Shown piece by piece: positions 1 through 64,000 of a stretch of 64,000 nucleotides of DNA. Numbering within the stretch: position 1 is the first letter of the stretch; each line of letters begins with the position of its first letter. A program made the translations under genes and the position numbers. The notes beneath the pieces were generated by a model. That model did no database searches. It was not told the origin of the DNA and saw nothing but the letters and a program-made list of their open reading frames with translations. The stretch is from the NCBI RefSeq assembly GCF_007993755.1, contig NZ_CP042467.1, forward strand, positions 3,372,001 through 3,436,000. Direction: 5' to 3'. The DNA is from Microvenator marinus (GTDB lineage: Bacteria; Myxococcota_A; Bradymonadia; Bradymonadales; Bradymonadaceae).

Positions 1-357
1 CAGGCCATCGTCTTCCATCAGTCGTCTGGCTTCTCCTTGCTGGACCTGCGCCGAAACAACGGCATCCCGATTCAGGGTGGCGCCATCAGGGACGTGCTCT
101 TCGACGGAGTGTTCGCCTACGTGATCTACCGAACGCTCCCGAATCTCACGATTTTTGCGGACGACGGGCACCCGAACAACTTCGACCTGCCCGCAAACGG
201 CACGAACGTATTCTTTGACGCCTCGGAAGAGGTCCTGCTCGTAGAGCATAGCGACCTACACGGCACCTTCACGGTGCTCAACGCCAACGAACCCACCGTG
301 GAAAATGCGACTGTTTACGAGTCGATCTTCCTCCAAAATATCTTCGGAGGGCTTTGA
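1..357 (+). CDS. C-terminal part of an unrecognised protein (5' end outside window)
   Basis: An open frame runs from the first base to a TGA at 355-357, so only the last 118 codons are present. The fragment is rich in alternating hydrophobic and polar stretches and in Gly, Asn and Asp, which suggests a beta-strand protein, perhaps a propeller or repeat domain, but I recognise no family. It stops one base before the start of the outer-membrane barrel gene at 359, and the Shine-Dalgarno of that gene lies inside it, so the two are probably co-transcribed. Function unknown. Confidence 0.6.
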   Translation, partial: QAIVFHQSSGFSLLDLRRNNGIPIQGGAIRDVLFDGVFAYVIYRTLPNLTIFADDGHPNNFDLPANGTNVFFDASEEVLLVEHSDLHGTFTVLNANEPTVENATVYESIFLQNIFGGL

Positions 358-358
358 T

Positions 359-1027
359 ATGAATATGAATGTTTTGAAATGGATTCTGCCACTTTCGTTG
401 ATGATTGCTGGGGATGCGATGGCACAAGACCAGAGCCTCTTCCTCGAACTACGCATGGGAGGCCAGGTCGCCGAAGACGCGTCCATGGACTTCATCACGG
501 ACTCCAACGTGATTCCGATCACGTCGATCTCGGTTGGCGGCTCTATACCTACGCTTCCCGAGTTGCGCGCGGGCGTGATTTATCAGGGAAATGTGGAAGA
601 GCGCGTGCCTTACCGGCTCACCGACCTGCAATTTGACTGGCAGCTTCAACAGGTAATGGCGTTTGCGGACTACGGCGTGGAGCTCTTCGGATTCTTGCGC
701 CCGAGCGTGCGTGCAGGACTTGGTTACTCCAACCAATTTGTGGAAGTGGAGCTCAACCGAAGCCTCTACTCGGATTACGCGCACGACCTCGTCTACATGG
801 CGACGGCCAATATCGATGCGTCTTTCACCATCCACCAAACGCCGAATTTTGCACTGCGTTTGGCAGGGCTTTTTGAGCTCGGCTGGCTTGGTCAGACGGC
901 CGCTGAGTTTGACGAACTCGAGCGAGATAAGAACGACGAATGGGACCGCGTGCCTCCGACGTTGGGCGAGCTCAACATCAACGGTTTGCGCTGGTCGGTG
1001 GGCGTCGGGCTCGAAGCCGCGTTCTAG
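359..1027 (+). CDS. Putative outer-membrane beta-barrel protein
   Basis: The protein is 222 aa. It opens with a Sec signal peptide: Met-Asn repeats, one Lys, a hydrophobic core, and a likely cut after ALA-like GDAMA before Gln. The mature part has alternating aromatic/Gly strands and ends in Phe (AAF), the usual C-terminal signal for BAM insertion. The ATG at 359 is chosen because GGAGG sits 8 nt upstream at about 346-350; the open frame extends further upstream but that part has no signal character. It is probably in an operon with the partial gene upstream. Its last 4 nt overlap the stop of the convergent glycosyltransferase gene. No substrate can be inferred. Confidence 0.65.
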   Translation: MNMNVLKWILPLSLMIAGDAMAQDQSLFLELRMGGQVAEDASMDFITDSNVIPITSISVGGSIPTLPELRAGVIYQGNVEERVPYRLTDLQFDWQLQQVMAFADYGVELFGFLRPSVRAGLGYSNQFVEVELNRSLYSDYAHDLVYMATANIDASFTIHQTPNFALRLAGLFELGWLGQTAAEFDELERDKNDEWDRVPPTLGELNINGLRWSVGVGLEAAF

Positions 1028-3318
1028 TCTTCCACGATTTTGAGCGTTCGACGGCCAAATTTTCCGGCCTGAACCTCCCTGTTCCAGCGCGCCCAACTCG
1101 CCATGTCGATTTGATTTAGAAACCGGAGGTTGGTCAGGATCCTGCCAACCTTCTCGGCGCGCGAACGGGCGATCTTGCCTTCCAAAATAGGGGCCCCAAA
1201 ACGCGTGGGTGAGGGCAAGATCGAGGCGAGCAGGGCCATCTCTGGAACCTGGAGCTCGGCGGCTCCGACGCCAAAATAGCGCTGCGCCGCACGTTCGATT
1301 CCCTTCGCGCCACCACCCCAATCCGCAATATTTAAGTAGATCTCCAGAATTCGTTGTTTTGGGACGAGCTCCTCCATTCGCCACGTCAGATAGGCCTCTT
1401 GGAGCTTTCTGGAAATCGTCCGATCGTGATTCAGGAACACGTTCTTAACCACCTGTTGGGAGATCGTACTCCCGCCTCGCTCAAAGCTCTTGGCCTCAAG
1501 GTTATGCACCATCGCCGCCTGCAGTCCTGCCCAGTCGAACCCTGGGTGGTCAAAAAACGAGGCGTCTTCGGCCGACAACAAGACCTGCGGAATCACCGCC
1601 GGAAGTTGGTCATAACTTCTCCAGAACTTACCAAGGCCGTCCACACCCGGAGGAGGCCCTGCTGCAGCCAGGCTAGCCGGGTCCATGTTTGGAGAATCCC
1701 TCAGAACCTTGACGTCTCCCCCGAGATCTCCATCCAGGATCAATCGATCGGGGGCTTCCGTATGCCCACGAACACGAAGGTTGAAATCCACGGATCCGTC
1801 CAAGATCGCCTCGCGCGCAATATCATTGATCGAGGGCGGCATTGCGTCCTTGAGTGACGCGGCAAGGACTTGGTCACCTTTGACGAATCCATCAAACGCA
1901 AAACCGGCTCCGGCCCTGAGTAGATGCGCCCCAAAGGAGACATCCGCCGCGGGTCCAAGGTTCAGCTGCCCCTGGGAGAGGCTCACGGACTTGCCTTCCA
2001 GGTCTATGAGTGCATCAAATCGAAGCGAAAAATTCGGAAACACGAGCTCTTCGCTCGCCAGTCGGCCAATATTGATGCGGGCATCGCGCACGCTCAAAGA
2101 CGTGCTCAGCTCGAGCACCCCGACGGGCTCCCACACGGCTTCCATGGTGCCGCTTAGAACTCCGGGGAGAATGTAGCGAGGCAGGCGCGCCGCCTCTACC
2201 ACTCGGGTTGCCACGAAGTCCTGAGCAAAGAATTTCGCGCGAATCTCGCGGCCGACGCTGGCCTGCAGGTCGAGGCGTCCACCGTCTATATCCACGAGTT
2301 TGGATTGGAATTCGAGGAGTCGGTCGGCCGGGAAAATACGAAGGCGGGTCTCGGTGATTCGCGGCTGCAAACCGAGCTCGCGCCCCGCAGGAAACTCCAT
2401 ATCGGCTGCCTTGACCTCGATCTCGTTCGGATAGAGCGCAACCAGGGCCGCGGGCGTAAAGAGCTCCACCGGCTTGAGCATCTGCCAGCCCATCCGAAAC
2501 CGCGCATCTTCCAGCTTCAAGACATCGTCGCAATTCAGGCAGATTGAGATCGCGCCTACGTCGACTTCGGGCGTGGAGTCGGCTTCGAACCACGCATGAA
2601 GCTTCGTGGGCTCATTCGCCTCCACGCGGATCCGCTCGCTCCGCTCACCCATCAACGAGTGAATCCCAAAGGTCACCCCGTCCGGAAATGTGCCGTAGCC
2701 GTTCGCGCCATTGACGCTTCGCCCCCCGTTCCAAACAAAGCTGAGGCGGGAAATCTTCATCGGCTTCGGCATCACGAGCGGCGAGACTTTGGAGATTGCC
2801 GACGCGTTGATGACTGTGATTTCCAGGGGGTAGAACGGTTTGTCTGCGCGGGCTTTCTCGCTGTCCACGCGGGGTTTCTCCGCCTTTGCGCCTTTGTCTA
2901 CGCTGGGCTTCTCCGCCTTGGCGCTTTCGTCTTTGACCTTCGGTGGAGTCCACGGAATCCAAATCGCTCGTGAATCGATAACCTCCACCGACTCGGGGCG
3001 TGGGTCCAACTCGAAGATCGAGCTGATAGACGGGTAGACTCGGATCTTCTTGGCCTCGACCTCAAGTGCACGATCTCCACGCGGAATGCGGAGCAGAACC
3101 CCGTCCAGCTCCACGCCAGTCAGGCCCACTGGGCGCATCTCATCCACGATCAGATCGACCTTGTATCGTTTTGCCTGATTCTGCAGAAGCCCCGTGACTC
3201 TCTTGCCGATCACCATATCGGTTCGCGCAATAAACCCTAGACCCAGCAATAATGCGATGATCCCCAGGCTCAGTGACACGATCGACGAGGCACGCACGCT
3301 CAGTCTTCCCCAACCCAT
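1024..3318 (-). CDS. Membrane-anchored GT51 peptidoglycan glycosyltransferase with AsmA-like N-terminal region
   Basis: About 764 aa. One membrane helix near residues 10-33 is followed by a long beta-rich periplasmic region (about 60-540) whose LDGSVDFNLRVRG-type strands resemble AsmA/TamB proteins. A GT51 transglycosylase domain lies at about 560-740, with EDASFFDHPGFD (catalytic Glu), RGGSTISQQ and EIYLNIADWGGG. GT51 enzymes polymerise lipid II into glycan strands. There is no transpeptidase domain, so it is monofunctional in chemistry, but it is about three times longer than MtgA. The frame is open to 3375; I chose the ATG at 3318 because it leaves the membrane helix at the N-terminus. It overlaps the symporter stop by 19 nt, suggesting translational coupling. 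A central K/A/E/P-rich stretch (about 100-170) contains KAEKP repeats. Confidence 0.8.
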   Translation of the reverse strand: MGWGRLSVRASSIVSLSLGIIALLLGLGFIARTDMVIGKRVTGLLQNQAKRYKVDLIVDEMRPVGLTGVELDGVLLRIPRGDRALEVEAKKIRVYPSISSIFELDPRPESVEVIDSRAIWIPWTPPKVKDESAKAEKPSVDKGAKAEKPRVDSEKARADKPFYPLEITVINASAISKVSPLVMPKPMKISRLSFVWNGGRSVNGANGYGTFPDGVTFGIHSLMGERSERIRVEANEPTKLHAWFEADSTPEVDVGAISICLNCDDVLKLEDARFRMGWQMLKPVELFTPAALVALYPNEIEVKAADMEFPAGRELGLQPRITETRLRIFPADRLLEFQSKLVDIDGGRLDLQASVGREIRAKFFAQDFVATRVVEAARLPRYILPGVLSGTMEAVWEPVGVLELSTSLSVRDARINIGRLASEELVFPNFSLRFDALIDLEGKSVSLSQGQLNLGPAADVSFGAHLLRAGAGFAFDGFVKGDQVLAASLKDAMPPSINDIAREAILDGSVDFNLRVRGHTEAPDRLILDGDLGGDVKVLRDSPNMDPASLAAAGPPPGVDGLGKFWRSYDQLPAVIPQVLLSAEDASFFDHPGFDWAGLQAAMVHNLEAKSFERGGSTISQQVVKNVFLNHDRTISRKLQEAYLTWRMEELVPKQRILEIYLNIADWGGGAKGIERAAQRYFGVGAAELQVPEMALLASILPSPTRFGAPILEGKIARSRAEKVGRILTNLRFLNQIDMASWARWNREVQAGKFGRRTLKIVED

Positions 3319-4571
3319 TTCGAGACCACGGCGGCGCCGATTGAGTCTCCGAAGACGTTGATGGTGGTTCTGCACATATCCAGAATTCGGTCTACGGCCA
3401 CTACCAGGGCGTAGGCGGATGCCGGCAGGCCAACGGCCTCAAGCACGATGATCATGGTAACGAGACCTGCGCTTGGCACGCCTGCTGCGCCGATCGCGGC
3501 AAGGGTGGCCGTGACCACCACGATGACCTGGGCGCCGAAGCTCAGGTCAACCCCGAGCGCATTGGCGATGAAGACCACGGCGACCGCCTCGTAGAGTGCG
3601 GTGCCGTCCATGTTAATGGTGGCGCCGAGTGGAAGCACGAAGTCGGCGACGTCCTCTTTGACGCCCGCGCGATCCGTGACGCATTCGCGTGTGACGGGGT
3701 AGGTCGCGGAGCTCGACGCGGTGGAGAACGCCGTCAAGAGTGCGGGGACCATCGCTTTCAAGAAGGCCAGTGGGGAGCGTTTGGTCACTACAAAATAGAT
3801 GATCGGAAGCACCACGAATCCGTGGAGCCCAAGACCCGCCACCACCGCAAACATGTACGAGCCGAGGCTCTCAAAGAACGAGGGCAGGTCGGCCAGTTTA
3901 GGGTCGAGCAAGGTCTGAACAAAAAGCGCCGCCACGCCAACCGGTGACGTCAACATCACCCAGTCCGTGATCTTCATGATCAAGACGTTGAGTTGGTCCA
4001 CCACCACGCGAACTTCCTTAACCGCCTCGCCGAGCACCAACATCGCGAGCCCAGCCACCACCGACACAAAGATAATTGGGAGCATATCGCCTGATGCCAG
4101 CGCCTCGAAGAGGTTTGGGGGGATGATATCCCTGAAGACGTGCAGGAGCGGCTTTGGCACAAGGGTCTCGCCGCCCGGGTCACTCAGATTGAGTCCAACA
4201 CCAGGCTGAACCACGTTGACCACCAGGAGGCCAAGGCAGACCGCCAAAAACGTGGTGGCCATGTAATAGACCATGGTTCGCAGTCCAACCTTACCGAGCT
4301 TGGAAGCGTCCCCCATAGACTGGATGCCGGACATCACGCTCAAAATGATCAGCGGCACCACGATCAGCTTTAGCAAGCGGATGAAGACTTCGCCCACAAA
4401 GACAAATGGCTGCCGGATGCTGTCCATAAGGGCGAGCGCCGCGCTCATGGCTTCGGGGTCCGCGTCCGTGGGCAAAACCACCTGGCGCACGATCACCGAA
4501 AAGATGAATGCGACCACTAGCCCAAGGGCGATCTGCCAATGTAGCTCTTTGTACCAGCGCGAATCGGACAT
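3300..4571 (-). CDS. Sodium/proton-dicarboxylate or glutamate symporter (DAACS family)
   Basis: The protein is 423 aa, standard for GltP/DctA. It has the serine-rich re-entrant loop (AFSTASSSATYPVT), the NMDGTALY motif of TM7 that binds substrate and sodium, and the C-terminal DRILDMCRTTINVFGD motif in TM8 carrying the substrate-binding Asp, Arg and Thr. The family imports C4-dicarboxylates, glutamate/aspartate or neutral amino acids with Na+ or H+ across the inner membrane; the exact substrate cannot be read from the sequence. The ATG at 4571 has AGGAG 6-10 nt upstream. It is the first gene of a two-gene unit with the GT51 protein, a pairing with no obvious metabolic link. Confidence 0.9.
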   Translation of the reverse strand: MSDSRWYKELHWQIALGLVVAFIFSVIVRQVVLPTDADPEAMSAALALMDSIRQPFVFVGEVFIRLLKLIVVPLIILSVMSGIQSMGDASKLGKVGLRTMVYYMATTFLAVCLGLLVVNVVQPGVGLNLSDPGGETLVPKPLLHVFRDIIPPNLFEALASGDMLPIIFVSVVAGLAMLVLGEAVKEVRVVVDQLNVLIMKITDWVMLTSPVGVAALFVQTLLDPKLADLPSFFESLGSYMFAVVAGLGLHGFVVLPIIYFVVTKRSPLAFLKAMVPALLTAFSTASSSATYPVTRECVTDRAGVKEDVADFVLPLGATINMDGTALYEAVAVVFIANALGVDLSFGAQVIVVVTATLAAIGAAGVPSAGLVTMIIVLEAVGLPASAYALVVAVDRILDMCRTTINVFGDSIGAAVVSKWVGED

Positions 4572-4626
4572 AACGGCTCCTGAGTCTGCAGTGTTCTAAC
4601 AGGCAGGCCGCACGCTGTCGACGTTT

Positions 4627-7353
4627 TCACTTCTTCTTGCTCAAGCGTTTGATTTCCCAGTCGATGTCGCGTTTGAGGCGGGGGTACATCGCGAGGAGTT
4701 TGCGCAGGCGCGGAATGTCCTTGTGGCGGACAAAAACCTTGACGATATCAAGACTTAGAAGCTCGTCGGCCTCGGCCACTGCCAAGAGCGGCTCAAGGCC
4801 TTCGGCACCTTTGAGTGCGTCATATGCGTGGACCGCGTTTTGGCGCTCCCTCAAGCCGCGCGATTGGTTGCGCAAAGAGGTCTCCACTGCTGCCAAACCC
4901 GCACTATCCTTGAATGTCCGCACATTCTTGAGCGCCTGAATTCGTACTTCTTCTGCCTCGTGAGAGAGCGCTTCGGTATTGAAGGTCTTGAGCGCCTCTG
5001 ACTTCTCAAACTTGCTGAGCAAGCTCACGAGAGACGCCGTTGCCTCTTGGCTAAGCGGTCGTTTGATAAGCTCCAAAATGAGCGACTCCCACGACGCATC
5101 CGCCGCCTTGGTCACGGCCACCCATTCGAGCCACGCCGCGAGCAAAGTGTCATTGCGCTTGGCGATCAGGGCCTTGGCCTGGTCGGGATCGGAGATTTTG
5201 ACGCTCGCGTGTGCGCCGAGGCGCACTAACTCTTCTTCACGCGCAGGCGTGGCCGAAATCTTCGTGAGCAGCGCCTCGCCGATGGCTTCGCGTTTGGCAA
5301 GGGTCGTCAAGATCCAGCGCTCGACATCGGGGTTTTGAGTTCGCGCAAGCAGTTTGGCCGCAGCCTCGTCAGTGGTCTTGGACGGGCTCGCGGCAGCCAA
5401 TCGGAGCAGAAAGAGCAAGGTGTCGGTGACGTTGCTTCCATCAAACATACCGAGCTTTTCTGCGATCAGCTGCAGGTTGCCAGCGTTCTTGATCTCCGAC
5501 TTTAGGAGCGTTGGGTTCTTCAGGAAGAGTTGGCGGCGCAATTCCTCGTCAATCGCTGTGTCCTGCCCGTAGAGATTCTTCTCCTCTTTTGGGTCAGTTC
5601 TGAGGTCAAACCTCATGAAAATATTCTGCTTGGGCTCGTAGATAAGCTTCTGGCCTTGATGCCAGACCGCGACCATCTTCGAGTTGTACGCCGTGGTGTA
5701 GTACGTGCGGTCATGGGGCTCTTGGAGGGCGCCTAGGAGTGACCGGCCTCGGTGTTCTGGGTTTGGCGGAAGCCCGAGGAGATCGTTGAACGTAGGCACC
5801 AGGTCGATGTTGCCCGATCCAGCCTTGATGACCTGGGCCTTCTTCTGAGGGAGACAAATCGCCAGAGGCACACGCACTTCTTCTTCGTAAGCGGTGGGGC
5901 CGTGGTTCCAGATATTGTTGTCGCCAAGCCCTTCGCCGTGGTCGGACGCGATGACGATAGCAGTCTTGTCACGCAGACCCTTGGCCTCGAGCTCTTCGAC
6001 GATGGTCTTGAAGGTTCGGTCGAGCCATTGCATCGACATCTGATAGCGCTTTTTTCGGGGCAGATTTTTACCCGCCAGATACTCGTCATTGTAGCCGGCG
6101 TCGTGCATCGCCATGAAATGGACCCACGCGAAGAATCGGCCGTCTTTGTGCTCCTCAAGCATGGCTTTGGTGATGGGCACCACATCGTTCTGCTCAAAAA
6201 CCGTGTAGACACCAAAACGTCCGAAACCGTCTAAGAGCGCCTGTGTGACGTCATAGCGCGGCTCGAAGAAGTAGTTGTTCACCACCGCAAACGTGTTGAT
6301 TCCGGCTTCCTGATATTCCCGGCCGAGCGCGCGGCCATTTTGGTCTGGGGACTCCCAGGCCTCGATGGACCTGAATGTGGGTGGGATAGACTGATGTGTG
6401 GCCGATGCCTGCGAATAGACGTGCTCAAAAGTCACACATTCTTCGGTCAGAAATCCGTTCAAAAACGGAGAGTCCGAGTCGCGAATCACGCTCTTGGGGG
6501 TACGCGACGGAGGCAAAGCATCAAACCTGAGCGTATCTACGAAGAGGAACAAAATATTGTCCGCCTGGCTGATCTTGGCTGCTGGAGAGGCGCTCAGGGG
6601 TGTTCCCTGGTCAAGATTGGTCAGCAGCTCGGTCAGGTAGTTGGTCTCAACGGGCTTTCCAAGGTGCTGCACCATATTGGTGGCAATGCCGCCTCTGAGG
6701 AGGAGCTCGGCGCGGACTGATGCCTTGAGCGTAAACCAAAAGATAGGCGCGGCGAGGAGCAGGGCGGCACTAAGGTAAGACACCCATTGAGTCCATGTAG
6801 GAAGCCGCTCACGGCTCGCCCAGATCGTCCTGAAGGCCGCCGTGAGAACGGCGAGTACACCGAGATGGGTAAGGAGCAGATGGGCAAGAGGGTAGAGCCC
6901 AGGCAGTATTTTGGAGTCAACGCCCCAAATCACCGCCGCCAAGACCAAAAGCGCGGCGTTGACCCACCAGCGATCGAGCCGTCGCAGCGCCTCGCCGAGT
7001 GCCGCAATCGCGAGCGCGCCGCCGAGCGCAGCGACCCACGCAATCGCTGGCGCCCAACTCTGCTGCGAAACCCAGCCGCCTTGAGCCAGAGAATCACCGA
7101 CCAACCAGAAGACCGGCGAGAGGCCAAGGCCAACCACCGGTCCCCAAAGCCACGGCTTTAGGCGCGAGGCAAGGGCCGCGAGCCCGAGCAGGACCGAAGA
7201 GCCGGCAATCAGGGTTGCCATGCCCAGACTCAGCCCCCAGAGCGCGTTCGCGCCAAGGCCAGACACTGAGGGGCTAAGGGCGAGTTCCAACCCCATCGCC
7301 AGAAGCAGAGAAAAAAATAGCGCCCCTAAGGGCGCCAATCCGAGAAATTTCAT
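4627..7353 (-). CDS. Membrane sulfatase/alkaline-phosphatase-superfamily enzyme with C-terminal helical repeats
   Basis: The protein is 908 aa. About six membrane helices (residues 1-210) precede an alkaline-phosphatase-superfamily domain (about 262-600). Metal and active-site signatures visible are FVDTLRFD (Asp273), a Thr/Ser nucleophile region at ATHQS (T319/S322), the SDHGEG motif (D471, H472) and NHGP (H484). The topology resembles LTA-synthase and phosphoethanolamine-transferase relatives, which act on lipid-linked or cell-surface substrates outside the inner membrane; the substrate is unknown. Residues about 620-908 are Leu/Ala/Glu-rich short helices that look like HEAT-type repeats, unusual for this family. 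It lies 15 nt downstream of the vWA lipoprotein stop-to-start region on the same strand, so an operon is possible. Confidence 0.75.
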   Translation of the reverse strand: MKFLGLAPLGALFFSLLLAMGLELALSPSVSGLGANALWGLSLGMATLIAGSSVLLGLAALASRLKPWLWGPVVGLGLSPVFWLVGDSLAQGGWVSQQSWAPAIAWVAALGGALAIAALGEALRRLDRWWVNAALLVLAAVIWGVDSKILPGLYPLAHLLLTHLGVLAVLTAAFRTIWASRERLPTWTQWVSYLSAALLLAAPIFWFTLKASVRAELLLRGGIATNMVQHLGKPVETNYLTELLTNLDQGTPLSASPAAKISQADNILFLFVDTLRFDALPPSRTPKSVIRDSDSPFLNGFLTEECVTFEHVYSQASATHQSIPPTFRSIEAWESPDQNGRALGREYQEAGINTFAVVNNYFFEPRYDVTQALLDGFGRFGVYTVFEQNDVVPITKAMLEEHKDGRFFAWVHFMAMHDAGYNDEYLAGKNLPRKKRYQMSMQWLDRTFKTIVEELEAKGLRDKTAIVIASDHGEGLGDNNIWNHGPTAYEEEVRVPLAICLPQKKAQVIKAGSGNIDLVPTFNDLLGLPPNPEHRGRSLLGALQEPHDRTYYTTAYNSKMVAVWHQGQKLIYEPKQNIFMRFDLRTDPKEEKNLYGQDTAIDEELRRQLFLKNPTLLKSEIKNAGNLQLIAEKLGMFDGSNVTDTLLFLLRLAAASPSKTTDEAAAKLLARTQNPDVERWILTTLAKREAIGEALLTKISATPAREEELVRLGAHASVKISDPDQAKALIAKRNDTLLAAWLEWVAVTKAADASWESLILELIKRPLSQEATASLVSLLSKFEKSEALKTFNTEALSHEAEEVRIQALKNVRTFKDSAGLAAVETSLRNQSRGLRERQNAVHAYDALKGAEGLEPLLAVAEADELLSLDIVKVFVRHKDIPRLRKLLAMYPRLKRDIDWEIKRLSKKK

Positions 7354-7368
7354 GGCTTTAACTTGGCC

Positions 7369-9213
7369 CTACTCTTCGGTGCCGTCACTCGAAACACTGT
7401 TGTAGCGAACTTGGAGCTCGGTTCCGGCGAGGGCATTGGTCGCCTCTTGCTCGTCGTTCCAGAGAAGTTTCAAGCCGGGGAAGCCACTTGGGCAAGCGTC
7501 CCAGACAAACTTGGAATCATCTACCACACAGCCGCGTGGGAATGAGGCTTCACCAACACTATCAGGCAAGCAATAGCCGGAGTTTGCGATGGTATCGATG
7601 GTGCTAAGCGGGTTGGTCAGACGTGCACGAACCTGGATGCCCGACGTGCAATAATAAGCTGCAGGCACAGGCCTTTCAGGAAGACTCTGATCTCCGGTAT
7701 TTGGCATCTGCACGCATTGGCCGGGCACACCCGTGTACGGGAACGCCGGGCACGAGGTGTCCTCTGGACCGTCACAAGGCATCACGGACTCATTCACACA
7801 GCCCGCCTGAGCTCGTCCGATTCGCGCTCCGATTTCCTGAAGAGCCGGTGAGAAGTCGGCCTGACACATGAAGCCTTGAAGCGGCGTATCAGGGCTGTTT
7901 TCCAGAGGCTCTGGGAAGAACTGACCCACGGGGAGCGTACGAAGGAAACCTTCGTACCTATCACCGCTCTCTGCGGTACCGTTGACCGTCGCACAGGTTG
8001 GGAAGGCAAAGACCTCGTCTTTTCCACAATCGTCCGGAATATCACCGGTGTAAGGGCCGTAAGTGCCGTGAATAGACGCCGCGAAGACGTCGGCAGGTCC
8101 AAGTTCGCGGCCTTTTGAAGCAGAGAGGTTGGCAATGAACTGCTCACCTAGGGTCGCGATCGGGATCAGAGGCGAGGTGGCCTCGGTGCCTGGTTTCGCG
8201 GCAAAATCACAGACTTGGTCACTACAGCCATTGAGGACGAGTGGTGGACGTGTAGGATCGCCGAGCTCGGTGATCTGACGCGAACCTTCGTGTGAACAAT
8301 CGTTCTCGTCTGTGACAAAGATGGCTGCGAAACGCGCGTCTTGTCGGAGGAACCCGTGGTTTGGCGCAGAAGTATCTACCGTGGTGCCTTCTGGCGCGTT
8401 TACCGGACCACCGGTATTGACCGGCGACACGGCTTCTACTGCCGCGATTAGACCGGTCTCGATTCCATAGCCACGCGTACCCACAAGACTCATACATGCA
8501 AAATCAGCGGCCAGCCGCTCGTAGTCGATGACCGATCCTACGCGGTAATCTTGAGCGCGAAGAACCTTGGGAATCTGGCGATACTCGGACGGATCCGGGA
8601 AGAGTGAGGGCTTATCACACTCACCCAAACCACATACGCCCGGAATGCTACAGTCATCATTTTCTGGAGCCGCAAGTGCACACTGGATCTGAGCATCAGT
8701 GAAGTTGTACGACGCGGGATCCGGAGTGGTCATACATGCGATCGCCGCTGCGATCGCGTCGCGAATCGGAGTGACGTCAAGCGCTCGACCTTCATCTCCA
8801 TCCAACACGCCACCCTGTCCGTCTGGCGCATACCAACAGGTGCGGTCAAAGCCGATCACTGGCTGCGGCGTGGACTGCAAGAGGCCAGGCATCGCCACGG
8901 GCTCAAGAGTATACGTAGGGTTCATATCCGTAGTGGTCACACCGATATGGAACTCGATATTATTGTCGAGCTCCTCGATGAATGTTCGGAAGTTATCGCG
9001 CAGAATCTTCTGTTCCTGACACATCGAGCCCGAGTTATCGATCACCCAGAGGATATCCAATTCCTCGGTGCCCGCGATATTGGTCTTCTCCTGAACCTCA
9101 ACCACACCCGCAGATGTGGAAAGTGAGACAGGGTGGGAGTTACATCCCATTTGAAAAGCCGAAAGCGAAAGCGCGACGCCCGCTCCCATTAAAATACCAA
9201 GTCTTCGCTTCAT
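7369..9213 (-). CDS. Lipoprotein with a von Willebrand factor A domain
   Basis: The protein is 614 aa. The signal peptide ends in a lipobox-like FQMGC with the lipidated Cys at 24. A vWA domain begins near residue 50, with the metal-ion-dependent adhesion motif DNSGS at 59-63. The remainder is rich in Cys and in loops with D/N/G/P. vWA lipoproteins of this kind are common in myxobacteria and relatives and are thought to bind protein partners or surfaces; nothing here identifies the ligand. It lies upstream of the sulfatase-like gene in the same direction and downstream of the PLD-type gene. Confidence 0.75.
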   Translation of the reverse strand: MKRRLGILMGAGVALSLSAFQMGCNSHPVSLSTSAGVVEVQEKTNIAGTEELDILWVIDNSGSMCQEQKILRDNFRTFIEELDNNIEFHIGVTTTDMNPTYTLEPVAMPGLLQSTPQPVIGFDRTCWYAPDGQGGVLDGDEGRALDVTPIRDAIAAAIACMTTPDPASYNFTDAQIQCALAAPENDDCSIPGVCGLGECDKPSLFPDPSEYRQIPKVLRAQDYRVGSVIDYERLAADFACMSLVGTRGYGIETGLIAAVEAVSPVNTGGPVNAPEGTTVDTSAPNHGFLRQDARFAAIFVTDENDCSHEGSRQITELGDPTRPPLVLNGCSDQVCDFAAKPGTEATSPLIPIATLGEQFIANLSASKGRELGPADVFAASIHGTYGPYTGDIPDDCGKDEVFAFPTCATVNGTAESGDRYEGFLRTLPVGQFFPEPLENSPDTPLQGFMCQADFSPALQEIGARIGRAQAGCVNESVMPCDGPEDTSCPAFPYTGVPGQCVQMPNTGDQSLPERPVPAAYYCTSGIQVRARLTNPLSTIDTIANSGYCLPDSVGEASFPRGCVVDDSKFVWDACPSGFPGLKLLWNDEQEATNALAGTELQVRYNSVSSDGTEE

Positions 9214-9305
9214 GTTGTCCTCTGAGCTTCTCGACGGAGGCTAATGTAAAAGAATCTCGGAAACTCTAGCGAAAGCTCCCCCCCGTGTCTACTCGTGTGT
9301 TGGGA

Positions 9306-11084
9306 TTATCGGCGCGTGCAGGAGTGGTGGCGCTCAGGACGTGAGCGGAAGGATGAAGAATTGACGTCCGAGCAGTTGGCGACGATCGCGCGCTTGAGCT
9401 CGTTGACCTGCTCCCAGCTAAGCGACATCGAGTCGAATACGATTGGGACGCGGCCGGTGCCATTCTCAACTTCGTCCATCAACTCGGTGTAGAGCGCGTC
9501 TTCGTCACCGAGGACCCAAAGGTTGTTGAAGTTCTCGACGAAGCTCTCGACCAACTCTGGGTATTGTGCGCCCTCGAAGAAGACCACGTTCTCAAAGGTG
9601 TTGTGCTCCGCATTATCCGACAAGTTGTAGCTTCCAGTGGCCACCGTCTCGCCGTCCACGATGAAGTATTTGTGGTGCATCTGAACCGCGTACGAGTAGT
9701 GCCAACGGTAGGAGTAGTACTTGAACTTGACGGGGATGCCAGCCTCGACCATCGAGTAACTGAAGTAGAAACCGCGGTCGAAACACTTGTTCTCTTTAGA
9801 CGTGTTGCCGGCTGCATCAGCGATGCATGAGTCGAGGTTTCGGAGCTGAATCTCGTGAGTCGATTCGGCGATGAACTCCTGGCCGTCCAGAAGAATGCGG
9901 ACATCGAGCTCTGGGTTCTCTTCGACCTTCTTCATCAACGCTATCGAAACTGGGCGTGAGCGAAGGTGGCCCGAAGCGATCCAGATAGACTTCTCAGCGC
10001 CCTCGATCATCTCGACAAGGCGATTAGCCACGGTGTTGGTGCCCGAGAGCGTGGTGAAGGTGTTGCCGTAACGGCTGCTATAGGTCTGCTTGAAGTTCGG
10101 CGAGGTAAAGACTGCGTCTACCGATGGGTCGTCAGGGATCATCGAATCGTCGATGGTGTCTGACTCGAAGAACTCGAGCTCGGTGTTCCACTCAAAATCG
10201 CGTGAGTGACCCCAGAGCGTGTTGAACTCTTGCTGGTAGCGAAGGTTCAGCTCGGCGTTGCCGTACACAAACACGGTGTTCTCGTCGTACTTGGTGCCGG
10301 CCGAGTGTGACCAGTTGCCCGAGCCGGTGAAGAGCACGCCGTTGTCGGTGGTGGACTGGTTGGCCGAGGCAGCGTTGCGTGGGCCGTCGATGATCGCGAA
10401 TTTGTGGTGCATGATCTTATTGACGTAGCGAACGTCTACGCCCGCGTCTTCAAGACGCGAAGACTTCGTGTTCGCAGGGGAGCTCTTCTCCGAGTTCGCC
10501 GTGTCGAAAATCATGCGTACGCTCACACCGCGATCAACCGCGCGCTCAAGGGCTGAGCCGATTCCGGCGTCTGAATACGAGTACATCGCGATGTCCACCG
10601 AGTCTTGAGCCTGGTCGATGAGGTCTGCGACCTTCTTCAGGTGGCTATTCTGGTAGTCTTGAGGTGAAAAGATGACTTCAACTTGAGCTGCTGCTGGCGT
10701 GATGCAGAGGTCGGCGACGAGCGCGCCCAGGCTATCCATGGCGACAGGTCCAACGTACGGCACGTCGTCGATCTCAACGACGCTCGCAAAGACCTTGTCG
10801 TCAGCGGTGCCGGCAACTCCATCCGCTCCGTTTCGTGCGTCGATGATATTGTTCGCGGCGCGCGTATGGACGCCGCGATCCTTGAGCAGGTCTGCGGTGG
10901 TCGCGGTGCTGTTGATGAGCTGCAGAACTTTCTCACTCTGGCAGCTTCCCCAGAAATCATCCGCTTTTCCGTCCGTGAACGCCTGCTCGAACTCACCATC
11001 TGGCGAGGAGTCTTCATCCGTGTTTGCACATGCGGAGAAGGTTAGAGCGGCGAAGAAAACGGCGGTATAGCGGTTGAAGTACAT
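9306..11084 (-). CDS. Secreted phospholipase D-type protein with two HKD motifs and an N-terminal helix-hairpin-helix-like region
   Basis: About 592 aa. The signal peptide ends in FSAC, a lipobox. Residues about 35-115 contain the ARAANNIIDARNG...PYVGPVAMDSL pattern, a helix-hairpin-helix-like module seen in secreted proteins of this lineage. Two PLD catalytic motifs follow: MHHKFAIID with a GSGNWS partner in the first half, and MHHKYFIVD with TGSYNLSDNAEHN in the second, giving both halves of the usual bilobed active site. PLD enzymes cleave phosphodiesters, in phospholipids or nucleic acids. ATG 11084 is chosen over GTG 11090 because GAGG lies 5 nt upstream of the ATG. The inverted repeat at 11101-11115 sits just upstream. 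Confidence 0.8.
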   Translation of the reverse strand: MYFNRYTAVFFAALTFSACANTDEDSSPDGEFEQAFTDGKADDFWGSCQSEKVLQLINSTATTADLLKDRGVHTRAANNIIDARNGADGVAGTADDKVFASVVEIDDVPYVGPVAMDSLGALVADLCITPAAAQVEVIFSPQDYQNSHLKKVADLIDQAQDSVDIAMYSYSDAGIGSALERAVDRGVSVRMIFDTANSEKSSPANTKSSRLEDAGVDVRYVNKIMHHKFAIIDGPRNAASANQSTTDNGVLFTGSGNWSHSAGTKYDENTVFVYGNAELNLRYQQEFNTLWGHSRDFEWNTELEFFESDTIDDSMIPDDPSVDAVFTSPNFKQTYSSRYGNTFTTLSGTNTVANRLVEMIEGAEKSIWIASGHLRSRPVSIALMKKVEENPELDVRILLDGQEFIAESTHEIQLRNLDSCIADAAGNTSKENKCFDRGFYFSYSMVEAGIPVKFKYYSYRWHYSYAVQMHHKYFIVDGETVATGSYNLSDNAEHNTFENVVFFEGAQYPELVESFVENFNNLWVLGDEDALYTELMDEVENGTGRVPIVFDSMSLSWEQVNELKRAIVANCSDVNSSSFRSRPERHHSCTRR

Positions 11085-11100
11085 GGACACCTCGAATCAA

Positions 11101-11115
11101 AATCGTTGAACGATT
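11101..11115. promoter_or_regulatory. Inverted repeat upstream of the PLD-type gene
   Basis: AATCGTT-G-AACGATT is a perfect 7-bp-arm palindrome, centred 24 nt upstream of the ATG at 11084 and just outside its Shine-Dalgarno. Its position is suitable for an operator or a 5'-UTR hairpin. No matching regulator is visible nearby, so its function is inferred only. Confidence 0.4.
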
Positions 11116-11145
11116 CTAGATAATGCACGAGGTGTGCCATGTCGG

Positions 11146-11324
11146 AAGCCCGCATTCTACGTGATCAAGGCGGGCTTTTGCCGGCAGGTGGATCTGTCAT
11201 GGCAACCGAAGTTGCCAGATGAGTACACGCGGGCTCCGTCCGCGTGAGATGGGTGTCGCAAGCCCCCGCTGTACACGGCTCAGAGGGCGGCGTGCAAGCC
11301 AACCTTCAGCCCTGACATTGCACG
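11146..11324 (-). other. Non-coding gap with four consecutive strong hairpins; possible structured RNA
   Basis: The gap between the ThiO-like stop (11344) and the PLD-type start (11084) contains no convincing gene but four inverted repeats. They are AAGCCCGC/GCGGGCTT (11146-11153 with 11170-11177), GGCAAC/GTTGCC (11201-11206 with 11211-11216), CACGCGG/CCGCGTG (11226-11232 with 11240-11246) and CGTGCAA/TTGCACG (11291-11297 with 11318-11324). Read on the minus strand, the second is closed by a cUUCGg tetraloop and extended by TCAT/ATGA. It could be a small RNA, a long 5' leader of the PLD gene, or read-through structures. The first hairpin is followed by TTTT only on the plus strand, where no gene precedes it. 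I recognise no known RNA family. Confidence 0.4.
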
Positions 11325-11343
11325 TCTATCTTCTTTACGCAGT

Positions 11344-12423
11344 TCATCCTACGAGGACAGAGCCCTCGTAGACGGACACCATTCTTTCGGCGGTAGCCGG
11401 CGTGAGCAAAATGCCATTTCGCCCATGCCCCACGGACCAAAAGAGACCAGGCACCGAGCTCGCCCTAACTTGAGGCATATTGTCCAGGGTCATCGGCCGA
11501 AATCCCGTCCAAGTCCCCAGCACCCGCGCCTGATGAATACCCGGCAAAACCTCCCAGGCGCCCACCAAAATGTCCATCAGGCCACCAGCCGTCAGCGCCG
11601 GATCAAACCCTTGCTCCTCCATGGTCGACCCAATCACGAGCTCGCCGTCACTCCGCGGAATCAGGTACGCATCGGGCCCACGCACCACGTGCTTCAATAG
11701 CGGCGGCTCCCCACACTCCACCGCGATCATCTGTCCACGAACAGGCCGAACTCGCGGCCGGTCGTCCTTCGGCAAGCCCTCGATTTCCTTGAGCCACACG
11801 CCCGCACTGACCACCACACTCGGCGCAGAAATAAACCCTTCCTCCAGCTGCACCCCAGAAACGGCCCCGGCTTCAGTCTCGATCGCTAAAACCCTACAGC
11901 CCTCGCGCACCGACCCGCCAGCATTCCGAATCGCCTTGACCAGAGCCTGCACCAAAAGGCGAGGATCCACCTGATGATCACCTCGCACGTACAAACCGCC
12001 AGGAATCCCGGGCGCAAGGCCCGGCTCCAACTCGCGCAGCGCATCACCGTCCATGCGCTGAACCTCGAGCTCAAGCTCACGGTGATAGGTCCAGAGGTGG
12101 TCGATGCGCTCAAGATCGTCACGGTCGACGGCCACAATCAAGGTACCGTGGGTCCGGTAGTCGACCTTCATTTGACTGCGAGCTTCAAGACGCGCCACAA
12201 AATCCGGCCAGAGCCGCATGCTTTCTAGCTCAAACTTGAGGAGCTCCTCTTCGCCGAACTTGAGTTCCGCAGAAGGCGCAAGCATCCCGCCCGCGCGCCC
12301 CGATGTGCCCGCGCCAGCCTCATCACGCTCAAGAACCAAGACCTTGACGCCCTTTTCAGCTAACAACCATGCGGCTCCAAGCCCGGCGACGCCCGCACCG
12401 ATGAAGATAACGTCTGGGGTCAT
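11344..12423 (-). CDS. thiO: FAD-dependent glycine/D-amino-acid oxidase, ThiO-like
   Basis: The protein is 359 aa, the usual ThiO length. The N-terminus is a Rossmann FAD-binding site, VIFIGAGVAGLGAAWLLAEKG, ending in Glu of LERDE. GTSGRAGGMLAPSAE, just after, is the ThiO-type flavin-contact region. The C-terminal GTWTGFRPMT and SVGHGRNGILLTPATAE match the family. ThiO oxidises glycine to iminoacetate for the thiazole of thiamin; relatives oxidise other amino acids. No other thiamin gene is in the window. The start overlaps the stop of the upstream diaminohexanoate-dehydrogenase gene by 4 nt (ATGA), so the two are translated together and the real substrate may be linked to lysine-type amino acids rather than glycine. 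The symbol is therefore provisional. Confidence 0.65.
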   Translation of the reverse strand: MTPDVIFIGAGVAGLGAAWLLAEKGVKVLVLERDEAGAGTSGRAGGMLAPSAELKFGEEELLKFELESMRLWPDFVARLEARSQMKVDYRTHGTLIVAVDRDDLERIDHLWTYHRELELEVQRMDGDALRELEPGLAPGIPGGLYVRGDHQVDPRLLVQALVKAIRNAGGSVREGCRVLAIETEAGAVSGVQLEEGFISAPSVVVSAGVWLKEIEGLPKDDRPRVRPVRGQMIAVECGEPPLLKHVVRGPDAYLIPRSDGELVIGSTMEEQGFDPALTAGGLMDILVGAWEVLPGIHQARVLGTWTGFRPMTLDNMPQVRASSVPGLFWSVGHGRNGILLTPATAERMVSVYEGSVLVG

Positions 12424-13451
12424 GAGAGAAGCTCCTGCAGTTTTTCGCGCACGCCCGCGTGCCGACGCACCAAGTTCAGCGTCATCTGCGCATGACCTCT
12501 GGCAAAACCGTTGCCGATCAAGAGGTCCACGTCCTTACCCACGCCCTCGCTCCCAAGCGCAGCCTTGGAGAAATCGGTGGCCATATTGAAGAAGTAAACC
12601 TTGCCGCGGTCTCGAGTGCTCAGAATCGCGCCCATCTCGCTGTTCGCGATATTGCAGGTGTTGATGACCACATCCACGAGTTCGCCGCCCGTCATGTCCA
12701 GAACCGCGTCCAGAACGTCTGTGGGGCGAGTGGCGTCGCCGGTGCGGAAGGTGTCCATGAGCCCGTATTGATGGAGCGAGAGCATATTATCCGAGCGCAG
12801 ATCAAACCCATAAATGGAGCCGTTCTCGCCGATTACCTCGCGCGCGGCCGCGGCACATAGCATGCCGCTTTTTCCGGCACCAAGAATCAAAACGCTTCGT
12901 GCACCTTGCACAAGGCGCGCAGTCTGCGCTGGCGCGCCACACACATCGAGCGCCGAGAGTGCAAGCCGCTCGGGAAGGTCTGCTGGTAGCGCCACGATCG
13001 GAGAGCTCGGCCAGAGGTACGCGCGCCCCTTGATATCCACCTGGTCGGAATCCAGATGTACCTTCGTGATGCTCTCGATCTCAAGGGGAGTCAGCGTCAA
13101 CGAGACCAAAGTCGCCACGCGATCGCCCACTTTCACGGGGCCGTCGTAATGCGGCCCGATCTCAACCACGGTGCCGAGCAGCATGCCACCCGAGCCCGTC
13201 ACGGGATTTTGCATTTTGCCGCGTTCAGCCACAATTCCCATGATCCGTTCAGCAATTTTGTCCGGATCCGCTCCGACTTCCCCTTTGATTTGATGAAAGC
13301 TCGCCGAATCGATATTCAGCGTGGCCACGTCGATGACGACCTCGTTGTCGTAATGAGGGGCCGAATTATCAAGCCTCTTCGATGCCTGAGGAAGGCCGCC
13401 GGCGGGCTCAATGACGCGGTGAAGTCCAAATAGGTGTCCGTTTTCTCGCAT
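12420..13451 (-). CDS. kdd: Probable L-erythro-3,5-diaminohexanoate dehydrogenase (Kdd)
   Basis: The protein is 343 aa. The sequence shows LHRVIEPAGGLPQA near the start, LNIDSASFHQIK, ERGKMQNPVTGSGGMLLGTV, VGDRVATLVSLTLTPL and a nucleotide-binding VLILGAGKSGMLCA, a pattern I recognise from Kdd of lysine-fermenting bacteria, a relative of zinc alcohol dehydrogenases that lacks their classical zinc site. Kdd oxidises 3,5-diaminohexanoate to 5-amino-3-oxohexanoate with NAD+, a step of lysine catabolism through 3,5-diaminohexanoate. The other genes of that pathway (lysine aminomutases, cleavage enzyme) are not in the window. The ATG at 13451 has GGAG upstream. It is the first gene of an overlapping pair with the ThiO-like oxidase. 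Confidence 0.75.
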   Translation of the reverse strand: MRENGHLFGLHRVIEPAGGLPQASKRLDNSAPHYDNEVVIDVATLNIDSASFHQIKGEVGADPDKIAERIMGIVAERGKMQNPVTGSGGMLLGTVVEIGPHYDGPVKVGDRVATLVSLTLTPLEIESITKVHLDSDQVDIKGRAYLWPSSPIVALPADLPERLALSALDVCGAPAQTARLVQGARSVLILGAGKSGMLCAAAAREVIGENGSIYGFDLRSDNMLSLHQYGLMDTFRTGDATRPTDVLDAVLDMTGGELVDVVINTCNIANSEMGAILSTRDRGKVYFFNMATDFSKAALGSEGVGKDVDLLIGNGFARGHAQMTLNLVRRHAGVREKLQELLS

Positions 13452-13590
13452 ACGATCTCCAAAGCGAAAGTCGCCAAGACCCTATGCACTATTTGAACCA
13501 GCGTCTACTGTTTGAGATCATAAGTTCTGGTAGAATCACTTTACTTCAGCGGGAATCCAACGAGAGAGCCCTCGTGGACAGGAGTTGTAC

Positions 13591-16137
13591 ATGCAGAACG
13601 TCGAAGAAGAAGCTCGCCAAATCCTCGAAGAACTCGGTCAGTCGCAGGACGAGGAGCGTTATCGGATCTTGCGCGACCAGCTTTATGGTCTCGGCCCCTC
13701 AGTTATTGAGATTTTGCGCGGCGAGCTCCATAGCCCGAATTATCGGCGCCGCATGGCGGCCGCAACCAACCTGGGCCGAATGGGGGATACCGAAAGTGTT
13801 CCCGTCATCATTCAACTTCTAAACGATCCGCTCGCCCACGTGCGCGAGATGGCTCTCTTTGCGCTTGGGATCATCGGTGAGCCGAGCGCCGTGGATGCGA
13901 TTGTTCATTCTTTGAGCGACTATGACGCGAACGTGAGGTTTCGTGCGGTCGTCGCGCTCGGAGACCTCGGATATCCACAGCTTGAGGACGTGCTGATCAA
14001 CGCCATGAGCGACGAATCTTACGGCGTGCGTGAACAGGCCCTCTCGCAGCTGCGGCAGGTCGGCACGCCGCGTGCCATGCCTGTGATTTTGCGCGGCCTG
14101 CTCGAGCGAGAATACGAGATGCAGCAAATGGCCGAAGAGGCCGTGGACAGGCTGATTCCGCGCATGAGCCGCGAAAACTACAAGCAGGTGCAAGAAGCAC
14201 TCACGATGCGTGAGCGGCGCCTTATCCTGAACTATCTGGAGTCCAGAAATCTCCAGGAGGTCTATGGCGCACTCTGGCAACGCCTGCAGGTGGTTTCGGC
14301 CAAGTCCGCCGCGCCCCAAAAAGGGCTCGATAAGTACGGCCGCCTCCTGAACGCGCCGCACGAGCGCGACCAGCTCAACCACGCGTGGGGCCGGGACGAC
14401 GTGGTCGAGCTCCTCGTCCAACACTTCATGGAGCCTTCCGCCGAGCGCTCAATTCTACTCGTCGGAGACACCGGCACCGGTAAATCGGCCATCGTCCACG
14501 AGATGGCGCGGCGCCTCATCGAGCTCGGCGAGAAAGGCGACGAAGAAGAGGCCTGGCAAATCCTCGAGACGAACACCTCGGAGCTCATGAGCGGCACGCG
14601 CTACCTCGGGGATTGGGAGACCAAACTCAAGGAGATGGCCGAAGTCGTCATGAAGCACAAACGCGTCATTCTCTACATGACCAACCCGAACGACCTTCTC
14701 GGGGCCGGCGCGCACTCTAAGAGCGATGAGAATTTTGCGGACTTCTTTAAGCCTTATCTTCAGCGCGGCGAGATTCGGATTATTGCTGAGTGCACCGAGG
14801 AGAGCATGAAGAATGGGCTTAGCCGAGAGCCCGGATTCCTACGTCTATTTAAGCAGGTCAAAGTCCACCCGATGAACGATGCCGAAACCCTCGAGGTATT
14901 GGAAAATCGCATCGAAGGTCTCGTGCACGAGAAGAAGACCGTGGAGGCGGAGCCGCATTGCCTCGAGCATATCGTGGATTTCGCGCGCAGTTTCTACACC
15001 CGGAGTGTGGCGCCTGGCCGCGCCTGCGACCTGATGGATGCGTTGGTGGACTTCACCGCGCGACAGCCGCACACCGAGGATAAGCTCGTCTTGAAACGGG
15101 CCGATATTCCCACGTGTTTGAGCGAGGTGACCGGGATTTCGCTCGACCTTTTGGACGACACGATCCCGCTCGATCTCGAGCACACCGAGCAGTGGTTCTC
15201 TCAGCGTTTGATCGACCAAAATCAGGCGATCGATGGCATTGTTAACAGGCTTTCGCTCATCAAAACGGGCCTTACGGCGCCTGAAAAACCCCTCGGGATC
15301 TACTTCCTGGTGGGGCCAACCGGCGTCGGAAAAACCTACTTTACGAAGCTCGTGGCCGAGCGGCTTTTTGGCGACCCAAAACGTATGGTCCGCTTCGATT
15401 TGAGCGAGTATCAGGGCCGCTACGCCGTCGAAAAACTCATCGGCTCCCCGCACGATAAAGACCGCGAAGGCCTTCTGACCGAGGCGGTTCGAAACCAACC
15501 CTATTGCGTGCTTCTCTTTGATGAGTTTGAGAAAGCCGACCCCGAGATCTTCTCACTCTTCCTGCAGATCATGGACGAGGGACGCCTGACGGATGCGCGC
15601 GGCGAGACCACTGATTTCAGGCAGACGCTGATCTTTTTGACCAGTAACCTCGGGGCTTCCAAGTCGAGTGTGGCGCCGCTTGGGTTCTCGAACGAGGCCG
15701 AGGCTGCCTTTGAGGGCAAGATCCAGAAGAAGCTCGAGGAGTTCTTTGCGCCTGAGTTCTTGAACCGCCTCGATGACGTGGTGGTCTTTGAGCCTCTGAC
15801 CCCGCAGGCGATGGATCGCCTGGTGCAGCTAGAGCTCAATAAGGCCTTTGAGCGGCGTGGATTCTTGCGCAGACGCATTCACGTTACCGCCGATCGCAGC
15901 GCCCGGAAGTGGCTCGAGGAGAACGGTTTTAGCTCGCGTTATGGGGCCCGTGAGCTCCATCGCGTCATCGAGAAGGCCGTGCTCACGCCGATTTCCAGGC
16001 TTTTGGTGGAGGAGGCGGACGCCGCGAGGGACCTCAAAGTCACCGTGAGCGCCTCGGATTCCGGGATCGAGGTTAAGGTCAACAAGACCAAAAAGCCCGT
16101 GCCCAAAGACCCAGGTCAGCCCCCAGTAGGCGCGTAG
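13591..16137 (+). CDS. HEAT-repeat ClpB-like double AAA+ ATPase
   Basis: About 848 aa. Residues 20-215 are HEAT-like repeats (RRRMAAATNLGRMGD, VREMALFALGIIGE, VRFRAVVALGDLG) in place of the Clp N-domain. D1 has Walker A GDTGTGKS (292-299) and a YLGDWETKLKEM pore-loop region, but the Walker B position reads LYMTNPND where ClpB has FIDEL, so catalytic Asp-Glu is missing. D2 is intact: GPTGVGKT (575-582), LLFDEFEKA (641-649) and a C-terminal ClpB-D2-small domain. No ClpB middle-domain coiled coil is apparent. It probably unfolds or remodels a protein delivered by the HEAT part. ATG 13591 has AGGAG 6 nt upstream; an in-frame TTG lies at 13585. It is 78 nt upstream of dnaX on the same strand. Confidence 0.8.
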   Translation: MQNVEEEARQILEELGQSQDEERYRILRDQLYGLGPSVIEILRGELHSPNYRRRMAAATNLGRMGDTESVPVIIQLLNDPLAHVREMALFALGIIGEPSAVDAIVHSLSDYDANVRFRAVVALGDLGYPQLEDVLINAMSDESYGVREQALSQLRQVGTPRAMPVILRGLLEREYEMQQMAEEAVDRLIPRMSRENYKQVQEALTMRERRLILNYLESRNLQEVYGALWQRLQVVSAKSAAPQKGLDKYGRLLNAPHERDQLNHAWGRDDVVELLVQHFMEPSAERSILLVGDTGTGKSAIVHEMARRLIELGEKGDEEEAWQILETNTSELMSGTRYLGDWETKLKEMAEVVMKHKRVILYMTNPNDLLGAGAHSKSDENFADFFKPYLQRGEIRIIAECTEESMKNGLSREPGFLRLFKQVKVHPMNDAETLEVLENRIEGLVHEKKTVEAEPHCLEHIVDFARSFYTRSVAPGRACDLMDALVDFTARQPHTEDKLVLKRADIPTCLSEVTGISLDLLDDTIPLDLEHTEQWFSQRLIDQNQAIDGIVNRLSLIKTGLTAPEKPLGIYFLVGPTGVGKTYFTKLVAERLFGDPKRMVRFDLSEYQGRYAVEKLIGSPHDKDREGLLTEAVRNQPYCVLLFDEFEKADPEIFSLFLQIMDEGRLTDARGETTDFRQTLIFLTSNLGASKSSVAPLGFSNEAEAAFEGKIQKKLEEFFAPEFLNRLDDVVVFEPLTPQAMDRLVQLELNKAFERRGFLRRRIHVTADRSARKWLEENGFSSRYGARELHRVIEKAVLTPISRLLVEEADAARDLKVTVSASDSGIEVKVNKTKKPVPKDPGQPPVGA

Positions 16138-16215
16138 TTTCGGCCACAACCAAGGGTGTACATTGCCGGGTTTAGGTGTATCTTTCGCCCCGAAATCTTG
16201 GATCCTGGGACTCTT

Positions 16216-18342
16216 ATGTCATACGTGGTGTTGGCCAGAAAATGGCGTCCGAAACAATTTGATGAAGTGGTTGGACAAGAGCATGTCGCGAGAACCCTGA
16301 AGAATGCCATCGTGCAGAACAGGGTAGCTCATGCTTTTTTGTTCACCGGTGCGCGCGGAGTCGGCAAAACGTCTAGCGCCCGAATTCTGGCAAAAGCCCT
16401 CAATTGTCAGGCCCAAGACGGCCCAACTCCCACCCCTTGCGATCAGTGTGATTCATGCAAAGAGATCACGGCTGGCCAATCCGTCGACGTCTTTGAGATC
16501 GACGGCGCCTCAAACCGCGGTATCAACGAGATCCGCGAGCTCCGCGAGTCCGTGCGCTACGCGCCGAGCCGTGGGCGCACCAAGATCTACATCATCGACG
16601 AAGTTCATATGCTCACTACAGAAGCGTTCAACGCGCTTCTGAAGACGCTCGAAGAGCCTCCGTCGCACGTCAAATTTGTGTTCGCGACGACCGAGCCGCA
16701 AAAGATCCCGGTCACCATTTTGAGCCGCTGCCAACGCTACGACTTTAAGCGGATTGGCCAGAATGATATTGTCCGTCACCTCGAGCTTCTATGCGGTGCT
16801 GAGGGTATCAAGGCCGATAAAGTGGCCCTGCAGATCATCGCGCGTCAGGCGGCTGGCGGTATGCGCGACGCGCTCAGTCTTTTGGACCAGATCATCAGTT
16901 TTTCAGGCAATGAGATCTCGGAAGCTTCGGTTCAAGAGATCCTCGGTGTGGCGAATCGTACTCATCTTTTCGACCTGAGCCAGGCCATCTTGAATCGAGA
17001 TGCTGAGCGGTGCTTGCTGACGCTCGATGAGGTCCACCGCTTTGGCTACGACATGCAGCAGTTTGCGGCCGAGTTCGTGCAGCATCTGCGCGACTTTATG
17101 GTGCTCTCGGTGGTCAAAGATGCGGAGCGAGTCACGTCGATGACAAGCTCGGAGATCGCTGAGGCCCATCGCCAGATCGAAGGCGTCTCCACCGAGCTCC
17201 TCCACCGCTACTTCGCGCTCGCCGCGGCCACCGTTCCCGACATGGCGCGCTCGCAGTTCCCCAAGATGCACTTTGAGCTGATGCTCGTGCGTATGGCGTC
17301 GCTCGAGCCGCTCATCAGCATGGATCTGCTGGTGGACCGCCTGGCTGCGTTGGAGTCGGAGTTCGACGAACCCGAAAAAAAAAAGAATGACCTAGAAGCT
17401 CCACCCGCGAGCTCGCCTCGCACGGGACGCATCGAAGAAAGCTCAAGGCCGGCCGGGCCGAGCCACGTGCGTCTTGTTCAGGACTCCCCCGCCGAACCAG
17501 AGTCCCCCGAGGAGCAAATCCACGACTCAGAACCAGAACTTGTGGAGGAGTCGGAAGATTCGGAACCGATCGATGAGCCAGAACCGAGTAGTCCGCCCAA
17601 TGAGCCGGAGTCCGTTTCCGAACCAGAGCTTCCGGAGGTTTCGGAGCCAACCGAGGTTCAACCAACGCCCGCAGAGCAGGTTCGGGAGCCAGAACCGGAA
17701 CTTGTAGAAGAATCGGAGGTTCCAGAACCAGCCGAGGTTCAACCCACGCGGACAGAGCCCGCCTTTACGGCGCCAGCGGCTCCAGTGGTTCCCGCGGCTA
17801 CAGGCATCAAGCTCCCAAAATTAGGAGATGTCACCGAAGCCGATGACGCCCTGATCTTCCAGGAAGCGCCCGAGGTCAACCACGAGGCGATCGCAGCCAT
17901 TGAGCGGCTGAATCCGGCGCAAATTGCGGGGCTCACGTCGTACCAACGATGGACTAAGGTGGTCGACGCGATCCGTCCGTTCAATCAACCCGTGGCTGCC
18001 GCATGTGAGTACGGGTATCCCGAGCGTTTTGCAGACCACGTGGTGGAGCTCTCGTTTCCAGACAAGTACAGCGAACTCATCACCGAGCCCAAACGCTACC
18101 AAACCCTAGAAGGTGTGGTTCACGCGCTCTTCGGCCCCGAATGGAAGCTAGACCTTCAGCAAAACGAAGGCTCGGGCAACGTGAAGTCCATCGCCGAGGA
18201 GCGCGAAGCCGAAAAACAACGGCGCAAAAAAGCCCTTGTGGAAGAAGTCACCACCAACCCCATCGTATCTAAGGCCAAAGAGCTTTTTGAGGTGGAAGAG
18301 GACCGAGTGCGCGTCCAAGTTCAGCTTTTTGAGGATATGTAG
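16216..18342 (+). CDS. dnaX: DNA polymerase III subunits gamma and tau
   Basis: About 708 aa. It is the clamp-loader ATPase: Walker A GARGVGKT (45-52), a four-Cys zinc site (C64, C75, C78, C81), Walker B IIDEVHML and the SRCQRYDFK arginine-finger region. Residues about 395-530 are a proline/glutamate-rich linker with repeated EPELVEES and AEVQPT elements, followed by a C-terminal polymerase-binding domain (about 545-708). Tau organises the replisome and loads the beta clamp. The frame is open from 16156, but MSYVVLARKWRP at 16216 is the standard N-terminus. An A10 run at codons 387-390 is a probable slippage site giving a gamma of about 391 aa (see 17375-17390). It ends 1 nt before the stop of the convergent RtcR-like gene. 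Confidence 0.95.
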   Translation: MSYVVLARKWRPKQFDEVVGQEHVARTLKNAIVQNRVAHAFLFTGARGVGKTSSARILAKALNCQAQDGPTPTPCDQCDSCKEITAGQSVDVFEIDGASNRGINEIRELRESVRYAPSRGRTKIYIIDEVHMLTTEAFNALLKTLEEPPSHVKFVFATTEPQKIPVTILSRCQRYDFKRIGQNDIVRHLELLCGAEGIKADKVALQIIARQAAGGMRDALSLLDQIISFSGNEISEASVQEILGVANRTHLFDLSQAILNRDAERCLLTLDEVHRFGYDMQQFAAEFVQHLRDFMVLSVVKDAERVTSMTSSEIAEAHRQIEGVSTELLHRYFALAAATVPDMARSQFPKMHFELMLVRMASLEPLISMDLLVDRLAALESEFDEPEKKKNDLEAPPASSPRTGRIEESSRPAGPSHVRLVQDSPAEPESPEEQIHDSEPELVEESEDSEPIDEPEPSSPPNEPESVSEPELPEVSEPTEVQPTPAEQVREPEPELVEESEVPEPAEVQPTRTEPAFTAPAAPVVPAATGIKLPKLGDVTEADDALIFQEAPEVNHEAIAAIERLNPAQIAGLTSYQRWTKVVDAIRPFNQPVAAACEYGYPERFADHVVELSFPDKYSELITEPKRYQTLEGVVHALFGPEWKLDLQQNEGSGNVKSIAEEREAEKQRRKKALVEEVTTNPIVSKAKELFEVEEDRVRVQVQLFEDM
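17375..17390 (+). promoter_or_regulatory. Probable dnaX -1 frameshift/slippage site
   Basis: Ten consecutive A (17375-17384) followed by G lie in the zero frame as GAA AAA AAA AAG AAT GAC. A -1 shift on this run reads AAA GAA TGA, with a stop at 17388-17390, so a product ending in Lys-Lys-Lys-Glu is made just after the clamp-loader ATPase. E. coli dnaX uses an A AAA AAG site that also ends gamma with Glu then UGA, and Thermus uses an A-run by transcriptional slippage. A GGAG at 17358-17361 upstream could act as a ribosome-pausing site. This is strong by analogy but not shown experimentally. Confidence 0.75.
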
Positions 18343-18343
18343 G

Positions 18344-19696
18344 CTATTCCACGCCGAGCCGCTTCATCCAGTTCGTGAGCGTCTGATACGAATTCAGGCC
18401 CAATTCACGCGCGGCCTGAGTCTTATTGCCCTCCACGCGCTCCATGGTCTGAGCAATCACATCGCGTGCGATGGCGTCCAGATACTCTTGTAGATCGGAG
18501 ACCTCGATAGGAGCTTTAGGGGCGGCACCAGCACGGATAATCGACGCACTCAAGGTGGCAATGCTTATCTCATCTCCACTGAGCAAGCTCGCCCGGCGTA
18601 AAGTTCCTTCTAGTTCGCGAAGGTTTCCAGGCCAGTTGTGAGTTGCCAGAACTTCCTCACAACCACTGGCTAAGGTGAAGTTTCGGGAAAAGTCCTCTGA
18701 GAGCTTGCGTAAGATTAGTTCTGCAATGGATAAGATTTCTTCTTTTCTCTGGCGCAGGGGAGGCACGTGGACGATCCCGATGGCCAAGAGGTGAAAGAGG
18801 TCGGGGCGAATCGCGCTCAAGAGCGCTTCTGGGGCCAAATCGGTGGACGCAATGATCCGGGCACGCAAGGACTTGGACTGAATCCGCCCGTCTCGCAAAA
18901 CCCGCGTCAACCTCGCCTGGAGCGCGGCTGGAAGCGCATGGATCGACTCCAAAAAGACCGTGGCACGTGTCCAGAGAACTCCGTTTTCGGCAAAGAGCAC
19001 GTGATCTAGGTCCTCGAGTGCAGCCGTATCACAATCCATCACAAAGAACGGGGCTTCGCGTCTAGACGATGCGCCGTGCATGGCTTCGGCCAAAAGCTCT
19101 CGGCCCACGCCAATCTCGCCGTGAATCAGGACCGGGACCTGTTTCTTGGCGAGCTCCAGCGCGTGCTTCGAGAGCTTCTCCAGAACAGGTCCACCGGCCT
19201 CGAGATCCGCCTCAGGCTTAGTACCCGATAAAGTTCTTTCTGGTTTGATCTGGCCAAGGTCCATCCGTGAGTCGATGACCTTCAAACCTTCACTCGGCGT
19301 CCAATGAAGGAGCTCGGCGCCGTGGGATTGCGCGAGATGAATCAGGACCGCATCCAAGATGGGCGACTCAGAGCCGAGCAGAAAACTCCACTCGATTTCT
19401 TCCTCGTCGATACGCACACGTGCGCCTTCCAGCGCCCCGAGCGTGGCATCGTAGACCTCATTAAAATCGAGCTCCGAGTTGAGCTTGACGCGATCGAGCT
19501 CGATAGGGGTCCCCACCTCTTGCGAAAGCCATTTGCGAAAGCTCCGCGCGGCCTTCTTTGATTGCGTGCTCAGTAGGATGACGTTGGCGTAGAACTCGTC
19601 GGCTACGACTCGGTGAATGCGACTCTCGGCCACCTTATTGGGACCGGTTGCATCGATATCGGCGTCACTTACCCAGGCGATTAGAACGCTTGCCAT
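18344..19696 (-). CDS. RtcR-like regulator with degenerate sigma-54 activator AAA+ domain
   Basis: The protein is 450 aa. The N-terminal 145 residues, with the LDFNEVYDATLGAL and EEEIEWSFLLGSESPI segments, resemble the CARF-like sensor of RtcR. The middle 170-385 is an AAA+ domain of the enhancer-binding family, but Walker A is GEIGVGRE (193-200, Arg where Lys is expected), Walker B is FLES (248-251) instead of FLDE, and no GAFTGA loop is present, so it probably cannot hydrolyse ATP normally or contact sigma-54. Residues 422-448 form a Fis-type helix-turn-helix (GNKTQAARELGLNSYQTLTNWMKRLG). RtcR regulates RNA-repair genes in other bacteria; none is adjacent here. It lies downstream of rfbA, 79 nt apart, and ends next to the convergent dnaX. 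Confidence 0.75.
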   Translation of the reverse strand: MASVLIAWVSDADIDATGPNKVAESRIHRVVADEFYANVILLSTQSKKAARSFRKWLSQEVGTPIELDRVKLNSELDFNEVYDATLGALEGARVRIDEEEIEWSFLLGSESPILDAVLIHLAQSHGAELLHWTPSEGLKVIDSRMDLGQIKPERTLSGTKPEADLEAGGPVLEKLSKHALELAKKQVPVLIHGEIGVGRELLAEAMHGASSRREAPFFVMDCDTAALEDLDHVLFAENGVLWTRATVFLESIHALPAALQARLTRVLRDGRIQSKSLRARIIASTDLAPEALLSAIRPDLFHLLAIGIVHVPPLRQRKEEILSIAELILRKLSEDFSRNFTLASGCEEVLATHNWPGNLRELEGTLRRASLLSGDEISIATLSASIIRAGAAPKAPIEVSDLQEYLDAIARDVIAQTMERVEGNKTQAARELGLNSYQTLTNWMKRLGVE

Positions 19697-19775
19697 GTGT
19701 TGGATACTCCAAGAAGTGCGAATTTCGAGGAGAGTACACGCCGCTTAAGGTGTGGACAAGTAAAGTCGGCCCGGT

Positions 19776-20642
19776 TCAAGTGCGGGCGAGTTGTCTCAAG
19801 TACTCACCATAAGTAGATTTACCCAGGCTTTCGGCTGCGCGTCTCAGACCGGCGTCATCGATCCAACCCTCGCGCCACGCGATCTCCTCCAAACACGCGA
19901 CCTTAAGGCCCTGCCGATTCTCAATCGTCTCCACGAAATTCGCCGCCTCGAGGAGAGACGAATGTGTACCCGTATCGAGCCACGCATAGCCCCGTCCGAG
20001 TCGCTCAAGCGTTAGAGATTCGCGCGCCAAATACGTCTTGTTCACATCCGTGATCTCAAGCTCGCCGCGCGCGCTGGGCTTGAGGTTCTTTGCGATCTCC
20101 ACCACCGAGTTATCGTAGAAGTAGAGACCCGTGACCGCCCAATTTGAGCGTGGCTCTTTGGGCTTCTCCTCGAGGCTCAAGACACGGAAATCTTGGTCGA
20201 ACTCCGCCACACCGTACCGCTCGGGGTCGCGAACCTGATAACCGAAGACTGTCGCACCACTCTCGAGCGCCGCCGCGCGTCGGACCTTCTCGCGGAGGTT
20301 CGCACCATAAAAAATATTATCCCCAAGAACTAGGCTTACGGTGTCGTCACCAATAAACTCCTCGCCGAGAATAAAAGCCTGCGCCAAACCATCGGGGCTC
20401 GGCTGTTCCTTGTACGAAAATTTGAGCCCCCACGCCTCTCCTGTGCCGAGGAGTCGCTTGAACATCGGCAAGTCGTGAGGCGTACTGATGATCAAAATCT
20501 CCCGAATTCCGGCGAGCATGAGCACGCTTAGTGGGTAGTAGATCATGGGTTTATCGTAGATTGGGAGCAGCTGCTTGCTCACCACCTGCGTCACCGGATG
20601 CAATCGCGACCCCGCTCCACCTGCCAGAATGATTCCTTTCAT
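19776..20642 (-). CDS. rfbA: Glucose-1-phosphate thymidylyltransferase
   Basis: The protein is 288 aa, the family length. It begins [18 protein letters not shown], the nucleotide-binding loop, followed by [23 protein letters not shown] and the TGLYFYDN catalytic region. It makes dTDP-glucose from dTTP and glucose-1-phosphate, the first step of dTDP-L-rhamnose and related sugars for surface polysaccharides. Its usual partner rfbB is in the window but 25 kb away (45065-46129), and rfbC/rfbD are not present. It is followed by the RtcR-like gene on the same strand. Confidence 0.95.
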
Positions 20643-20689
20643 CGTCCTTCTCCTCGCGTTAGTCCCCGAGTTCTAGGACGGACGTGGTT

Positions 20690-20709
20690 TTTGTACAAGA
20701 GAGTACAAA
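20690..20709. promoter_or_regulatory. Inverted repeat TTTGTAC-N6-GTACAAA upstream of rfbA
   Basis: Perfect 7-bp arms around a 6-nt spacer, about 50 nt upstream of the rfbA ATG, fit a dimeric repressor operator. The regulator is unknown. Confidence 0.4.
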
Positions 20710-20737
20710 CAGGTCTTGATCCGTCCCGTTGAACCTG

Positions 20738-20754
20738 TTTCAATCTTGTTGAAA
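20738..20754. promoter_or_regulatory. Inverted repeat TTTCAA-N5-TTGAAA in the rfbA/lipoprotein divergent region
   Basis: Perfect 6-bp arms around TCTTG, with AACC/GGTT partly extending the symmetry. Either an operator or a short hairpin; no assignment possible. Confidence 0.35.
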
Positions 20755-20943
20755 GGGTTGAAGGGACACTCGACCGCGCACGAAGCTAAGTTATGGTTTT
20801 CACAAAAAAACAGCACGTTAGAGATTGAGTCTTCGGCAGCAAGTGTGGGGAATCTTCCGTCGGATTGGGACGTGGGAAAGTTGTGCCCGGTTATGGCTTG
20901 AAGTTTTGTTTGGATAGAGATTTTTTTGAACGAGAGAAGAAAG

Positions 20944-21729
20944 ATGAACAACTTAAAGAATATTGCCGCGGGACTCTTGGGTTTTGCGCTCATGGCTGGA
21001 TGCAACTCTGAGTCGGAAGCTCCCAATCCCACCGAAGAACCTACACCAGAGGTTCAAGCCGCGACGCTCCCGGCAGGAGCGAATACCGAGAATTGTGCAA
21101 CCGGCCCGGCTGCGCCAGAGCTCTGCGATTGGGTGGGCTCCGTAGACGCGATTGTCTGGGGCGAAATCGTGGAATTGAGGATGAAGGAGTTTCCAGCGGC
21201 GCTGGTGACCGATTTCTCGCAGACCGCCATGGATTGCGGAGGTCCCGTGGATGCAGCGCTCGAGATGGTGATCGACGTCACGGATGTCTATCACGGCTCA
21301 CCGCCTTCTCAGTTGGTGGTCAAAGTGGGGCACCATCAGCTGGACGAATGGGAACCACGGCCAGCCCTTTCACCAGATGGCGAGCTAGTGTGGCTCGGAG
21401 ACGGTGAGGCCCTTGAGACAGGGCATATGGTTGGGCTCGCTGCGCATCAGTCCGCGTCTGGAACCGAATGGGCTCTTATGGGCGAGGTGCTCTTCACTGA
21501 GTCATCAGGCACGTTGGTGGCACAGGATCGCGCGTCCTGTCAGGAGCCGGCACCCTTGGGCTTGGTGGGGCTTACACGTCAGCAGCTTGGGGATACCATT
21601 TTGGCATGCCCTACTCAGGCTTCACCGGCCGCCCAGACTCGACTCCAGGGACTCGACAGTATGTGGGACGAGAAGTCGTGGGCTTATGCAGGCCTATGCC
21701 ATCAAGGCAGTGCGCAGTACCCAGATTGA
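20944..21729 (+). CDS. Hypothetical lipoprotein
   Basis: About 261 aa. The signal peptide ends in LMAGC, a good lipobox, followed by a Glu/Pro/Thr-rich linker (about 22-45) and a globular part with several Cys (CATGPAAPELC, MDCG, CQEP, ILACP, GLCH), probably disulfide-bonded. ATG 20944 is chosen because a purine-rich AGAAGAAAG precedes it and the lipoprotein signal begins there. I recognise no family. The stop codon falls inside the repeat shared with 23706-23754, so its 3' end was fused to, or interrupted by, the remnant that follows. Confidence 0.7.
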   Translation: MNNLKNIAAGLLGFALMAGCNSESEAPNPTEEPTPEVQAATLPAGANTENCATGPAAPELCDWVGSVDAIVWGEIVELRMKEFPAALVTDFSQTAMDCGGPVDAALEMVIDVTDVYHGSPPSQLVVKVGHHQLDEWEPRPALSPDGELVWLGDGEALETGHMVGLAAHQSASGTEWALMGEVLFTESSGTLVAQDRASCQEPAPLGLVGLTRQQLGDTILACPTQASPAAQTRLQGLDSMWDEKSWAYAGLCHQGSAQYPD

Positions 21730-21762
21730 ACTAGGACGTGACCTCAACGAGATCGGAGACAC
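21717..21762 (+). repeat. Repeat copy A, 46 bp, shared with 23706-23754
   Basis: Starts GTACCCAGATTGAACTAGGAC and matches copy B except for two substitutions and an in-frame 3-nt gap. One frame of both copies encodes the peptide TQIELG(R/L)D(P)LNEIGDT, so they are pieces of duplicated coding sequence. Confidence 0.8.
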
Positions 21763-22070
21763 CAGCAGATGCGCTCAAGGAAGCACAGACCCGGTTGGTG
21801 GCGAAGGGGATTAGTCTTCAAGAGTTTGGGTTGGAAAGAAGCGAGTTTGGGTATCTGCGGAGAGGACGCAATAGCGCTCAAGACTATGTTGGTCCGCACT
21901 ATGCCTTCTTCTTTGCGCCGAATGCCAGAGTTGTTGGGAAGCGGATCGTGGAGACTGTGCCAGCTGTGAGCAGACAAGATATACTTGGACTCATAAACCA
22001 GGATGAGGCGCTTGAAAATGAGCGGAAGGCTTCACAAATGGGTGAGCAGACAATAGATGATGCGCGATAG
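21717..22070 (+). pseudogene. Frameshifted gene remnant beginning in repeat A
   Basis: Reading frame 2 gives TQIELGRDLNEIGDT across the repeat. The sequence then continues sensibly only in frame 3, as PADALKEAQTRLVAKGISLQEF and on to a TAG at 22068-22070, about 110 codons from a GTG at 21738. A one-base loss near 21763 would join the two frames. Copy B of the repeat stops at exactly the same place. The C-terminal part is hydrophilic with an aromatic patch (YVGPHYAFFFAPN); I recognise no family. Alternatively the GTG-started 110-aa frame is a real small gene, but it has no clear Shine-Dalgarno. Confidence 0.5.
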
Positions 22071-22086
22071 TTATGGTTAAGCACCT

Positions 22087-23067
22087 ATGAAAAACTCATT
22101 ATTGAGATCATTAATCGTATCGGCGGCGGCCATGTCCATGGGTATTGGGTGTGAGGGCGAGCCGAGTTCTGAGAAGTTCCGCATCCGGGTGACCGGCTTG
22201 CTTGACGCGCACGAAGCCTTCACGTTGAAAGTCGATGGGCATGAGATAACCGAAAGGTTCTTTTTTGAAGGTGGTTATATTCGGGAACTGGAACTCAAGA
22301 CATCGTTGCAGGATTTGAATGGCAAAAAGATCTTGGTTCGCAGCGAATTCGACGGCGAAACGGTGGGACAAACCACACTTGAGCCGTTTCTATGTGCAGG
22401 GATGAAGGCCAATAATCCTGATTTGGCGGGGTGGAACTTCACCGAAGAGCACGGATTGGTGTTGACCAACGAAGGAGATCTTCGGAAGAACGAAGATCTG
22501 GATCGGAACCTCAGTTATACATGTAATGCGATTCCTCCAAACGGTGAGGGTGGAGAAGGTGTCGGCACTTCTTGGTCCAGCGAAGAGTTGTGTGTTCACG
22601 CAGATCGCAGCGCCACAAAGATAGCTTTGTCGTTCGATGAATCAGAATCTCTCGATGCTGAGACATGCTCCGCTGGCTATGCCCAAAGAATGGGGGGACT
22701 ACTGGCAGTCGCCTTCGGATTCCCGCAGGGTGGCAAAGAGTCATTAACGCTGGGGCTCATGGAGGTCAATGTCGGTGTGTTTGAAAAAGGGCCCGAATGG
22801 GATTCCATCATCGGAGCCTTACCCCTACCCTATGTCTTCACCGATTTCGAACAACCCACAACGCTTGTGTCTTTGACTCGTTGGAATACCGGTGAACCGG
22901 TTGAAATTATCGCCCCATTGACCGGAACATGGAAGCTGCGCACACTTACCTGGGGCGAAGAACCACGGTTAACTGGTGAGGTCGATTTGCAGTTCGTATC
23001 GGAAGAATTGGGACACATTCAAATTTCAGGCGTGTTTGATTTGCCTGTCCATCGATCAAGAAACTGA
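22087..23067 (+). CDS. Hypothetical lipoprotein, paralogue of the next gene
   Basis: The protein is 326 aa. A Lys-containing signal peptide ends in MGIGC (lipobox Cys at 22). Residues about 30-110 (FRIRVTGLLDAHEAFTLKVDGHEI...EPFLCA) resemble the same part of the next protein (YLIYMQVVGTPEAFTGRTIMIEDQIL...VACK), so both probably carry one extracellular beta domain. The C-terminal half is unique to this gene. It begins 16 nt after the remnant and ends 8 nt before the paralogue, so the pair is likely co-transcribed. Function unknown. Confidence 0.75.
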   Translation: MKNSLLRSLIVSAAAMSMGIGCEGEPSSEKFRIRVTGLLDAHEAFTLKVDGHEITERFFFEGGYIRELELKTSLQDLNGKKILVRSEFDGETVGQTTLEPFLCAGMKANNPDLAGWNFTEEHGLVLTNEGDLRKNEDLDRNLSYTCNAIPPNGEGGEGVGTSWSSEELCVHADRSATKIALSFDESESLDAETCSAGYAQRMGGLLAVAFGFPQGGKESLTLGLMEVNVGVFEKGPEWDSIIGALPLPYVFTDFEQPTTLVSLTRWNTGEPVEIIAPLTGTWKLRTLTWGEEPRLTGEVDLQFVSEELGHIQISGVFDLPVHRSRN

Positions 23068-23075
23068 GGGCTCCA

Positions 23076-23564
23076 ATGGGAATTCGATTTTGCCTTTGGG
23101 CGGTCTTTCTAGCGCTAGTGTTTGTGGGGTGTGCCGACAGCCCCAATAGCGACACTGATTATCTCATCTATATGCAAGTTGTTGGAACGCCAGAGGCTTT
23201 CACCGGGCGAACCATTATGATTGAGGACCAAATTCTGGGACCCAGAACCCAACGCATTATTGGGGATCGCGTGGTCGATGAACTTGAGGCAACCGTCACT
23301 CTCTGCACTCAGGATCGGGAGAAATTCTTGAACCATCCGGTTCTGATTAAGGTTTTGGAAGGCGAAGAAGTGATTCGAAAGCAGTCGATTAATCGCGTCG
23401 CCTGCAAGTACTCGCCAACCGAGGCTGGAAACACCGAGTACAACTCTGTTTATCTTGAGATTGATGGGTCCATCGATGCAGAGTTTGGCAATAGTACAAG
23501 GGTGGACACCAGTTGCTATCCCCCCAGTTATGGACTCAGCTGTATCAACGATCCTGACTTTTGA
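23076..23564 (+). CDS. Hypothetical lipoprotein, short paralogue
   Basis: The protein is 162 aa. The signal peptide ends in LVFVGC (lipobox). The body matches the N-terminal domain of the preceding 326-aa lipoprotein and ends in a Cys pair (TSCYPPSYGLSC). It is half the length of its neighbour, lacking the second half. The stop overlaps the start of the remnant at 23561 by 4 nt. Role unknown; it may be surface exposed. Confidence 0.7.
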   Translation: MGIRFCLWAVFLALVFVGCADSPNSDTDYLIYMQVVGTPEAFTGRTIMIEDQILGPRTQRIIGDRVVDELEATVTLCTQDREKFLNHPVLIKVLEGEEVIRKQSINRVACKYSPTEAGNTEYNSVYLEIDGSIDAEFGNSTRVDTSCYPPSYGLSCINDPDF

Positions 23565-23758
23565 AGGGTTTGAACGCCCGACTTGAGGTTGCCTTGCCGA
23601 AGTTCCGCGTTATAGCGGTGCCTCAAAGCCTCGAGTTTTTTCCAAAATTCTCGGAGGAGTTCGAAGGCGCAGAAGTTGGTGGTGGAGCCGGCGCTGAGTT
23701 CGCTGGTACCCAGATTGAACTAGGACTTGACCCACTCAACGAGATTGGAGACACTTAA
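23561..23758 (+). pseudogene. Gene remnant ending in repeat B
   Basis: A 65-codon frame from a TTG at 23561 reads through an E/F/G-rich stretch and ends in GTQIELGLDPLNEIGDT and a TAA. The last 16 residues are those encoded by repeat copy A. There is no credible start or Shine-Dalgarno. The homologous text in copy A continues past this point, so this looks like the truncated C-terminal end of a once longer gene. Confidence 0.45.
23706..23754 (+). repeat. Repeat copy B, 49 bp, shared with 21717-21762
   Basis: See copy A. This copy has the extra CAC codon and is followed at once by TAA and, 19 nt later, by the antitoxin start. Confidence 0.8.
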
Positions 23759-23773
23759 AAACAGGAGTAAATT

Positions 23774-23995
23774 ATGGCAGATACTGAAACACTTGAGTCC
23801 AGCGTGTTGAGTCTTTCGGCAAAAGAGCGTGGCCAACTTTTGGTTTCTCTAATCAGGAGCTTGGAGGAAGACGATCACGCTAGAAGTTGGAGCGATGAGA
23901 TTCAGCGTCGACTGGAGGAGTATCGTAGGAATCCGAGTCAGGTTATTGATAGGCATGAGCTGATTGCTAGCCTTCGGAACCGAGCACGGGGATGA
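23774..23995 (+). CDS. Addiction-module antitoxin-type protein
   Basis: The protein is 73 aa. It matches the 'putative addiction module component' family: a LSLSAKERGQLLVSLIRSLEED-type N-terminal helix and a WSDEIQRRLEEY segment. Such proteins bind and neutralise the RelE/ParE toxin encoded next. The ATG at 23774 has AGGAG 7 nt upstream. The stop overlaps the toxin start by 4 nt (ATGA), the standard antitoxin-toxin coupling. Confidence 0.85.
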   Translation: MADTETLESSVLSLSAKERGQLLVSLIRSLEEDDHARSWSDEIQRRLEEYRRNPSQVIDRHELIASLRNRARG

Positions 23996-24279
23996 CTATC
24001 CTGGTTCTTCCCGGGGCCGAACGAGACATCAAGGAGGCAATCAACTTCTACGATGAAACGTCCATCGAACTCGGTGAGTTTTTGGTTGGCGAATTTGATA
24101 ATTGCCTCGAGTTGATCGCAGAAAATCCAAGGATTGGACGAGAAGGGGAAGATAGCGTCCGTAAGTTTCCTCTGGGCCGCTTTCCTTACGACATCGTTTA
24201 TTCGTTTTTGGACGGTGAGATCCTGGTTATTGCAGTGGCCCATCAACGAAGGCGCCCGGGTTACTGGGCCAACCGGTAG
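23992..24279 (+). CDS. RelE/ParE-family toxin
   Basis: The protein is 95 aa. The ERDIKEAINFYDE helix, the LIAENPRIGRE segment and the FPYDIVYSFLDGEILVIAVAHQRRRPGYW C-terminal strands are diagnostic of the ParE/RelE plasmid-stabilisation fold. ParE members inhibit DNA gyrase while RelE members cut mRNA on the ribosome; the sequence does not separate the two. It is translationally coupled to the antitoxin gene and ends 3 nt before the stop of the convergent lipoprotein gene. Confidence 0.9.
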   Translation: MTILVLPGAERDIKEAINFYDETSIELGEFLVGEFDNCLELIAENPRIGREGEDSVRKFPLGRFPYDIVYSFLDGEILVIAVAHQRRRPGYWANR

Positions 24280-24281
24280 AA

Positions 24282-25157
24282 TCAATAAACGAAGTCGTCG
24301 TCGCCTTCACTGATGGTGACCACCACAATCGTGTCCGATTTGACGCCGGCATCGAGTGCCATCCACGCATTCTCCAACATCGTGGCATGGCCTGCTTCAT
24401 CGGCAATCACGTGCAGAATCTGCTTGGTCCAGGCGTCTTCTGGGGCCACGTTCGCCGAGCTCTCTTGGATATCCCCGAGTTTGTCGGTTAGGAGGTCGTT
24501 GGCGCGCTGCATGGTGTAGGGTTCGGTGCGCGGGAACGTGACAGCTCGGGTGACAGAGACTCCGACTTTGTGAGTGTCTATCTCCACCAAGAGGTCGGTA
24601 ATCTTGCCCTGAGTCGTGTAGACGACCTCGGTCTCGGTCTTTAAGAGTGCGGCCATCTCACAGCGGTGCAGGACCTCGTAGGAGAAGACTTCCGAGAAGA
24701 TCGAGCTTCCGCCCGCGTTGCCGTCATTGATGATTTCCTGACCACCCTCACTCAGCCGCTCGAAGTCTACGTCATCGTAAGGGTCCATCTCAAAGTCGAT
24801 GGTGTTGACATAGAAATACGGGTCCACCGACTCGATCTCCATTTGGTCGATCTCGCCGCAATCACCACTGATTACGCCAAGGGGATCCGCATCCGGCATG
24901 TCTGGCGCGGCATCCATTTCGGCATCCGCCTCAGCATCTGGCTCCATGTCTGGGGCCAGATCCTCTTCCATGTCCGCGCCCATATCTGGAGACAAGTCCG
25001 GGCCAGAATCGTCTTCGGACCCAAGGTCGGACGTGCCCTGGTCTGACGTGCCCTGGTCGAACGCGAGGTCAGGCACGTCTGGAGTTGTCGGAGGCGCAGC
25101 ATCCTCACCACACGCAAAGACGAAAGCCGAGAGCAAAAGAATCAGCAGAACTTTCAT
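24282..25157 (-). CDS. Hypothetical lipoprotein with an Asp-rich linker
   Basis: The protein is 291 aa. The signal peptide ends in FVFAC (lipobox). Residues about 20-95 are low-complexity Asp/Pro/Met/Glu, with SDQGT and DMxPD-type repeats; the DNA shows repeats of GTGCCCTGGTC near 25035-25060. The C-terminal 190 residues are globular, mixed alpha/beta. The start overlaps the dynamin-like gene's stop by 1 nt (TAATG), so the two form an operon. The linker style is typical of this lineage. Function unknown. Confidence 0.7.
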   Translation of the reverse strand: MKVLLILLLSAFVFACGEDAAPPTTPDVPDLAFDQGTSDQGTSDLGSEDDSGPDLSPDMGADMEEDLAPDMEPDAEADAEMDAAPDMPDADPLGVISGDCGEIDQMEIESVDPYFYVNTIDFEMDPYDDVDFERLSEGGQEIINDGNAGGSSIFSEVFSYEVLHRCEMAALLKTETEVVYTTQGKITDLLVEIDTHKVGVSVTRAVTFPRTEPYTMQRANDLLTDKLGDIQESSANVAPEDAWTKQILHVIADEAGHATMLENAWMALDAGVKSDTIVVVTISEGDDDFVY

Positions 25158-26986
25158 TACGCTGCCTCCTCCGGCTTCGCGGACTCCGCATCTGGCACGC
25201 TTTGTGCCACGTGTTTGGCGAGCTTTTCGCGGCTCGTTGCGAGGAGTTTCTGCACACGTCGTGTGGCCTCGAGGCGTTCTTCCACGCGCTTGAGAAGCTC
25301 TTCCTGATTCAAGTTCTCGCCGCGCTCCTTCTGCACCTGCTCCAAGACCTCTTCGATCTGGCGGTAGAGTCGGTCACCCGCGTTCTCCACAAAGGTTTTG
25401 AGCTTCGAGCCGTAATCGTGAATGAAGCGCAACATCTCGGCTTCGAGCTTCTCGCCGGCGAGCCGAATGGCTTTGACACCCTCTTCACGGGCTTGCTCCT
25501 TGATTCGGTCGTCCACCTTATCTTTCAGCAGGAAGGCTACCACCGGCGCGGCGAGCGTCAGCAGGCCGCCTACGATAGCGTTCGCAAAGAAGAGCACGGA
25601 GACGCCAAAGGCCCCGAGTGCGAAGACGCCGATATCGTACGCGATAGTATCCACTTCTAGATTCAGGTCGGCGCTTAGGCCCAGTTCATCGCGGATTCCC
25701 TCCACAGTCTCGCGTAGCGAAGCGTTCGTAACCTCGATGATCTCTTCGGCGAGCTCTTCGAGCGTATGAGCCATCTCGGTGCCTTCTTTCTCAATCCAAT
25801 CCTTAAACGTGTCCTGAATGAATGCGGGAAGGAATCTCTTGATGTCTCGGGCGTCAGCGCGCTCGATCTCGATGGGAAGTGCCTCAGCAAATGCGTTGGT
25901 GAACGAGCGCACGTTATGGCGCGTCGCGGCCGCGATATCCCCGACCGAGTTGTCGATCTGGTCGATATTCTCAGAGATAAGCTGTCGCGATTCCACGAGT
26001 CGTTTGTGTACCGCAGCAATTCGCTTGTTGAGTTCGTCTGCCTCGAGCTTGTAGCCCTGCCGCTTGATCTGCAGGTTTTGCTCCAGCATGCCTCCGACCC
26101 TCATTCCGCCTGCGATGGCCGAATCCAAGATGATGAACGCACGTTGTTCGTCCAGGAATGTCCCGAGGTTGTCCCTGAACTGCGCAAAAGCCGCAGGTGT
26201 AGAGCGCTTCTCTTTTTGCGCCTGCAATGCCTCGCGCGCTGAGAACGCGTAGAGTTCAACGTCGCCGATGAGCCCGGCGAGCCGCTCGCGGGCGTAGAGC
26301 TCGACCTCGCGCGCATCGGCATCGGAGAGGGCATCGATCTTTCCCAGAATGAAGATGATGCGATCGCGATTGGCTTTGAGCAGACGGTCTTTGATGAAGG
26401 TGACTTCGCTCTTCTTCAGCACTTGCGTGGCGTCGAGCACGTAGAGAATCACGTCGGCGCGCGGCAGATAGCCATAGGTGATCTCGACCTTCTGGCGCGA
26501 GATATCGTTGACGCCAGGGGTATCAACCAGCACAAGCCCATTAGCGAGGAACGGATTTGGGTGCGAAATCTCAACGTATTCTGGCTCGATGGACGCTTCT
26601 TCAACGTGTTTGACGACGCCTTCGACGTCGGTGATCTCGATATCGTAGATCTCACCGTCCATAGCCGGCTTTACGCGTGCTTTATGGGCTTCGCCGTGGA
26701 CCAGATGTGTGATGACCGCGGTGGTAGGGGTGATGCCCATAGGCAAGACCTCTTGGCCGAGCAGCGCGTTGACCACCGTGGATTTACCGTGATTGAACTC
26801 GCCGAGCACCACGAGGGTGATGCGGCCCTTGTGGAGCGAGGGGATTCGGTCCTCGACGATCTCTTTTTCCAGGGTGTGGAGGTTTGAGTTCGCGGCAATC
26901 TCGGCGAGCTCTTTGAGCAGGTCTTCGACCTCGTCGGCCTTGATTGGAAGGTGGCTCTTTGGCTCGTCAACGTGTTCTTCGCTCAT
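25157..26986 (-). CDS. Dynamin-family GTPase, membrane associated
   Basis: About 609 aa. GTPase motifs: G1 GEFNHGKSTVVNALLG, G3 DTPGVND and G4 GKIDAL. The helical region that follows is long (about 300-440). Two adjacent hydrophobic helices (about 460-505: VFALGAFGVSVLFFANAIVGG and LLTLAAPVVAFLL) could be a membrane paddle, and a coiled-coil tail lies at 520-590. Bacterial dynamin-like proteins remodel or fuse membranes. The frame is open from an ATG at 26998; 26986 is chosen because GAGG lies 6 nt upstream of it. It is followed, in a 1-nt overlap, by the Asp-rich lipoprotein. Confidence 0.85.
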   Translation of the reverse strand: MSEEHVDEPKSHLPIKADEVEDLLKELAEIAANSNLHTLEKEIVEDRIPSLHKGRITLVVLGEFNHGKSTVVNALLGQEVLPMGITPTTAVITHLVHGEAHKARVKPAMDGEIYDIEITDVEGVVKHVEEASIEPEYVEISHPNPFLANGLVLVDTPGVNDISRQKVEITYGYLPRADVILYVLDATQVLKKSEVTFIKDRLLKANRDRIIFILGKIDALSDADAREVELYARERLAGLIGDVELYAFSAREALQAQKEKRSTPAAFAQFRDNLGTFLDEQRAFIILDSAIAGGMRVGGMLEQNLQIKRQGYKLEADELNKRIAAVHKRLVESRQLISENIDQIDNSVGDIAAATRHNVRSFTNAFAEALPIEIERADARDIKRFLPAFIQDTFKDWIEKEGTEMAHTLEELAEEIIEVTNASLRETVEGIRDELGLSADLNLEVDTIAYDIGVFALGAFGVSVLFFANAIVGGLLTLAAPVVAFLLKDKVDDRIKEQAREEGVKAIRLAGEKLEAEMLRFIHDYGSKLKTFVENAGDRLYRQIEEVLEQVQKERGENLNQEELLKRVEERLEATRRVQKLLATSREKLAKHVAQSVPDAESAKPEEAA

Positions 26987-27323
26987 AGTCATCCTCATCT
27001 ATTCAAACTTTCATCGGCTTCGGGGCACCACTTTCGCCAAGCGTCCCATAATGGTCTAACGGACACATGGTTTGTGTGACATTGAGTAATATCTCTTGGA
27101 GCCGGGCACCAAGACCTACCGTGAAGTTTCGCGGAGCCCGCGGATGGTGCACTTCATCCGTGTGAAGTTGCTACCGTGGGGCGCAAACTATGGCGATCTT
27201 GTCCGTTGCCGACCTGCGGACATTACGAAAATCCTGTCACAGCCTCCTTGTGTTCTACGTTTTGACCGGGAGCAATCTACTCATGGTGCCCCGGAGTCGA
27301 TGAAACTCACTTTACACTCACAC
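26987..27323. other. Intergenic region with nested hairpins; no convincing gene
   Basis: This 337-nt gap between the M48 stop (27324) and the dynamin-like start (26986) has no credible gene; a 136-codon plus-strand frame crosses it but runs into the M48 gene. Inverted repeats: ACACA/TGTGT (27063-27077), TGAAGT/ACTTCA (27122-27127 with 27151-27156) enclosing CGCGG/CCGCG (27130-27134 with 27138-27142), and the competing CGGATG/CATCCG (27141-27146 with 27155-27160). Alternative pairings could mean a switch-like RNA, but this is speculative. Confidence 0.4.
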
Positions 27324-28208
27324 CTAAATCACGGAGATCAATTCTTCGACCTCGCGGTCCACCTCATCGAGTGGACGGCCTCCGCGCTCACCCTTCAATG
27401 CCTGAAAGTACGAACTTTGGGCAAAAAGCCTCAACGCTTGGACCCGTTTGGGCAAGTAAGGATGCCTCGCGAAAAGCTCTTGGAACCGCCCAACGCCTTC
27501 CTGTAGCTCGCCAAGTTGAGCCAGGTACTCGTCGATATTCATTTCTTCGAAAAGCTTCTCAGACCCCAAAGCAACCTTCATCAGCGACATCAAAGCGACC
27601 TGCTCGTTCTTGCAACAGACAAGACCCGCGCGGTCACAGGTGATCTCACCTCGACGGCTCCACGCATTCAGGGCCATGGATGCGGGCAAACTCGCCCATT
27701 TCACATAGACACCGATGCCCTGCGCCATAAAACTTGCAGCCGTGTGATAAACCACGTGTGAGTTCTGGATGTGGCCACACTCGTGGCCGATCACGAACCG
27801 CACCTCATCGTCCGAAAGCTTGTCTACCAGTGCGCTATTCACCAGGATGAAAGACTCTTCGTTGGTACCGTAAGTCCCAGCATTGATGAATGGGCTCTGG
27901 CTCACATAGACTGTGGGCACCGGAATATCGAGCGCTTCGGCACACTCTACAACGATATCGTGCAGATGAGGGAACTGACGCCGGCTCACTTTGACCGATG
28001 TCCCAAGCAGCTCATTCTTCTGGAACGACTTCCAAAATCGAACGCTCGACTCAACCACCACGCGCACCGGCGCAAGCCGCTGAAGCTGTCGCAATACCTT
28101 GACGTCGCCCGAGAACGCGTAGTCCCCGAATCCACCGCGTGACTCCTTGCCACCGCCTGGATTCTTTTTACGGTCTACGTATTTCTGAAAGTCGAACTCA
28201 GCTGACAT
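27324..28208 (-). CDS. M48-family zinc metallopeptidase
   Basis: The protein is 294 aa. The FVIGHECGHIQNSH motif gives the HExxH zinc site, and EITCDRAGLVC supplies the downstream Glu ligand typical of M48 (Ste24/HtpX/YcaL-type). The long membrane helices of HtpX are absent, so it is probably soluble or peripheral; no clear signal peptide. Members process or degrade membrane and periplasmic proteins. The ATG at 28208 is the only good start, but the Shine-Dalgarno is weak. The neighbours on either side are lipoprotein genes on the same strand. Confidence 0.8.
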   Translation of the reverse strand: MSAEFDFQKYVDRKKNPGGGKESRGGFGDYAFSGDVKVLRQLQRLAPVRVVVESSVRFWKSFQKNELLGTSVKVSRRQFPHLHDIVVECAEALDIPVPTVYVSQSPFINAGTYGTNEESFILVNSALVDKLSDDEVRFVIGHECGHIQNSHVVYHTAASFMAQGIGVYVKWASLPASMALNAWSRRGEITCDRAGLVCCKNEQVALMSLMKVALGSEKLFEEMNIDEYLAQLGELQEGVGRFQELFARHPYLPKRVQALRLFAQSSYFQALKGERGGRPLDEVDREVEELISVI

Positions 28209-28248
28209 AAATCCTCACTTCGCGTGTCCACTCTATCTAACACACGGA

Positions 28249-28641
28249 CTATTGAACTTCATTTCCTTCAACCACCAAAGTTTCTTCGGTAGTCCGCCCG
28301 CCAGCATCAGATGCCGCAATCACAATTGTAAATTCAGCATTGCATACCAGAGGTGGCGTAAACTCCACCGGTGGCGTCCAGGTGAATCGGTCGTCGGCAT
28401 CATCGTCGGCAAGGGTGTCCATAGAAAGGCCGTTGATAAAGCCCGTCACGCTGGACGAAACCAAGTCCCGGTCGTCGTCCGTGACCACCACCGATACCTC
28501 AGAAACCGTCGGGTACTCACCCGTGGAGCCGCCTTCACACAAAACCTGTGGAGAGCCGATGACGGGCACGTTCGGGGGAGGCTCTTCTTCGCCACAACCC
28601 AATCCGAGAACTAAACACATTGCACATAAGATTCGTTTCAT
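28249..28641 (-). CDS. Small hypothetical lipoprotein
   Basis: About 130 aa. The signal peptide ends in LGLGC (lipobox). A Glu/Pro linker is followed by a beta-rich segment with an Asp run (LADDDADDRF) and two Cys. The ATG at 28641 is preferred over the upstream frame start at 28659 because it overlaps the upstream stop (ATGA) and starts the signal peptide. It is translationally coupled to the membrane-anchored protein at 28638-29864. Function unknown. Confidence 0.7.
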   Translation of the reverse strand: MKRILCAMCLVLGLGCGEEEPPPNVPVIGSPQVLCEGGSTGEYPTVSEVSVVVTDDDRDLVSSSVTGFINGLSMDTLADDDADDRFTWTPPVEFTPPLVCNAEFTIVIAASDAGGRTTEETLVVEGNEVQ

Positions 28642-29864
28642 TCTTCCCACTCTATCCAACTGGTTTGCGCGTAGAGGCTATAAAGGTCTGCGCCCATATC
28701 TTTAGATTCCCATCGCTCGGCGCCACAATACCAGAGCGGATATCCGTCCTTCTTCTGGCAGTAGCCAGCCTCGTAAGGCCGCGCCAAATCGTAACGAGGT
28801 GCATCTTCGAGGCTCCCGGACCAGACCGCAATCACGGGCATTTCGTCAGTCGCCTTGAACGCCTTGCGGCACGCTTCGTACCAGCGTTTGCGCTGCGTCT
28901 CACCCATGGCTCTGTAGCCGTAATTGGCCAAGGACGAGAGCTCTTTGGCGGCTTGTTCCGAGACTACAGGGTCGGGCGAGTTGACCAAACGGCAAAGCTG
29001 AAATAGCGCGCCATCTCTTAAGTCGTGGTCGTAATCCGGGAGTTCAGCTGTCTCTACGATCCGAAAGTTCTTTGGCTGCCCATTGCGCGTCAACCACCCA
29101 AGCCCACGCGCGAGAAGCGCCGCCTCACTTGGCCGAATCTCGGCCCCGAGCTCCGAAAAATGCTTGTCGGCCACCATCACGAGGTCTTCGCCCTGTGCCG
29201 GCGCGACCTGGAACAATATACTCTGACACGCAGCGGCGCCTTCGTAATCCATGTTGAGCGCACAGACTCTGGCCCACTTCCAAAACTCAGGTGATTCGGG
29301 CCGCTCTCGCCACTCCTTAAACGACTCGATGGCGTTCGATACCAGCCGCGCGTTTCCTTCCCATGCGCGGTTTTGCTCCCAGAATTCATGAACCTCTTTT
29401 TGCAAGTCTTCCCGCGGCAGCTTGTCCGCAAAATACAAAAGACTCAGGCACGCATACGGGGCGTTTTCGTCGCGACGATCCACGGCCTTGAGGAGCTCGA
29501 GCCGCATCGTGTCGGACACGGTACCACCGGCAATCTGCTCAGAGCGCACGCCACACGCGGTCTCATTTGTGGCACGGGCGCCGAACCGTAGCGCCGCCAC
29601 GATTTCCTCGTCAGTCCATGCCCGTGACCTTAGCTCGGAGCTTTTCAGCGCATCGAGTTTAGACGCCACATCTTTTTGAGCCTGCGCGGCATCGCTGAGC
29701 TTCTCGACAACCGCCGCATCCTCAGGAGACACCACGGGTTTGGGCGCGTCTTCAGGCCGCAGCCCCATGTAGATCGCGATGGCCGCAATCGTGACCAGCA
29801 CCAAAGAATAGTCGATTGCGCCTAGTCCTTCTTCTTGTTCCGGTGCCGGGATGTGTAGCTTCAT
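28638..29864 (-). CDS. Membrane-anchored hypothetical protein with helical repeats
   Basis: The protein is 408 aa. A single hydrophobic helix at about 18-35 (YSLVLVTIAAIAIYMGL) anchors it with the C-terminus outside the cytoplasm. The rest is Glu/Ala/Trp/Arg-rich, with helical segments that look like TPR/HEAT-type repeats (LLYFADKLPREDLQKEV, AARAL-type). Several Cys are scattered (TACGVR, YACLSLL, GAAACQS). No enzyme motif is visible. The downstream lipoprotein gene overlaps its stop by 4 nt. Confidence 0.65.
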   Translation of the reverse strand: MKLHIPAPEQEEGLGAIDYSLVLVTIAAIAIYMGLRPEDAPKPVVSPEDAAVVEKLSDAAQAQKDVASKLDALKSSELRSRAWTDEEIVAALRFGARATNETACGVRSEQIAGGTVSDTMRLELLKAVDRRDENAPYACLSLLYFADKLPREDLQKEVHEFWEQNRAWEGNARLVSNAIESFKEWRERPESPEFWKWARVCALNMDYEGAAACQSILFQVAPAQGEDLVMVADKHFSELGAEIRPSEAALLARGLGWLTRNGQPKNFRIVETAELPDYDHDLRDGALFQLCRLVNSPDPVVSEQAAKELSSLANYGYRAMGETQRKRWYEACRKAFKATDEMPVIAVWSGSLEDAPRYDLARPYEAGYCQKKDGYPLWYCGAERWESKDMGADLYSLYAQTSWIEWEE

Positions 29865-29883
29865 CCATGTCCCAGGGATCGAG

Positions 29884-32664
29884 TCAGCGTAGTCTTATAC
29901 CAAACTCGGTCGAGCTTCGTGCATCTTTTATGAACACGAAATTCGAGTTCGAGTCAGTCGATAGGACTCGATAGTAGGGCCCAACCTGATATGTGACAAC
30001 TTTGGTTGGGAAAACACCTTCGGTGTCGAAGTTTCTCGACACGAAATGCGGCGAGATTTCAAAGGTGTAGGAGAGGTCTCTGACCGGTTCGACCTGAAGA
30101 GATTCTTCTGCTGTACCAAGCTCGGCGCCTGGATACATGAAGAACGACAAGTACGGGCCCGTGAAGGTCTCGCCAGTCTTTACGCGGGATTGCCGCTTGG
30201 GCTCGAATGGGTTGGCCGGTGCAGGTCTCTCGGCGCAAAGTCCGAACTGATTCTCTCGCTCCGACAAAAGCCCGCTGCGCTCGCCGTTGACCACCCAGGT
30301 GTCTAGCGGTCGAACTTCCCACGAAATGCCCGTAGGGAAGCATTCACGCGTCGGGAGGGCTTGTGCAAAGCCTTCGATAGGGGCGAGGAAGAGCTCGGTG
30401 GCGGTCATGGCCGCAACCCGATAGGTCAAGAAGCCCGGGTCGCCAGCAAAATCCGCACAGGCCTCGGTGTCCGCGGGCGGCGTGGTGATGATGGCCACGT
30501 CGTCTTCAAACACACCGGCTCGGCAAAGGTCAACGCCGGCATCCAAGACCGCGACCTCGGTGGCCTCTTCGAGCATGATGCTCTCGGTCGTTTCGGCAAA
30601 AACACCATCAGATCGGCGAGTCGCCGGAAGGGCGCCTTCGTAGGTGACGGTCCAGCTTTCAGCGATAAGCCGCGAATCAAACGTGCGTGCGCTCGACCCG
30701 AGCTCCAAGAAGAAATCGTCGGTTTCGCCGCCGACCCTGAAGAAGGCTTGCTCAAAAGCCAGCAAGTCGGCGCGGCTGAACGCGTCGAGACTCAGGATCG
30801 AGCTCGGCTCGATACCCGTGGCGTCCAAAGAGAGTGGCTGAGGCAAAAGCGGTGACGTGCAGCCCAGCTCGCGTGGGGCGCCAGGAACACCAGCCAAATT
30901 ACGTAGTTCATTTTCCACAGATTCGGGGAGCTGGCATGTGCCTTTGCCTGCCACGCGACCTTCAGCGCCGGCAACATCCACCAGACCAAAACGCGGATTG
31001 ACGATCATCGAGGTTCCGTCCTCACAGAAGAACCGCCTCTTGAGAAGCTCGTCGTTCTCACAATCAGTGCATTCCGCCGCACACTCGCCTGCGAAATCAT
31101 CGCGCGCGATCAGCGGAAACTCTGGAATCTGCGTGCACTTGAGCTCCTCGGTCGCGGCGAGCTCCTCGAGGTCCAAGAAGTCCGAGTTTAGGAGTTTGCG
31201 TGCCTCACTCGTCGCTACACGGCAGAACGTATCCATGGTCTCGACGTATCGAACCCGGCCCGTATCTTCGGTGACAAACGCGCCCCACGCATAACGGACC
31301 ACGACCTCGTCGAGCTCATAAGCCGCGCGATCTGTGGTGCCTTCGAAGAAGCTCTCCGAGCATGGAACGCCGATATTATCCGTTCTCAAGCAGTCGCGGC
31401 GCACGGTTCCGGTCACGTCCAGTGGTCTTGGGAACACAGGGACGCCCACGAGATTCGTGAACTCATCCACCCGTGGCTCCACCGAGGTCGCGGCGTTCAC
31501 CAAGACTTCTCGGGCCACGTCCAGGATCACGACCTGATTTCGCTGTCGGTCGACGAGGTACGCGAATCCACCGAGCTCATCGATCGAAATCGCGTCAAAC
31601 CCCACAAACTTAATCTCGTCTTCAGATTGGCCGAGCGGCCCGAAGCACCCCGGGTCGTCGGGGTAGTCGATCAGGCCATCTCCGTCATTGTCCACGCCAT
31701 CATTGCAGGGTGCGCTTGGTACGGAACCTACGGTGGGTCCGCTCTCCGAGCTCGTTGGGCTAAGGCATTCGGGGTCGTCGCGGTCGGTCAGGCCGTCGCC
31801 GTCGTTGTCTTCGCCGTCCTGGCAATCGCCCGTGTCAGCAGCTACGGCTGCTTCGGTGCCGTAGGGACCAAAACACTGCGGGTCAGCCTGGTCGATCAGG
31901 CCGTCGCCGTCATTATCAACGCCATCGGAACACTCAGATGTGGCGCCGATCTGGTTCGAAATTGCGAACGTGGTCAGGTCCACCACCACCACGTAGTCAA
32001 ACTCGCGAAGCGTCACGAACGCTTTGAGGCCATCGGGTGTGACGGCCAAGTCCGTGGCGGTGCCCGGAAGGTCAAGCGTGGTGCGGGTATCCGTGGGCTC
32101 TTCGCAGCCGCCGGGCTCGCACGTGATGCCATCCATGAACACGAGCTGTGTCGGGCTGCCTTGAGCCACGGTGATGAGGTCGGCACCGTCGCGCTTGCTC
32201 ACTTCAAAGGCGATCGGCGTGTCGTCGAGCGAAATTCGAGCGTCCAGGACCTCGGGCTCCCAGATATTGACGAGGCTGATATCACGGTCGATTTGGTTCA
32301 GCGTGTAGGCCACGGTACCATCCGTGGACGCGGCTACGTCCACCGGCAGGCGCCCAACGGCCAGGTGCGTCACACCGGGTTTGGCCTGGGTGAGGTCCGC
32401 GAGGCGAGGCTCGGTGGTGTCCAGACCCACAAAGGCCAGCCGGTCCGAGTTCTCGTTGACCACAAGTCCAATCGCACCGGGCGCGTCGTCTTCGCATGCC
32501 TCAAAGATGGGCGTCGAGATCTTGTCTTGCACAGAAAAATTCAGGCAAACACGGCCTTTGGCTACGGCGATGGCGGTAGGCGCATTGAGGCTGATCGGAG
32601 GTGAGGGCAGCGCGTCTGTACAGGCGCTTAGCCCCAGTGCCATGAGTGCGAGTGTCTTTTTCAT
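29884..32664 (-). CDS. Large beta-rich lipoprotein with three DNDGDG repeats
   Basis: About 926 aa. The signal peptide ends in GLSAC (lipobox). The N-terminal half has YVTN/YncE-like propeller text (PGVTHLAVGRLPVDVAASTDG), and residues around 285-385 contain three CxDGxDNDGDGLxD repeats like the thrombospondin type-3/EF-hand-like calcium motif. The C-terminal half has many Cys. ATG 32664 is chosen over the upstream frame start at 32763 because it starts the signal peptide and overlaps the upstream stop (TGATG). It probably acts with the following propeller lipoprotein at the cell surface. Ligand unknown. Confidence 0.75.
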   Translation of the reverse strand: MKKTLALMALGLSACTDALPSPPISLNAPTAIAVAKGRVCLNFSVQDKISTPIFEACEDDAPGAIGLVVNENSDRLAFVGLDTTEPRLADLTQAKPGVTHLAVGRLPVDVAASTDGTVAYTLNQIDRDISLVNIWEPEVLDARISLDDTPIAFEVSKRDGADLITVAQGSPTQLVFMDGITCEPGGCEEPTDTRTTLDLPGTATDLAVTPDGLKAFVTLREFDYVVVVDLTTFAISNQIGATSECSDGVDNDGDGLIDQADPQCFGPYGTEAAVAADTGDCQDGEDNDGDGLTDRDDPECLSPTSSESGPTVGSVPSAPCNDGVDNDGDGLIDYPDDPGCFGPLGQSEDEIKFVGFDAISIDELGGFAYLVDRQRNQVVILDVAREVLVNAATSVEPRVDEFTNLVGVPVFPRPLDVTGTVRRDCLRTDNIGVPCSESFFEGTTDRAAYELDEVVVRYAWGAFVTEDTGRVRYVETMDTFCRVATSEARKLLNSDFLDLEELAATEELKCTQIPEFPLIARDDFAGECAAECTDCENDELLKRRFFCEDGTSMIVNPRFGLVDVAGAEGRVAGKGTCQLPESVENELRNLAGVPGAPRELGCTSPLLPQPLSLDATGIEPSSILSLDAFSRADLLAFEQAFFRVGGETDDFFLELGSSARTFDSRLIAESWTVTYEGALPATRRSDGVFAETTESIMLEEATEVAVLDAGVDLCRAGVFEDDVAIITTPPADTEACADFAGDPGFLTYRVAAMTATELFLAPIEGFAQALPTRECFPTGISWEVRPLDTWVVNGERSGLLSERENQFGLCAERPAPANPFEPKRQSRVKTGETFTGPYLSFFMYPGAELGTAEESLQVEPVRDLSYTFEISPHFVSRNFDTEGVFPTKVVTYQVGPYYRVLSTDSNSNFVFIKDARSSTEFGIRLR

Positions 32665-34142
32665 CAGTACAACTTCCGAATCAGGCGGTGATACCTGGGG
32701 CTCGCCGGGTCGAGGTCGATGACGCCGACCGATCCACACGGCTCCTCGAGGTAATCGTCGCAACGTCCGCCGGAGCGCGCGAGGTCCTCAAATAACGAGA
32801 CATAACCGCGCATCCCACGTGGGTCTGCGGCAAAGAAATAGGGCTTTTCGCCGAGCTCAACTTCGGCCACTACGGCGCCGATCGCAGGGTCAACCACTTG
32901 GATTGATCGGCCTTCAAAACACGGGATATAGAGCAGGACTTTGCCCTGACGCTCTACGCGCACGATGTCCGACGGCTGGTCGTTGAGCGTGATAGCTTTG
33001 GTCACTCGGTGTCCAACGCCGGCCCCAGTCTCGAGGTTCGTGGGCAGGAGCTCCACCACATGAAGCGCATCTGGATTGCGGGTCACTACGTAGAGTGTTT
33101 GGCCGTCCGGCTCGAACGCGATGGCGCGAGCATCGATGGCTGAACCGGGAAATCCGTTGAGCGTAACCCGGCCGCGGTCGATGAGCGCCTGGACCGACCC
33201 TTGAACGGGTTCGAGATAGGGCTGGAACACGGCGACGTCGCGCGTAAATCGGCCAGCTGCGTAGAAATCGCGGGTGCCCGGGCGCAAAGCCACGGCATTC
33301 GAGCCTTCAACGAACTCAGCCGAGCGCATGGTGGCCGTGCTCAGGTCGCCGCGGATGCTGATCGAGGTCAGGTTGGTGCTCCGCAGGTGCGAGAGCCCAA
33401 TGATGTCCACCGAGTCGATGTCAGACGCGAACTCTCCGCCTTCTGGGGCGCGCACGTTGAAGGTGCCGGCGCCGAGCGTGATGATATTTTGGTCGGCCTC
33501 GAGGCCGAGTGAGCCCGCGAGTCCGGCTGCGATAGTGGCTTCGGTGTCCGTCTCATCGGCGACGTAGGTTGCAAACCCGCCGGCTGCCTCAAGACGCCAT
33601 TCCCCAGCCGCTGCGGCTTCAATGACGAGCTCGCCGCCAAGCACATCTGTGGCGACTGCGAGTCCGAATGGGTCCGTAGGAATGAACGGTGCACCCGACA
33701 CATTTGGGACGCGGCGCAACGCACAATCGCGTGAGTCCGAGCTGCCTTCGCACGAAATCGCCGAACCATTCTCAGCCACATCCAAAACCAGTAGCTGGTT
33801 GTTCAGGCGCGCCGTCACGTACGCCTTGCTGGCGTCAGCGTTGAGCTTGATATTCGCACCAAAACTCGGGATGTACGGCCCTTGGCCGTCAAGAAGTTTT
33901 TGGGTTGCGAGGTCGATGACGCTGATGGTGCCACCCGAATCCTCGCGGTAGCGCGTGTCGAAATTCGAGTTCACCACGTAAAGAAAACGGCCGTTTGGAT
34001 GAACCGTCAGGCCGACCGGCCAATGCAGGCGATCGGTACGCGGTAGCGGGTCTTCGTAGCCGGCCGAGCAGCCAGTTCCCATCACCGTGAGTCCCACCAA
34101 CGCCGATAGGATAAATTTTTGAGCGAGCTTAAACTGATTCAT
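32664..34142 (-). CDS. YncE-like beta-propeller lipoprotein
   Basis: The protein is 492 aa. The signal peptide ends in VMGTGC (lipobox). Repeated motifs of the YVTN/lactonase type (WPVGLTVHPNGRFLYVVNSN, AYVTARLNNQLLVLDVAENG, RAIAFEPDGQTLYVVTRNPDALHVV) indicate a seven-bladed propeller. It overlaps the next gene's start by 1 nt, so the two large propeller-containing lipoproteins are made as one operon. The function is not evident; such propellers often bind proteins or carbohydrates. Confidence 0.8.
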   Translation of the reverse strand: MNQFKLAQKFILSALVGLTVMGTGCSAGYEDPLPRTDRLHWPVGLTVHPNGRFLYVVNSNFDTRYREDSGGTISVIDLATQKLLDGQGPYIPSFGANIKLNADASKAYVTARLNNQLLVLDVAENGSAISCEGSSDSRDCALRRVPNVSGAPFIPTDPFGLAVATDVLGGELVIEAAAAGEWRLEAAGGFATYVADETDTEATIAAGLAGSLGLEADQNIITLGAGTFNVRAPEGGEFASDIDSVDIIGLSHLRSTNLTSISIRGDLSTATMRSAEFVEGSNAVALRPGTRDFYAAGRFTRDVAVFQPYLEPVQGSVQALIDRGRVTLNGFPGSAIDARAIAFEPDGQTLYVVTRNPDALHVVELLPTNLETGAGVGHRVTKAITLNDQPSDIVRVERQGKVLLYIPCFEGRSIQVVDPAIGAVVAEVELGEKPYFFAADPRGMRGYVSLFEDLARSGGRCDDYLEEPCGSVGVIDLDPASPRYHRLIRKLY

Positions 34143-34213
34143 TCGAACCCCGAAATGCCGCCTCGGATTATCACCACAACCCCTCTCAAAGCAAGTCTAA
34201 CGTGTCGGGGCTC

Positions 34214-34846
34214 TTATCTCTCCCGTTCCGGGCGCCATAGCCGCTCACCGCGGTTTTGGTAGGTGAACTTGGTGGAGCAGATCAAGGGATTGCGTCGATC
34301 CACACGCGGGTTAAATGGATCATCAATGGTCTGGTAGAAAACAGAAGTGCCCCTGGGTACCTTAATCTGGAGGTCAGGAAGTACCTCAGCATATTTGCAG
34401 TAGAACCCGACCCGCAGTTTCTGAAGGCAGAGATTCTCCCACACCAAGACTTGAAGGGCCTCATCGGCAAAATACTCCTTCTCTCTTGTGAAAATCCGAA
34501 GTTGGTCAGCTTCATTCTCAGGGCATTTCACCTTGTACGCCCCGAGGTCAAAGGAGCTCGGAGAAATCAGGTCGCAGATAAAGACAGGAGTGATTGGCCC
34601 CGTTTCACCATTCAACCTGAATGGGCCAAAAAGCGCGAAGACATACCGAGGTTGGTCTTCTGGTAACGATGCCAAGAATACGGAGTCGAGCTCATCAATC
34701 TGCAACGTGCCTTCGATCGGGGTTTGCAGCTCAAACTCCACGCCTGACCAACTCTCCGGTTTCTCACACGAGTTGTTTTCACCTGCAAATCCTGGTTCGG
34801 CCCAGACCAGTGCCGCGACTATAGGCAGTAGAAATCTGCGTAACAT
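34214..34846 (-). CDS. Hypothetical secreted protein
   Basis: The protein is 210 aa. A Sec signal peptide with an AGFA-type cut at about 22-24 precedes a mature part rich in Cys (NNSCEKP, FICDLI, VKCPENE, LCLQKL, FYCKYA, LICSTK), consistent with disulfides in the periplasm. No lipobox is evident. It starts 5 nt after the XRE gene's stop, so the two are probably co-transcribed. I recognise no family. Confidence 0.65.
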   Translation of the reverse strand: MLRRFLLPIVAALVWAEPGFAGENNSCEKPESWSGVEFELQTPIEGTLQIDELDSVFLASLPEDQPRYVFALFGPFRLNGETGPITPVFICDLISPSSFDLGAYKVKCPENEADQLRIFTREKEYFADEALQVLVWENLCLQKLRVGFYCKYAEVLPDLQIKVPRGTSVFYQTIDDPFNPRVDRRNPLICSTKFTYQNRGERLWRPERER

Positions 34847-34851
34847 GCTTG

Positions 34852-35115
34852 CTAACTCGACTTCCGTTTTAGCCCGAGTTGAAGTCCAAAGATCTTGAAG
34901 ATTGAGGTGAGTGTTTCCATGGTTGGGTTGGCCTCGTCGTGCTCAAGTTTGCGCAGCGTGCGAACAGAGACCTTGGTCATACGCGAGAACTTTGCCTGAT
35001 TCACCTTGGCCACATCAACCCGAAGCCTGCGAATCGCCTCTCCCCACGTCCATTCACCACTATTCACCTTCTCCACCACTTCATCGTAGAAGGCATCTCG
35101 TTCTTCGATATCCAT
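34852..35115 (-). CDS. XRE-family DNA-binding regulator
   Basis: The protein is 87 aa. A helix-turn-helix lies at about 35-75 (VNQAKFSRMTKVSVRTLRKLEHDEANPTMETLTSIFKIFGL), with an acidic N-terminal helix. The C-terminal FGLQLGLKRK is the HipB-like ending seen in antitoxins and small repressors. No toxin partner is recognisable next to it; the neighbour downstream is a secreted Cys-rich protein. Two inverted repeats (35141-35163 and 35201-35216) lie just upstream and could be its operators. Confidence 0.75.
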   Translation of the reverse strand: MDIEERDAFYDEVVEKVNSGEWTWGEAIRRLRVDVAKVNQAKFSRMTKVSVRTLRKLEHDEANPTMETLTSIFKIFGLQLGLKRKSS

Positions 35116-35140
35116 AGAATTCCCCAGCTTTTCAGCTAGA

Positions 35141-35163
35141 TGCCGCCTATCCGCATGGCGGCA
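35141..35163. promoter_or_regulatory. Inverted repeat TGCCGCC-N9-GGCGGCA upstream of the XRE gene
   Basis: Perfect 7-bp arms, starting 26 nt upstream of the XRE start codon, fit autoregulation by the XRE protein. It could also act as a transcript hairpin after nrfA, but no U-tract follows it in the minus direction. Confidence 0.4.
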
Positions 35164-35200
35164 GTTTAATGCCGTTTTTGGGATCTAGCAACTTTCTGTT

Positions 35201-35216
35201 CGGCACTATGCTGCCG
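35201..35216 (-). terminator. Hairpin CGGCA-N6-TGCCG after nrfA
   Basis: A 5-bp stem 7 nt downstream of the nrfA stop on the minus strand. No U-run follows, so intrinsic termination would be weak; it might stabilise the mRNA end. Confidence 0.25.
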
Positions 35217-35222
35217 GTGGGC

Positions 35223-36701
35223 CTACTCGGCGACTTCGGGCTCGACTGCCTCCGGCTCGACAGCCTCAACCGCGCCCTGCGCTCGCCAATTCGCTGCAGC
35301 CAGCTCGCCCTGACGCGCATAGTCGATGGCCTCGCCGAGGACCATGGCAGCCTCCTGAGGGGCGTGGAAGCCCATCGAGTTCTCCGAGGCAATGAAGTCC
35401 AGACGCCACTGAGCTTTACGTTGTAACTCGCGAGCTTTCGCCAGCTGTTCATCCGAGGCGCCCTCGGCCTTTGCCTTTACGATGGCGTCGATCAGCCCAA
35501 CAATTGCGACTCCGCCGCGCTGCAGAAGGTCGTGATTACGGTCCTGAATCTTGGCAACGCGCGAAAGGAGTTCCGCCTCGTCCACGTGGTGACAGGTCTG
35601 GCAGGCGCGATTGACGTTGAGCAACGGGCTTCGAACCCAGTGGTCCGAGACTTTCGTGGCACCATCGCGTTGGTACGGCATATGGCAATCCGAGCAGGAC
35701 ACGCCGGCACGTGCGTGCACACCCTGGCTCCAGAGTTCGAACTCAGGGTGCTGCGCCTTAAAGACATCAGCGCCGGTTTCGGTATGCGTGAAGTCCTTAA
35801 ACGGACGGTCGCCCTCAAATTTGCGCTCTTCCCAGTGCTCCTCAATATTCGTGGCGGTCAAGCCCTTGCTCCACGGAAACTCAAGCGGGATCTCGCTCGC
35901 GCAGTAGTACTCCACGTGACATTGACCACAGACGAACGAACGCATTTCATTTCGCGACCCATCGACGTTCGGGTCGTAAGGCTCCTTGCGGTCGCCCTTG
36001 CGCCAGAGCTCCACGGAAGGAAGGTGCGGCGTAGGTGCTTCGGACTCGGCGAGTCGCTGAATGCCCTTGATGAAGCCGGGGCGAGTGACGCGAAGCTGCA
36101 TGGACTCGGGGTCGTGGCAATCGCCGCAGCTTACCGGGTGTGCGTGCCCCATATCGTGCAGCTTCTTGTTCAGGTCCTTGTATGCCCACTTATGGCTCTC
36201 CTCAAAACCCTTCATGGCATCGCCATCTCCGAGCTCGCGGTAGAGCGGCATCACAGCGGCGTGACAATGAAGGCACGAGCCCGACTGAGGCTTCGTCTGC
36301 CGTTCAGTCTGCTCCTGGTCCTCGAGCATATAGGCGTGGCCGCGGCGGTCGCGGTAGTCGATGGAAAACGCATAGCCCTGGAACATGCGCTTTAGCCACG
36401 GGTCGCGCTCGATCTTTTGCTCGGGCAAAGCCTCACTTCCGCCGTGCCCGCCAAAACGAGTACGCGTAGAGACAGCCGTGCGCTTGTACGAGTCGTACTG
36501 CCGCGGCCAGTTCTTGCCCCAAACCTCGGGGTCGGTGGTGTCCTCATCTACATCCACCACGCGCACGTACGGCGTTTGGGCCTCGGTCTTTCGCTCAAAA
36601 ATATTCAAGAGCAGCGCCGTGATTACTGCCGATGCAATGATCGAGACAATCAGGACTCCGATCAGCATCAGGCGTGTCTTGCGGGTTTTATTTTCACTCA
36701 T
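35223..36701 (-). CDS. nrfA: Ammonia-forming cytochrome c nitrite reductase catalytic subunit
   Basis: The protein is 492 aa. An N-terminal membrane helix (about 12-34) is followed by five haem sites, in order: CLHCH (143-147), CGDCH (192-196), CGQCH (258-262), CSDCH (336-340) and CQTCH (367-371). [10 protein letters not shown] and [13 protein letters not shown] are the NrfA active-site segments with the Tyr and His. The enzyme reduces nitrite to ammonium with six electrons in the periplasm, fed by NrfH. The first haem site is CxxCH, not the CxxCK of E. coli-type NrfA; CxxCH forms are known in some lineages. The tail (about 470-492) is an Ala/Val/Glu/Pro repeat. It overlaps nrfH by 8 nt. Confidence 0.92.
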
Positions 36702-37224
36702 TCAATTGCTCCTTCCACTCTCCGGGCCTTTCTCGGGGGCCCAATCCGGCGCGAGAGCCGTGGCCTACGGTCCAATGGCAATGTACACACTGCACAAAAT
36801 CTGGGTCTGACGTGGATCCCGGAATCATGTCGTGAACGAGGTCGCCGTGGCACTCAAGACAATTGTCCTGCAAGAGCCGCCGGTTCTTCTCCTTGATCAC
36901 GATGGGTTCGCGGAAATCCTGAAACGTAAAGCCTTTCGAGTGGTAATATCCGTTCTCGGCTTTTGCGATATATTTGGGGATGAAGTCGTGGGGCAGGTGG
37001 CAATCCACGCACGTGGCCACGGTGTGGTGAGATGACTTCTGCCAGCCATCGTACTGAGGCTGCATGATATGGCAGTTCGCACACGCGGCGGGGTCGGTAC
37101 TAAAGTACGAAAGACCTTCGGCGTACTCAAACGTATATAGACCCATGCCAACCACAGCACCAACAAGTACTGCTGCGGCAACAGATAGCCACCTAATTAA
37201 CGAGTCTGCTCGCTCCTCACTCAT
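36694..37224 (-). CDS. nrfH: Cytochrome c nitrite reductase small subunit (quinol dehydrogenase)
   Basis: The protein is 176 aa. One N-terminal membrane helix (about 11-30) is followed by four CxxCH sites: CANCH (48-52), CVDCH (72-76), CLECH (122-126) and CVHCH (146-150). This is the NapC/NirT-family layout. NrfH takes electrons from menaquinol and passes them to NrfA in a membrane complex. It is the first gene of the nrfHA operon, with an 8-nt overlap to nrfA, so the pair supports respiratory nitrite ammonification. Nothing else of the nrf pathway is present. A short divergent gap (37225-37397) separates it from a lipoprotein gene. Confidence 0.9.
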
Positions 37225-37397
37225 GCCTGCCCTGATCTACTGCTCAGTTTGCCCTGTCCGTTAACCTTATTGCATGATCGAGTCTCTGTCTAGTTAAGCC
37301 TCTTAGGACGGAGACCTTTGTCCGAGTTGGATGTTCCGTGCTACTGGTAACTATCCAGAAATCATCACGAACCCTGCTGCTCGATTCAGGCCAAGCC

Positions 37398-38396
37398 ATG
37401 AACTACATACTTGCTGCCATCGCCGTCTTTCTCATCACCTCGTGCGAGAAATCCAAACCATCCGAGCCAGAACCGAAAGAAGCACGTCCGAAAACCTCAA
37501 ATCAGGTCAAACCCGAACCCGCCCCTGAATCAAAGCCAATCACGATGGCTTATATCACCGGAGAGGACGTGCAGCTGGCGACGGTGTCCAGAGAAGGCAT
37601 TGTTGCGGGGCAAAAGCTGGAACTAGACCACAAGCCCATTGCGCTTCACTGGATGCGAGAAAAACTCTTCATCCTCACCCACGACGACGAAGACCCACCA
37701 AAGTTCGAACTCATCGAATACACGAACCAGAAGAGGCGAAAACTCGATCTTCCGGAAGCTACGGCATGGGCCGTGCCACATGATGGCGATTTTTCAGCTC
37801 ACGAAGAAGGCGGCGCCTTGTTTGGCGACGACCGAGAACTCTGGATGCGACGCTGCGCCGGAGGGTACATGGGCGATATGAGCGGATGCACAACGTTTGG
37901 TTACGTGCGTTTACTACCCGAACTTCTCGAGAAACAAACCGAGGCCCCCAAGAAACCACGATTTGGTGTGAGATTTGTGGACGCACCTGCCGGCTACGAC
38001 GTGGACGTGGACTTCGATGACGAAACCGAAACGGGCAAACTCGTGTGCAAGGACAACGACGCAGCACCGGTAGTCTTGGACCCGCAACAACTCGGGATGG
38101 AGCCCGAAATGGTGCTCTGGCTCTCCCAAGACCCTCCGATCTTCGTCGTCAATCAATACGACCAGAGCGGCGAAGGACTTTTCGACTACTACATGATTTT
38201 CACGCCCTGTGAGTCCAAACCCCATGCTGAAGAAAGTGTGGCCGAATACGACTTCGTGTATGGGCCAAATGGCGCATGGGCGGCCGAGGGTGGCATCTAT
38301 CTGGACAACCAGCGCATCGGTCAAGTGGATTTCCAAGAGGCCGACATTCCCCGCTACAGCGGTCCGGGCCTCGCCTTTTCATTCGTCGAGGACTAG
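37398..38396 (+). CDS. Hypothetical lipoprotein
   Basis: About 332 aa. The signal peptide ends in LITSC (lipobox), followed by a Lys/Pro/Glu-rich linker (KSKPSEPEPKEARPK) and a beta-rich body with many Asp/Glu. The ATG at 37398 is chosen over the frame start at 37338 because it begins the signal peptide; the Shine-Dalgarno is weak (CAGG). It is divergent from nrfH. I recognise no family. Confidence 0.65.
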   Translation: MNYILAAIAVFLITSCEKSKPSEPEPKEARPKTSNQVKPEPAPESKPITMAYITGEDVQLATVSREGIVAGQKLELDHKPIALHWMREKLFILTHDDEDPPKFELIEYTNQKRRKLDLPEATAWAVPHDGDFSAHEEGGALFGDDRELWMRRCAGGYMGDMSGCTTFGYVRLLPELLEKQTEAPKKPRFGVRFVDAPAGYDVDVDFDDETETGKLVCKDNDAAPVVLDPQQLGMEPEMVLWLSQDPPIFVVNQYDQSGEGLFDYYMIFTPCESKPHAEESVAEYDFVYGPNGAWAAEGGIYLDNQRIGQVDFQEADIPRYSGPGLAFSFVED

Positions 38397-38473
38397 CAAA
38401 AGTGGTGGCCCGCTTTACTGAGTGTTGGTAGAGTATCAGGCCGAAGCTTGGACCTTTAGGGGAGAAATACGAA

Positions 38474-39739
38474 GTGCTAGCCAATATTCCGAATTTCCTT
38501 AGAACCATTATCCCTACATGCCTATTGCTGGTGCCGAGTCTAGGCCATGCGCAATTCAATGAGCCCGATTTCGGAAATCATCCTAATCCTGCTGAGGTCC
38601 GCAAAGTCGTCGAAGCCAGACGTGGCAAGATCCAAGGCTGTTTCAAAGAACATTCGCAAAGCATGCCGGAACGTCTCGATGTTCAGTTCACTATCTGGAA
38701 AGATGGCGGCGTGAATTGGGCATCTATCGATGATTCTGGCATCAAGGATCCGAGCGTCACCCGATGCGTACGGGATGTGATCCTCCTCACGAAATTTGCG
38801 CCACCCAATGTGGAAATCGCTAAGATTTCCTACCCCTTTTTCTTCGGTGATTCGAAACCTCCGGTTTCTCAGGGCGTTGTCTACAATGTGATTGCGGGAG
38901 GAACGAATGACGTGCAGAAGTGCTACGAAAATGCGTTGACGAGCAATCCTGGCTTGGCCGGAAAGGTGAGAGTTGAGTTCGTGATAGCCACCGACGGCAC
39001 CGTCCATTCGCAGAAGGTAGTCGACACGGCTCTCAATAATGCTCAGGCGGAAGATTGCATCCTTGGAGTTTTCTCCAAGCTGAAGTTTCCCAGGCCGAAA
39101 GGTGGCGAGGTGATTGTCACGTTTCCGTTCGTCTTTAGTGTGAGCGATCCTTCGGACGTCTTCAAGGTGATAGAGAAGAACTCAAGCGCCCTCGACCTTT
39201 GTTTCAAGACGGCTCAGGTGGATCCAGCAGCCTTTCCAGGCCTGCGAGTTCGATTCGAGATTTCCGAGGGCGGCAAGCCAGGACCCTTAAGCGTCTCTGG
39301 GCAGGAACCAAGTGACGCGAGACTCTCCCAATGCGTATTGGACGCCATCGCCCGCATGAAGTTTAAGTCAGCATCCCACAAAGTTACAATGAACTTTCCG
39401 GTCAACTTCGCAACGGTGATGAAGGCGCAGAAAGATAAGTCCCTGGACGACGGCGCATCGTTGAAACCCGACGTCACTCGCGAGGTGGTTCGGCAGAATA
39501 GAGAGGATATTCGAGGATGTCATCAGAAAGAACTCGCAAGAAATCCTGAGCTTGAGGAGCGAGTAGCGACAACATTTGTGGTTTGGCATGATGGGACCGT
39601 GGTCTTCGCAGCCGTTACAGGATCGACCCTCGACAACTCAACGGTTGAGCAATGCATCGTAGATGAACTCCTCACATGGACCTTTCCAAAACCTAAAGGA
39701 ATGGCCATCATCAACTACCCATTCGAGCTCTCCAAATGA
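38474..39739 (+). CDS. Secreted protein with four two-cysteine AgmX/PglI-like domains
   Basis: The protein is 421 aa. A signal peptide (cut near HAQ, about residue 26) is followed by four copies of one domain, each with a Cys pair: C56/C98, C150/C195, C243/C287 and C349/C394, 42-45 residues apart. Each has a V(R/Q)F.I..DG strand and ends near KFP-P...V...YPF/FPF. This resembles the AgmX/PglI C-terminal domain (a TonB-like fold) of myxobacterial secreted proteins, involved in gliding or cell-surface functions; the role here is not known. The start is GTG at 38474 with GGGAG upstream. The stop overlaps the next gene by 4 nt. Confidence 0.75.
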   Translation: MLANIPNFLRTIIPTCLLLVPSLGHAQFNEPDFGNHPNPAEVRKVVEARRGKIQGCFKEHSQSMPERLDVQFTIWKDGGVNWASIDDSGIKDPSVTRCVRDVILLTKFAPPNVEIAKISYPFFFGDSKPPVSQGVVYNVIAGGTNDVQKCYENALTSNPGLAGKVRVEFVIATDGTVHSQKVVDTALNNAQAEDCILGVFSKLKFPRPKGGEVIVTFPFVFSVSDPSDVFKVIEKNSSALDLCFKTAQVDPAAFPGLRVRFEISEGGKPGPLSVSGQEPSDARLSQCVLDAIARMKFKSASHKVTMNFPVNFATVMKAQKDKSLDDGASLKPDVTREVVRQNREDIRGCHQKELARNPELEERVATTFVVWHDGTVVFAAVTGSTLDNSTVEQCIVDELLTWTFPKPKGMAIINYPFELSK

Positions 39740-40413
39740 GGATAGTCTTCGTCCTGGCACTTTTAATCCCTAGTCTTGCAGGTGCTCAAACCGCAGAATC
39801 AGGCTCCCAGACTAGCCCTGCTGACAAGCCACGAGCACACCTAAGTATCATCAACCAGAAGAATGAGAGTATTGACGAATGTTTCGCCACGCTGACCAAG
39901 GAGCCTTCTCAACATCCAGGGGTGCGCGTCAAATTCGTGGTCTCAAAGGAGGGCACACCGACTCTCATGATTGCATCCGAGGCCGAGAATCCCGATCTTA
40001 CGAAGTGCGTGCTCGATGTGGTGGCCACCGTGAAGTTTCCGCCTGCGTCGAGGGAAGTTCTCATGAACTACAATTTCGCCTTCAAACAAGAATTTCCTCC
40101 CCATGATGGTAGTAGCTACAAGAAGAAGTTTATTCGTCAGGTCATAGGCGAGAATGAAGAGAACATTCAACGTTGTCACGACATTGGGCTCAAAGAGGAC
40201 CCTGAGCTTCACGGGAACATTCAGACCAAGTTCTACATTTGGTACGACGGCACTGTGCTCAAGTCGACCATTGAGAGTTCTACTCTGAACAATCCTGATG
40301 TGGAGCTATGCATCCAAGAGGCGATTCTTGGCATGCGTTTTCCTGAACCGCCCCTCATGGTTGTAGTTGCATACCCATTAGACTTTAAGACCAAGGAAAA
40401 GGGTGATGAATAG
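39736..40413 (+). CDS. Secreted protein with two two-cysteine AgmX/PglI-like domains
   Basis: The protein is 225 aa. A signal peptide (cut near AGAQ) is followed by two copies of the same domain as in the preceding gene: C49/C91 and C147/C192, spacing 42 and 45. The second copy (IQRCHDIGL...YIWYDGTV...NPDVELCIQEAILGMRFPEPP) is closest to copy 4 of the neighbour (RGCHQKEL...VVWHDGTV...STVEQCIVDELLTWTFPKP). It is translationally coupled to the gene upstream (4 nt overlap) and to the next gene (8 nt overlap), so all three are one transcription unit. Function inferred only by family. Confidence 0.75.
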   Translation: MRIVFVLALLIPSLAGAQTAESGSQTSPADKPRAHLSIINQKNESIDECFATLTKEPSQHPGVRVKFVVSKEGTPTLMIASEAENPDLTKCVLDVVATVKFPPASREVLMNYNFAFKQEFPPHDGSSYKKKFIRQVIGENEENIQRCHDIGLKEDPELHGNIQTKFYIWYDGTVLKSTIESSTLNNPDVELCIQEAILGMRFPEPPLMVVVAYPLDFKTKEKGDE

Positions 40414-41578
40414 ACGAGTATTGACGCTAATCTTTGGACTTGTATGCGCCGCGTGCGGCGACGACGGAGCGGACTTGCCAGCAAACTGTCAATCTGGCGA
40501 CATCACCGGAACCATCGAGGTCCTGGCACCACGAGATGTGACAGCCTGCGGCGAAGTCGCGCTTAAGAGCATTGCTCAGGGCACGACCCTCAGGCTGCGA
40601 CCTGGCACAGTTGTGGACATGTTCGAGGGCCAGAGTTTTGCTATCGATACGGTGTCGCGGCTTATCGCCGAGGGCACTGAGGAGCGACCGATCATTTTCC
40701 AAGCTGCCACCAAGCGTGGCTGGTCCACCCTCTCGTTCCCCACCAGCGTGAACGCCGAGCCGTCTATCCTGAAGCACGTGATTTTCCGGGGCGGTCGTGG
40801 CGATGACCCCATACTCGCCGTCCACGACGGAGTGCGTCTCAACCACGTTCAGATTGAGGATACGGATACGGGACTTTTGGTCTCTGGTTGGGATCCTCAA
40901 TCCTCAAATATCCAGATAACGACCCGCGAGACACCACTTATTCTACGCACCGAAGAAGCCCTCTACGACCTGCATAAGGTAGAAGGCCTGCGTGTCGATA
41001 GTGAGACGAAAATCCAAGTCGAAGGTGAAAGTTTCGGGGAGGTCGTTCTAAAAAGCGTTGGGGGCTACTACGAGTTTGAGCACGCGGAGTTCGACAGTCT
41101 TGATGTGGGTCCCCATTCCCTCGTCTTTGTGCGAAATGGTCTGCGGGCAACGAACGTGCGGGTCGAAGGCCCAGTAAGTTTCTATTCGGATCACGACCTC
41201 GCATTTCAAGGTGGTGTGATCGGCGACCTCAAGATTGATGGGGCAGGACGTGTTGAGTTTTCTGACGTCTCACTCAACAACGTGACTGTGCGTGATGCGG
41301 AGCATGTCCGCCTTGACGGGGAGATCTTGGCAAAAGGTCTCGAAGTCACGCGAACTATCGACTCTACCTCGAGTCTGGCCTCCTTTGCCCCTGGTGTTTC
41401 CGTAACCGATTCAGTCTTCGAGGACCTCAACATACCTGTGGTTCTGGAGTTCGATGGGGCGCTCAACTTCGTGGGCAATGTCGTCACCGGTTCAGACACA
41501 TGCATTCAAACCTCCACGGATGACACCACAGACTATAACGCCGTAAACACCCTGAATTGCCCAACTCCCGTGCGTTGA
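40406..41578 (+). CDS. Lipoprotein with a right-handed beta-helix-like body
   Basis: About 390 aa. The signal peptide ends in VCAAC (lipobox). The body is a series of short hydrophobic strands with regular V/I/L and D/G (RLRPGTVVDMFEGQSFAID, NHVQIEDTDTGLLVSG, ATNVRVEGPVSFYSDHDLAFQGGVIGDL), consistent with a parallel beta-helix. The ATG 40406 is preferred over GTG 40403 (frame start). It overlaps the previous stop by 8 nt. It may be the surface partner of the two-cysteine proteins encoded before it. The stop is 6 nt from the convergent htpG stop. Confidence 0.65.
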   Translation: MNRRVLTLIFGLVCAACGDDGADLPANCQSGDITGTIEVLAPRDVTACGEVALKSIAQGTTLRLRPGTVVDMFEGQSFAIDTVSRLIAEGTEERPIIFQAATKRGWSTLSFPTSVNAEPSILKHVIFRGGRGDDPILAVHDGVRLNHVQIEDTDTGLLVSGWDPQSSNIQITTRETPLILRTEEALYDLHKVEGLRVDSETKIQVEGESFGEVVLKSVGGYYEFEHAEFDSLDVGPHSLVFVRNGLRATNVRVEGPVSFYSDHDLAFQGGVIGDLKIDGAGRVEFSDVSLNNVTVRDAEHVRLDGEILAKGLEVTRTIDSTSSLASFAPGVSVTDSVFEDLNIPVVLEFDGALNFVGNVVTGSDTCIQTSTDDTTDYNAVNTLNCPTPVR

Positions 41579-41583
41579 GAGTC

Positions 41584-43467
41584 CTACTCTACTGAACGCA
41601 GGGCGGCCTCTTGCATCAGTCCGGTAAGCCGCTGCGCAAACCGTGCGGGCGACTTAATCGGGCTGCCTTCAGCCAGCAGGGCGTGGTCGTAGATCATCTC
41701 CACCCACTCGTTGACTTTGCCGGCGTCCGAGCTCGACATCTTGTTCAATGCTTCGATGAGCGGGTGATTTGGATTTAGCTCCAGAATGCGTTTTTGCTCG
41801 GGCACATCTTGATTCTGTGCGCGTAGCATACGTTCGATATGCGAAGCCAGACCACCCTCGGGAACCACCAAACATGCGGGTGAGTCGGCGAGGCGTTTAG
41901 AGAATCGAACCTCCGAAATCTCGTTCTGTAACACGTCCTGGAAACGCTCAGTCAAAGGCTTCAGCTCTTCTTCTTTGGCCTTTGTTTCCTCGCGCTCTTC
42001 CTCGGTCTCGTTGACGTCGAGCTCGTCCTTGGAAGCGTCTACAAGCTTCTTTCCTTCGTACTCTGGAAGTGTCTCAATGGCCCATTGGTCGATGCCGTCG
42101 GTGAGGTAGAGCACCTCGTATCCCTTCTTACGAAGGACCTCGAGGTGCGGGCTTCCATCGAGCAACGAACGCGACGCCCCGAGTGCATAGTAGATATGCT
42201 CTTGGCCTTCTGGCATGCGCTCAATGTACGCGTCTAGCGATGTAGGCTCGTCCTGCGTGGACGACTCAAATCTGAGTAGTTTTGAGAGTTTGTCTTTGTA
42301 GGTGGGGTCGTAATGCAGACCTTCTTTGATGACCTTCCCAAAATTCTCCCAGATGGCCTTGTAGTCGTCTGGTCGCTCGTCTGCGACCTCCTGCAACAAG
42401 TCCAGTGTGCGCTTGGTAAGTTGTTTGCGGATGGTCTGGACAATGCGCGAGTCCTGCAGAAGTTCACGGCTCACGTTGAGCGGTAGGTCATCGGAGTCCA
42501 CCACGCCCTTCACAAAGCGCAACCAGCGCGGCATCAGGGCTTCCGCCTTGTCCATGATGAACACGCGCTTCACAAACAAGCGCACGCCGTGTTCTGCATC
42601 CGCGTAGAAGAGGTCAAAAGGAGGGCGGCTTGGGATAAACAAGAGACCGGCAAACTGCTGTGTTCCTTCCACCTTGAAATGGGCGCGGGCAACCGGTGGT
42701 TCCCAATCGCCGCTGAGGTGCTTGTAGAACTCCTCGTACTGCTCATCGGTCACATCCGAAGGCGTACGCTGCCAGAGCGCGCTCGCCTTGTTGATCTGCT
42801 CCCATTTCGGCTCTTCCTCGTCCTCGCCGTACTTCATCTCGAGCATCTCGATGGGATGTCCCACGAAATCCGAATACTGTTTGACCAGCTGGCGAAGCCG
42901 CCATGGCGACGCAAAATCCTTCTGGTCCTCACGAAGGTGCAGCACCACAGAGGTTCCGCGAACGTCTCGCTCGGCAGGCTCCACGGTGAACTTCTCCTGC
43001 GCGTCGGACGACCATTTGAAGGCGGCATCTTCGCCAGCCTTCTTGGAAATCACCTCTACCTTGTCGGCCACGAGATAGGCCGAGTAAAAGCCCACACCAA
43101 ACTGCCCGATGATATTGACGTCAGCGCTCTCACCGCGTGATTTGAGCTCTTCGAGGAAGGTCCGCGACCCCGAATGCGCAATGGTCCCGAGAAGCTCAAT
43201 GAGCTCCTCCTCAGACATCCCGATACCGTTGTCCCAAATCGTTAAGGTGCCGGCTTCTTCGTCAGCCTCCAGGCGAATTTTGAGGCCGGAATCGTCGCCG
43301 AGCAGCTCAGGCTCAGTTAACGCCTTGAACTGAAGCTTGTCGAGCGCGTCAGACGCGTTTGAGACCAGCTCACGAAGAAAAATCTCTTTGTTCGAATACA
43401 GAGAATTGATCACCAAGCTAAGAACTTGGGAGACTTCCGCCTTAAATTTACGAGTTGTTTTCGCCAT
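41584..43467 (-). CDS. htpG: Molecular chaperone HtpG (Hsp90)
   Basis: The protein is 627 aa, the usual length. The GHKL ATPase N-domain is clear: ELVSNASDALDKLQF, DNGIGMSEEELI, GQFGVGFYSAYLVADKV and GTSVVLHLRED. A middle domain (VFIMDKAEALMPRWLRFVKGVVDSDDLPLNVSRE) and C-terminal dimerisation domain follow. It folds and remodels client proteins with ATP in the cytoplasm. GAGAGG lies upstream of the ATG at 43467. I see no clear heat-shock promoter in the 120-nt gap upstream. Convergent with the beta-helix lipoprotein gene. Confidence 0.95.
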   Translation of the reverse strand: MAKTTRKFKAEVSQVLSLVINSLYSNKEIFLRELVSNASDALDKLQFKALTEPELLGDDSGLKIRLEADEEAGTLTIWDNGIGMSEEELIELLGTIAHSGSRTFLEELKSRGESADVNIIGQFGVGFYSAYLVADKVEVISKKAGEDAAFKWSSDAQEKFTVEPAERDVRGTSVVLHLREDQKDFASPWRLRQLVKQYSDFVGHPIEMLEMKYGEDEEEPKWEQINKASALWQRTPSDVTDEQYEEFYKHLSGDWEPPVARAHFKVEGTQQFAGLLFIPSRPPFDLFYADAEHGVRLFVKRVFIMDKAEALMPRWLRFVKGVVDSDDLPLNVSRELLQDSRIVQTIRKQLTKRTLDLLQEVADERPDDYKAIWENFGKVIKEGLHYDPTYKDKLSKLLRFESSTQDEPTSLDAYIERMPEGQEHIYYALGASRSLLDGSPHLEVLRKKGYEVLYLTDGIDQWAIETLPEYEGKKLVDASKDELDVNETEEEREETKAKEEELKPLTERFQDVLQNEISEVRFSKRLADSPACLVVPEGGLASHIERMLRAQNQDVPEQKRILELNPNHPLIEALNKMSSSDAGKVNEWVEMIYDHALLAEGSPIKSPARFAQRLTGLMQEAALRSVE

Positions 43468-43587
43468 TATTTATCCTCTCAATTACAAACGTACACGCCT
43501 AGAATAGCGCGCCAAACGTGAGCGCCCGGACCCAAGAGTCAAGGAGAATTTCTTCAATGTTTTGTGAATTGAGACTTAAAGGCCTAG

Positions 43588-43965
43588 TCAGGGCTCGCGC
43601 GGGTCTTGGGGCGGTAGTACCAACTCTTTCGTCTCTTGGCGCCGGATAGCAGTTTCCAGGCGTTGGATCTGGGAATCCAAGAGTTCACCAATACTTTGAG
43701 CCTCCAGCCACTCGTGCAGTGCACGATTCATTAGTGTTTGATAGCTACCATCTTCTCCAGCAAGATCTTTGAAACGCTCAACGATATCAGCATCCAAACG
43801 TATAGTGAGTTGTTTCTTCGGGGCCGAGGCCAGGCGTAGGTGTTCCCGTATTGCCTTTGGGCCCCGACCGATGAACGTCCTGTTCTCTGGAACTGAGCTA
43901 TACTCTGCTTCCAGTCGGTCAAGCTCATCGGAGATTTCTTTGTCTGCCTTAATGTTTGAACTCAT
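43588..43965 (-). CDS. brnA: BrnA-type antitoxin
   Basis: The protein is 125 aa. The C-terminal half has a ribbon-helix-helix DNA-binding motif (QLTIRLDADIVERFKDLAGEDGSYQTLMNRALHEWL); the N-terminal part wraps the toxin. BrnA binds and neutralises BrnT and represses the operon. The gene follows brnT with a 17-nt overlap, the usual toxin-first order of this family. An 18-bp palindrome upstream of brnT (44250-44267) is the likely operator. Symbol by family resemblance. Confidence 0.8.
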   Translation of the reverse strand: MSSNIKADKEISDELDRLEAEYSSVPENRTFIGRGPKAIREHLRLASAPKKQLTIRLDADIVERFKDLAGEDGSYQTLMNRALHEWLEAQSIGELLDSQIQRLETAIRRQETKELVLPPQDPREP

Positions 43966-44221
43966 CTTGCCACTCCTTACTTGCCGGAAAAGCCGTGACT
44001 ATTCGATAAAGCGGGAGATCTTCGTCACTGATTATCACTTGAAGCATCCTTCCCTCTTTCGTTGGTCCGACGCACATGTCTCTACCGGGGTTTCCCTGAG
44101 GATCCTCGAAGTACATTGAGACTTCACTCTCCATTACATCGACGACTTCCGCGAACGTAACTCCGTGCTTTTCCTGAACCATTAGGTACTTTCGCTCGTC
44201 CCAAATATATCCAGTATCCAT
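43949..44221 (-). CDS. brnT: BrnT-type ribonuclease toxin
   Basis: The protein is 90 aa. YIWDERKYLMVQEKHGVTFAEVVDV is the BrnT N-terminal signature (W-D-x-K...KHG..F.E), and RMLQVIISDEDLPLYRIVTAFPASKEW matches the C-terminal strands. BrnT is a RelE-like mRNA-cutting toxin held inactive by BrnA. The ATG at 44221 is followed by its partner in a 17-nt overlap. The tandem -35/-10 pair and palindrome in 44250-44291 are probably its promoter and operator. Confidence 0.85.
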   Translation of the reverse strand: MDTGYIWDERKYLMVQEKHGVTFAEVVDVMESEVSMYFEDPQGNPGRDMCVGPTKEGRMLQVIISDEDLPLYRIVTAFPASKEWQDEFKH

Positions 44222-44249
44222 AATTCACCGGAACCGAGGCCAACCCCTA

Positions 44250-44267
44250 TAACAACAATTGTAGTTA
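44250..44267. promoter_or_regulatory. Palindromic operator candidate of brnTA
   Basis: TAAC-A-ACAATTGT-A-GTTA is an 18-bp palindrome with one mismatched pair, symmetric about ACAATTGT. It is 29 nt upstream of the brnT ATG and its right arm covers the candidate -10 (TAACTA on the minus strand). This fits repression by a dimeric ribbon-helix-helix protein such as BrnA. Inferred from position. Confidence 0.6.
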
Positions 44268-44291
44268 CGGCAATGCTTGCAGTCAAGTCAA
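44262..44291 (-). promoter_or_regulatory. Candidate brnTA promoter
   Basis: On the minus strand, TTGACT (44291-44286) is separated by 18 nt from TAACTA (44267-44262). The -10 is weak. It overlaps the palindrome. Confidence 0.45.
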
Positions 44292-44296
44292 CGCAA

Positions 44297-44935
44297 TCAC
44301 TTAAGAAGCTTTCTGGCGATCTTGAAGACGAGCTTGCCGAGGAAGACTACCGGATGGGTACTCTTCTTTGGAGGAGGCGTGTAGGTGGACTGTGGGCGCT
44401 CACGCTCAGCCTTTGGTGCTTCCGTCTTGGGAGCCTCTTTCTTAGCTTCGGCTTTGGGCTCGGCAGGCTTCTTTGGCTCAGCAGGTTTCTCGGTTTTCTT
44501 TGCAGCGGGCTTTGGCTTTTCTGACTTCTTGGCAGCAGGCTTGTCTGCTGACTTGGCTTTTGCGGGCTTCTTGGCCTCTGGTGTGGCTTTCTCGGCCTTA
44601 GGTGCCTTCTCGGCCTTAGGTGCCTTCTCGGCCTTAGGTGCCTTCTCGGCCTTAGGTGCTTTAGGCGTCTTTGCTTTGGTAGGAGCCTTGGGTGCTTCCA
44701 CCACGTCGGCAGCCTTTCCGGCAGCGCTCTTAAGCTCGAGGGCCGACTTCAAAATCGACTTCTCCTTGGCAGCACCCACACCCTTGATGGTCTGGAGCTT
44801 CTTGTCTTGTGCAGCCGCGATGAGGTCATCAAGACTCCTGACCCCCAGATCATCATAAGCTGCTTCGGCGTAGGCCGGCCCAAGATTCTTCACATTGGCC
44901 AATGTCTCGATCACATTCTTTTTTGTAGCTGCCAT
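44297..44935 (-). CDS. Helix-hairpin-helix protein with a lysine-rich histone-like tail
   Basis: The protein is 212 aa. Residues 1-75 hold helix-hairpin-helix motifs (VKNLGPAYAEAAYDDLGVRSLDDLIAA, LQTIKGVGAAKEKSIL), which bind DNA without sequence specificity. Residues about 80-180 are Lys/Ala/Pro/Glu-rich, including four KAEKAP units, like the C-terminal tail of histone H1 or bacterial nucleoid proteins. A short basic/hydrophobic end (HPVVFLGKLVFKIARKLLK) follows. It probably binds and compacts DNA. The four KAEKAP units are encoded by the 18-bp repeats at 44591-44662. No operon partner is evident. Confidence 0.75.
   Translation of the reverse strand: MAATKKNVIETLANVKNLGPAYAEAAYDDLGVRSLDDLIAAAQDKKLQTIKGVGAAKEKSILKSALELKSAAGKAADVVEAPKAPTKAKTPKAPKAEKAPKAEKAPKAEKAPKAEKATPEAKKPAKAKSADKPAAKKSEKPKPAAKKTEKPAEPKKPAEPKAEAKKEAPKTEAPKAERERPQSTYTPPPKKSTHPVVFLGKLVFKIARKLLK
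44591..44662 (-). repeat. Tandem 18-bp repeats, four copies, in the HhH/histone-like gene
   Basis: The plus-strand unit CTCGGCCTTAGGTGCCTT occurs three times exactly and a fourth time with one change. On the minus strand each copy encodes KAEKAP. Identity at the DNA level suggests recent copy-number change by slippage, so the tail length may vary between strains. Confidence 0.9.
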
Positions 44936-45064
44936 GTCATCTCCTGAAAATTATTTGTAGAAGAGGGTGTTGTCCTCTTCAGATGGTCGGCGAGTCGGAG
45001 TCTAACGCTCTAATTCTTTGATTGCTATTGTAAATAAGAAAGACTCGAATCCAGGCTTGAGAAA

Positions 45065-46129
45065 CTAACCCGCCTGAGTTCCAGACGAGAGACCCAATCT
45101 CGAAATCTTAGTCTCATCACCCAAAACCGCTCGGCACCAATCCAACCTCTCAAGGTACCACTGAACCGTGCGACGAATTCCCGAATCGAACGTTTCTTCG
45201 GGCGTCCAACCGAGCTCACTCTCAATCTTCGAGGCGTCGATGGCATAACGAAGATCGTGGCCCGGGCGGTCCTTCACAAAGGTAATGAAGTCGGCATGTT
45301 TCGTGCCGGGGAGGAACTCATCCAAAAGTCCACAAATCGTATGTACAACCTCGAGATTTGTCTTCTCGTTGTGACCACCAATATTGTAGGTCTCACCCAC
45401 TTTGCCATGCTCCACCACGCGCACCAGCGCCCGCACATGGTCGTCTACATAGAGCCAATCACGGATATTATCGCCCTTTCCATACACCGGAATCGCGTCG
45501 TGATTTCGAGCCTTGAGAATCACCACAGGAATCAACTTCTCCGGGAACTGATACGGGCCGTAATTATTCGAGCAGTTCGTGATCAGAACAGGGAGCCCGA
45601 ACGTATGGTACCACGCACGCACGAGGTGGTCGGATGACGCCTTGGACGCACTGTACGGAGACCGCGGAGAATAAGGCGTATCCTCGGTAAAGAACCCTTC
45701 GGCTCCAAGCTCTCCGAAGACCTCATCCGTTGAGATGTGGTGGAATCTGAACCCGGCACGTTTCGTGCCGTCAAGCGTTTCATAATAATCCCGCGCCACC
45801 TGAAGCAGTACCGCAGTGCCCACAATATTCGTTTGAATGAACTCGCCGGGACCATCGATAGAACGGTCTACGTGCGACTCAGCGGCGAGGTGCATGATGG
45901 TGTCGGGCTGAGTCGTTCGAATCAACTCTCCCATAGCCTGCGCGTCACATATATCGGCCTGAACAAACCGATATCGTGCACCTTCACTCACGCCTTCGAG
46001 CGACTCAAGGTGGCCGGCGTACGTCAACTTGTCCACATTGACGATATTCCAGTCCGTATGCTGAAAGAGGTATCGAATCAGCGCCGAACCAATAAATCCA
46101 GCACCACCAGTCACTAATACAGTCTTCAA
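45065..46129 (-). CDS. rfbB: dTDP-glucose 4,6-dehydratase
   Basis: The protein is 354 aa. The [14 protein letters not shown] Rossmann site, [12 protein letters not shown], the STDEVFG and [16 protein letters not shown] motifs (Tyr-x3-Lys catalytic pair) and the [15 protein letters not shown] region are diagnostic. It converts dTDP-glucose to dTDP-4-keto-6-deoxyglucose for rhamnose-type surface sugars. The start is TTG at 46129 (GAGG 5-8 nt upstream). It acts after RfbA, whose gene is 25 kb away; no sugar-nucleotide gene adjoins it here. Confidence 0.95.
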
Positions 46130-46155
46130 GGCAACCTCACGAAATGTGGTTTTCT

Positions 46156-46740
46156 CTAAAAAAGCCAGCCTACACCCAGCCCAAAACTCCAGTCGAAGTG
46201 TTGTGGCCTTAAGATGAGGTCTAGGTCAAGTCCGACACTCAGAGTTTCCACGATGGCCAGCCCCGCGCCGAAACGCGTGCTCCCAAAGCCCTGAATGTCC
46301 CAGCCCGAATACGCGTTACCCGATGTATCCTCGATTTGGCTAAGACGTATCAACGGTCCGCCGCCCACCATGGCGCTCAGACGAAAGGCACCGAACCACT
46401 TTTCTAAACCGCCGTGAAAGCCCCAGAGAATCAGGTCATTGGAGGCCTCCAAGGGTCCAAAACTATTGGTTCGCCAGGACCAGTCCAACGACGTTTGGGC
46501 GCCAAACCACTCGCTGAGACGGCGGTCGAGACTCAGGCGCACGTAGTTATTACGCTCAAAATCACTGACGCGGTCCCAATGGTAGACACCGTATCCGAGG
46601 TCCAGACGCCACGTGTTTGTGGGCTCTACAAACACACCGGCCCAGTAGCTTTTATACGGGTCTTCTTCGGGAGGTGCGGCGTCTTCGGCGAAGGCAAGTG
46701 CTGACCAAAAGAGCGCCACCACGACCGTAAGCGTCTTCAT
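46156..46740 (-). CDS. Outer-membrane beta-barrel-like protein
   Basis: About 194 aa. The signal peptide ([18 protein letters not shown]) is cut before EDAA. The mature part has repeated aromatic-ended strands and ends in WLF, a BAM-type C-terminus. The ATG at 46740 is chosen because it starts the signal peptide and overlaps the upstream stop (ATGA); the frame extends upstream to 46950 but that part is an in-frame read of the neighbouring gene. Co-transcribed with the metalloprotease-like and monooxygenase lipoproteins. Function unknown. Confidence 0.65.
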
Positions 46741-47849
46741 TGGGCACACTCCAGGCTGGCCTCTAGTGGCGTCAGACGCTCCCTGAAGCGCTCGCAAACA
46801 TGGGTGCGCTCTGCAGCCGGGCTCGCGTTCACAAACGCGTTGAAGAAGCTCACGATTCGAAAATCCGGGCCTGGACCGCGGATGGCGTAGAGCGAGTCGA
46901 GGACAAGAGCACCGAGCTCTTCGGCGGAAAACACATCGAGTAGCGACCAAATCGTGCTCGCCACCACACTCCCGAGGTCGTACGGGTTGTAAGTGAGCTC
47001 ATCCTGATTTTGTGCAGTATCCAAGAGCCCTTGGTCTAGCGTTCGCAACACGGCCAAGTCACGGTCGATTCCAAAATCTGCCGTAATCGAGGGCTCGATG
47101 AAATTCGCGTCTCCCGTCTCAAGCGCTCCAAAAATATCCGCCACGCCCTCGTCTAGTGAGCGCAATTCATTGATGGCCGCGTTTGGCCATTCTTCAAAAA
47201 GGTACTCAGGCACGCGTTCATCGTTGTAGACCACTCGATTAAAGACGGCGTGCGAATACTCGTGGACCATCACGCCTCGGTTTGCGGCGAGCGGAAGCTC
47301 GCTGAGCAGAAATTGTGGAGGCAGCAAGAACGCGTCGAGCGTGTAGGCGTATGCGGCATTATCGGTCAGAAGCGGTATCGGCAATAGGATTGGCCCTGTG
47401 TCCACAGTGGGCCGGTAGTAGGTTGGAAGAGGCCCCACGGAATCTTGGAGGTCCAGTCCTTCGAAGTAGATTTTCGCGCGCTCGACGTGATGGTAGGCCG
47501 TGAGCATCATGAGTGAATCCGTGTCGAAGGGCACCACCACATTCGATTGCATCTCAAAATCGAGCTGCGGCGCGATATCGTCTCGGACCAGAAGGGCCTG
47601 CTCAAATTCCTCGGCCGTTTCTGGCGCGCTGACCCCGGCGTAAAGCTCACCGCCATGGCGCATGGTGAGTGCGCTTCCTCGCACTTCCACTACGGATTCC
47701 AGGGTTTCGAGGGGACGCTCAGCGAGCTGGTAGGTCTGGTCTTCGAGGTCCATGACCACGTAGCGAGTCTCGAAGTTGATGCCGGGCTCCGATGGGCCGC
47801 AACCAAGACTCAGGAGGACGAAGATTCCTGCGATTCCCAGAGTTTTCAT
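46737..47849 (-). CDS. Putative gluzincin-type zinc metalloprotease lipoprotein
   Basis: About 370 aa. The signal peptide ends in LSLGC (lipobox). VMVHEYSHAVFNRV carries HExxH (H-E-Y-S-H) and SLDEGVADIFGALE supplies the downstream Glu-x3-Asp of gluzincins such as thermolysin- and FTP-related peptidases. Overall it does not match a named family that I recognise. ATG 47849 is preferred; a GTG at 47855 would instead give a 4-nt GTGA overlap with the upstream stop. It lies between the cytochrome-monooxygenase and the barrel genes in one operon. Confidence 0.7.
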   Translation of the reverse strand: MKTLGIAGIFVLLSLGCGPSEPGINFETRYVVMDLEDQTYQLAERPLETLESVVEVRGSALTMRHGGELYAGVSAPETAEEFEQALLVRDDIAPQLDFEMQSNVVVPFDTDSLMMLTAYHHVERAKIYFEGLDLQDSVGPLPTYYRPTVDTGPILLPIPLLTDNAAYAYTLDAFLLPPQFLLSELPLAANRGVMVHEYSHAVFNRVVYNDERVPEYLFEEWPNAAINELRSLDEGVADIFGALETGDANFIEPSITADFGIDRDLAVLRTLDQGLLDTAQNQDELTYNPYDLGSVVASTIWSLLDVFSAEELGALVLDSLYAIRGPGPDFRIVSFFNAFVNASPAAERTHVCERFRERLTPLEASLECAQ

Positions 47850-47851
47850 AC

Positions 47852-49618
47852 TCACTTCAACTCAAACTCGTAAACACTTTGGAAGTTCACGTTGAACGCA
47901 TTCCCGCTGATTGCGAAGCGCAAGGTCGTGCCATCCGTTACATAAGGAATCTGGGCAGGGGCCTGCGCACAAACGGCCTCGCCCACAAGCGCCTCGGTGT
48001 TGGAGGTGTCCGATGCCATCGTGAAGGACACACTGGTGGCTGGCTGTGTGAAGGACTGACCTGTCGTCAAGAGAACATCCGAGACAATATCGGCGTCCAT
48101 CGTGAACGCCCCGTCTTGGTAAACCACCTGGCCACGCGCCAGAATCTTGGAGCGCTCAAGGTCGATATCTCCAATCGGAGTGGCTGCGGACTCACGCCAA
48201 ATTTCGATCGCCTTCAATTCATAGGTCCCGGCACTTATCGTGCCGCCGTCCAAGCCATCAACCTCGCCAACTACAAATCGCCCCTCGACTAGAGCCGGCG
48301 CGTCGAACCCACCTTCGAGGCACTGTCCTGCGGTGTACTCGACGTCCTCCAAAGTGCTCGTTTCGACATCATCGCAATAGCGAGCGGGCGGGGGCGGAGT
48401 CACGTACATGAAGTTGAAACACATCTCGTCTTCGGTCTTCGGGCCGGCGGTCACCGCGCCGGTGTTCGGATTATCAAATCCGCAGCGCGTTTCAATGCGG
48501 TCGCCCGGGGAGAGCGTGACAGGCGTGCTGTAGAAAAGCTGCGTCTCAAAATCCCAGTTCTTGAGGTCGATCAGATTTTCTCGCTCGCCTGATGCCCGCA
48601 CGATCTCCTGAGAGAACGAGTCCCCGATTTCGTGCATATGCGGCATGCCCGCAAGAAGCCGTGTTTCCTGGCTGATCGGGCACTCACCCGTGACGTCTTG
48701 AGCCGTGCGCCCAGGCACCTGGAAGTAGACCGGGCCAATCGCCACCATGCCGTACTCGGTCCCCTCGGCCGGTCCGTGATAGAGCCGAACGCCGCTGCTA
48801 TCCTTCAAGTCCTCGATACCCGCGCCGTTGTTGTAGTGCAGTTGGAGGACGTAGCGTTCACCACCTTGTGCGCGCAACCCTCCATCCTCGAACTGAACGG
48901 CGCCAGTTCCAGGAGCCCAGGCGTAGAGGTAATCACTGCCCGAGGGCATCCCAACGCAATTATGCGGCTCAAGCGGGGCGTTCTTATCGTTGTCCCGCAG
49001 CAGAACTACGTGGTGCAGAACCTCGGACTTGTCCTCCACGATTTCGATGCGCCGGATGAACTGGTCCTCGTCGAAAGGAATCTCGAATGTGAAGCATTGG
49101 TAGCGGTCTACCCAACCGGTTTCGATCGGAAAGTCGGGAGCGACAAGGTCGATGTAGGGTACGTCGGCCGGGGGCTCGGAGGGGCCTAGAAAGACCGGGC
49201 GGTTCACGGTCAGGCGCGGCACGGCATTGTACTCGCCTTCGGAGCACGTGGCCCAATCCACAAACTTAGCGACTTCTTCGGGCGTCATTCCGGGCATGCC
49301 GATTGGAGGCATGGTGCCTTGGCCTACGCGTCGGGCTCCAAGCTCGGCGCGCGTGATGTCGAAATCTCGAACCATTAGCGCGTCGTAGCTCGAGAGGTCG
49401 TGCGGCGCGCCATAATCAGGGGCAGGGCCGTGGCATCCCGCGCAGTGAAGGTCCACCAGTGGCTTGATTTCCTCCCATTGAGCCGCGTCAGGAACACAGC
49501 CGGTGACTTCTTCCGGGGGCTGATTTTCAGGCTCCTCAGGCGTTGAGTCGCATGCAGCGGCGAGCACAGCGACTAGGCAGAGGATCTGTCCTCGTCGGAA
49601 GGACGTTGAGAAGTTCAT
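47852..49618 (-). CDS. Lipoprotein fusing a c-type cytochrome to a copper type II (PHM-like) monooxygenase
   Basis: The protein is 588 aa. A signal peptide ends in AAAC23. Residues about 55-125 are a cytochrome c with CAGCH (59-63) and a GTMPP Met (103). Residues about 175-410 contain the copper type II ascorbate-dependent monooxygenase pattern: HH (202-203), LQLHY (H261), PHMHE (H327, H329) and EMC (M399). These are the equivalents of the three-His CuH and His-His-Met CuM sites of PHM/DBH, which hydroxylate C-H bonds with O2 and reductant. A Cys-rich beta part of about 170 residues follows. The fused haem could supply electrons. The substrate is not known. Confidence 0.8.
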   Translation of the reverse strand: MNFSTSFRRGQILCLVAVLAAACDSTPEEPENQPPEEVTGCVPDAAQWEEIKPLVDLHCAGCHGPAPDYGAPHDLSSYDALMVRDFDITRAELGARRVGQGTMPPIGMPGMTPEEVAKFVDWATCSEGEYNAVPRLTVNRPVFLGPSEPPADVPYIDLVAPDFPIETGWVDRYQCFTFEIPFDEDQFIRRIEIVEDKSEVLHHVVLLRDNDKNAPLEPHNCVGMPSGSDYLYAWAPGTGAVQFEDGGLRAQGGERYVLQLHYNNGAGIEDLKDSSGVRLYHGPAEGTEYGMVAIGPVYFQVPGRTAQDVTGECPISQETRLLAGMPHMHEIGDSFSQEIVRASGERENLIDLKNWDFETQLFYSTPVTLSPGDRIETRCGFDNPNTGAVTAGPKTEDEMCFNFMYVTPPPPARYCDDVETSTLEDVEYTAGQCLEGGFDAPALVEGRFVVGEVDGLDGGTISAGTYELKAIEIWRESAATPIGDIDLERSKILARGQVVYQDGAFTMDADIVSDVLLTTGQSFTQPATSVSFTMASDTSNTEALVGEAVCAQAPAQIPYVTDGTTLRFAISGNAFNVNFQSVYEFELK

Positions 49619-49645
49619 AGTTCACCAACTTTCAAGGATTTGACT

Positions 49646-50155
49646 CTACTTGGACCAATTGACCCAGTTATCAGCATAGTCGAGATAGAAGTTCACTCCA
49701 AACTCGGACTGCGCATCGAAGCGTACCCAATAGGTCTCGCCGCGGCGAACCTCGCGACGGTAGGCGAGCACAGGGGGATTTTCAGCGAACTCATCGCAAC
49801 GGATGTCTTCGGAGATGCCACCACCCGCAGTGCCATCAGCCTGAGCAAATCGCGCAAGGTTACTCGAAGGCCGCGCGTCCACCTGAGCCAGGACCACCTC
49901 GCCATCCCTAGGTGCCTTGAAGCTCCCCAATGCCCAGACGTCCTCGCCCTCGAACCACGGAAACTCAACGTTCTGACCGCTTGGAAAAAGCTCGAGCCCC
50001 ACTGCCCCGTCCGCGTTCATGACGTTGGTCTTCTCCGTCAACCGAATCGAGAGACATACATTCTCACCGAGACTCTCCGGCGGGTTCTCATCGCGCGGGT
50101 CCTCAACGCACCCGAGACTCGTCAAAGCAACTAAGATAACCATCCATCTAGACAT
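49646..50155 (-). CDS. Small hypothetical lipoprotein
   Basis: The protein is 169 aa. The signal peptide ends in SLGC (lipobox), then an acidic linker (VEDPRDENPPES). The body is beta-rich with aromatic residues (FPWFEGEDVWAL, YWVRFDA, FYLDYADNWVNW). It lies 27 nt upstream of the cytochrome-monooxygenase start on the same strand and may be the first gene of that operon. I recognise no family. Confidence 0.65.
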   Translation of the reverse strand: MSRWMVILVALTSLGCVEDPRDENPPESLGENVCLSIRLTEKTNVMNADGAVGLELFPSGQNVEFPWFEGEDVWALGSFKAPRDGEVVLAQVDARPSSNLARFAQADGTAGGGISEDIRCDEFAENPPVLAYRREVRRGETYWVRFDAQSEFGVNFYLDYADNWVNWSK

Positions 50156-50164
50156 ATCTGCTCC

Positions 50165-51019
50165 TCAAGGCTTTTGGCCTTCCACAACTCGGTCATGACC
50201 TGAATAGTCCTTTCGGATCGCCACGTCCACAAACCCGGCATTGCCCAAAATCTCAACGACTTTCGGGCCCTGTGAGAACCCAATCTCCACCAAGAACCAG
50301 CCGCCGGCATTAAGGCCCGAAAACGCCTGCTTCGCCAGTGGCCGAATCAAATCGAGCCCGTCAGCACCGGCAAATAAGGCGGACTTGGGCTCGTACTTGA
50401 GCACGTCCTCGTCCATCAGATTCTCTTCGTTAGTCGCAATATACGGCGGATTCGAGACCACGAGGTCCCATGGGCCCGGCGCGGCCGCCATCAAATCACT
50501 CTTCAAAACCTCAACTCGCTCGTGCAACTCATGCTTCGCGGCATTCTCACGAGTGAGCTCGACGGCACCATCGCTCAGGTCTACCAGGGTAACCTGCGCG
50601 CCAGGAATCTCGTGCGCCAGCGTAAGCCCGATACAACCCGTGCCGCAGCCTACATCCAAGATGCTCGGCGTGCCGCCAACCTCAACCAATTCGAGCACGC
50701 GCTCCACCAAGATTTCCGTATCCGGCCTCGGAATCAACGCCCTTGAATCGCATTTAAAGTCGAGCGCCCAGAATGCGCGCTCGCCCGTCAAATACGCAAC
50801 TGGCTCCCGCGCAACGCGCCGCTTGATCAGCGCTCGAAACGCAGCTAACTCGTCTGGGTTGAGCGGGCGGTCCCACTGCATATAGAGCTCCACGCGGCGC
50901 AAACCGAGCGTGTGCCCGAGCAAAAGCTCTGCGTCGAGTTTAGGGCTCTCAAGCCCTTTCTCCCCAAAAAAATCAGCGGTCCATTTGATAAGCCGCTCAA
51001 CAGTCCAAGTTTCACTCAT
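50165..51019 (-). CDS. prmC: Peptide chain release factor N5-glutamine methyltransferase
   Basis: About 284 aa. The SAM-binding ILDVGCGTGCIGLTLA and the VSNPPYIATNEE motif (NPPY) identify the PrmC/HemK family, and the N-terminal helical domain (DAELLLGHTLGL) is typical. It methylates the GGQ glutamine of release factors RF1/RF2. ATG 51019 overlaps the mog stop by 1 nt (TGATG); an upstream GTG at 51022 is possible. Confidence 0.93.
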   Translation of the reverse strand: MSETWTVERLIKWTADFFGEKGLESPKLDAELLLGHTLGLRRVELYMQWDRPLNPDELAAFRALIKRRVAREPVAYLTGERAFWALDFKCDSRALIPRPDTEILVERVLELVEVGGTPSILDVGCGTGCIGLTLAHEIPGAQVTLVDLSDGAVELTRENAAKHELHERVEVLKSDLMAAAPGPWDLVVSNPPYIATNEENLMDEDVLKYEPKSALFAGADGLDLIRPLAKQAFSGLNAGGWFLVEIGFSQGPKVVEILGNAGFVDVAIRKDYSGHDRVVEGQKP

Positions 51020-51552
51020 CACTTCTTCTTCGGCCTAAACGCCACAACAACTTCGGGATTCGTGTCTACCAAAGGCCCGCCCATCAGCTCCAAACAATAC
51101 GGAATCGAGGCGAAAAGTACGTCCAAGATTTCCGCGATCGACTTCGGCTGACCAGGTAGATTCACGATCAGGGAAGTGCCACGAATTGCCCCCACTTGTC
51201 TCGAAAGAATCGCAGTCGGCACATAGTTCAACGAAATCTGCCGCATGCGCTCGCCGAATCCAGGTAACTCCTTGTCCGCAACGTCGAGCGTAGCCTCCGG
51301 AGTAACATCTCGAGGCGCAGGTCCTGTGCCGCCCGTGGTCAGAACCAAATGGCAAGCGTGTTGATCGATCAACTCCACGATTGCTGCCGAAATTTGCTCG
51401 CGTTCATCCGGCACTATACGTGCCAACGTCTCGTAGGGTGTGCTCAGCCCCTTCTCCAACCACGCCACGATTCCCGGGCCACCGCGATCCTCGTATTCCC
51501 CAGAAAACGCGCGGTCGCTAACAGTTAATACACCGACTTTTAAGGTCTCCAC
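51019..51552 (-). CDS. mogA: Molybdopterin adenylyltransferase / MoaB-type protein
   Basis: About 177 aa. The VGVLTVSDRAFSGEYEDRGGP and TTGGTGPAPRDVTPEA motifs bind molybdopterin, and GTSLIVNLPGQPKSIAEI ends the domain. It belongs to the MogA/MoaB family that adenylates molybdopterin during molybdenum-cofactor synthesis; the sequence cannot separate MogA from MoaB. GTG 51552 is chosen because GGAG lies 7 nt upstream; TTG 51564 is the alternative. Coupled to prmC by a 1-nt overlap. Confidence 0.8.
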   Translation of the reverse strand: METLKVGVLTVSDRAFSGEYEDRGGPGIVAWLEKGLSTPYETLARIVPDEREQISAAIVELIDQHACHLVLTTGGTGPAPRDVTPEATLDVADKELPGFGERMRQISLNYVPTAILSRQVGAIRGTSLIVNLPGQPKSIAEILDVLFASIPYCLELMGGPLVDTNPEVVVAFRPKKK

Positions 51553-51716
51553 ATCTATCTCCAATCAAAACTCACCTAGTCCTATCGCAAAACTCCGTTT
51601 CGTTCGAAGGAAACCAAGAAATCTCAAAAAATTTCTCAACACTTCGCAAAACCGTCCGAAAACATACTTGTAGACCAAAGATGTCTATGTTACTGAAACT
51701 TTGTTCAGGCGTTGCC

Positions 51717-53549
51717 ATGTCATATACAGAAGCTTTAAAAACTCATTTCGGGTTCGATGGATTCCGCGGCGGACAGGAAGACATCGTCAATACAATTATG
51801 TCCGGGACAAGCGCACTTGCCGTGATGCCGACAGGGGCGGGGAAGAGCCTTTGTTATCAGCTGCCCGCGTGCCTTCTACCGGGTCTCACGGTAGTGATTT
51901 CGCCACTTATCGCTCTGATGAAGGACCAGGTGGATAGCGCCAGAGCGCGCGGTTTGAAGGCCTCCTGCATCCATTCTGGGCTCTCGTGGCCGGAACAGCA
52001 GCAGGTCCTTCAAGATATCGCGCAGGGCAGGTTGGACCTCATCTACATTGCCCCGGAGCGTTTTCAGAGCGAAGTCTTCCGGGATGCCCTCTCATCCACC
52101 ACGATAAGCCTGCTCGCCATTGATGAGGCCCATTGCATCAGCCAGTGGGGGCATGATTTTAGGCCGGACTATCTGGAGATCGGGACCTTTAGGAAGTTCC
52201 TTAACGAGCCGGTGACGCTGGCGCTGACTGCCACCGCCACGCCGGAAGTTCAGCAAGATATTTTGCGCCAACTCCAGATTCAGAACGCACGCGTGATCGT
52301 CTCAGGGTTCGAGCGCGAAAACCTCTTTTTTGAGGTCATCCCGGTGGACTCGGAGGAGTCGAAGATTCGGGTGCTTGAGGAAATGCTCCGCGCACGTGAG
52401 GGTCAGGTTTCGGTGGTCTATTGTGCCACTCGAAAACAAGTAGACCTCGTGTCTGGTCGCCTAAAGCGCGCGGGTTTCCTTGTGGGGGCGTATCATGCGG
52501 GGCTCAAGGATTTTGAGCGCGAAAGTGTTCAGGACATGTTTATGGCCGGAGACCTGCCCGTGCTCGTGGCTACCAACGCCTTCGGTATGGGCGTGGATAA
52601 ATCGGACGTGCGGGCGATCGTCCATATGAACTTCCCTGGCAGTGTAGAAGGCTACTATCAGGAGGCCGGGCGCGCCGGCAGAGACGGTGAGCCCGCCTCG
52701 TGTACCGTGCTCTACTCACCCAAAGATAAGGGGATTCACCAATTCTTCTTAGATGTCTCCTACCCAAGCGCCACCCTCGTGATGAGTGTGTGGTCGGAGG
52801 TCCGTCGCCTCGGTCTTGGTACCCACTCCATTGGTGCGGACGTGATTTCTCGCTATCTGAGCAAGTCGTCTAGAAAAACGGTTTCCCATCCCGGTGCGGT
52901 AGAGGCGGCCATGAGAGTGCTGAAGACCGCCGGGCATATTGATTTTGGTATTCGTGATGGGTTTCCTTGGATCGCCTGTCTGGACCTCGCGCGGTCGCGA
53001 GACCTGCGCGTGGATTGGGACCAACTCAAGTTGCGAAGGGATATCGCCTACCGTCAAACCCAAGATATGGTGCGCTACTGCGAGTCTCGAAAGTGCCGAC
53101 AGGTCAACCTTCTGAAATACTTCAAAAGCACTTCGTCTTTTGGCAAACGTTGCGGGCATTGCGATAATTGCACGGGCACCAATGCCCCCGTCGCAAAGCG
53201 GCCGCTCGTGGAGATCGAAGACGACTACCAAACCCTTGTGAGAAAGGCCTTGAGCGGGGTGGCACGGTGTAGAGGCCGCGTTCAGGCAGACCTCGTTGCG
53301 GCTATGCTTCGTGGGTCAAACGCCCAAAAACTAAGCTCAAAACGGCTGGATCAACTCTCCACTTACGGTATCCTATCTAGCCTGGATGCCCCTAGAATTC
53401 ATGAGCTCCTGGTGCAATTGGAAGACTACCGGCTTGTCGTAAAGTCTCAGGACTTCCTTGCACTCACACCCGCCGGCGCTGATGTGATGCGCGGTGAAAA
53501 GGATGTCCCAGATGGTTTGAGGGCTTCCACGTCTACGAGGGCCAGTTAA
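51717..53549 (+). CDS. recQ: ATP-dependent DNA helicase RecQ
   Basis: About 610 aa. The motifs are clear: FGFDGFRGGQEDIV at the start, MPTGAGKSLCYQLPA (Walker A), AIDEAHCISQWGHDFRPDY (DEAH), and GMGVDKSDVRAIVHMNFPGSVEGYYQEAGRAGRDG. The RQC region has the zinc Cys C-C..GHCDNC. RecQ unwinds 3'-tailed DNA in recombination and repair. The C-terminus is short and shows no clear HRDC domain. ATG 51717 is the usual N-terminus; ATG 51681 is also in frame. It ends 4 nt before the next gene. Confidence 0.93.
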   Translation: MSYTEALKTHFGFDGFRGGQEDIVNTIMSGTSALAVMPTGAGKSLCYQLPACLLPGLTVVISPLIALMKDQVDSARARGLKASCIHSGLSWPEQQQVLQDIAQGRLDLIYIAPERFQSEVFRDALSSTTISLLAIDEAHCISQWGHDFRPDYLEIGTFRKFLNEPVTLALTATATPEVQQDILRQLQIQNARVIVSGFERENLFFEVIPVDSEESKIRVLEEMLRAREGQVSVVYCATRKQVDLVSGRLKRAGFLVGAYHAGLKDFERESVQDMFMAGDLPVLVATNAFGMGVDKSDVRAIVHMNFPGSVEGYYQEAGRAGRDGEPASCTVLYSPKDKGIHQFFLDVSYPSATLVMSVWSEVRRLGLGTHSIGADVISRYLSKSSRKTVSHPGAVEAAMRVLKTAGHIDFGIRDGFPWIACLDLARSRDLRVDWDQLKLRRDIAYRQTQDMVRYCESRKCRQVNLLKYFKSTSSFGKRCGHCDNCTGTNAPVAKRPLVEIEDDYQTLVRKALSGVARCRGRVQADLVAAMLRGSNAQKLSSKRLDQLSTYGILSSLDAPRIHELLVQLEDYRLVVKSQDFLALTPAGADVMRGEKDVPDGLRASTSTRAS

Positions 53550-53552
53550 CAC

Positions 53553-54635
53553 ATGCTCATCACCATCCCCGACTACACGCGCCCGTTGAACATTCCCGCG
53601 GTTCTATCAGAAACACTGAAAGACCTGCGAGAGAGCGGCACCAACCTGTCTTCCGTCAAAGTGATGGTTGGGCTTGGCCTGCACAGACCACTGACACCCA
53701 ATGAGAAACAACCGATTCTAGACGTGACGCGAGCGCACGGCTTGGAAGCCTCGCAAGTGCTTGAGAACCATCCCCACGCTCAAGATCTCATCTGCGTTTC
53801 CGAAGATCCGCCAGCTTACTTTTCGCCGCACGTAGTCAACGCTCCAGAAATTCTGACGATAGGCGTGGTGGAGCCTCATCAGTACGCGGGCTTCTCGGGC
53901 GGGGCAAAAGGCGTGGTCATTGGATGTGGAGGTGCTCGCACGATTCAACACCTTCATAGCCTGAGCATGCTGGCTAGGCCGGGCGTGGGTGTAGGCATCA
54001 CGCAGGGGAATCCCTTCCTCGAGACCCTTTGGGAGATCGCCGGACTTCTTCCTCCGATTCGTGGGAGATTCTGGGTCCCCGAGGCCAATGGCGAAGGCGG
54101 ATGGTTTGAAGGGCCCGCAAAAGAAGCGCATCACAACGCTTGTGAGTACGCAAAGACCGTTCATTTTCAGGAAGTCGAACCACAGGATTGGCTGCTTCTG
54201 AAGGTGCCGCCTTCAAAAGCGAGCAACTTCTATCAGGCTTCGAGGGCTGCGACCTATGCGGCATTGGTGGCGCGTCCGGCCATCAAACCAGGGGGCTGGA
54301 TTTTTGTAGAGGCTTCGTGCCCGGAGGGTTTTGGCGCAGGCGAGGGCGAGCGAGCTGCAGCTGAACGGGCTATGCTGGGTGTCGACGAACTTCTTCGGCA
54401 GTTACGAAGTCCCTCGCCACCCCAAACTTCGGGTGGCGCTCAGCGAGCCTACGTGCTGGCGTTGGCGTTGGAGAGGGCAAAAATCGGGTTGGTCGGGGCG
54501 CCTCGGATTCCGGAACTAGAACATCTGGGTATCCCTCAGTTCGATTCGCTAGAAGGCCTCTGCGAGGGAAGCGGGCTGGTCGTTGACTCACCGTTTCATC
54601 GTGTACCCATGTGTACAAGCGGACTCACGGGCTAG
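53553..54635 (+). CDS. larA: LarA-family (nickel-pincer type) racemase
   Basis: The protein is 360 aa. DYTRPL, GLGLHRPLTPNE and VEPHQYAGFSGGAKGVVIGCGGA are the LarA (DUF2088) signatures that place the nickel-pincer cofactor; the His and Lys contacts are present. LarA interconverts D- and L-lactate or related 2-hydroxyacids. No larB, larC or larE maturation gene is nearby, so the specificity and activity are open, and the symbol is by family. It starts 4 nt after recQ and its end overlaps the convergent RND gene by 11 nt. Confidence 0.75.
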   Translation: MLITIPDYTRPLNIPAVLSETLKDLRESGTNLSSVKVMVGLGLHRPLTPNEKQPILDVTRAHGLEASQVLENHPHAQDLICVSEDPPAYFSPHVVNAPEILTIGVVEPHQYAGFSGGAKGVVIGCGGARTIQHLHSLSMLARPGVGVGITQGNPFLETLWEIAGLLPPIRGRFWVPEANGEGGWFEGPAKEAHHNACEYAKTVHFQEVEPQDWLLLKVPPSKASNFYQASRAATYAALVARPAIKPGGWIFVEASCPEGFGAGEGERAAAERAMLGVDELLRQLRSPSPPQTSGGAQRAYVLALALERAKIGLVGAPRIPELEHLGIPQFDSLEGLCEGSGLVVDSPFHRVPMCTSGLTG

Positions 54636-57600
54636 GGCTCGTGAATCTGTCTACGAACCAGTTCCGCAAATCGTCTATCAACGTGTACGCGATAGGAACC
54701 ACGTAGACCGTAAAGATCGTAGCCGTAATCAACCCACCAATCACCGTGCGCCCGAGCGGGGCATAAGGCACACCCACAATCTCGGTGGCTCCGATCGCCA
54801 TCGGAATGAGGCCGCCAATCGTGGTCATGGCCGTCATGGTGATGGGCCTAAGCCTGATACGACCCGCCTCAACCAAAGCCTCGTGGCGGTCTTGGGACGA
54901 CCGAATCATGATGTTGACTCGGTCGACGAGCACAATCGCGTTGTTCACCACAATCCCCACCAAAATGATCAGCCCAACTCCCGCCATCACATCAAAGGGA
55001 GTGCCCGTCGCGTAGAGGATCCAATACGTGCCAAGGAACGCGAACGGAATCGAGAGGATGATCACAAAAGGGAGTACAAAACTCTCAAAGAGAATGCCCA
55101 TCAGAAGGAACACAAAAATGATGGCCATCCCGAGTGCAAACTGCCTGTCCCGCGCTTCCTGCGCGAGCTGCAGGAATCTATCGCCCTTGCGCACGTTGTA
55201 GCCTCGCGGCAGCTCGATCCCCGCCAATTCTCTATCGATCTCTTCCCCAAGAATTTTTAGATCATCGCGGGTCGTCAAAACCTGAATTTCAAGGCGCGCT
55301 TGTCCATTCACGCGGCTAATCTCGTTATAGCCAGGCGCAACCTCGCCCTGCGCGAGAATACCAATCGGTAGTCCCGGGCCACCAAGAGGGCTAGGAATCG
55401 CAATATTCTCAAGCTCCGCCCGCGTTGTCGTCGCGTCGGCTTTGTTTCGAATCCAAAGCGGTACGTCCTCGCCCTGATAGTTGATGGTCCCGGTTCGTCG
55501 GCCTCGCAGCGCGTAGTCAATCGCCCCACCCACCATCAATGGTGATACCCCAAGGCGCTGGCCCAAGTCCGAATCCATCGTGTACCGAAGCTCCGTTGCA
55601 CGCGCGTCGTCCTCACCCACCAACACGTTCATCACGTCCGGAATCCGCCTCAATCTGAGGGCCACGCCGTTGCCGATCTCAGTCAGCCGCTCAGTATCAG
55701 GTCCCTCGATATCTACCGTGACAGATTGCTCCTGGCCCGCACCACCCCAGCCGATGCGCCAATCGCTGCCAGGCATCGTTGGAAAGCCGTCCTTGATCTT
55801 CTCAATGACCTCCTCGCGCGACATTTCGCGCTCCGCAGCGTCCTCAAGGAAAAGTCTAAACTGAGGATTGCCCCACTGGCCGCCCATCCGCGTCATCCAC
55901 GTGCGCACCTCAATGTCTCTTGCATTCTCAGCGACCCACTTTTCGTACTCGTCCAAGAGGCGGACTTTCTCCTCGTAAGTCGTGGTGGACTCAAAATCGA
56001 AGAAGATCCGGACATCGTTGATATTCGCCTCGACCTTGTCGGTTTGCTTGATATTGCGAAACGGAATCACGAGCGTGGCCAAACACAAGGTGATGAAGAG
56101 CGTGCTCGTCGCGCGATTATGCAGGCACCACGAAAGCGAGTGCGCATAGAGGTCTTGCAGCTTCTCAACCGCCGGTACCGTGGCAACGCTGGTCTCAGTA
56201 TCAATCCAGGTAGTCGCCAGAGGGATGAACACAAGACTCACCAACAAGCTCGCGGTCAGCGAGATACACACTGGAAATCCAATCTCGCCCAGATAGAACC
56301 TAATCGTTTCGGACCCGGACATCAGGACCATCGGCAAGAAAACCACGATGGTTGTAGACGTAGCCACAATGATCGCGAGCCCCACCTCACCAGCACCACG
56401 CGGCGCGGCCACGGCAATCGGCTCACCGAGCATCCTGCGCCTTTGAATCGCCTCAGTCACCACGATACTATTGTCCACGACCATGCCCACAGAGAGCATT
56501 AGGCCCATCAAACTCAGCGCGTTGAGTGTGACGCCCACGAAGTACATCACCGTGATCGTGATCAAGAGGCTCAAGGGAATGGCCACCGCCGTCACGAGCG
56601 TCATGCGCGCCCGACGCAGGAAGAAGAAGAGGATGATGATGGCCAAAAGTCCGCCGAAGAATGCGGTCTCGGCGAGGTTGTAGAGGCTCCCCTCGATGAC
56701 CTCACCCTGGTCAAAAAAGACGTCGGCTTTGACGTTTTTATCCGGCCCCGACACCTCATTGAGCTTGTCTCGAATGGCACGCGCGGCGTCCACCGTATTG
56801 ACCTGAGACTCCTTGTAAATGGCCACGATGTAGCCACTCTGCCCGTCAATTCTGTAGATTTCGCGGTCGTTCGCACGGTGTACCCGGACATCGGCCACAT
56901 CCTGCAGCAAAATCCCGGGACCAATCGGAAGTTCGCGCAGATCCTGTAGGTCTTCTAGTTTGGCCAGCACGCGCAGCGGATAGCGACCGTCGGCCTGGTC
57001 TACGGTTCCCGCCGCCAGCGTGAAATTATCGTCCTGCAGGGTCTGAACCAGTTGCGCCACCGAGACGCCCGCCGCGTTCGCCCGCTTATCATCCACCTCA
57101 ACCACGACCTCAATCGGCCTCAACCCCATCACGTCCACGCGGCTGACCTCGGGCAGCCGCTCAAGCGGCTGAATCAGGTTTTGCCGAATCTCAACATCGG
57201 GCTCGCCTTCATTGGACCTGAGCTTTGCCCCGACGAACATGAGCGGGTCCTCATCGGGGTCGAACTTCCAGATCACAAAGCGCTGCGCCTCGGCCGGAAG
57301 CTCAGGCTGCACGCGCTCGAGACGGTCCCGGACCTGGTTGTAGGCGTTGGTCATGTCCGTGCCATCCACGAACTGAATCGCAAAACTCGCGTCGGTGGTC
57401 TCGGCCCTTGAACGAACGCGCTGAACGTTTCGAACAGTCCGGAGAATGGACTCCACCGGACGTACGATCTCGCGCTCAACATCAGCAGGTGTGGTCGGAA
57501 CTGTAGGGACGGTGACGTAGAGGAAGGGCGGGGTAAAACCGGAAGGAAGAAGCTGGAGTGTAATTCTCGAGAGCGTAATTGCCCCGATGACGATACTCGC

Positions 57601-57672
57601 CACAAGGAGCATGGCCACCGTAACCGGCCGCCGAACGGCCAGCGCAGGCAAAAAGAAATTTGGCTCCTTCAC
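54625..57672 (-). CDS. RND efflux transporter permease, AcrB-type
   Basis: About 1015 aa. It has the duplicated membrane-periplasmic-membrane architecture of RND proteins. The TM4-type VGMVVDNSIVVTE segment carries one Asp (VDN) where AcrB has two (VDD). PAxDVEREIVRPVE and the long FLFFL helices fit the family. It would export drugs or lipids using the proton gradient. GTG 57672 is chosen because GGAG lies 5 nt upstream and it overlaps the OMF stop by 4 nt (GTGA). It is in an operon with the outer-membrane factor, but no membrane-fusion (adaptor) protein gene is present here. Confidence 0.85.
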   Translation of the reverse strand: MKEPNFFLPALAVRRPVTVAMLLVASIVIGAITLSRITLQLLPSGFTPPFLYVTVPTVPTTPADVEREIVRPVESILRTVRNVQRVRSRAETTDASFAIQFVDGTDMTNAYNQVRDRLERVQPELPAEAQRFVIWKFDPDEDPLMFVGAKLRSNEGEPDVEIRQNLIQPLERLPEVSRVDVMGLRPIEVVVEVDDKRANAAGVSVAQLVQTLQDDNFTLAAGTVDQADGRYPLRVLAKLEDLQDLRELPIGPGILLQDVADVRVHRANDREIYRIDGQSGYIVAIYKESQVNTVDAARAIRDKLNEVSGPDKNVKADVFFDQGEVIEGSLYNLAETAFFGGLLAIIILFFFLRRARMTLVTAVAIPLSLLITITVMYFVGVTLNALSLMGLMLSVGMVVDNSIVVTEAIQRRRMLGEPIAVAAPRGAGEVGLAIIVATSTTIVVFLPMVLMSGSETIRFYLGEIGFPVCISLTASLLVSLVFIPLATTWIDTETSVATVPAVEKLQDLYAHSLSWCLHNRATSTLFITLCLATLVIPFRNIKQTDKVEANINDVRIFFDFESTTTYEEKVRLLDEYEKWVAENARDIEVRTWMTRMGGQWGNPQFRLFLEDAAEREMSREEVIEKIKDGFPTMPGSDWRIGWGGAGQEQSVTVDIEGPDTERLTEIGNGVALRLRRIPDVMNVLVGEDDARATELRYTMDSDLGQRLGVSPLMVGGAIDYALRGRRTGTINYQGEDVPLWIRNKADATTTRAELENIAIPSPLGGPGLPIGILAQGEVAPGYNEISRVNGQARLEIQVLTTRDDLKILGEEIDRELAGIELPRGYNVRKGDRFLQLAQEARDRQFALGMAIIFVFLLMGILFESFVLPFVIILSIPFAFLGTYWILYATGTPFDVMAGVGLIILVGIVVNNAIVLVDRVNIMIRSSQDRHEALVEAGRIRLRPITMTAMTTIGGLIPMAIGATEIVGVPYAPLGRTVIGGLITATIFTVYVVPIAYTLIDDLRNWFVDRFTSPSP

Positions 57673-59132
57673 TCCATCTCCACGTTCCACTGTTCCAGAA
57701 GCTCGCCGGTCAGACGCAGCACGCCCATATGCGCAAGCTTCACATCGAGTTCGGTCTGCGCGGCGCGAATCTCCGCGTCTTGCAGCGTGCGCTCTAGCTC
57801 CATCACCTCAAGATAACTCGCTAGCCCACCCGCATATTTCAAATTCGTCGCCTCAAGGTTCTTTCTGGCCAGCCGAACTTCGTCCACGCTCAATTCGGCG
57901 CGTTTCTTCTGGGTTTCGTAAAGTCGAATAGCCTGGCGAACCTGTCGCTCGATCTGGAGCTCCGCCTCGGTATACCGCCATCGCGCACGTTCCACGGCTA
58001 TCTCGTCCGCCTCCAGCTGAGCTGTGGCGAGCGTATTGTCTAAAGGCATCACGAAGTTCAGGCCCAGGAAGAGGCTCGTGTAATCCAGAGTCGCAATCTG
58101 AGTGAACGAAGGAGCCACCTCTTCGGACAACGAGCGCTGAGACAAGCTCGCCACCGCGTCGAGCTGCGGTTCGGTCTGGTTTTCGCTTCGAACCAAATTG
58201 AGCTCCGCACTTCGGAGCTCTTGGCTCAGCAACAAAAGCTCAGGATTTGATTGGCGCGCACGCTCCAACACACTTTCAACGCTAAAACTATCGCGCGGTG
58301 TTTCGCCGAACTCAGGCGCAACCGGCTCGGCCCCAGGGCTCTTGCCCATAGACACCTGCAAGGACTCCCAGGCGTCGAGCACCTGCGCCTCCGCCAGAAT
58401 CAAGGCTTGCTCGGCTTGAGACACGCGTTGACTGACGATATCGCGCTCCAACTCAGCGAGCTGGCCGGCCTCGATCTGAGCGAGCGTGAGGTCGCCAAAA
58501 TCCTTCGTGCGCCTCAAACTCGCCCGCAACGCTTCGGCTTCGTTGGTGGCTCGCGAGTACGTCCAATAGGCGTTCAGCACGTCCACCACAAGATCCTGAG
58601 CGGCCCTCGCCTGTGTGAGCCTCGCCACATCGAGCTGAAGGCGAGCTGCCGTTTCAGGCAATTCGTTGACCTCGGTACCGAAGTTTTTGAGCAGCGGTTG
58701 GGTGACCCTCGCCGAGAGATTTCCGCCGTAGTTGGGGCCGATGATTCGGACCTCAGAGATGTTGAAATCCGGCACTGTAAAGGGAATCTCGGCGCGCGAA
58801 CGATTCCAATCTAGCCGAACGCTGAGCTGCGTTCCGATCACAAATTGTTTAAGGATCTCCACGCCCGCCGTGCCGAAGGTCGATTTGCGCGTTCCGTCTT
58901 CGATCACACCCGACGACGGCTGTTCGTCATAGCTCACGCCGACGTCCGCCCGAAGCGTCCACGGACGGAGATTTTCCTGACTCTCCAGACTCTTCTCGGA
59001 TTCTCTAACCTGAAGGCCAACCTCTTTGAACCGCGGGTTGGTCTTCGCGGCCTGCTCCAAGAGCTCCTGTGGGCTCAGCGCCACGGCAGGCGCGCTCAGC
59101 GTCAATCCCAGAATCAAAACACCTAATTTCAT
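57669..59132 (-). CDS. TolC-like outer-membrane efflux protein
   Basis: The protein is 487 aa. The signal peptide (MKLGVLILGLTLSAPAVA) is followed by two copies of the OEP-type repeat rich in long coiled-coil helices (QARVLDAWESLQVSMGKSPGAEPVAPEFGE and LQIERQVRQAIRLYETQKKRAELSVDEVRLARKNLEATNLKYAGG-like segments). It would form the trimeric exit duct of an efflux system. Both ends overlap neighbours by 4 nt (pepT upstream, RND downstream), so the three are translated from one message. Confidence 0.85.
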   Translation of the reverse strand: MKLGVLILGLTLSAPAVALSPQELLEQAAKTNPRFKEVGLQVRESEKSLESQENLRPWTLRADVGVSYDEQPSSGVIEDGTRKSTFGTAGVEILKQFVIGTQLSVRLDWNRSRAEIPFTVPDFNISEVRIIGPNYGGNLSARVTQPLLKNFGTEVNELPETAARLQLDVARLTQARAAQDLVVDVLNAYWTYSRATNEAEALRASLRRTKDFGDLTLAQIEAGQLAELERDIVSQRVSQAEQALILAEAQVLDAWESLQVSMGKSPGAEPVAPEFGETPRDSFSVESVLERARQSNPELLLLSQELRSAELNLVRSENQTEPQLDAVASLSQRSLSEEVAPSFTQIATLDYTSLFLGLNFVMPLDNTLATAQLEADEIAVERARWRYTEAELQIERQVRQAIRLYETQKKRAELSVDEVRLARKNLEATNLKYAGGLASYLEVMELERTLQDAEIRAAQTELDVKLAHMGVLRLTGELLEQWNVEME

Positions 59133-60658
59133 GCCTTTCCTTCGGCAACCACTTCACAGAGGGCAGCCAGCCATCGCACGTGCTGGGCCATGAATTCTAA
59201 CGTCGTAAATTCTTTCTCACTCTCGGGCGCAAAATAACCGGTCCCGAGGTTCGCCACGCCAATCCCGCGCTCCAAGAACGGGTCCACCCCGGTGCCTCCA
59301 CGGATCGGCTGGATTTGGCTCTCCACTCCGGCCTTTGCACCCGCCGCAAGTGCCCATTTCACAAGCTCTGGGCGCTCCTTAAGATGAGGGCCCATATTGA
59401 TGTACTGGCTTGAAACCTGAACCTTACGGCTGCCGGCGAGTCGGCGCACGTGTTCCTCGCGCTCCTTGAGCATCTCCGGCGCAAAGTCGCGCAGGCGAAT
59501 ATCGAGACGAAAACCATCTTCCACGGGCAAAATCCGATAGGGTTGCGAATAGCCGTCAAAACCAGAGGAATCCTCGGCGGCGAGCGTGAAACCCGGGTTT
59601 GAGTTCAGGAATTCCCAAACAAATCGAAGAGCGTCCGCTGCAGCACTTTGCCCGCGATAGGCCTCGACCTTCTCCATCTTCCACGAGGCGCCACGCACGA
59701 TATGTGGCCCGACCACGTCCCGCAGCGTCTTTTCAAGCGCCTTAGCGGCATCTTCGTTGTAGGCAATGCAGTGCGCTACGGCATCACAATCACGCATGGA
59801 GTCGGACTCGAACCCAATCCACGCGACGGGCGTGCCTTCCAACGCGTTCAAAACCTCGGCCGCAAGACGCGTGGCAGGCCGGTGGCCCTCAGCCCATGCG
59901 GTTGCGCCGTGAGTGTTCACGCCGCCAATCGTCAATTTGTAGACTTGGCCGTCCACCGGCGCGAGCCTTCCCTCAAAGAACACCGATGCCGCTGACGCGT
60001 TAAAATTCTCGATATTGATCTCGAAAGGGTCCAAACCGTCGATCGTGTAGCCGGAGCGCACGCCGCGCTCAGCCAGGAAATCCGCGACGCTCTCCAAAGC
60101 CTCCATGCGCCCAATCTCCTCGTCCGGCCTCGCGATGATATAGAGCCCAGGGTGGCTGAGCTCAGGATTCGCCTGCAAATGCTGGATGAGCGTCATCAAA
60201 TAGGTAAGTCCGAGCTTGTCGTCGAGCCCAAATGGAGACACGCCGTTCCCAAATACAAGCTCTTGGCCGAGGTACCGACTCAGGGCTGGATAATTCGCAA
60301 CGCTCACTCTCAAATTCGGGTTCTCAGGGTACGGAATAGCCTCACCGTCCCAAGACGCGAGGCGGTTTAGCGACTCCATCGGTTGCGTGCCCCGCGCTGT
60401 GTCTAAATGGACCATCATCGCGATCTCGGGAGCCGTTCCCGAGGCATGACGGGCCGGCCAATACGCCACAGTATTCGCGAACTCGTCACGCGTGACTTGG
60501 CCTCCTAGACTGGAGAAAAATTCGGCCAGATACTCAGCTAAGACTGTCTGGCCGGTTGTGCTCGGAATCGTCTCACTGGACTCATCTGACGCGCTCTCGA
60601 TGGCCACAACTGCTTCAAGGTTCTTGAGGGAAAGCTCTTTTAACTCAGGCAAACTCAT
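59129..60658 (-). CDS. Peptidase T-like M20 aminopeptidase
   Basis: The protein is 509 aa. The M20 zinc signature is visible: MMVHLDTARG (H-x-D), DDKLGLTYLM (D-D-K) and RPDEEIGR (E-E), with an inserted dimerisation domain from about 210. The N-terminal SLPELKELSLKNLEAVVAIESASDESS and the length fit tripeptidase PepT. It cleaves N-terminal residues from tripeptides in the cytoplasm. It overlaps the outer-membrane factor gene by 4 nt, an unexplained pairing of peptidase with efflux genes. Confidence 0.8.
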   Translation of the reverse strand: MSLPELKELSLKNLEAVVAIESASDESSETIPSTTGQTVLAEYLAEFFSSLGGQVTRDEFANTVAYWPARHASGTAPEIAMMVHLDTARGTQPMESLNRLASWDGEAIPYPENPNLRVSVANYPALSRYLGQELVFGNGVSPFGLDDKLGLTYLMTLIQHLQANPELSHPGLYIIARPDEEIGRMEALESVADFLAERGVRSGYTIDGLDPFEINIENFNASAASVFFEGRLAPVDGQVYKLTIGGVNTHGATAWAEGHRPATRLAAEVLNALEGTPVAWIGFESDSMRDCDAVAHCIAYNEDAAKALEKTLRDVVGPHIVRGASWKMEKVEAYRGQSAAADALRFVWEFLNSNPGFTLAAEDSSGFDGYSQPYRILPVEDGFRLDIRLRDFAPEMLKEREEHVRRLAGSRKVQVSSQYINMGPHLKERPELVKWALAAGAKAGVESQIQPIRGGTGVDPFLERGIGVANLGTGYFAPESEKEFTTLEFMAQHVRWLAALCEVVAEGKA

Positions 60659-60767
60659 GGACGTTCTCGTGTTTCGAGGTATAACGTGAGGGACAATAGC
60701 GCGCAGGGGCGTCGTGCGCTAGAGTCGGGGGACGAGCACAAGAAATAAAAACAAAGGATGGAGAGAC

Positions 60768-61904
60768 ATGTCTCACGTAGAAGTTGAAAAACAAGGTTGG
60801 TTTTCACGAATCAAAGAGTCATTTGGCGGCATATTTGTTGGCCTCTTGATGGTTATCGTCGCATTCCCGTTACTCTTTTGGAACGAAGGTCGCGCGGTCA
60901 AACGCGCACAAGACTTGGAATTCGGCGCCGGTTCGGTGCTCACGGTGACCGGCATGCTTCCTGCCAACGACGGAAAGCTCGTTCACATCACGGGTCCGGC
61001 AATCCCAGAAGGTGAGCTTACCGACAAAGAGTTCGGGGTTAGCGCGCCAGCCATCAAGCTCGTGCGAAACGTCGAGATGTTCCAGTGGAAGGAGAACGTA
61101 AAGACCTCCAAAGACAAGAATATGGGCGGCTCCGAGACTACCAAGAAGGAGTACACCTATGAGACGGCATGGTCCTCAACCGTGGTTGATTCGTCCAAGT
61201 TCAAACAGGCTAATGCCCACACCAACCCCAAAAGTATGCCCTATCCGTCCGAGACTTTGACCTCGAGTGTGGTCAAGCTCAAGGATTATGTGCTCGCGCA
61301 ATCCATCATCGAAAAGGTCCCAGCCGACCAACCTCTGCTTCTCCAAAACGCCAAACTCCCCGAGAATTCGAAGCTTCACGAAGGCTATATTTACATCGGG
61401 AAAGACCCGAATATGCCCGATGTGGGCGATGTGCGGATCAAGTTCAGCGTGGCTCCAGCTGGCGAGCTCTCAGTGGTTGGCGGACAAAAGGGCGATGTGC
61501 TCGACATCTATACTCACGAAAAGCTCAACAACCCTATCGTACTCTTGGAAAAAGGTGCGAAGACCGCACCTGAGATGTTCGAGGCCGCCGAACAAGCCAA
61601 CGTGGTCATGACCTGGGTCCTGCGCTTTGTGGGCTTCCTGCTCATGTTCTTCGGCTTCAAGCTCGTCACTCGTCCGATCAGTGTACTTGCCGACGTGATC
61701 CCGGCGCTCGGTAGCGCCGTGGGATGTGCTTCCGGCTTCGTGTCGTTCTTTGTCGCGGGCGCGCTCTCGCTGATCACCATCGCTATCGGCTGGATCTTCT
61801 ACCGTCCTCTGATCGGCATCCTGCTCTTTGTGATAGGCGCCGCGCTCATCGGCGGAGCGGTGTTCTTCTTTATGAAACAGAAGAAGGCTGCCGCAGCAGC
61901 ATAA
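60768..61904 (+). CDS. TMEM43-family membrane protein
   Basis: The protein is 378 aa. One helix near 23-42 (GIFVGLLMVIVAFPLLFWNEGRAVKRA) carries the WNEGRAV motif of the TMEM43 (DUF1625) family, and a hydrophobic cluster of three or four helices lies at about 285-370. Between them is a large extracytoplasmic region with a VEMFQWKEN segment. The family function in bacteria is unknown; in animals TMEM43 is an inner-nuclear-membrane protein. GGAGAG precedes the ATG by 3-8 nt. It is alone in its transcription unit, divergent from the pepT-like gene. Confidence 0.85.
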   Translation: MSHVEVEKQGWFSRIKESFGGIFVGLLMVIVAFPLLFWNEGRAVKRAQDLEFGAGSVLTVTGMLPANDGKLVHITGPAIPEGELTDKEFGVSAPAIKLVRNVEMFQWKENVKTSKDKNMGGSETTKKEYTYETAWSSTVVDSSKFKQANAHTNPKSMPYPSETLTSSVVKLKDYVLAQSIIEKVPADQPLLLQNAKLPENSKLHEGYIYIGKDPNMPDVGDVRIKFSVAPAGELSVVGGQKGDVLDIYTHEKLNNPIVLLEKGAKTAPEMFEAAEQANVVMTWVLRFVGFLLMFFGFKLVTRPISVLADVIPALGSAVGCASGFVSFFVAGALSLITIAIGWIFYRPLIGILLFVIGAALIGGAVFFFMKQKKAAAAA

Positions 61905-61997
61905 GGCCGCGTAAGACAGCGGTTTGCGTAATCGCCTGGGGTTCGCTATGATGCCCAAGCAAGTACATCGGGGAGTTATCTACGAGACGGAGGGAAC

Positions 61998-62486
61998 ATG
62001 AAAAAACTATTCTTAATAATGGCGGCTGCAGGCCTTTGGGCATGCGGCGACGCGCAAGCCCCAGCACAAGACGAGGGCGAGGCGTGTGAAGGACCTTCGG
62101 ATGCCCTCATCTGCCAGGCCAGAGGCGCAAATTGCGGAGTGGTGACTCTCGTAGATTTTTGCGGTGTAGAGCGCACCGTAGACTGCGGTTCAGATTGCAG
62201 CTGCACCCCTGAGTCTGATGAAGAATTCTGTGCAAGTCATAACCGGTCTTGCGGTGAATATGATGCAAGGGATAACTGCGGTCAGACGAGAGAGGTCGAT
62301 TGTGGCTCGTGCACCGGCTCAGATTCTTGCCTCATGCTAAGTGGGTCTAGCCGTTGTTCCGGCCCGAACTCAAGCACAGGATCAACGGCAAGGACTTCCT
62401 CGAGTGGCTGTCCTGTGGGCTACGGTGCATCGGGCGGAGGATGCCAGCCCGTGGTCAAGCAACGGGAGAGATACTGGAACAACTGA
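61998..62486 (+). CDS. Cysteine-rich small lipoprotein
   Basis: The protein is 162 aa. The signal peptide ends in GLWAC (lipobox). The body has about 18 Cys, with a repeated pattern (CGVERTVDCGSDCSC, CGQTREVDCGSC), indicating disulfide-linked small domains, and a Ser/Thr/Gly-rich tail. GGAGGG precedes the ATG. A strong terminator (62519-62546) follows. Function unknown. Confidence 0.75.
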   Translation: MKKLFLIMAAAGLWACGDAQAPAQDEGEACEGPSDALICQARGANCGVVTLVDFCGVERTVDCGSDCSCTPESDEEFCASHNRSCGEYDARDNCGQTREVDCGSCTGSDSCLMLSGSSRCSGPNSSTGSTARTSSSGCPVGYGASGGGCQPVVKQRERYWNN

Positions 62487-62518
62487 GACCTCGGGCAAGA
62501 CTCAAGAAAGACAAAACA

Positions 62519-62546
62519 AAAGGCCAGTCGCATGACTGGCCTTTTT
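62519..62546. terminator. Bidirectional intrinsic terminator
   Basis: An 11-bp stem AAAGGCCAGTC/GACTGGCCTTT around a GCAT loop, with T's after it on the plus strand and A's before it, giving a U-run in both directions. It lies between the two convergent genes ending at 62486 and 62572 and should end both. Confidence 0.9.
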
Positions 62547-62571
62547 GGTTTCATCCAGAATTTCTAAGAGA

Positions 62572-63420
62572 TTAGAACTTCATTTGGACGTTGGTACCGA
62601 AGCTGATCGCCATGATGTCGGTACCAGGATTCTCAGCGCCTTCAGCAAGGCTTACGAAGCCTGGGAACATCAACTGGAGCGCTACGTCAACGACGTTTCC
62701 ACCAGCGAGCAAGGTGTATCCTGCGTGGATACCGAATGGGATTGCGCCAGCGTCGGTTTCAAACTCAGGAAGAACAAGTCCGGTTTCGGCTCCAACAAAA
62801 ATCTTTGGAGTGACGCTTTGAGTAAAGCGAACTGGAATCACAAGGCTCTTGCCGAGCTCGTCTCCAAAGTTAAGTGGGAAGAAGAGACCCGTGTCGAGGC
62901 GTGAGTTTCCACCAAAACGGAAGAGGAAAGGAACACCAACATTCAAGCCAAAGTCGAGGCCTTCAGAAATTGGCACCGATGCCGTCAGGCGAACACCAGC
63001 GTCGAAGTTTCCGAGGTCCATCGCGTAGGTTGCGAATACAGGAATTGCGGAGATAAGGTCTCCCTCAGCGCCTTCTGGTTGAATAAGCAGAAGAGGAAGC
63101 ATCACACCTGCTTCGAGCTCCGGGGTAATCCCGTAAGCGGCACCGACATTCATCACACCAGTGCTCAAATCGAGCTCGAAGTCTCCCTCACCGAACACAG
63201 CGCGGTTGTAGTTGAAACCCGGGCCATTGCTTCCGAACGCCGAAGCGTTTCCAAGAGCCTGGGTTGAGGTTGGGCCCGCAAGAATGGTCAGGCTTCCCTG
63301 AGCTGCGGTCATGTTACGCGCTGCGTACTTACCACCAAGGCCTTCACGGCGCTCAGCAGATGCATCAGCAGTCATCGCAAGAGTAAGAATTGAAACGGTC
63401 AATACTTGAGCTAATCTCAT
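62572..63420 (-). CDS. Outer-membrane protein, porin-like beta-barrel
   Basis: About 282 aa. A signal peptide is cut near DASA. The mature part is made of alternating hydrophobic/Gly strands (ELEAGVMLPLLLIQPEG, DAGVRLTASVPISEGLDFGLNVGVPFLFRFGG) and ends NVQMKF, a BAM-type C-terminal Phe. The ATG at 63420 (the second of two) has GAGG 6 nt upstream. It is likely the major product of its own promoter in the 210-nt gap to the right. Confidence 0.75.
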   Translation of the reverse strand: MRLAQVLTVSILTLAMTADASAERREGLGGKYAARNMTAAQGSLTILAGPTSTQALGNASAFGSNGPGFNYNRAVFGEGDFELDLSTGVMNVGAAYGITPELEAGVMLPLLLIQPEGAEGDLISAIPVFATYAMDLGNFDAGVRLTASVPISEGLDFGLNVGVPFLFRFGGNSRLDTGLFFPLNFGDELGKSLVIPVRFTQSVTPKIFVGAETGLVLPEFETDAGAIPFGIHAGYTLLAGGNVVDVALQLMFPGFVSLAEGAENPGTDIMAISFGTNVQMKF

Positions 63421-63633
63421 CATCTACCTCACAGGTTGGGCCTTCAAATGGCCACAGGTTAGAAAAAACTCATCATTTAGTACTTCTCGACCAGCCTGCT
63501 CGCTTGATAACATGTAGTTTGAATCTGTCGATAAAAAAGTTGATCTCATATACAGTTCATGACGCAGGTAGTCATAGGTCTGCCCCCTAGACGAGGCTCG
63601 ACCGCGCTTTATTCACATCGGTAAGAGAGAAAA

Positions 63634-64000
63634 ATGCGATTTTCGATTCAAAAACACGAAGCCATTGACCTCCACTACGTTTTAAGGCTCGAAGTTGGCG
63701 ACCAAATCCGGTCCTGGGCGGTCCCCCGCGGCCCCTCTCCAGACCCGCGCGTCAAGCGCCTCGCCATTCCCGTTGAAGAATCTTGCGCGCTAGATTTCGA
63801 AGGCATCTATCCCCCAGGAAGCACCGATAAAATCATCGTCTGGGATACCGGCGAGTACACCCCTTTTGAACTCGATGGCGAGCCGATGTCGGTGGAGGAA
63901 AGTCTGAGCGAAGGTAAATTAGAGTTCACGCTGCACGGCCAAAAACTCCAAGGTGGCTTCCAACTACTCCGAATCGACGACCCCGACGAGCGCTGGCTCC
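63634..64000 (+). CDS. LigD-type 3'-phosphoesterase domain protein (cut by window end)
   Basis: The frame from ATG 63634 stays open to the window end (122 codons). It shows FSIQKHEAIDLHYVLRLE, IRSWAVPRGPSPDPRVKRLAIPVE, FEGIYPPGS, KIIVWDTGEYTP and LSEGKLEFTLHGQKLQGGFQLLR. This matches the phosphoesterase (PE) domain of LigD, which trims 3'-phosphates and ribonucleotides at double-strand breaks in bacterial non-homologous end joining. It may be a stand-alone PE protein or the N-terminus of a longer LigD; the window cuts it before this can be decided. GAGAGAAA precedes the ATG. Not visible as a complete frame because no stop is reached. Confidence 0.85.
   Translation, partial: MRFSIQKHEAIDLHYVLRLEVGDQIRSWAVPRGPSPDPRVKRLAIPVEESCALDFEGIYPPGSTDKIIVWDTGEYTPFELDGEPMSVEESLSEGKLEFTLHGQKLQGGFQLLRIDDPDERWL

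Follow-up and report, generated by a model that had tools for sequence, protein, structure and literature searches.

Two adjacent genes of Microvenator marinus, here called A and B, encode exported proteins which are built almost only from tandem TonB_C domains, and it is this packaging which is unusual about them. The units of both proteins are AgmX/PglI C-terminal domains (NF033768), a type within the TonB_C family which is common in myxobacteria, and A and B are thus an uncommon but modest rearrangement of a known domain. The two genes, together with the lipoprotein genes D and C which flank them, are contained in a window of 64,000 nucleotides, the whole stretch of DNA that was analysed (Table 1).

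Table 1. Genes, predicted signal peptides, and domain units of the locus, with positions counted in the window. The profile behind the bit scores comprised 58 domains taken from other genes, all units of the window being left out.
Feature	Position	Strand	Description
Gene D	37401..38396	+	lipoprotein upstream of A, same strand, 77 nt gap
Gene A	38474..39739	+	421 aa, GTG start, exported; four AgmX/PglI-type (TonB_C) domains
Signal peptide of A	38474..38551	+	predicted by sequence reading, type I; MLANIPNFLRTIIPTCLLLVPSLGHA before QFNE
Unit A1	38591..38845	+	aa 40-124, divergent, 47.7 bits
Unit A2	38873..39139	+	aa 134-222, canonical, 91.6 bits; predicted TonB-CTD fold, Z 9.5
Unit A3	39146..39412	+	aa 225-313, divergent, 32.0 bits; sister of B1
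Unit A4	39461..39733	+	aa 330-420, canonical, 81.0 bits; within the locus closest to B2
Gene B	39736..40413	+	225 aa, exported; two AgmX/PglI-type domains
Signal peptide of B	N-terminus of gene B	+	predicted; MRIVFVLALLIPSLAGA
Unit B1	39844..40089	+	aa 37-118, divergent, 34.4 bits
Unit B2	40117..40392	+	aa 128-219, canonical, 69.2 bits
Gene C	40406..41578	+	390-aa lipoprotein, lipobox VCAAC, predicted right-handed beta-helix

Six two-cysteine units of the AgmX/PglI type

The NCBIfam model NF033768 (AgmX/PglI C-terminal), which has a curated cut-off of 40 bits, matched protein A in four stretches (E 1.9e-81, 268.3 bits for the whole protein) and protein B in two stretches (E 5.5e-31, 106.5 bits for the whole protein). 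Taken singly, units A1 to A4 and B2 exceeded this cut-off and B1 fell slightly short of it with 36.7 bits. With the TonB_C profile of Pfam, protein A scored above and protein B slightly below the cut-off, and the likeness of the profile of the A/B domain to TonB was weak but significant. All six units were also recovered, with 32–92 bits, by the profile from the 58 domains found outside the window, and along both proteins the scores alternate between a divergent and a canonical unit. Each unit is about 90 residues long and contains two cysteines, which are 42, 45, 44, and 45 residues apart in A1 to A4 and 42 and 45 residues apart in B1 and B2. In all 15 pairwise alignments the units beat shuffled sequences with Z from 6.3 to 41, a likeness going well beyond the cysteine spacing; their mutual identity is about 19–40%, with intact cysteines and with core positions and reading frames kept. 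An earlier note on this DNA, which had proposed six copies (4 + 2) of an AgmX/PglI-type domain with cysteine pairs 42–45 residues apart, was therefore right in count, spacing, and family.

Both cysteines are invariant across 67 collected domains, a set which favours cysteine-bearing members as it was gathered by a profile seeded with the units of the window, so that the pair is a hallmark of the family and nothing specific to this locus. Another finding was that the FPxP loop preceding the last strand is wholly or partly lost in the alignment of A1, A3, and B1, and TonB-like binding by these units may therefore fail. Protein A had also been considered as a GltG or GltJ protein. It remained below the cut-offs of the equivalogs NF033760 and NF033761 (GltG or GltJ) with 227.3 versus 650 and 81.3 versus 450 bits, these partial scores coming solely through the repeated tail. 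As a profile search gave no FHA or GYF match in A and no membrane helix is present, this assignment was ruled out.

Predicted fold, export, and kinship of the units

An AlphaFold2 model of A calculated from 22 aligned sequences (mean pLDDT 79) yielded four separate domains, the mutual arrangement of which is not fixed by the model because of its low pTM of 0.44. The order of elements in each domain is helix, helix, strand, strand, helix, and strand, with the first two helices fused in A2. In all four units one cysteine is located in the helix preceding the first strand (helix 1) and the other one in the helix that joins strand 2 to strand 3 (helix 2), and each unit probably contains a disulfide linking helix 1 to helix 2. 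The closest solved structures to the model were TonB C-terminal domains, with a Foldseek E of 1.3e-3 and a VIA Z of 9.5 over 86 residues at 2.2 Å, the VIA matches spanning mainly units A1 and A2 and the fold match being best tested on A2. Nearly all of the top 25 matches were C-terminal domains of TonB, TolA, HasB, or FusB, several of them from complexes with outer membrane receptors. A TonB/TolA-type C-terminal fold is accordingly the predicted one for the four domains of A.

Cleavage of the signal peptides is predicted after SLGHA in A and after SLAGA in B, in both cases in front of a glutamine. Neither of the sites has a lipobox, and cysteine 16 of A likewise lies outside any lipobox. After the signal peptide no stretch resembling a membrane helix was found in A or B, the profile matches of neighbouring units are spaced by about 2–16 residues, and proline amounts to 7–8% in A and B. 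Both proteins are probably located in the periplasm. A role as energy transducer of the TonB type was considered and rejected, since proteins with a signal peptide only, which have neither an inner membrane anchor or other transmembrane helix nor a linker spanning the periplasm, are unable to transmit motor force themselves.

With regard to the origin of the units, A3 and B1 were sisters in two trees with support values of 100/94 and 100/98. A4 and B2 are the top-scoring pair with 36 of 92 positions identical, and were sisters with a support of 97/91 in one tree and not rejected as such in the other one (p 0.27). In the simplest reading of these sequence relations B is probably a duplicate of the two-domain block A3-A4. 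A strict two-domain module, with one clade of A1, A3, and B1 and another one of A2, A4, and B2, was tried as well and not adopted. In the trees used for this purpose, which have long branches, the former clade was compatible (p 0.18) and not required, and the latter was borderline (p 0.07). The claim is therefore limited to the duplication linking the A3-A4 block to B1-B2.

The locus and tandem arrays in other genomes

The order of genes is nrfA/nrfH-like genes on the opposite strand, then D, A, B, and C on the plus strand, followed by htpG on the minus strand, where the names nrfA, nrfH, and htpG were given by reading the sequences. A and B overlap by 4 nt with the bases ATGA, and the overlap of B and C is 8 nt due to the position of the start ATG of C; on re-reading, the coordinates and the two overlaps described earlier were correct. 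Gene D and gene A are possibly contained in one transcript. An operon scan for promoters and terminators gave no informative site.

The AlphaFold2 model of C (mean pLDDT 55) is confident in the first third only, with values mostly of 74–95 for residues from about 21 to 150, and its PDB matches among those listed were beta-helix proteins, the best with a Z of 13.9. In 57 genomes of the class the relatives of C were weak, generic beta-helix lipoproteins in other contexts, and no open reading frame with a TonB_C domain was found in flanks of about 1.5 kb around them. The set of A, B, and C side by side was absent from these 57 genomes, as was any full-length relative of A. The sole other match of D in the class was found in genome G008 with 43% identity, on a contig which stops short of the position where A would follow. 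The earlier note had inferred a dedicated system and had suggested looking for a conserved pairing with the beta-helix gene. Such a pairing was not found in the loci of the relatives, so that the pairing with C is, as far as these loci show, a local one and a conserved dedicated system is unsupported.

The genome of M. marinus contains 25 matches to the NF033768-type domain, six of them in A and B. Tandem copies were searched with a two-unit profile. In the 57 genomes of the class this search detected tandem copies only in M. marinus, in G006 with three copies, and in G007 and G004 with two each, and in 377 genomes of the phylum it added G226, G230, and G129 with two copies each. This run had a strict E-value and eight candidates scored per genome, settings with which divergent pairs will have escaped. 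The tandem proteins of M. marinus are A, B, and a third one at 1572652-1573251. The four copies of A are the largest array seen in one protein in these genomes, and the copy number is rare in the class and phylum samples. A scan of GTDB contigs, a set which may leave out the genome itself or near-identical ones, gave no ortholog of A, and a contig scan for which the three-copy G006 protein was the query gave mostly single-copy relatives. The papers found in searches of open-access text gave no pointer to such TonB-C array proteins.

Some further proteins with this domain were observed on the way. A two-unit exported protein (L084:7652-8323 and L210:927-1613) is common to the genome of M. marinus and G004, and, with orthology judged by eye, it looks like the sole tandem TonB_C protein common to two genera. 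In G129 (L209:5642-7989, contig C117) two exported proteins are encoded close together in the same orientation, of which one has two AgmX/PglI units and the other has one unit and a very weak second match. In G003 (L076:7004-11242, contig C9) a gltG-like gene is followed by four lipoprotein-like genes in series with one divergent AgmX/PglI domain each. M. marinus itself encodes a 969-aa protein (L079:6732-9641, genome positions 5826732-5829641) with a Ser/Thr protein kinase domain at its N-terminus and an AgmX/PglI (TonB_C) domain at its C-terminus; such a protein, with the kinase in the cytoplasm and the TonB-type tail in the periplasm, would be a possible envelope sensor.

Possible roles and relation to known systems

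GltC-, GltE-, and GltG-like genes are clustered at 5119001-5139000 of the M. marinus genome, a GltJ-like protein with a zinc ribbon and a GYF domain is encoded at about 2.04 Mb, and eight MotA/TolQ/ExbB matches were found, so that membrane transducers able to share partners exist in this organism. As the scores of these genes are below the equivalog cut-offs, Glt-like is the proper term for them. In the published model, outer membrane TonB-box proteins are contacted by GltG and GltJ through their TonB-C domains (PMC5349195; PMC3169522). The explanation favoured here, which is a tentative one, is that A and B may act as multivalent periplasmic adaptors or competitors for TonB-box-like segments. 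Their domains would pair with such segments in proteins of the outer membrane or envelope, segments like those thought to be touched by the membrane-anchored GltG/GltJ/TonB-like transducers, and would thereby cluster partners or tune the access of the transducers to them, with the beta-helix lipoprotein C as a putative local co-expressed partner. Against this stands that no TonB-box partner was identified, that A and B are located outside the Glt-like cluster, and that no ortholog shows a conserved function; also, no motor or outer membrane receptor gene is found beside A and B. Of the envelope assembly or binding role which the earlier note had suggested, binding is plausible by analogy to the family and assembly is unsupported.

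The relation to the Glt-like genes may be a closer one, with A and B as accessory subunits of the organism's own Agl/Glt-like machine, which moved from or replace the slot behind gltG and extend or bridge the outer membrane contacts of GltG and GltJ. Directly after the gltG-like gene, G006 encodes an exported TonB_C protein with three copies and G007 one with two, accompanied by a one-copy lipoprotein; a single-copy protein occupies this place in G009 as well as in G010, a series of four one-copy genes does so in G003, and G012 has a remnant. In M. marinus the slot is empty, the gltG-like gene being directly followed by a TPR lipoprotein gene (L073), which makes a functional link of A and B to Glt imaginable. 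Bradymonadales strains have also been described as gliding (PMC7188933). This reading is nevertheless unlikely, as most genomes of the same family have an empty slot, too, yet no A/B-like locus, the trees do not place the units of A and B with the glt-linked exported units, and a distance of about 1.7 Mb separates A and B from the cluster. A local envelope complex, in which A and B are tethered to the outer membrane by C and form a coat with a binding or structural role independent of a motor, would be in line with the overlaps of starts and stops, which suggest translational coupling, and with the lipobox and beta-helix prediction of C. The absence of the pairing from the 57 genomes of the class and the generic nature and other contexts of the relatives of C make it rather improbable. 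Expansion of a promiscuous domain in this lineage, with hardly any function under selection or none at all, could account for the number of domain matches in the genome, for arrays which arose separately by lineage (the units of G006 cluster together in the tree), and for the lack of an ortholog of A, but it has quite a low probability, since six open units with intact cysteines and such low mutual identity point to an old array and not to a recent and drifting one.

A wider proposal, ventured here as a long shot, would be a class of soluble, motor-free, multivalent TonB-C arrays which receive, cluster, or block TonB-box-type partners and have several origins in Myxococcota, with A and B as the largest example, a divergent-canonical module occurring three times over two genes. 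If such free arrays exist, they would offer outer membrane partners a natural multivalent ligand or decoy, and would be a ready tool to find the binding targets of the AgmX/PglI domains of gliding machines.

The TonB-type C-terminal domain is understood as the single working end of a membrane-anchored force transmitter. TonB, TolA, HasB, and FusB share the predicted fold of the A/B units with Z up to 9.5, but carry it only once, at the end of an energy transducer in the inner membrane, whereas A and B have several copies and neither anchor nor spanning linker. GltJ/AgmX and GltG/PglI of Myxococcus xanthus have the same domain, over the curated cut-off, with the same two-cysteine pattern; there it is a single C-terminal copy in a protein that is anchored in the membrane and has FHA or zinc-ribbon/GYF domains, in contrast to the four and two copies of the exported proteins A and B, which have no membrane helix. 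The exported proteins beside the gltG-like genes of G006, G007, G009, G003, and G010 resemble A and B in the domain and in having a signal peptide or lipobox, and differ in that they are part of a Glt-like cluster, not orthologous, limited to at most three copies, and with no beta-helix neighbour seen. Similar in build are the two-copy exported proteins elsewhere (L084/L210, L208, L209; G226), which contain a tandem pair, with a more divergent first unit in L084, L210, L209, and L208 like the pattern of A and B, although they consist of one gene with two units in neighbourhoods other than that of A and B.
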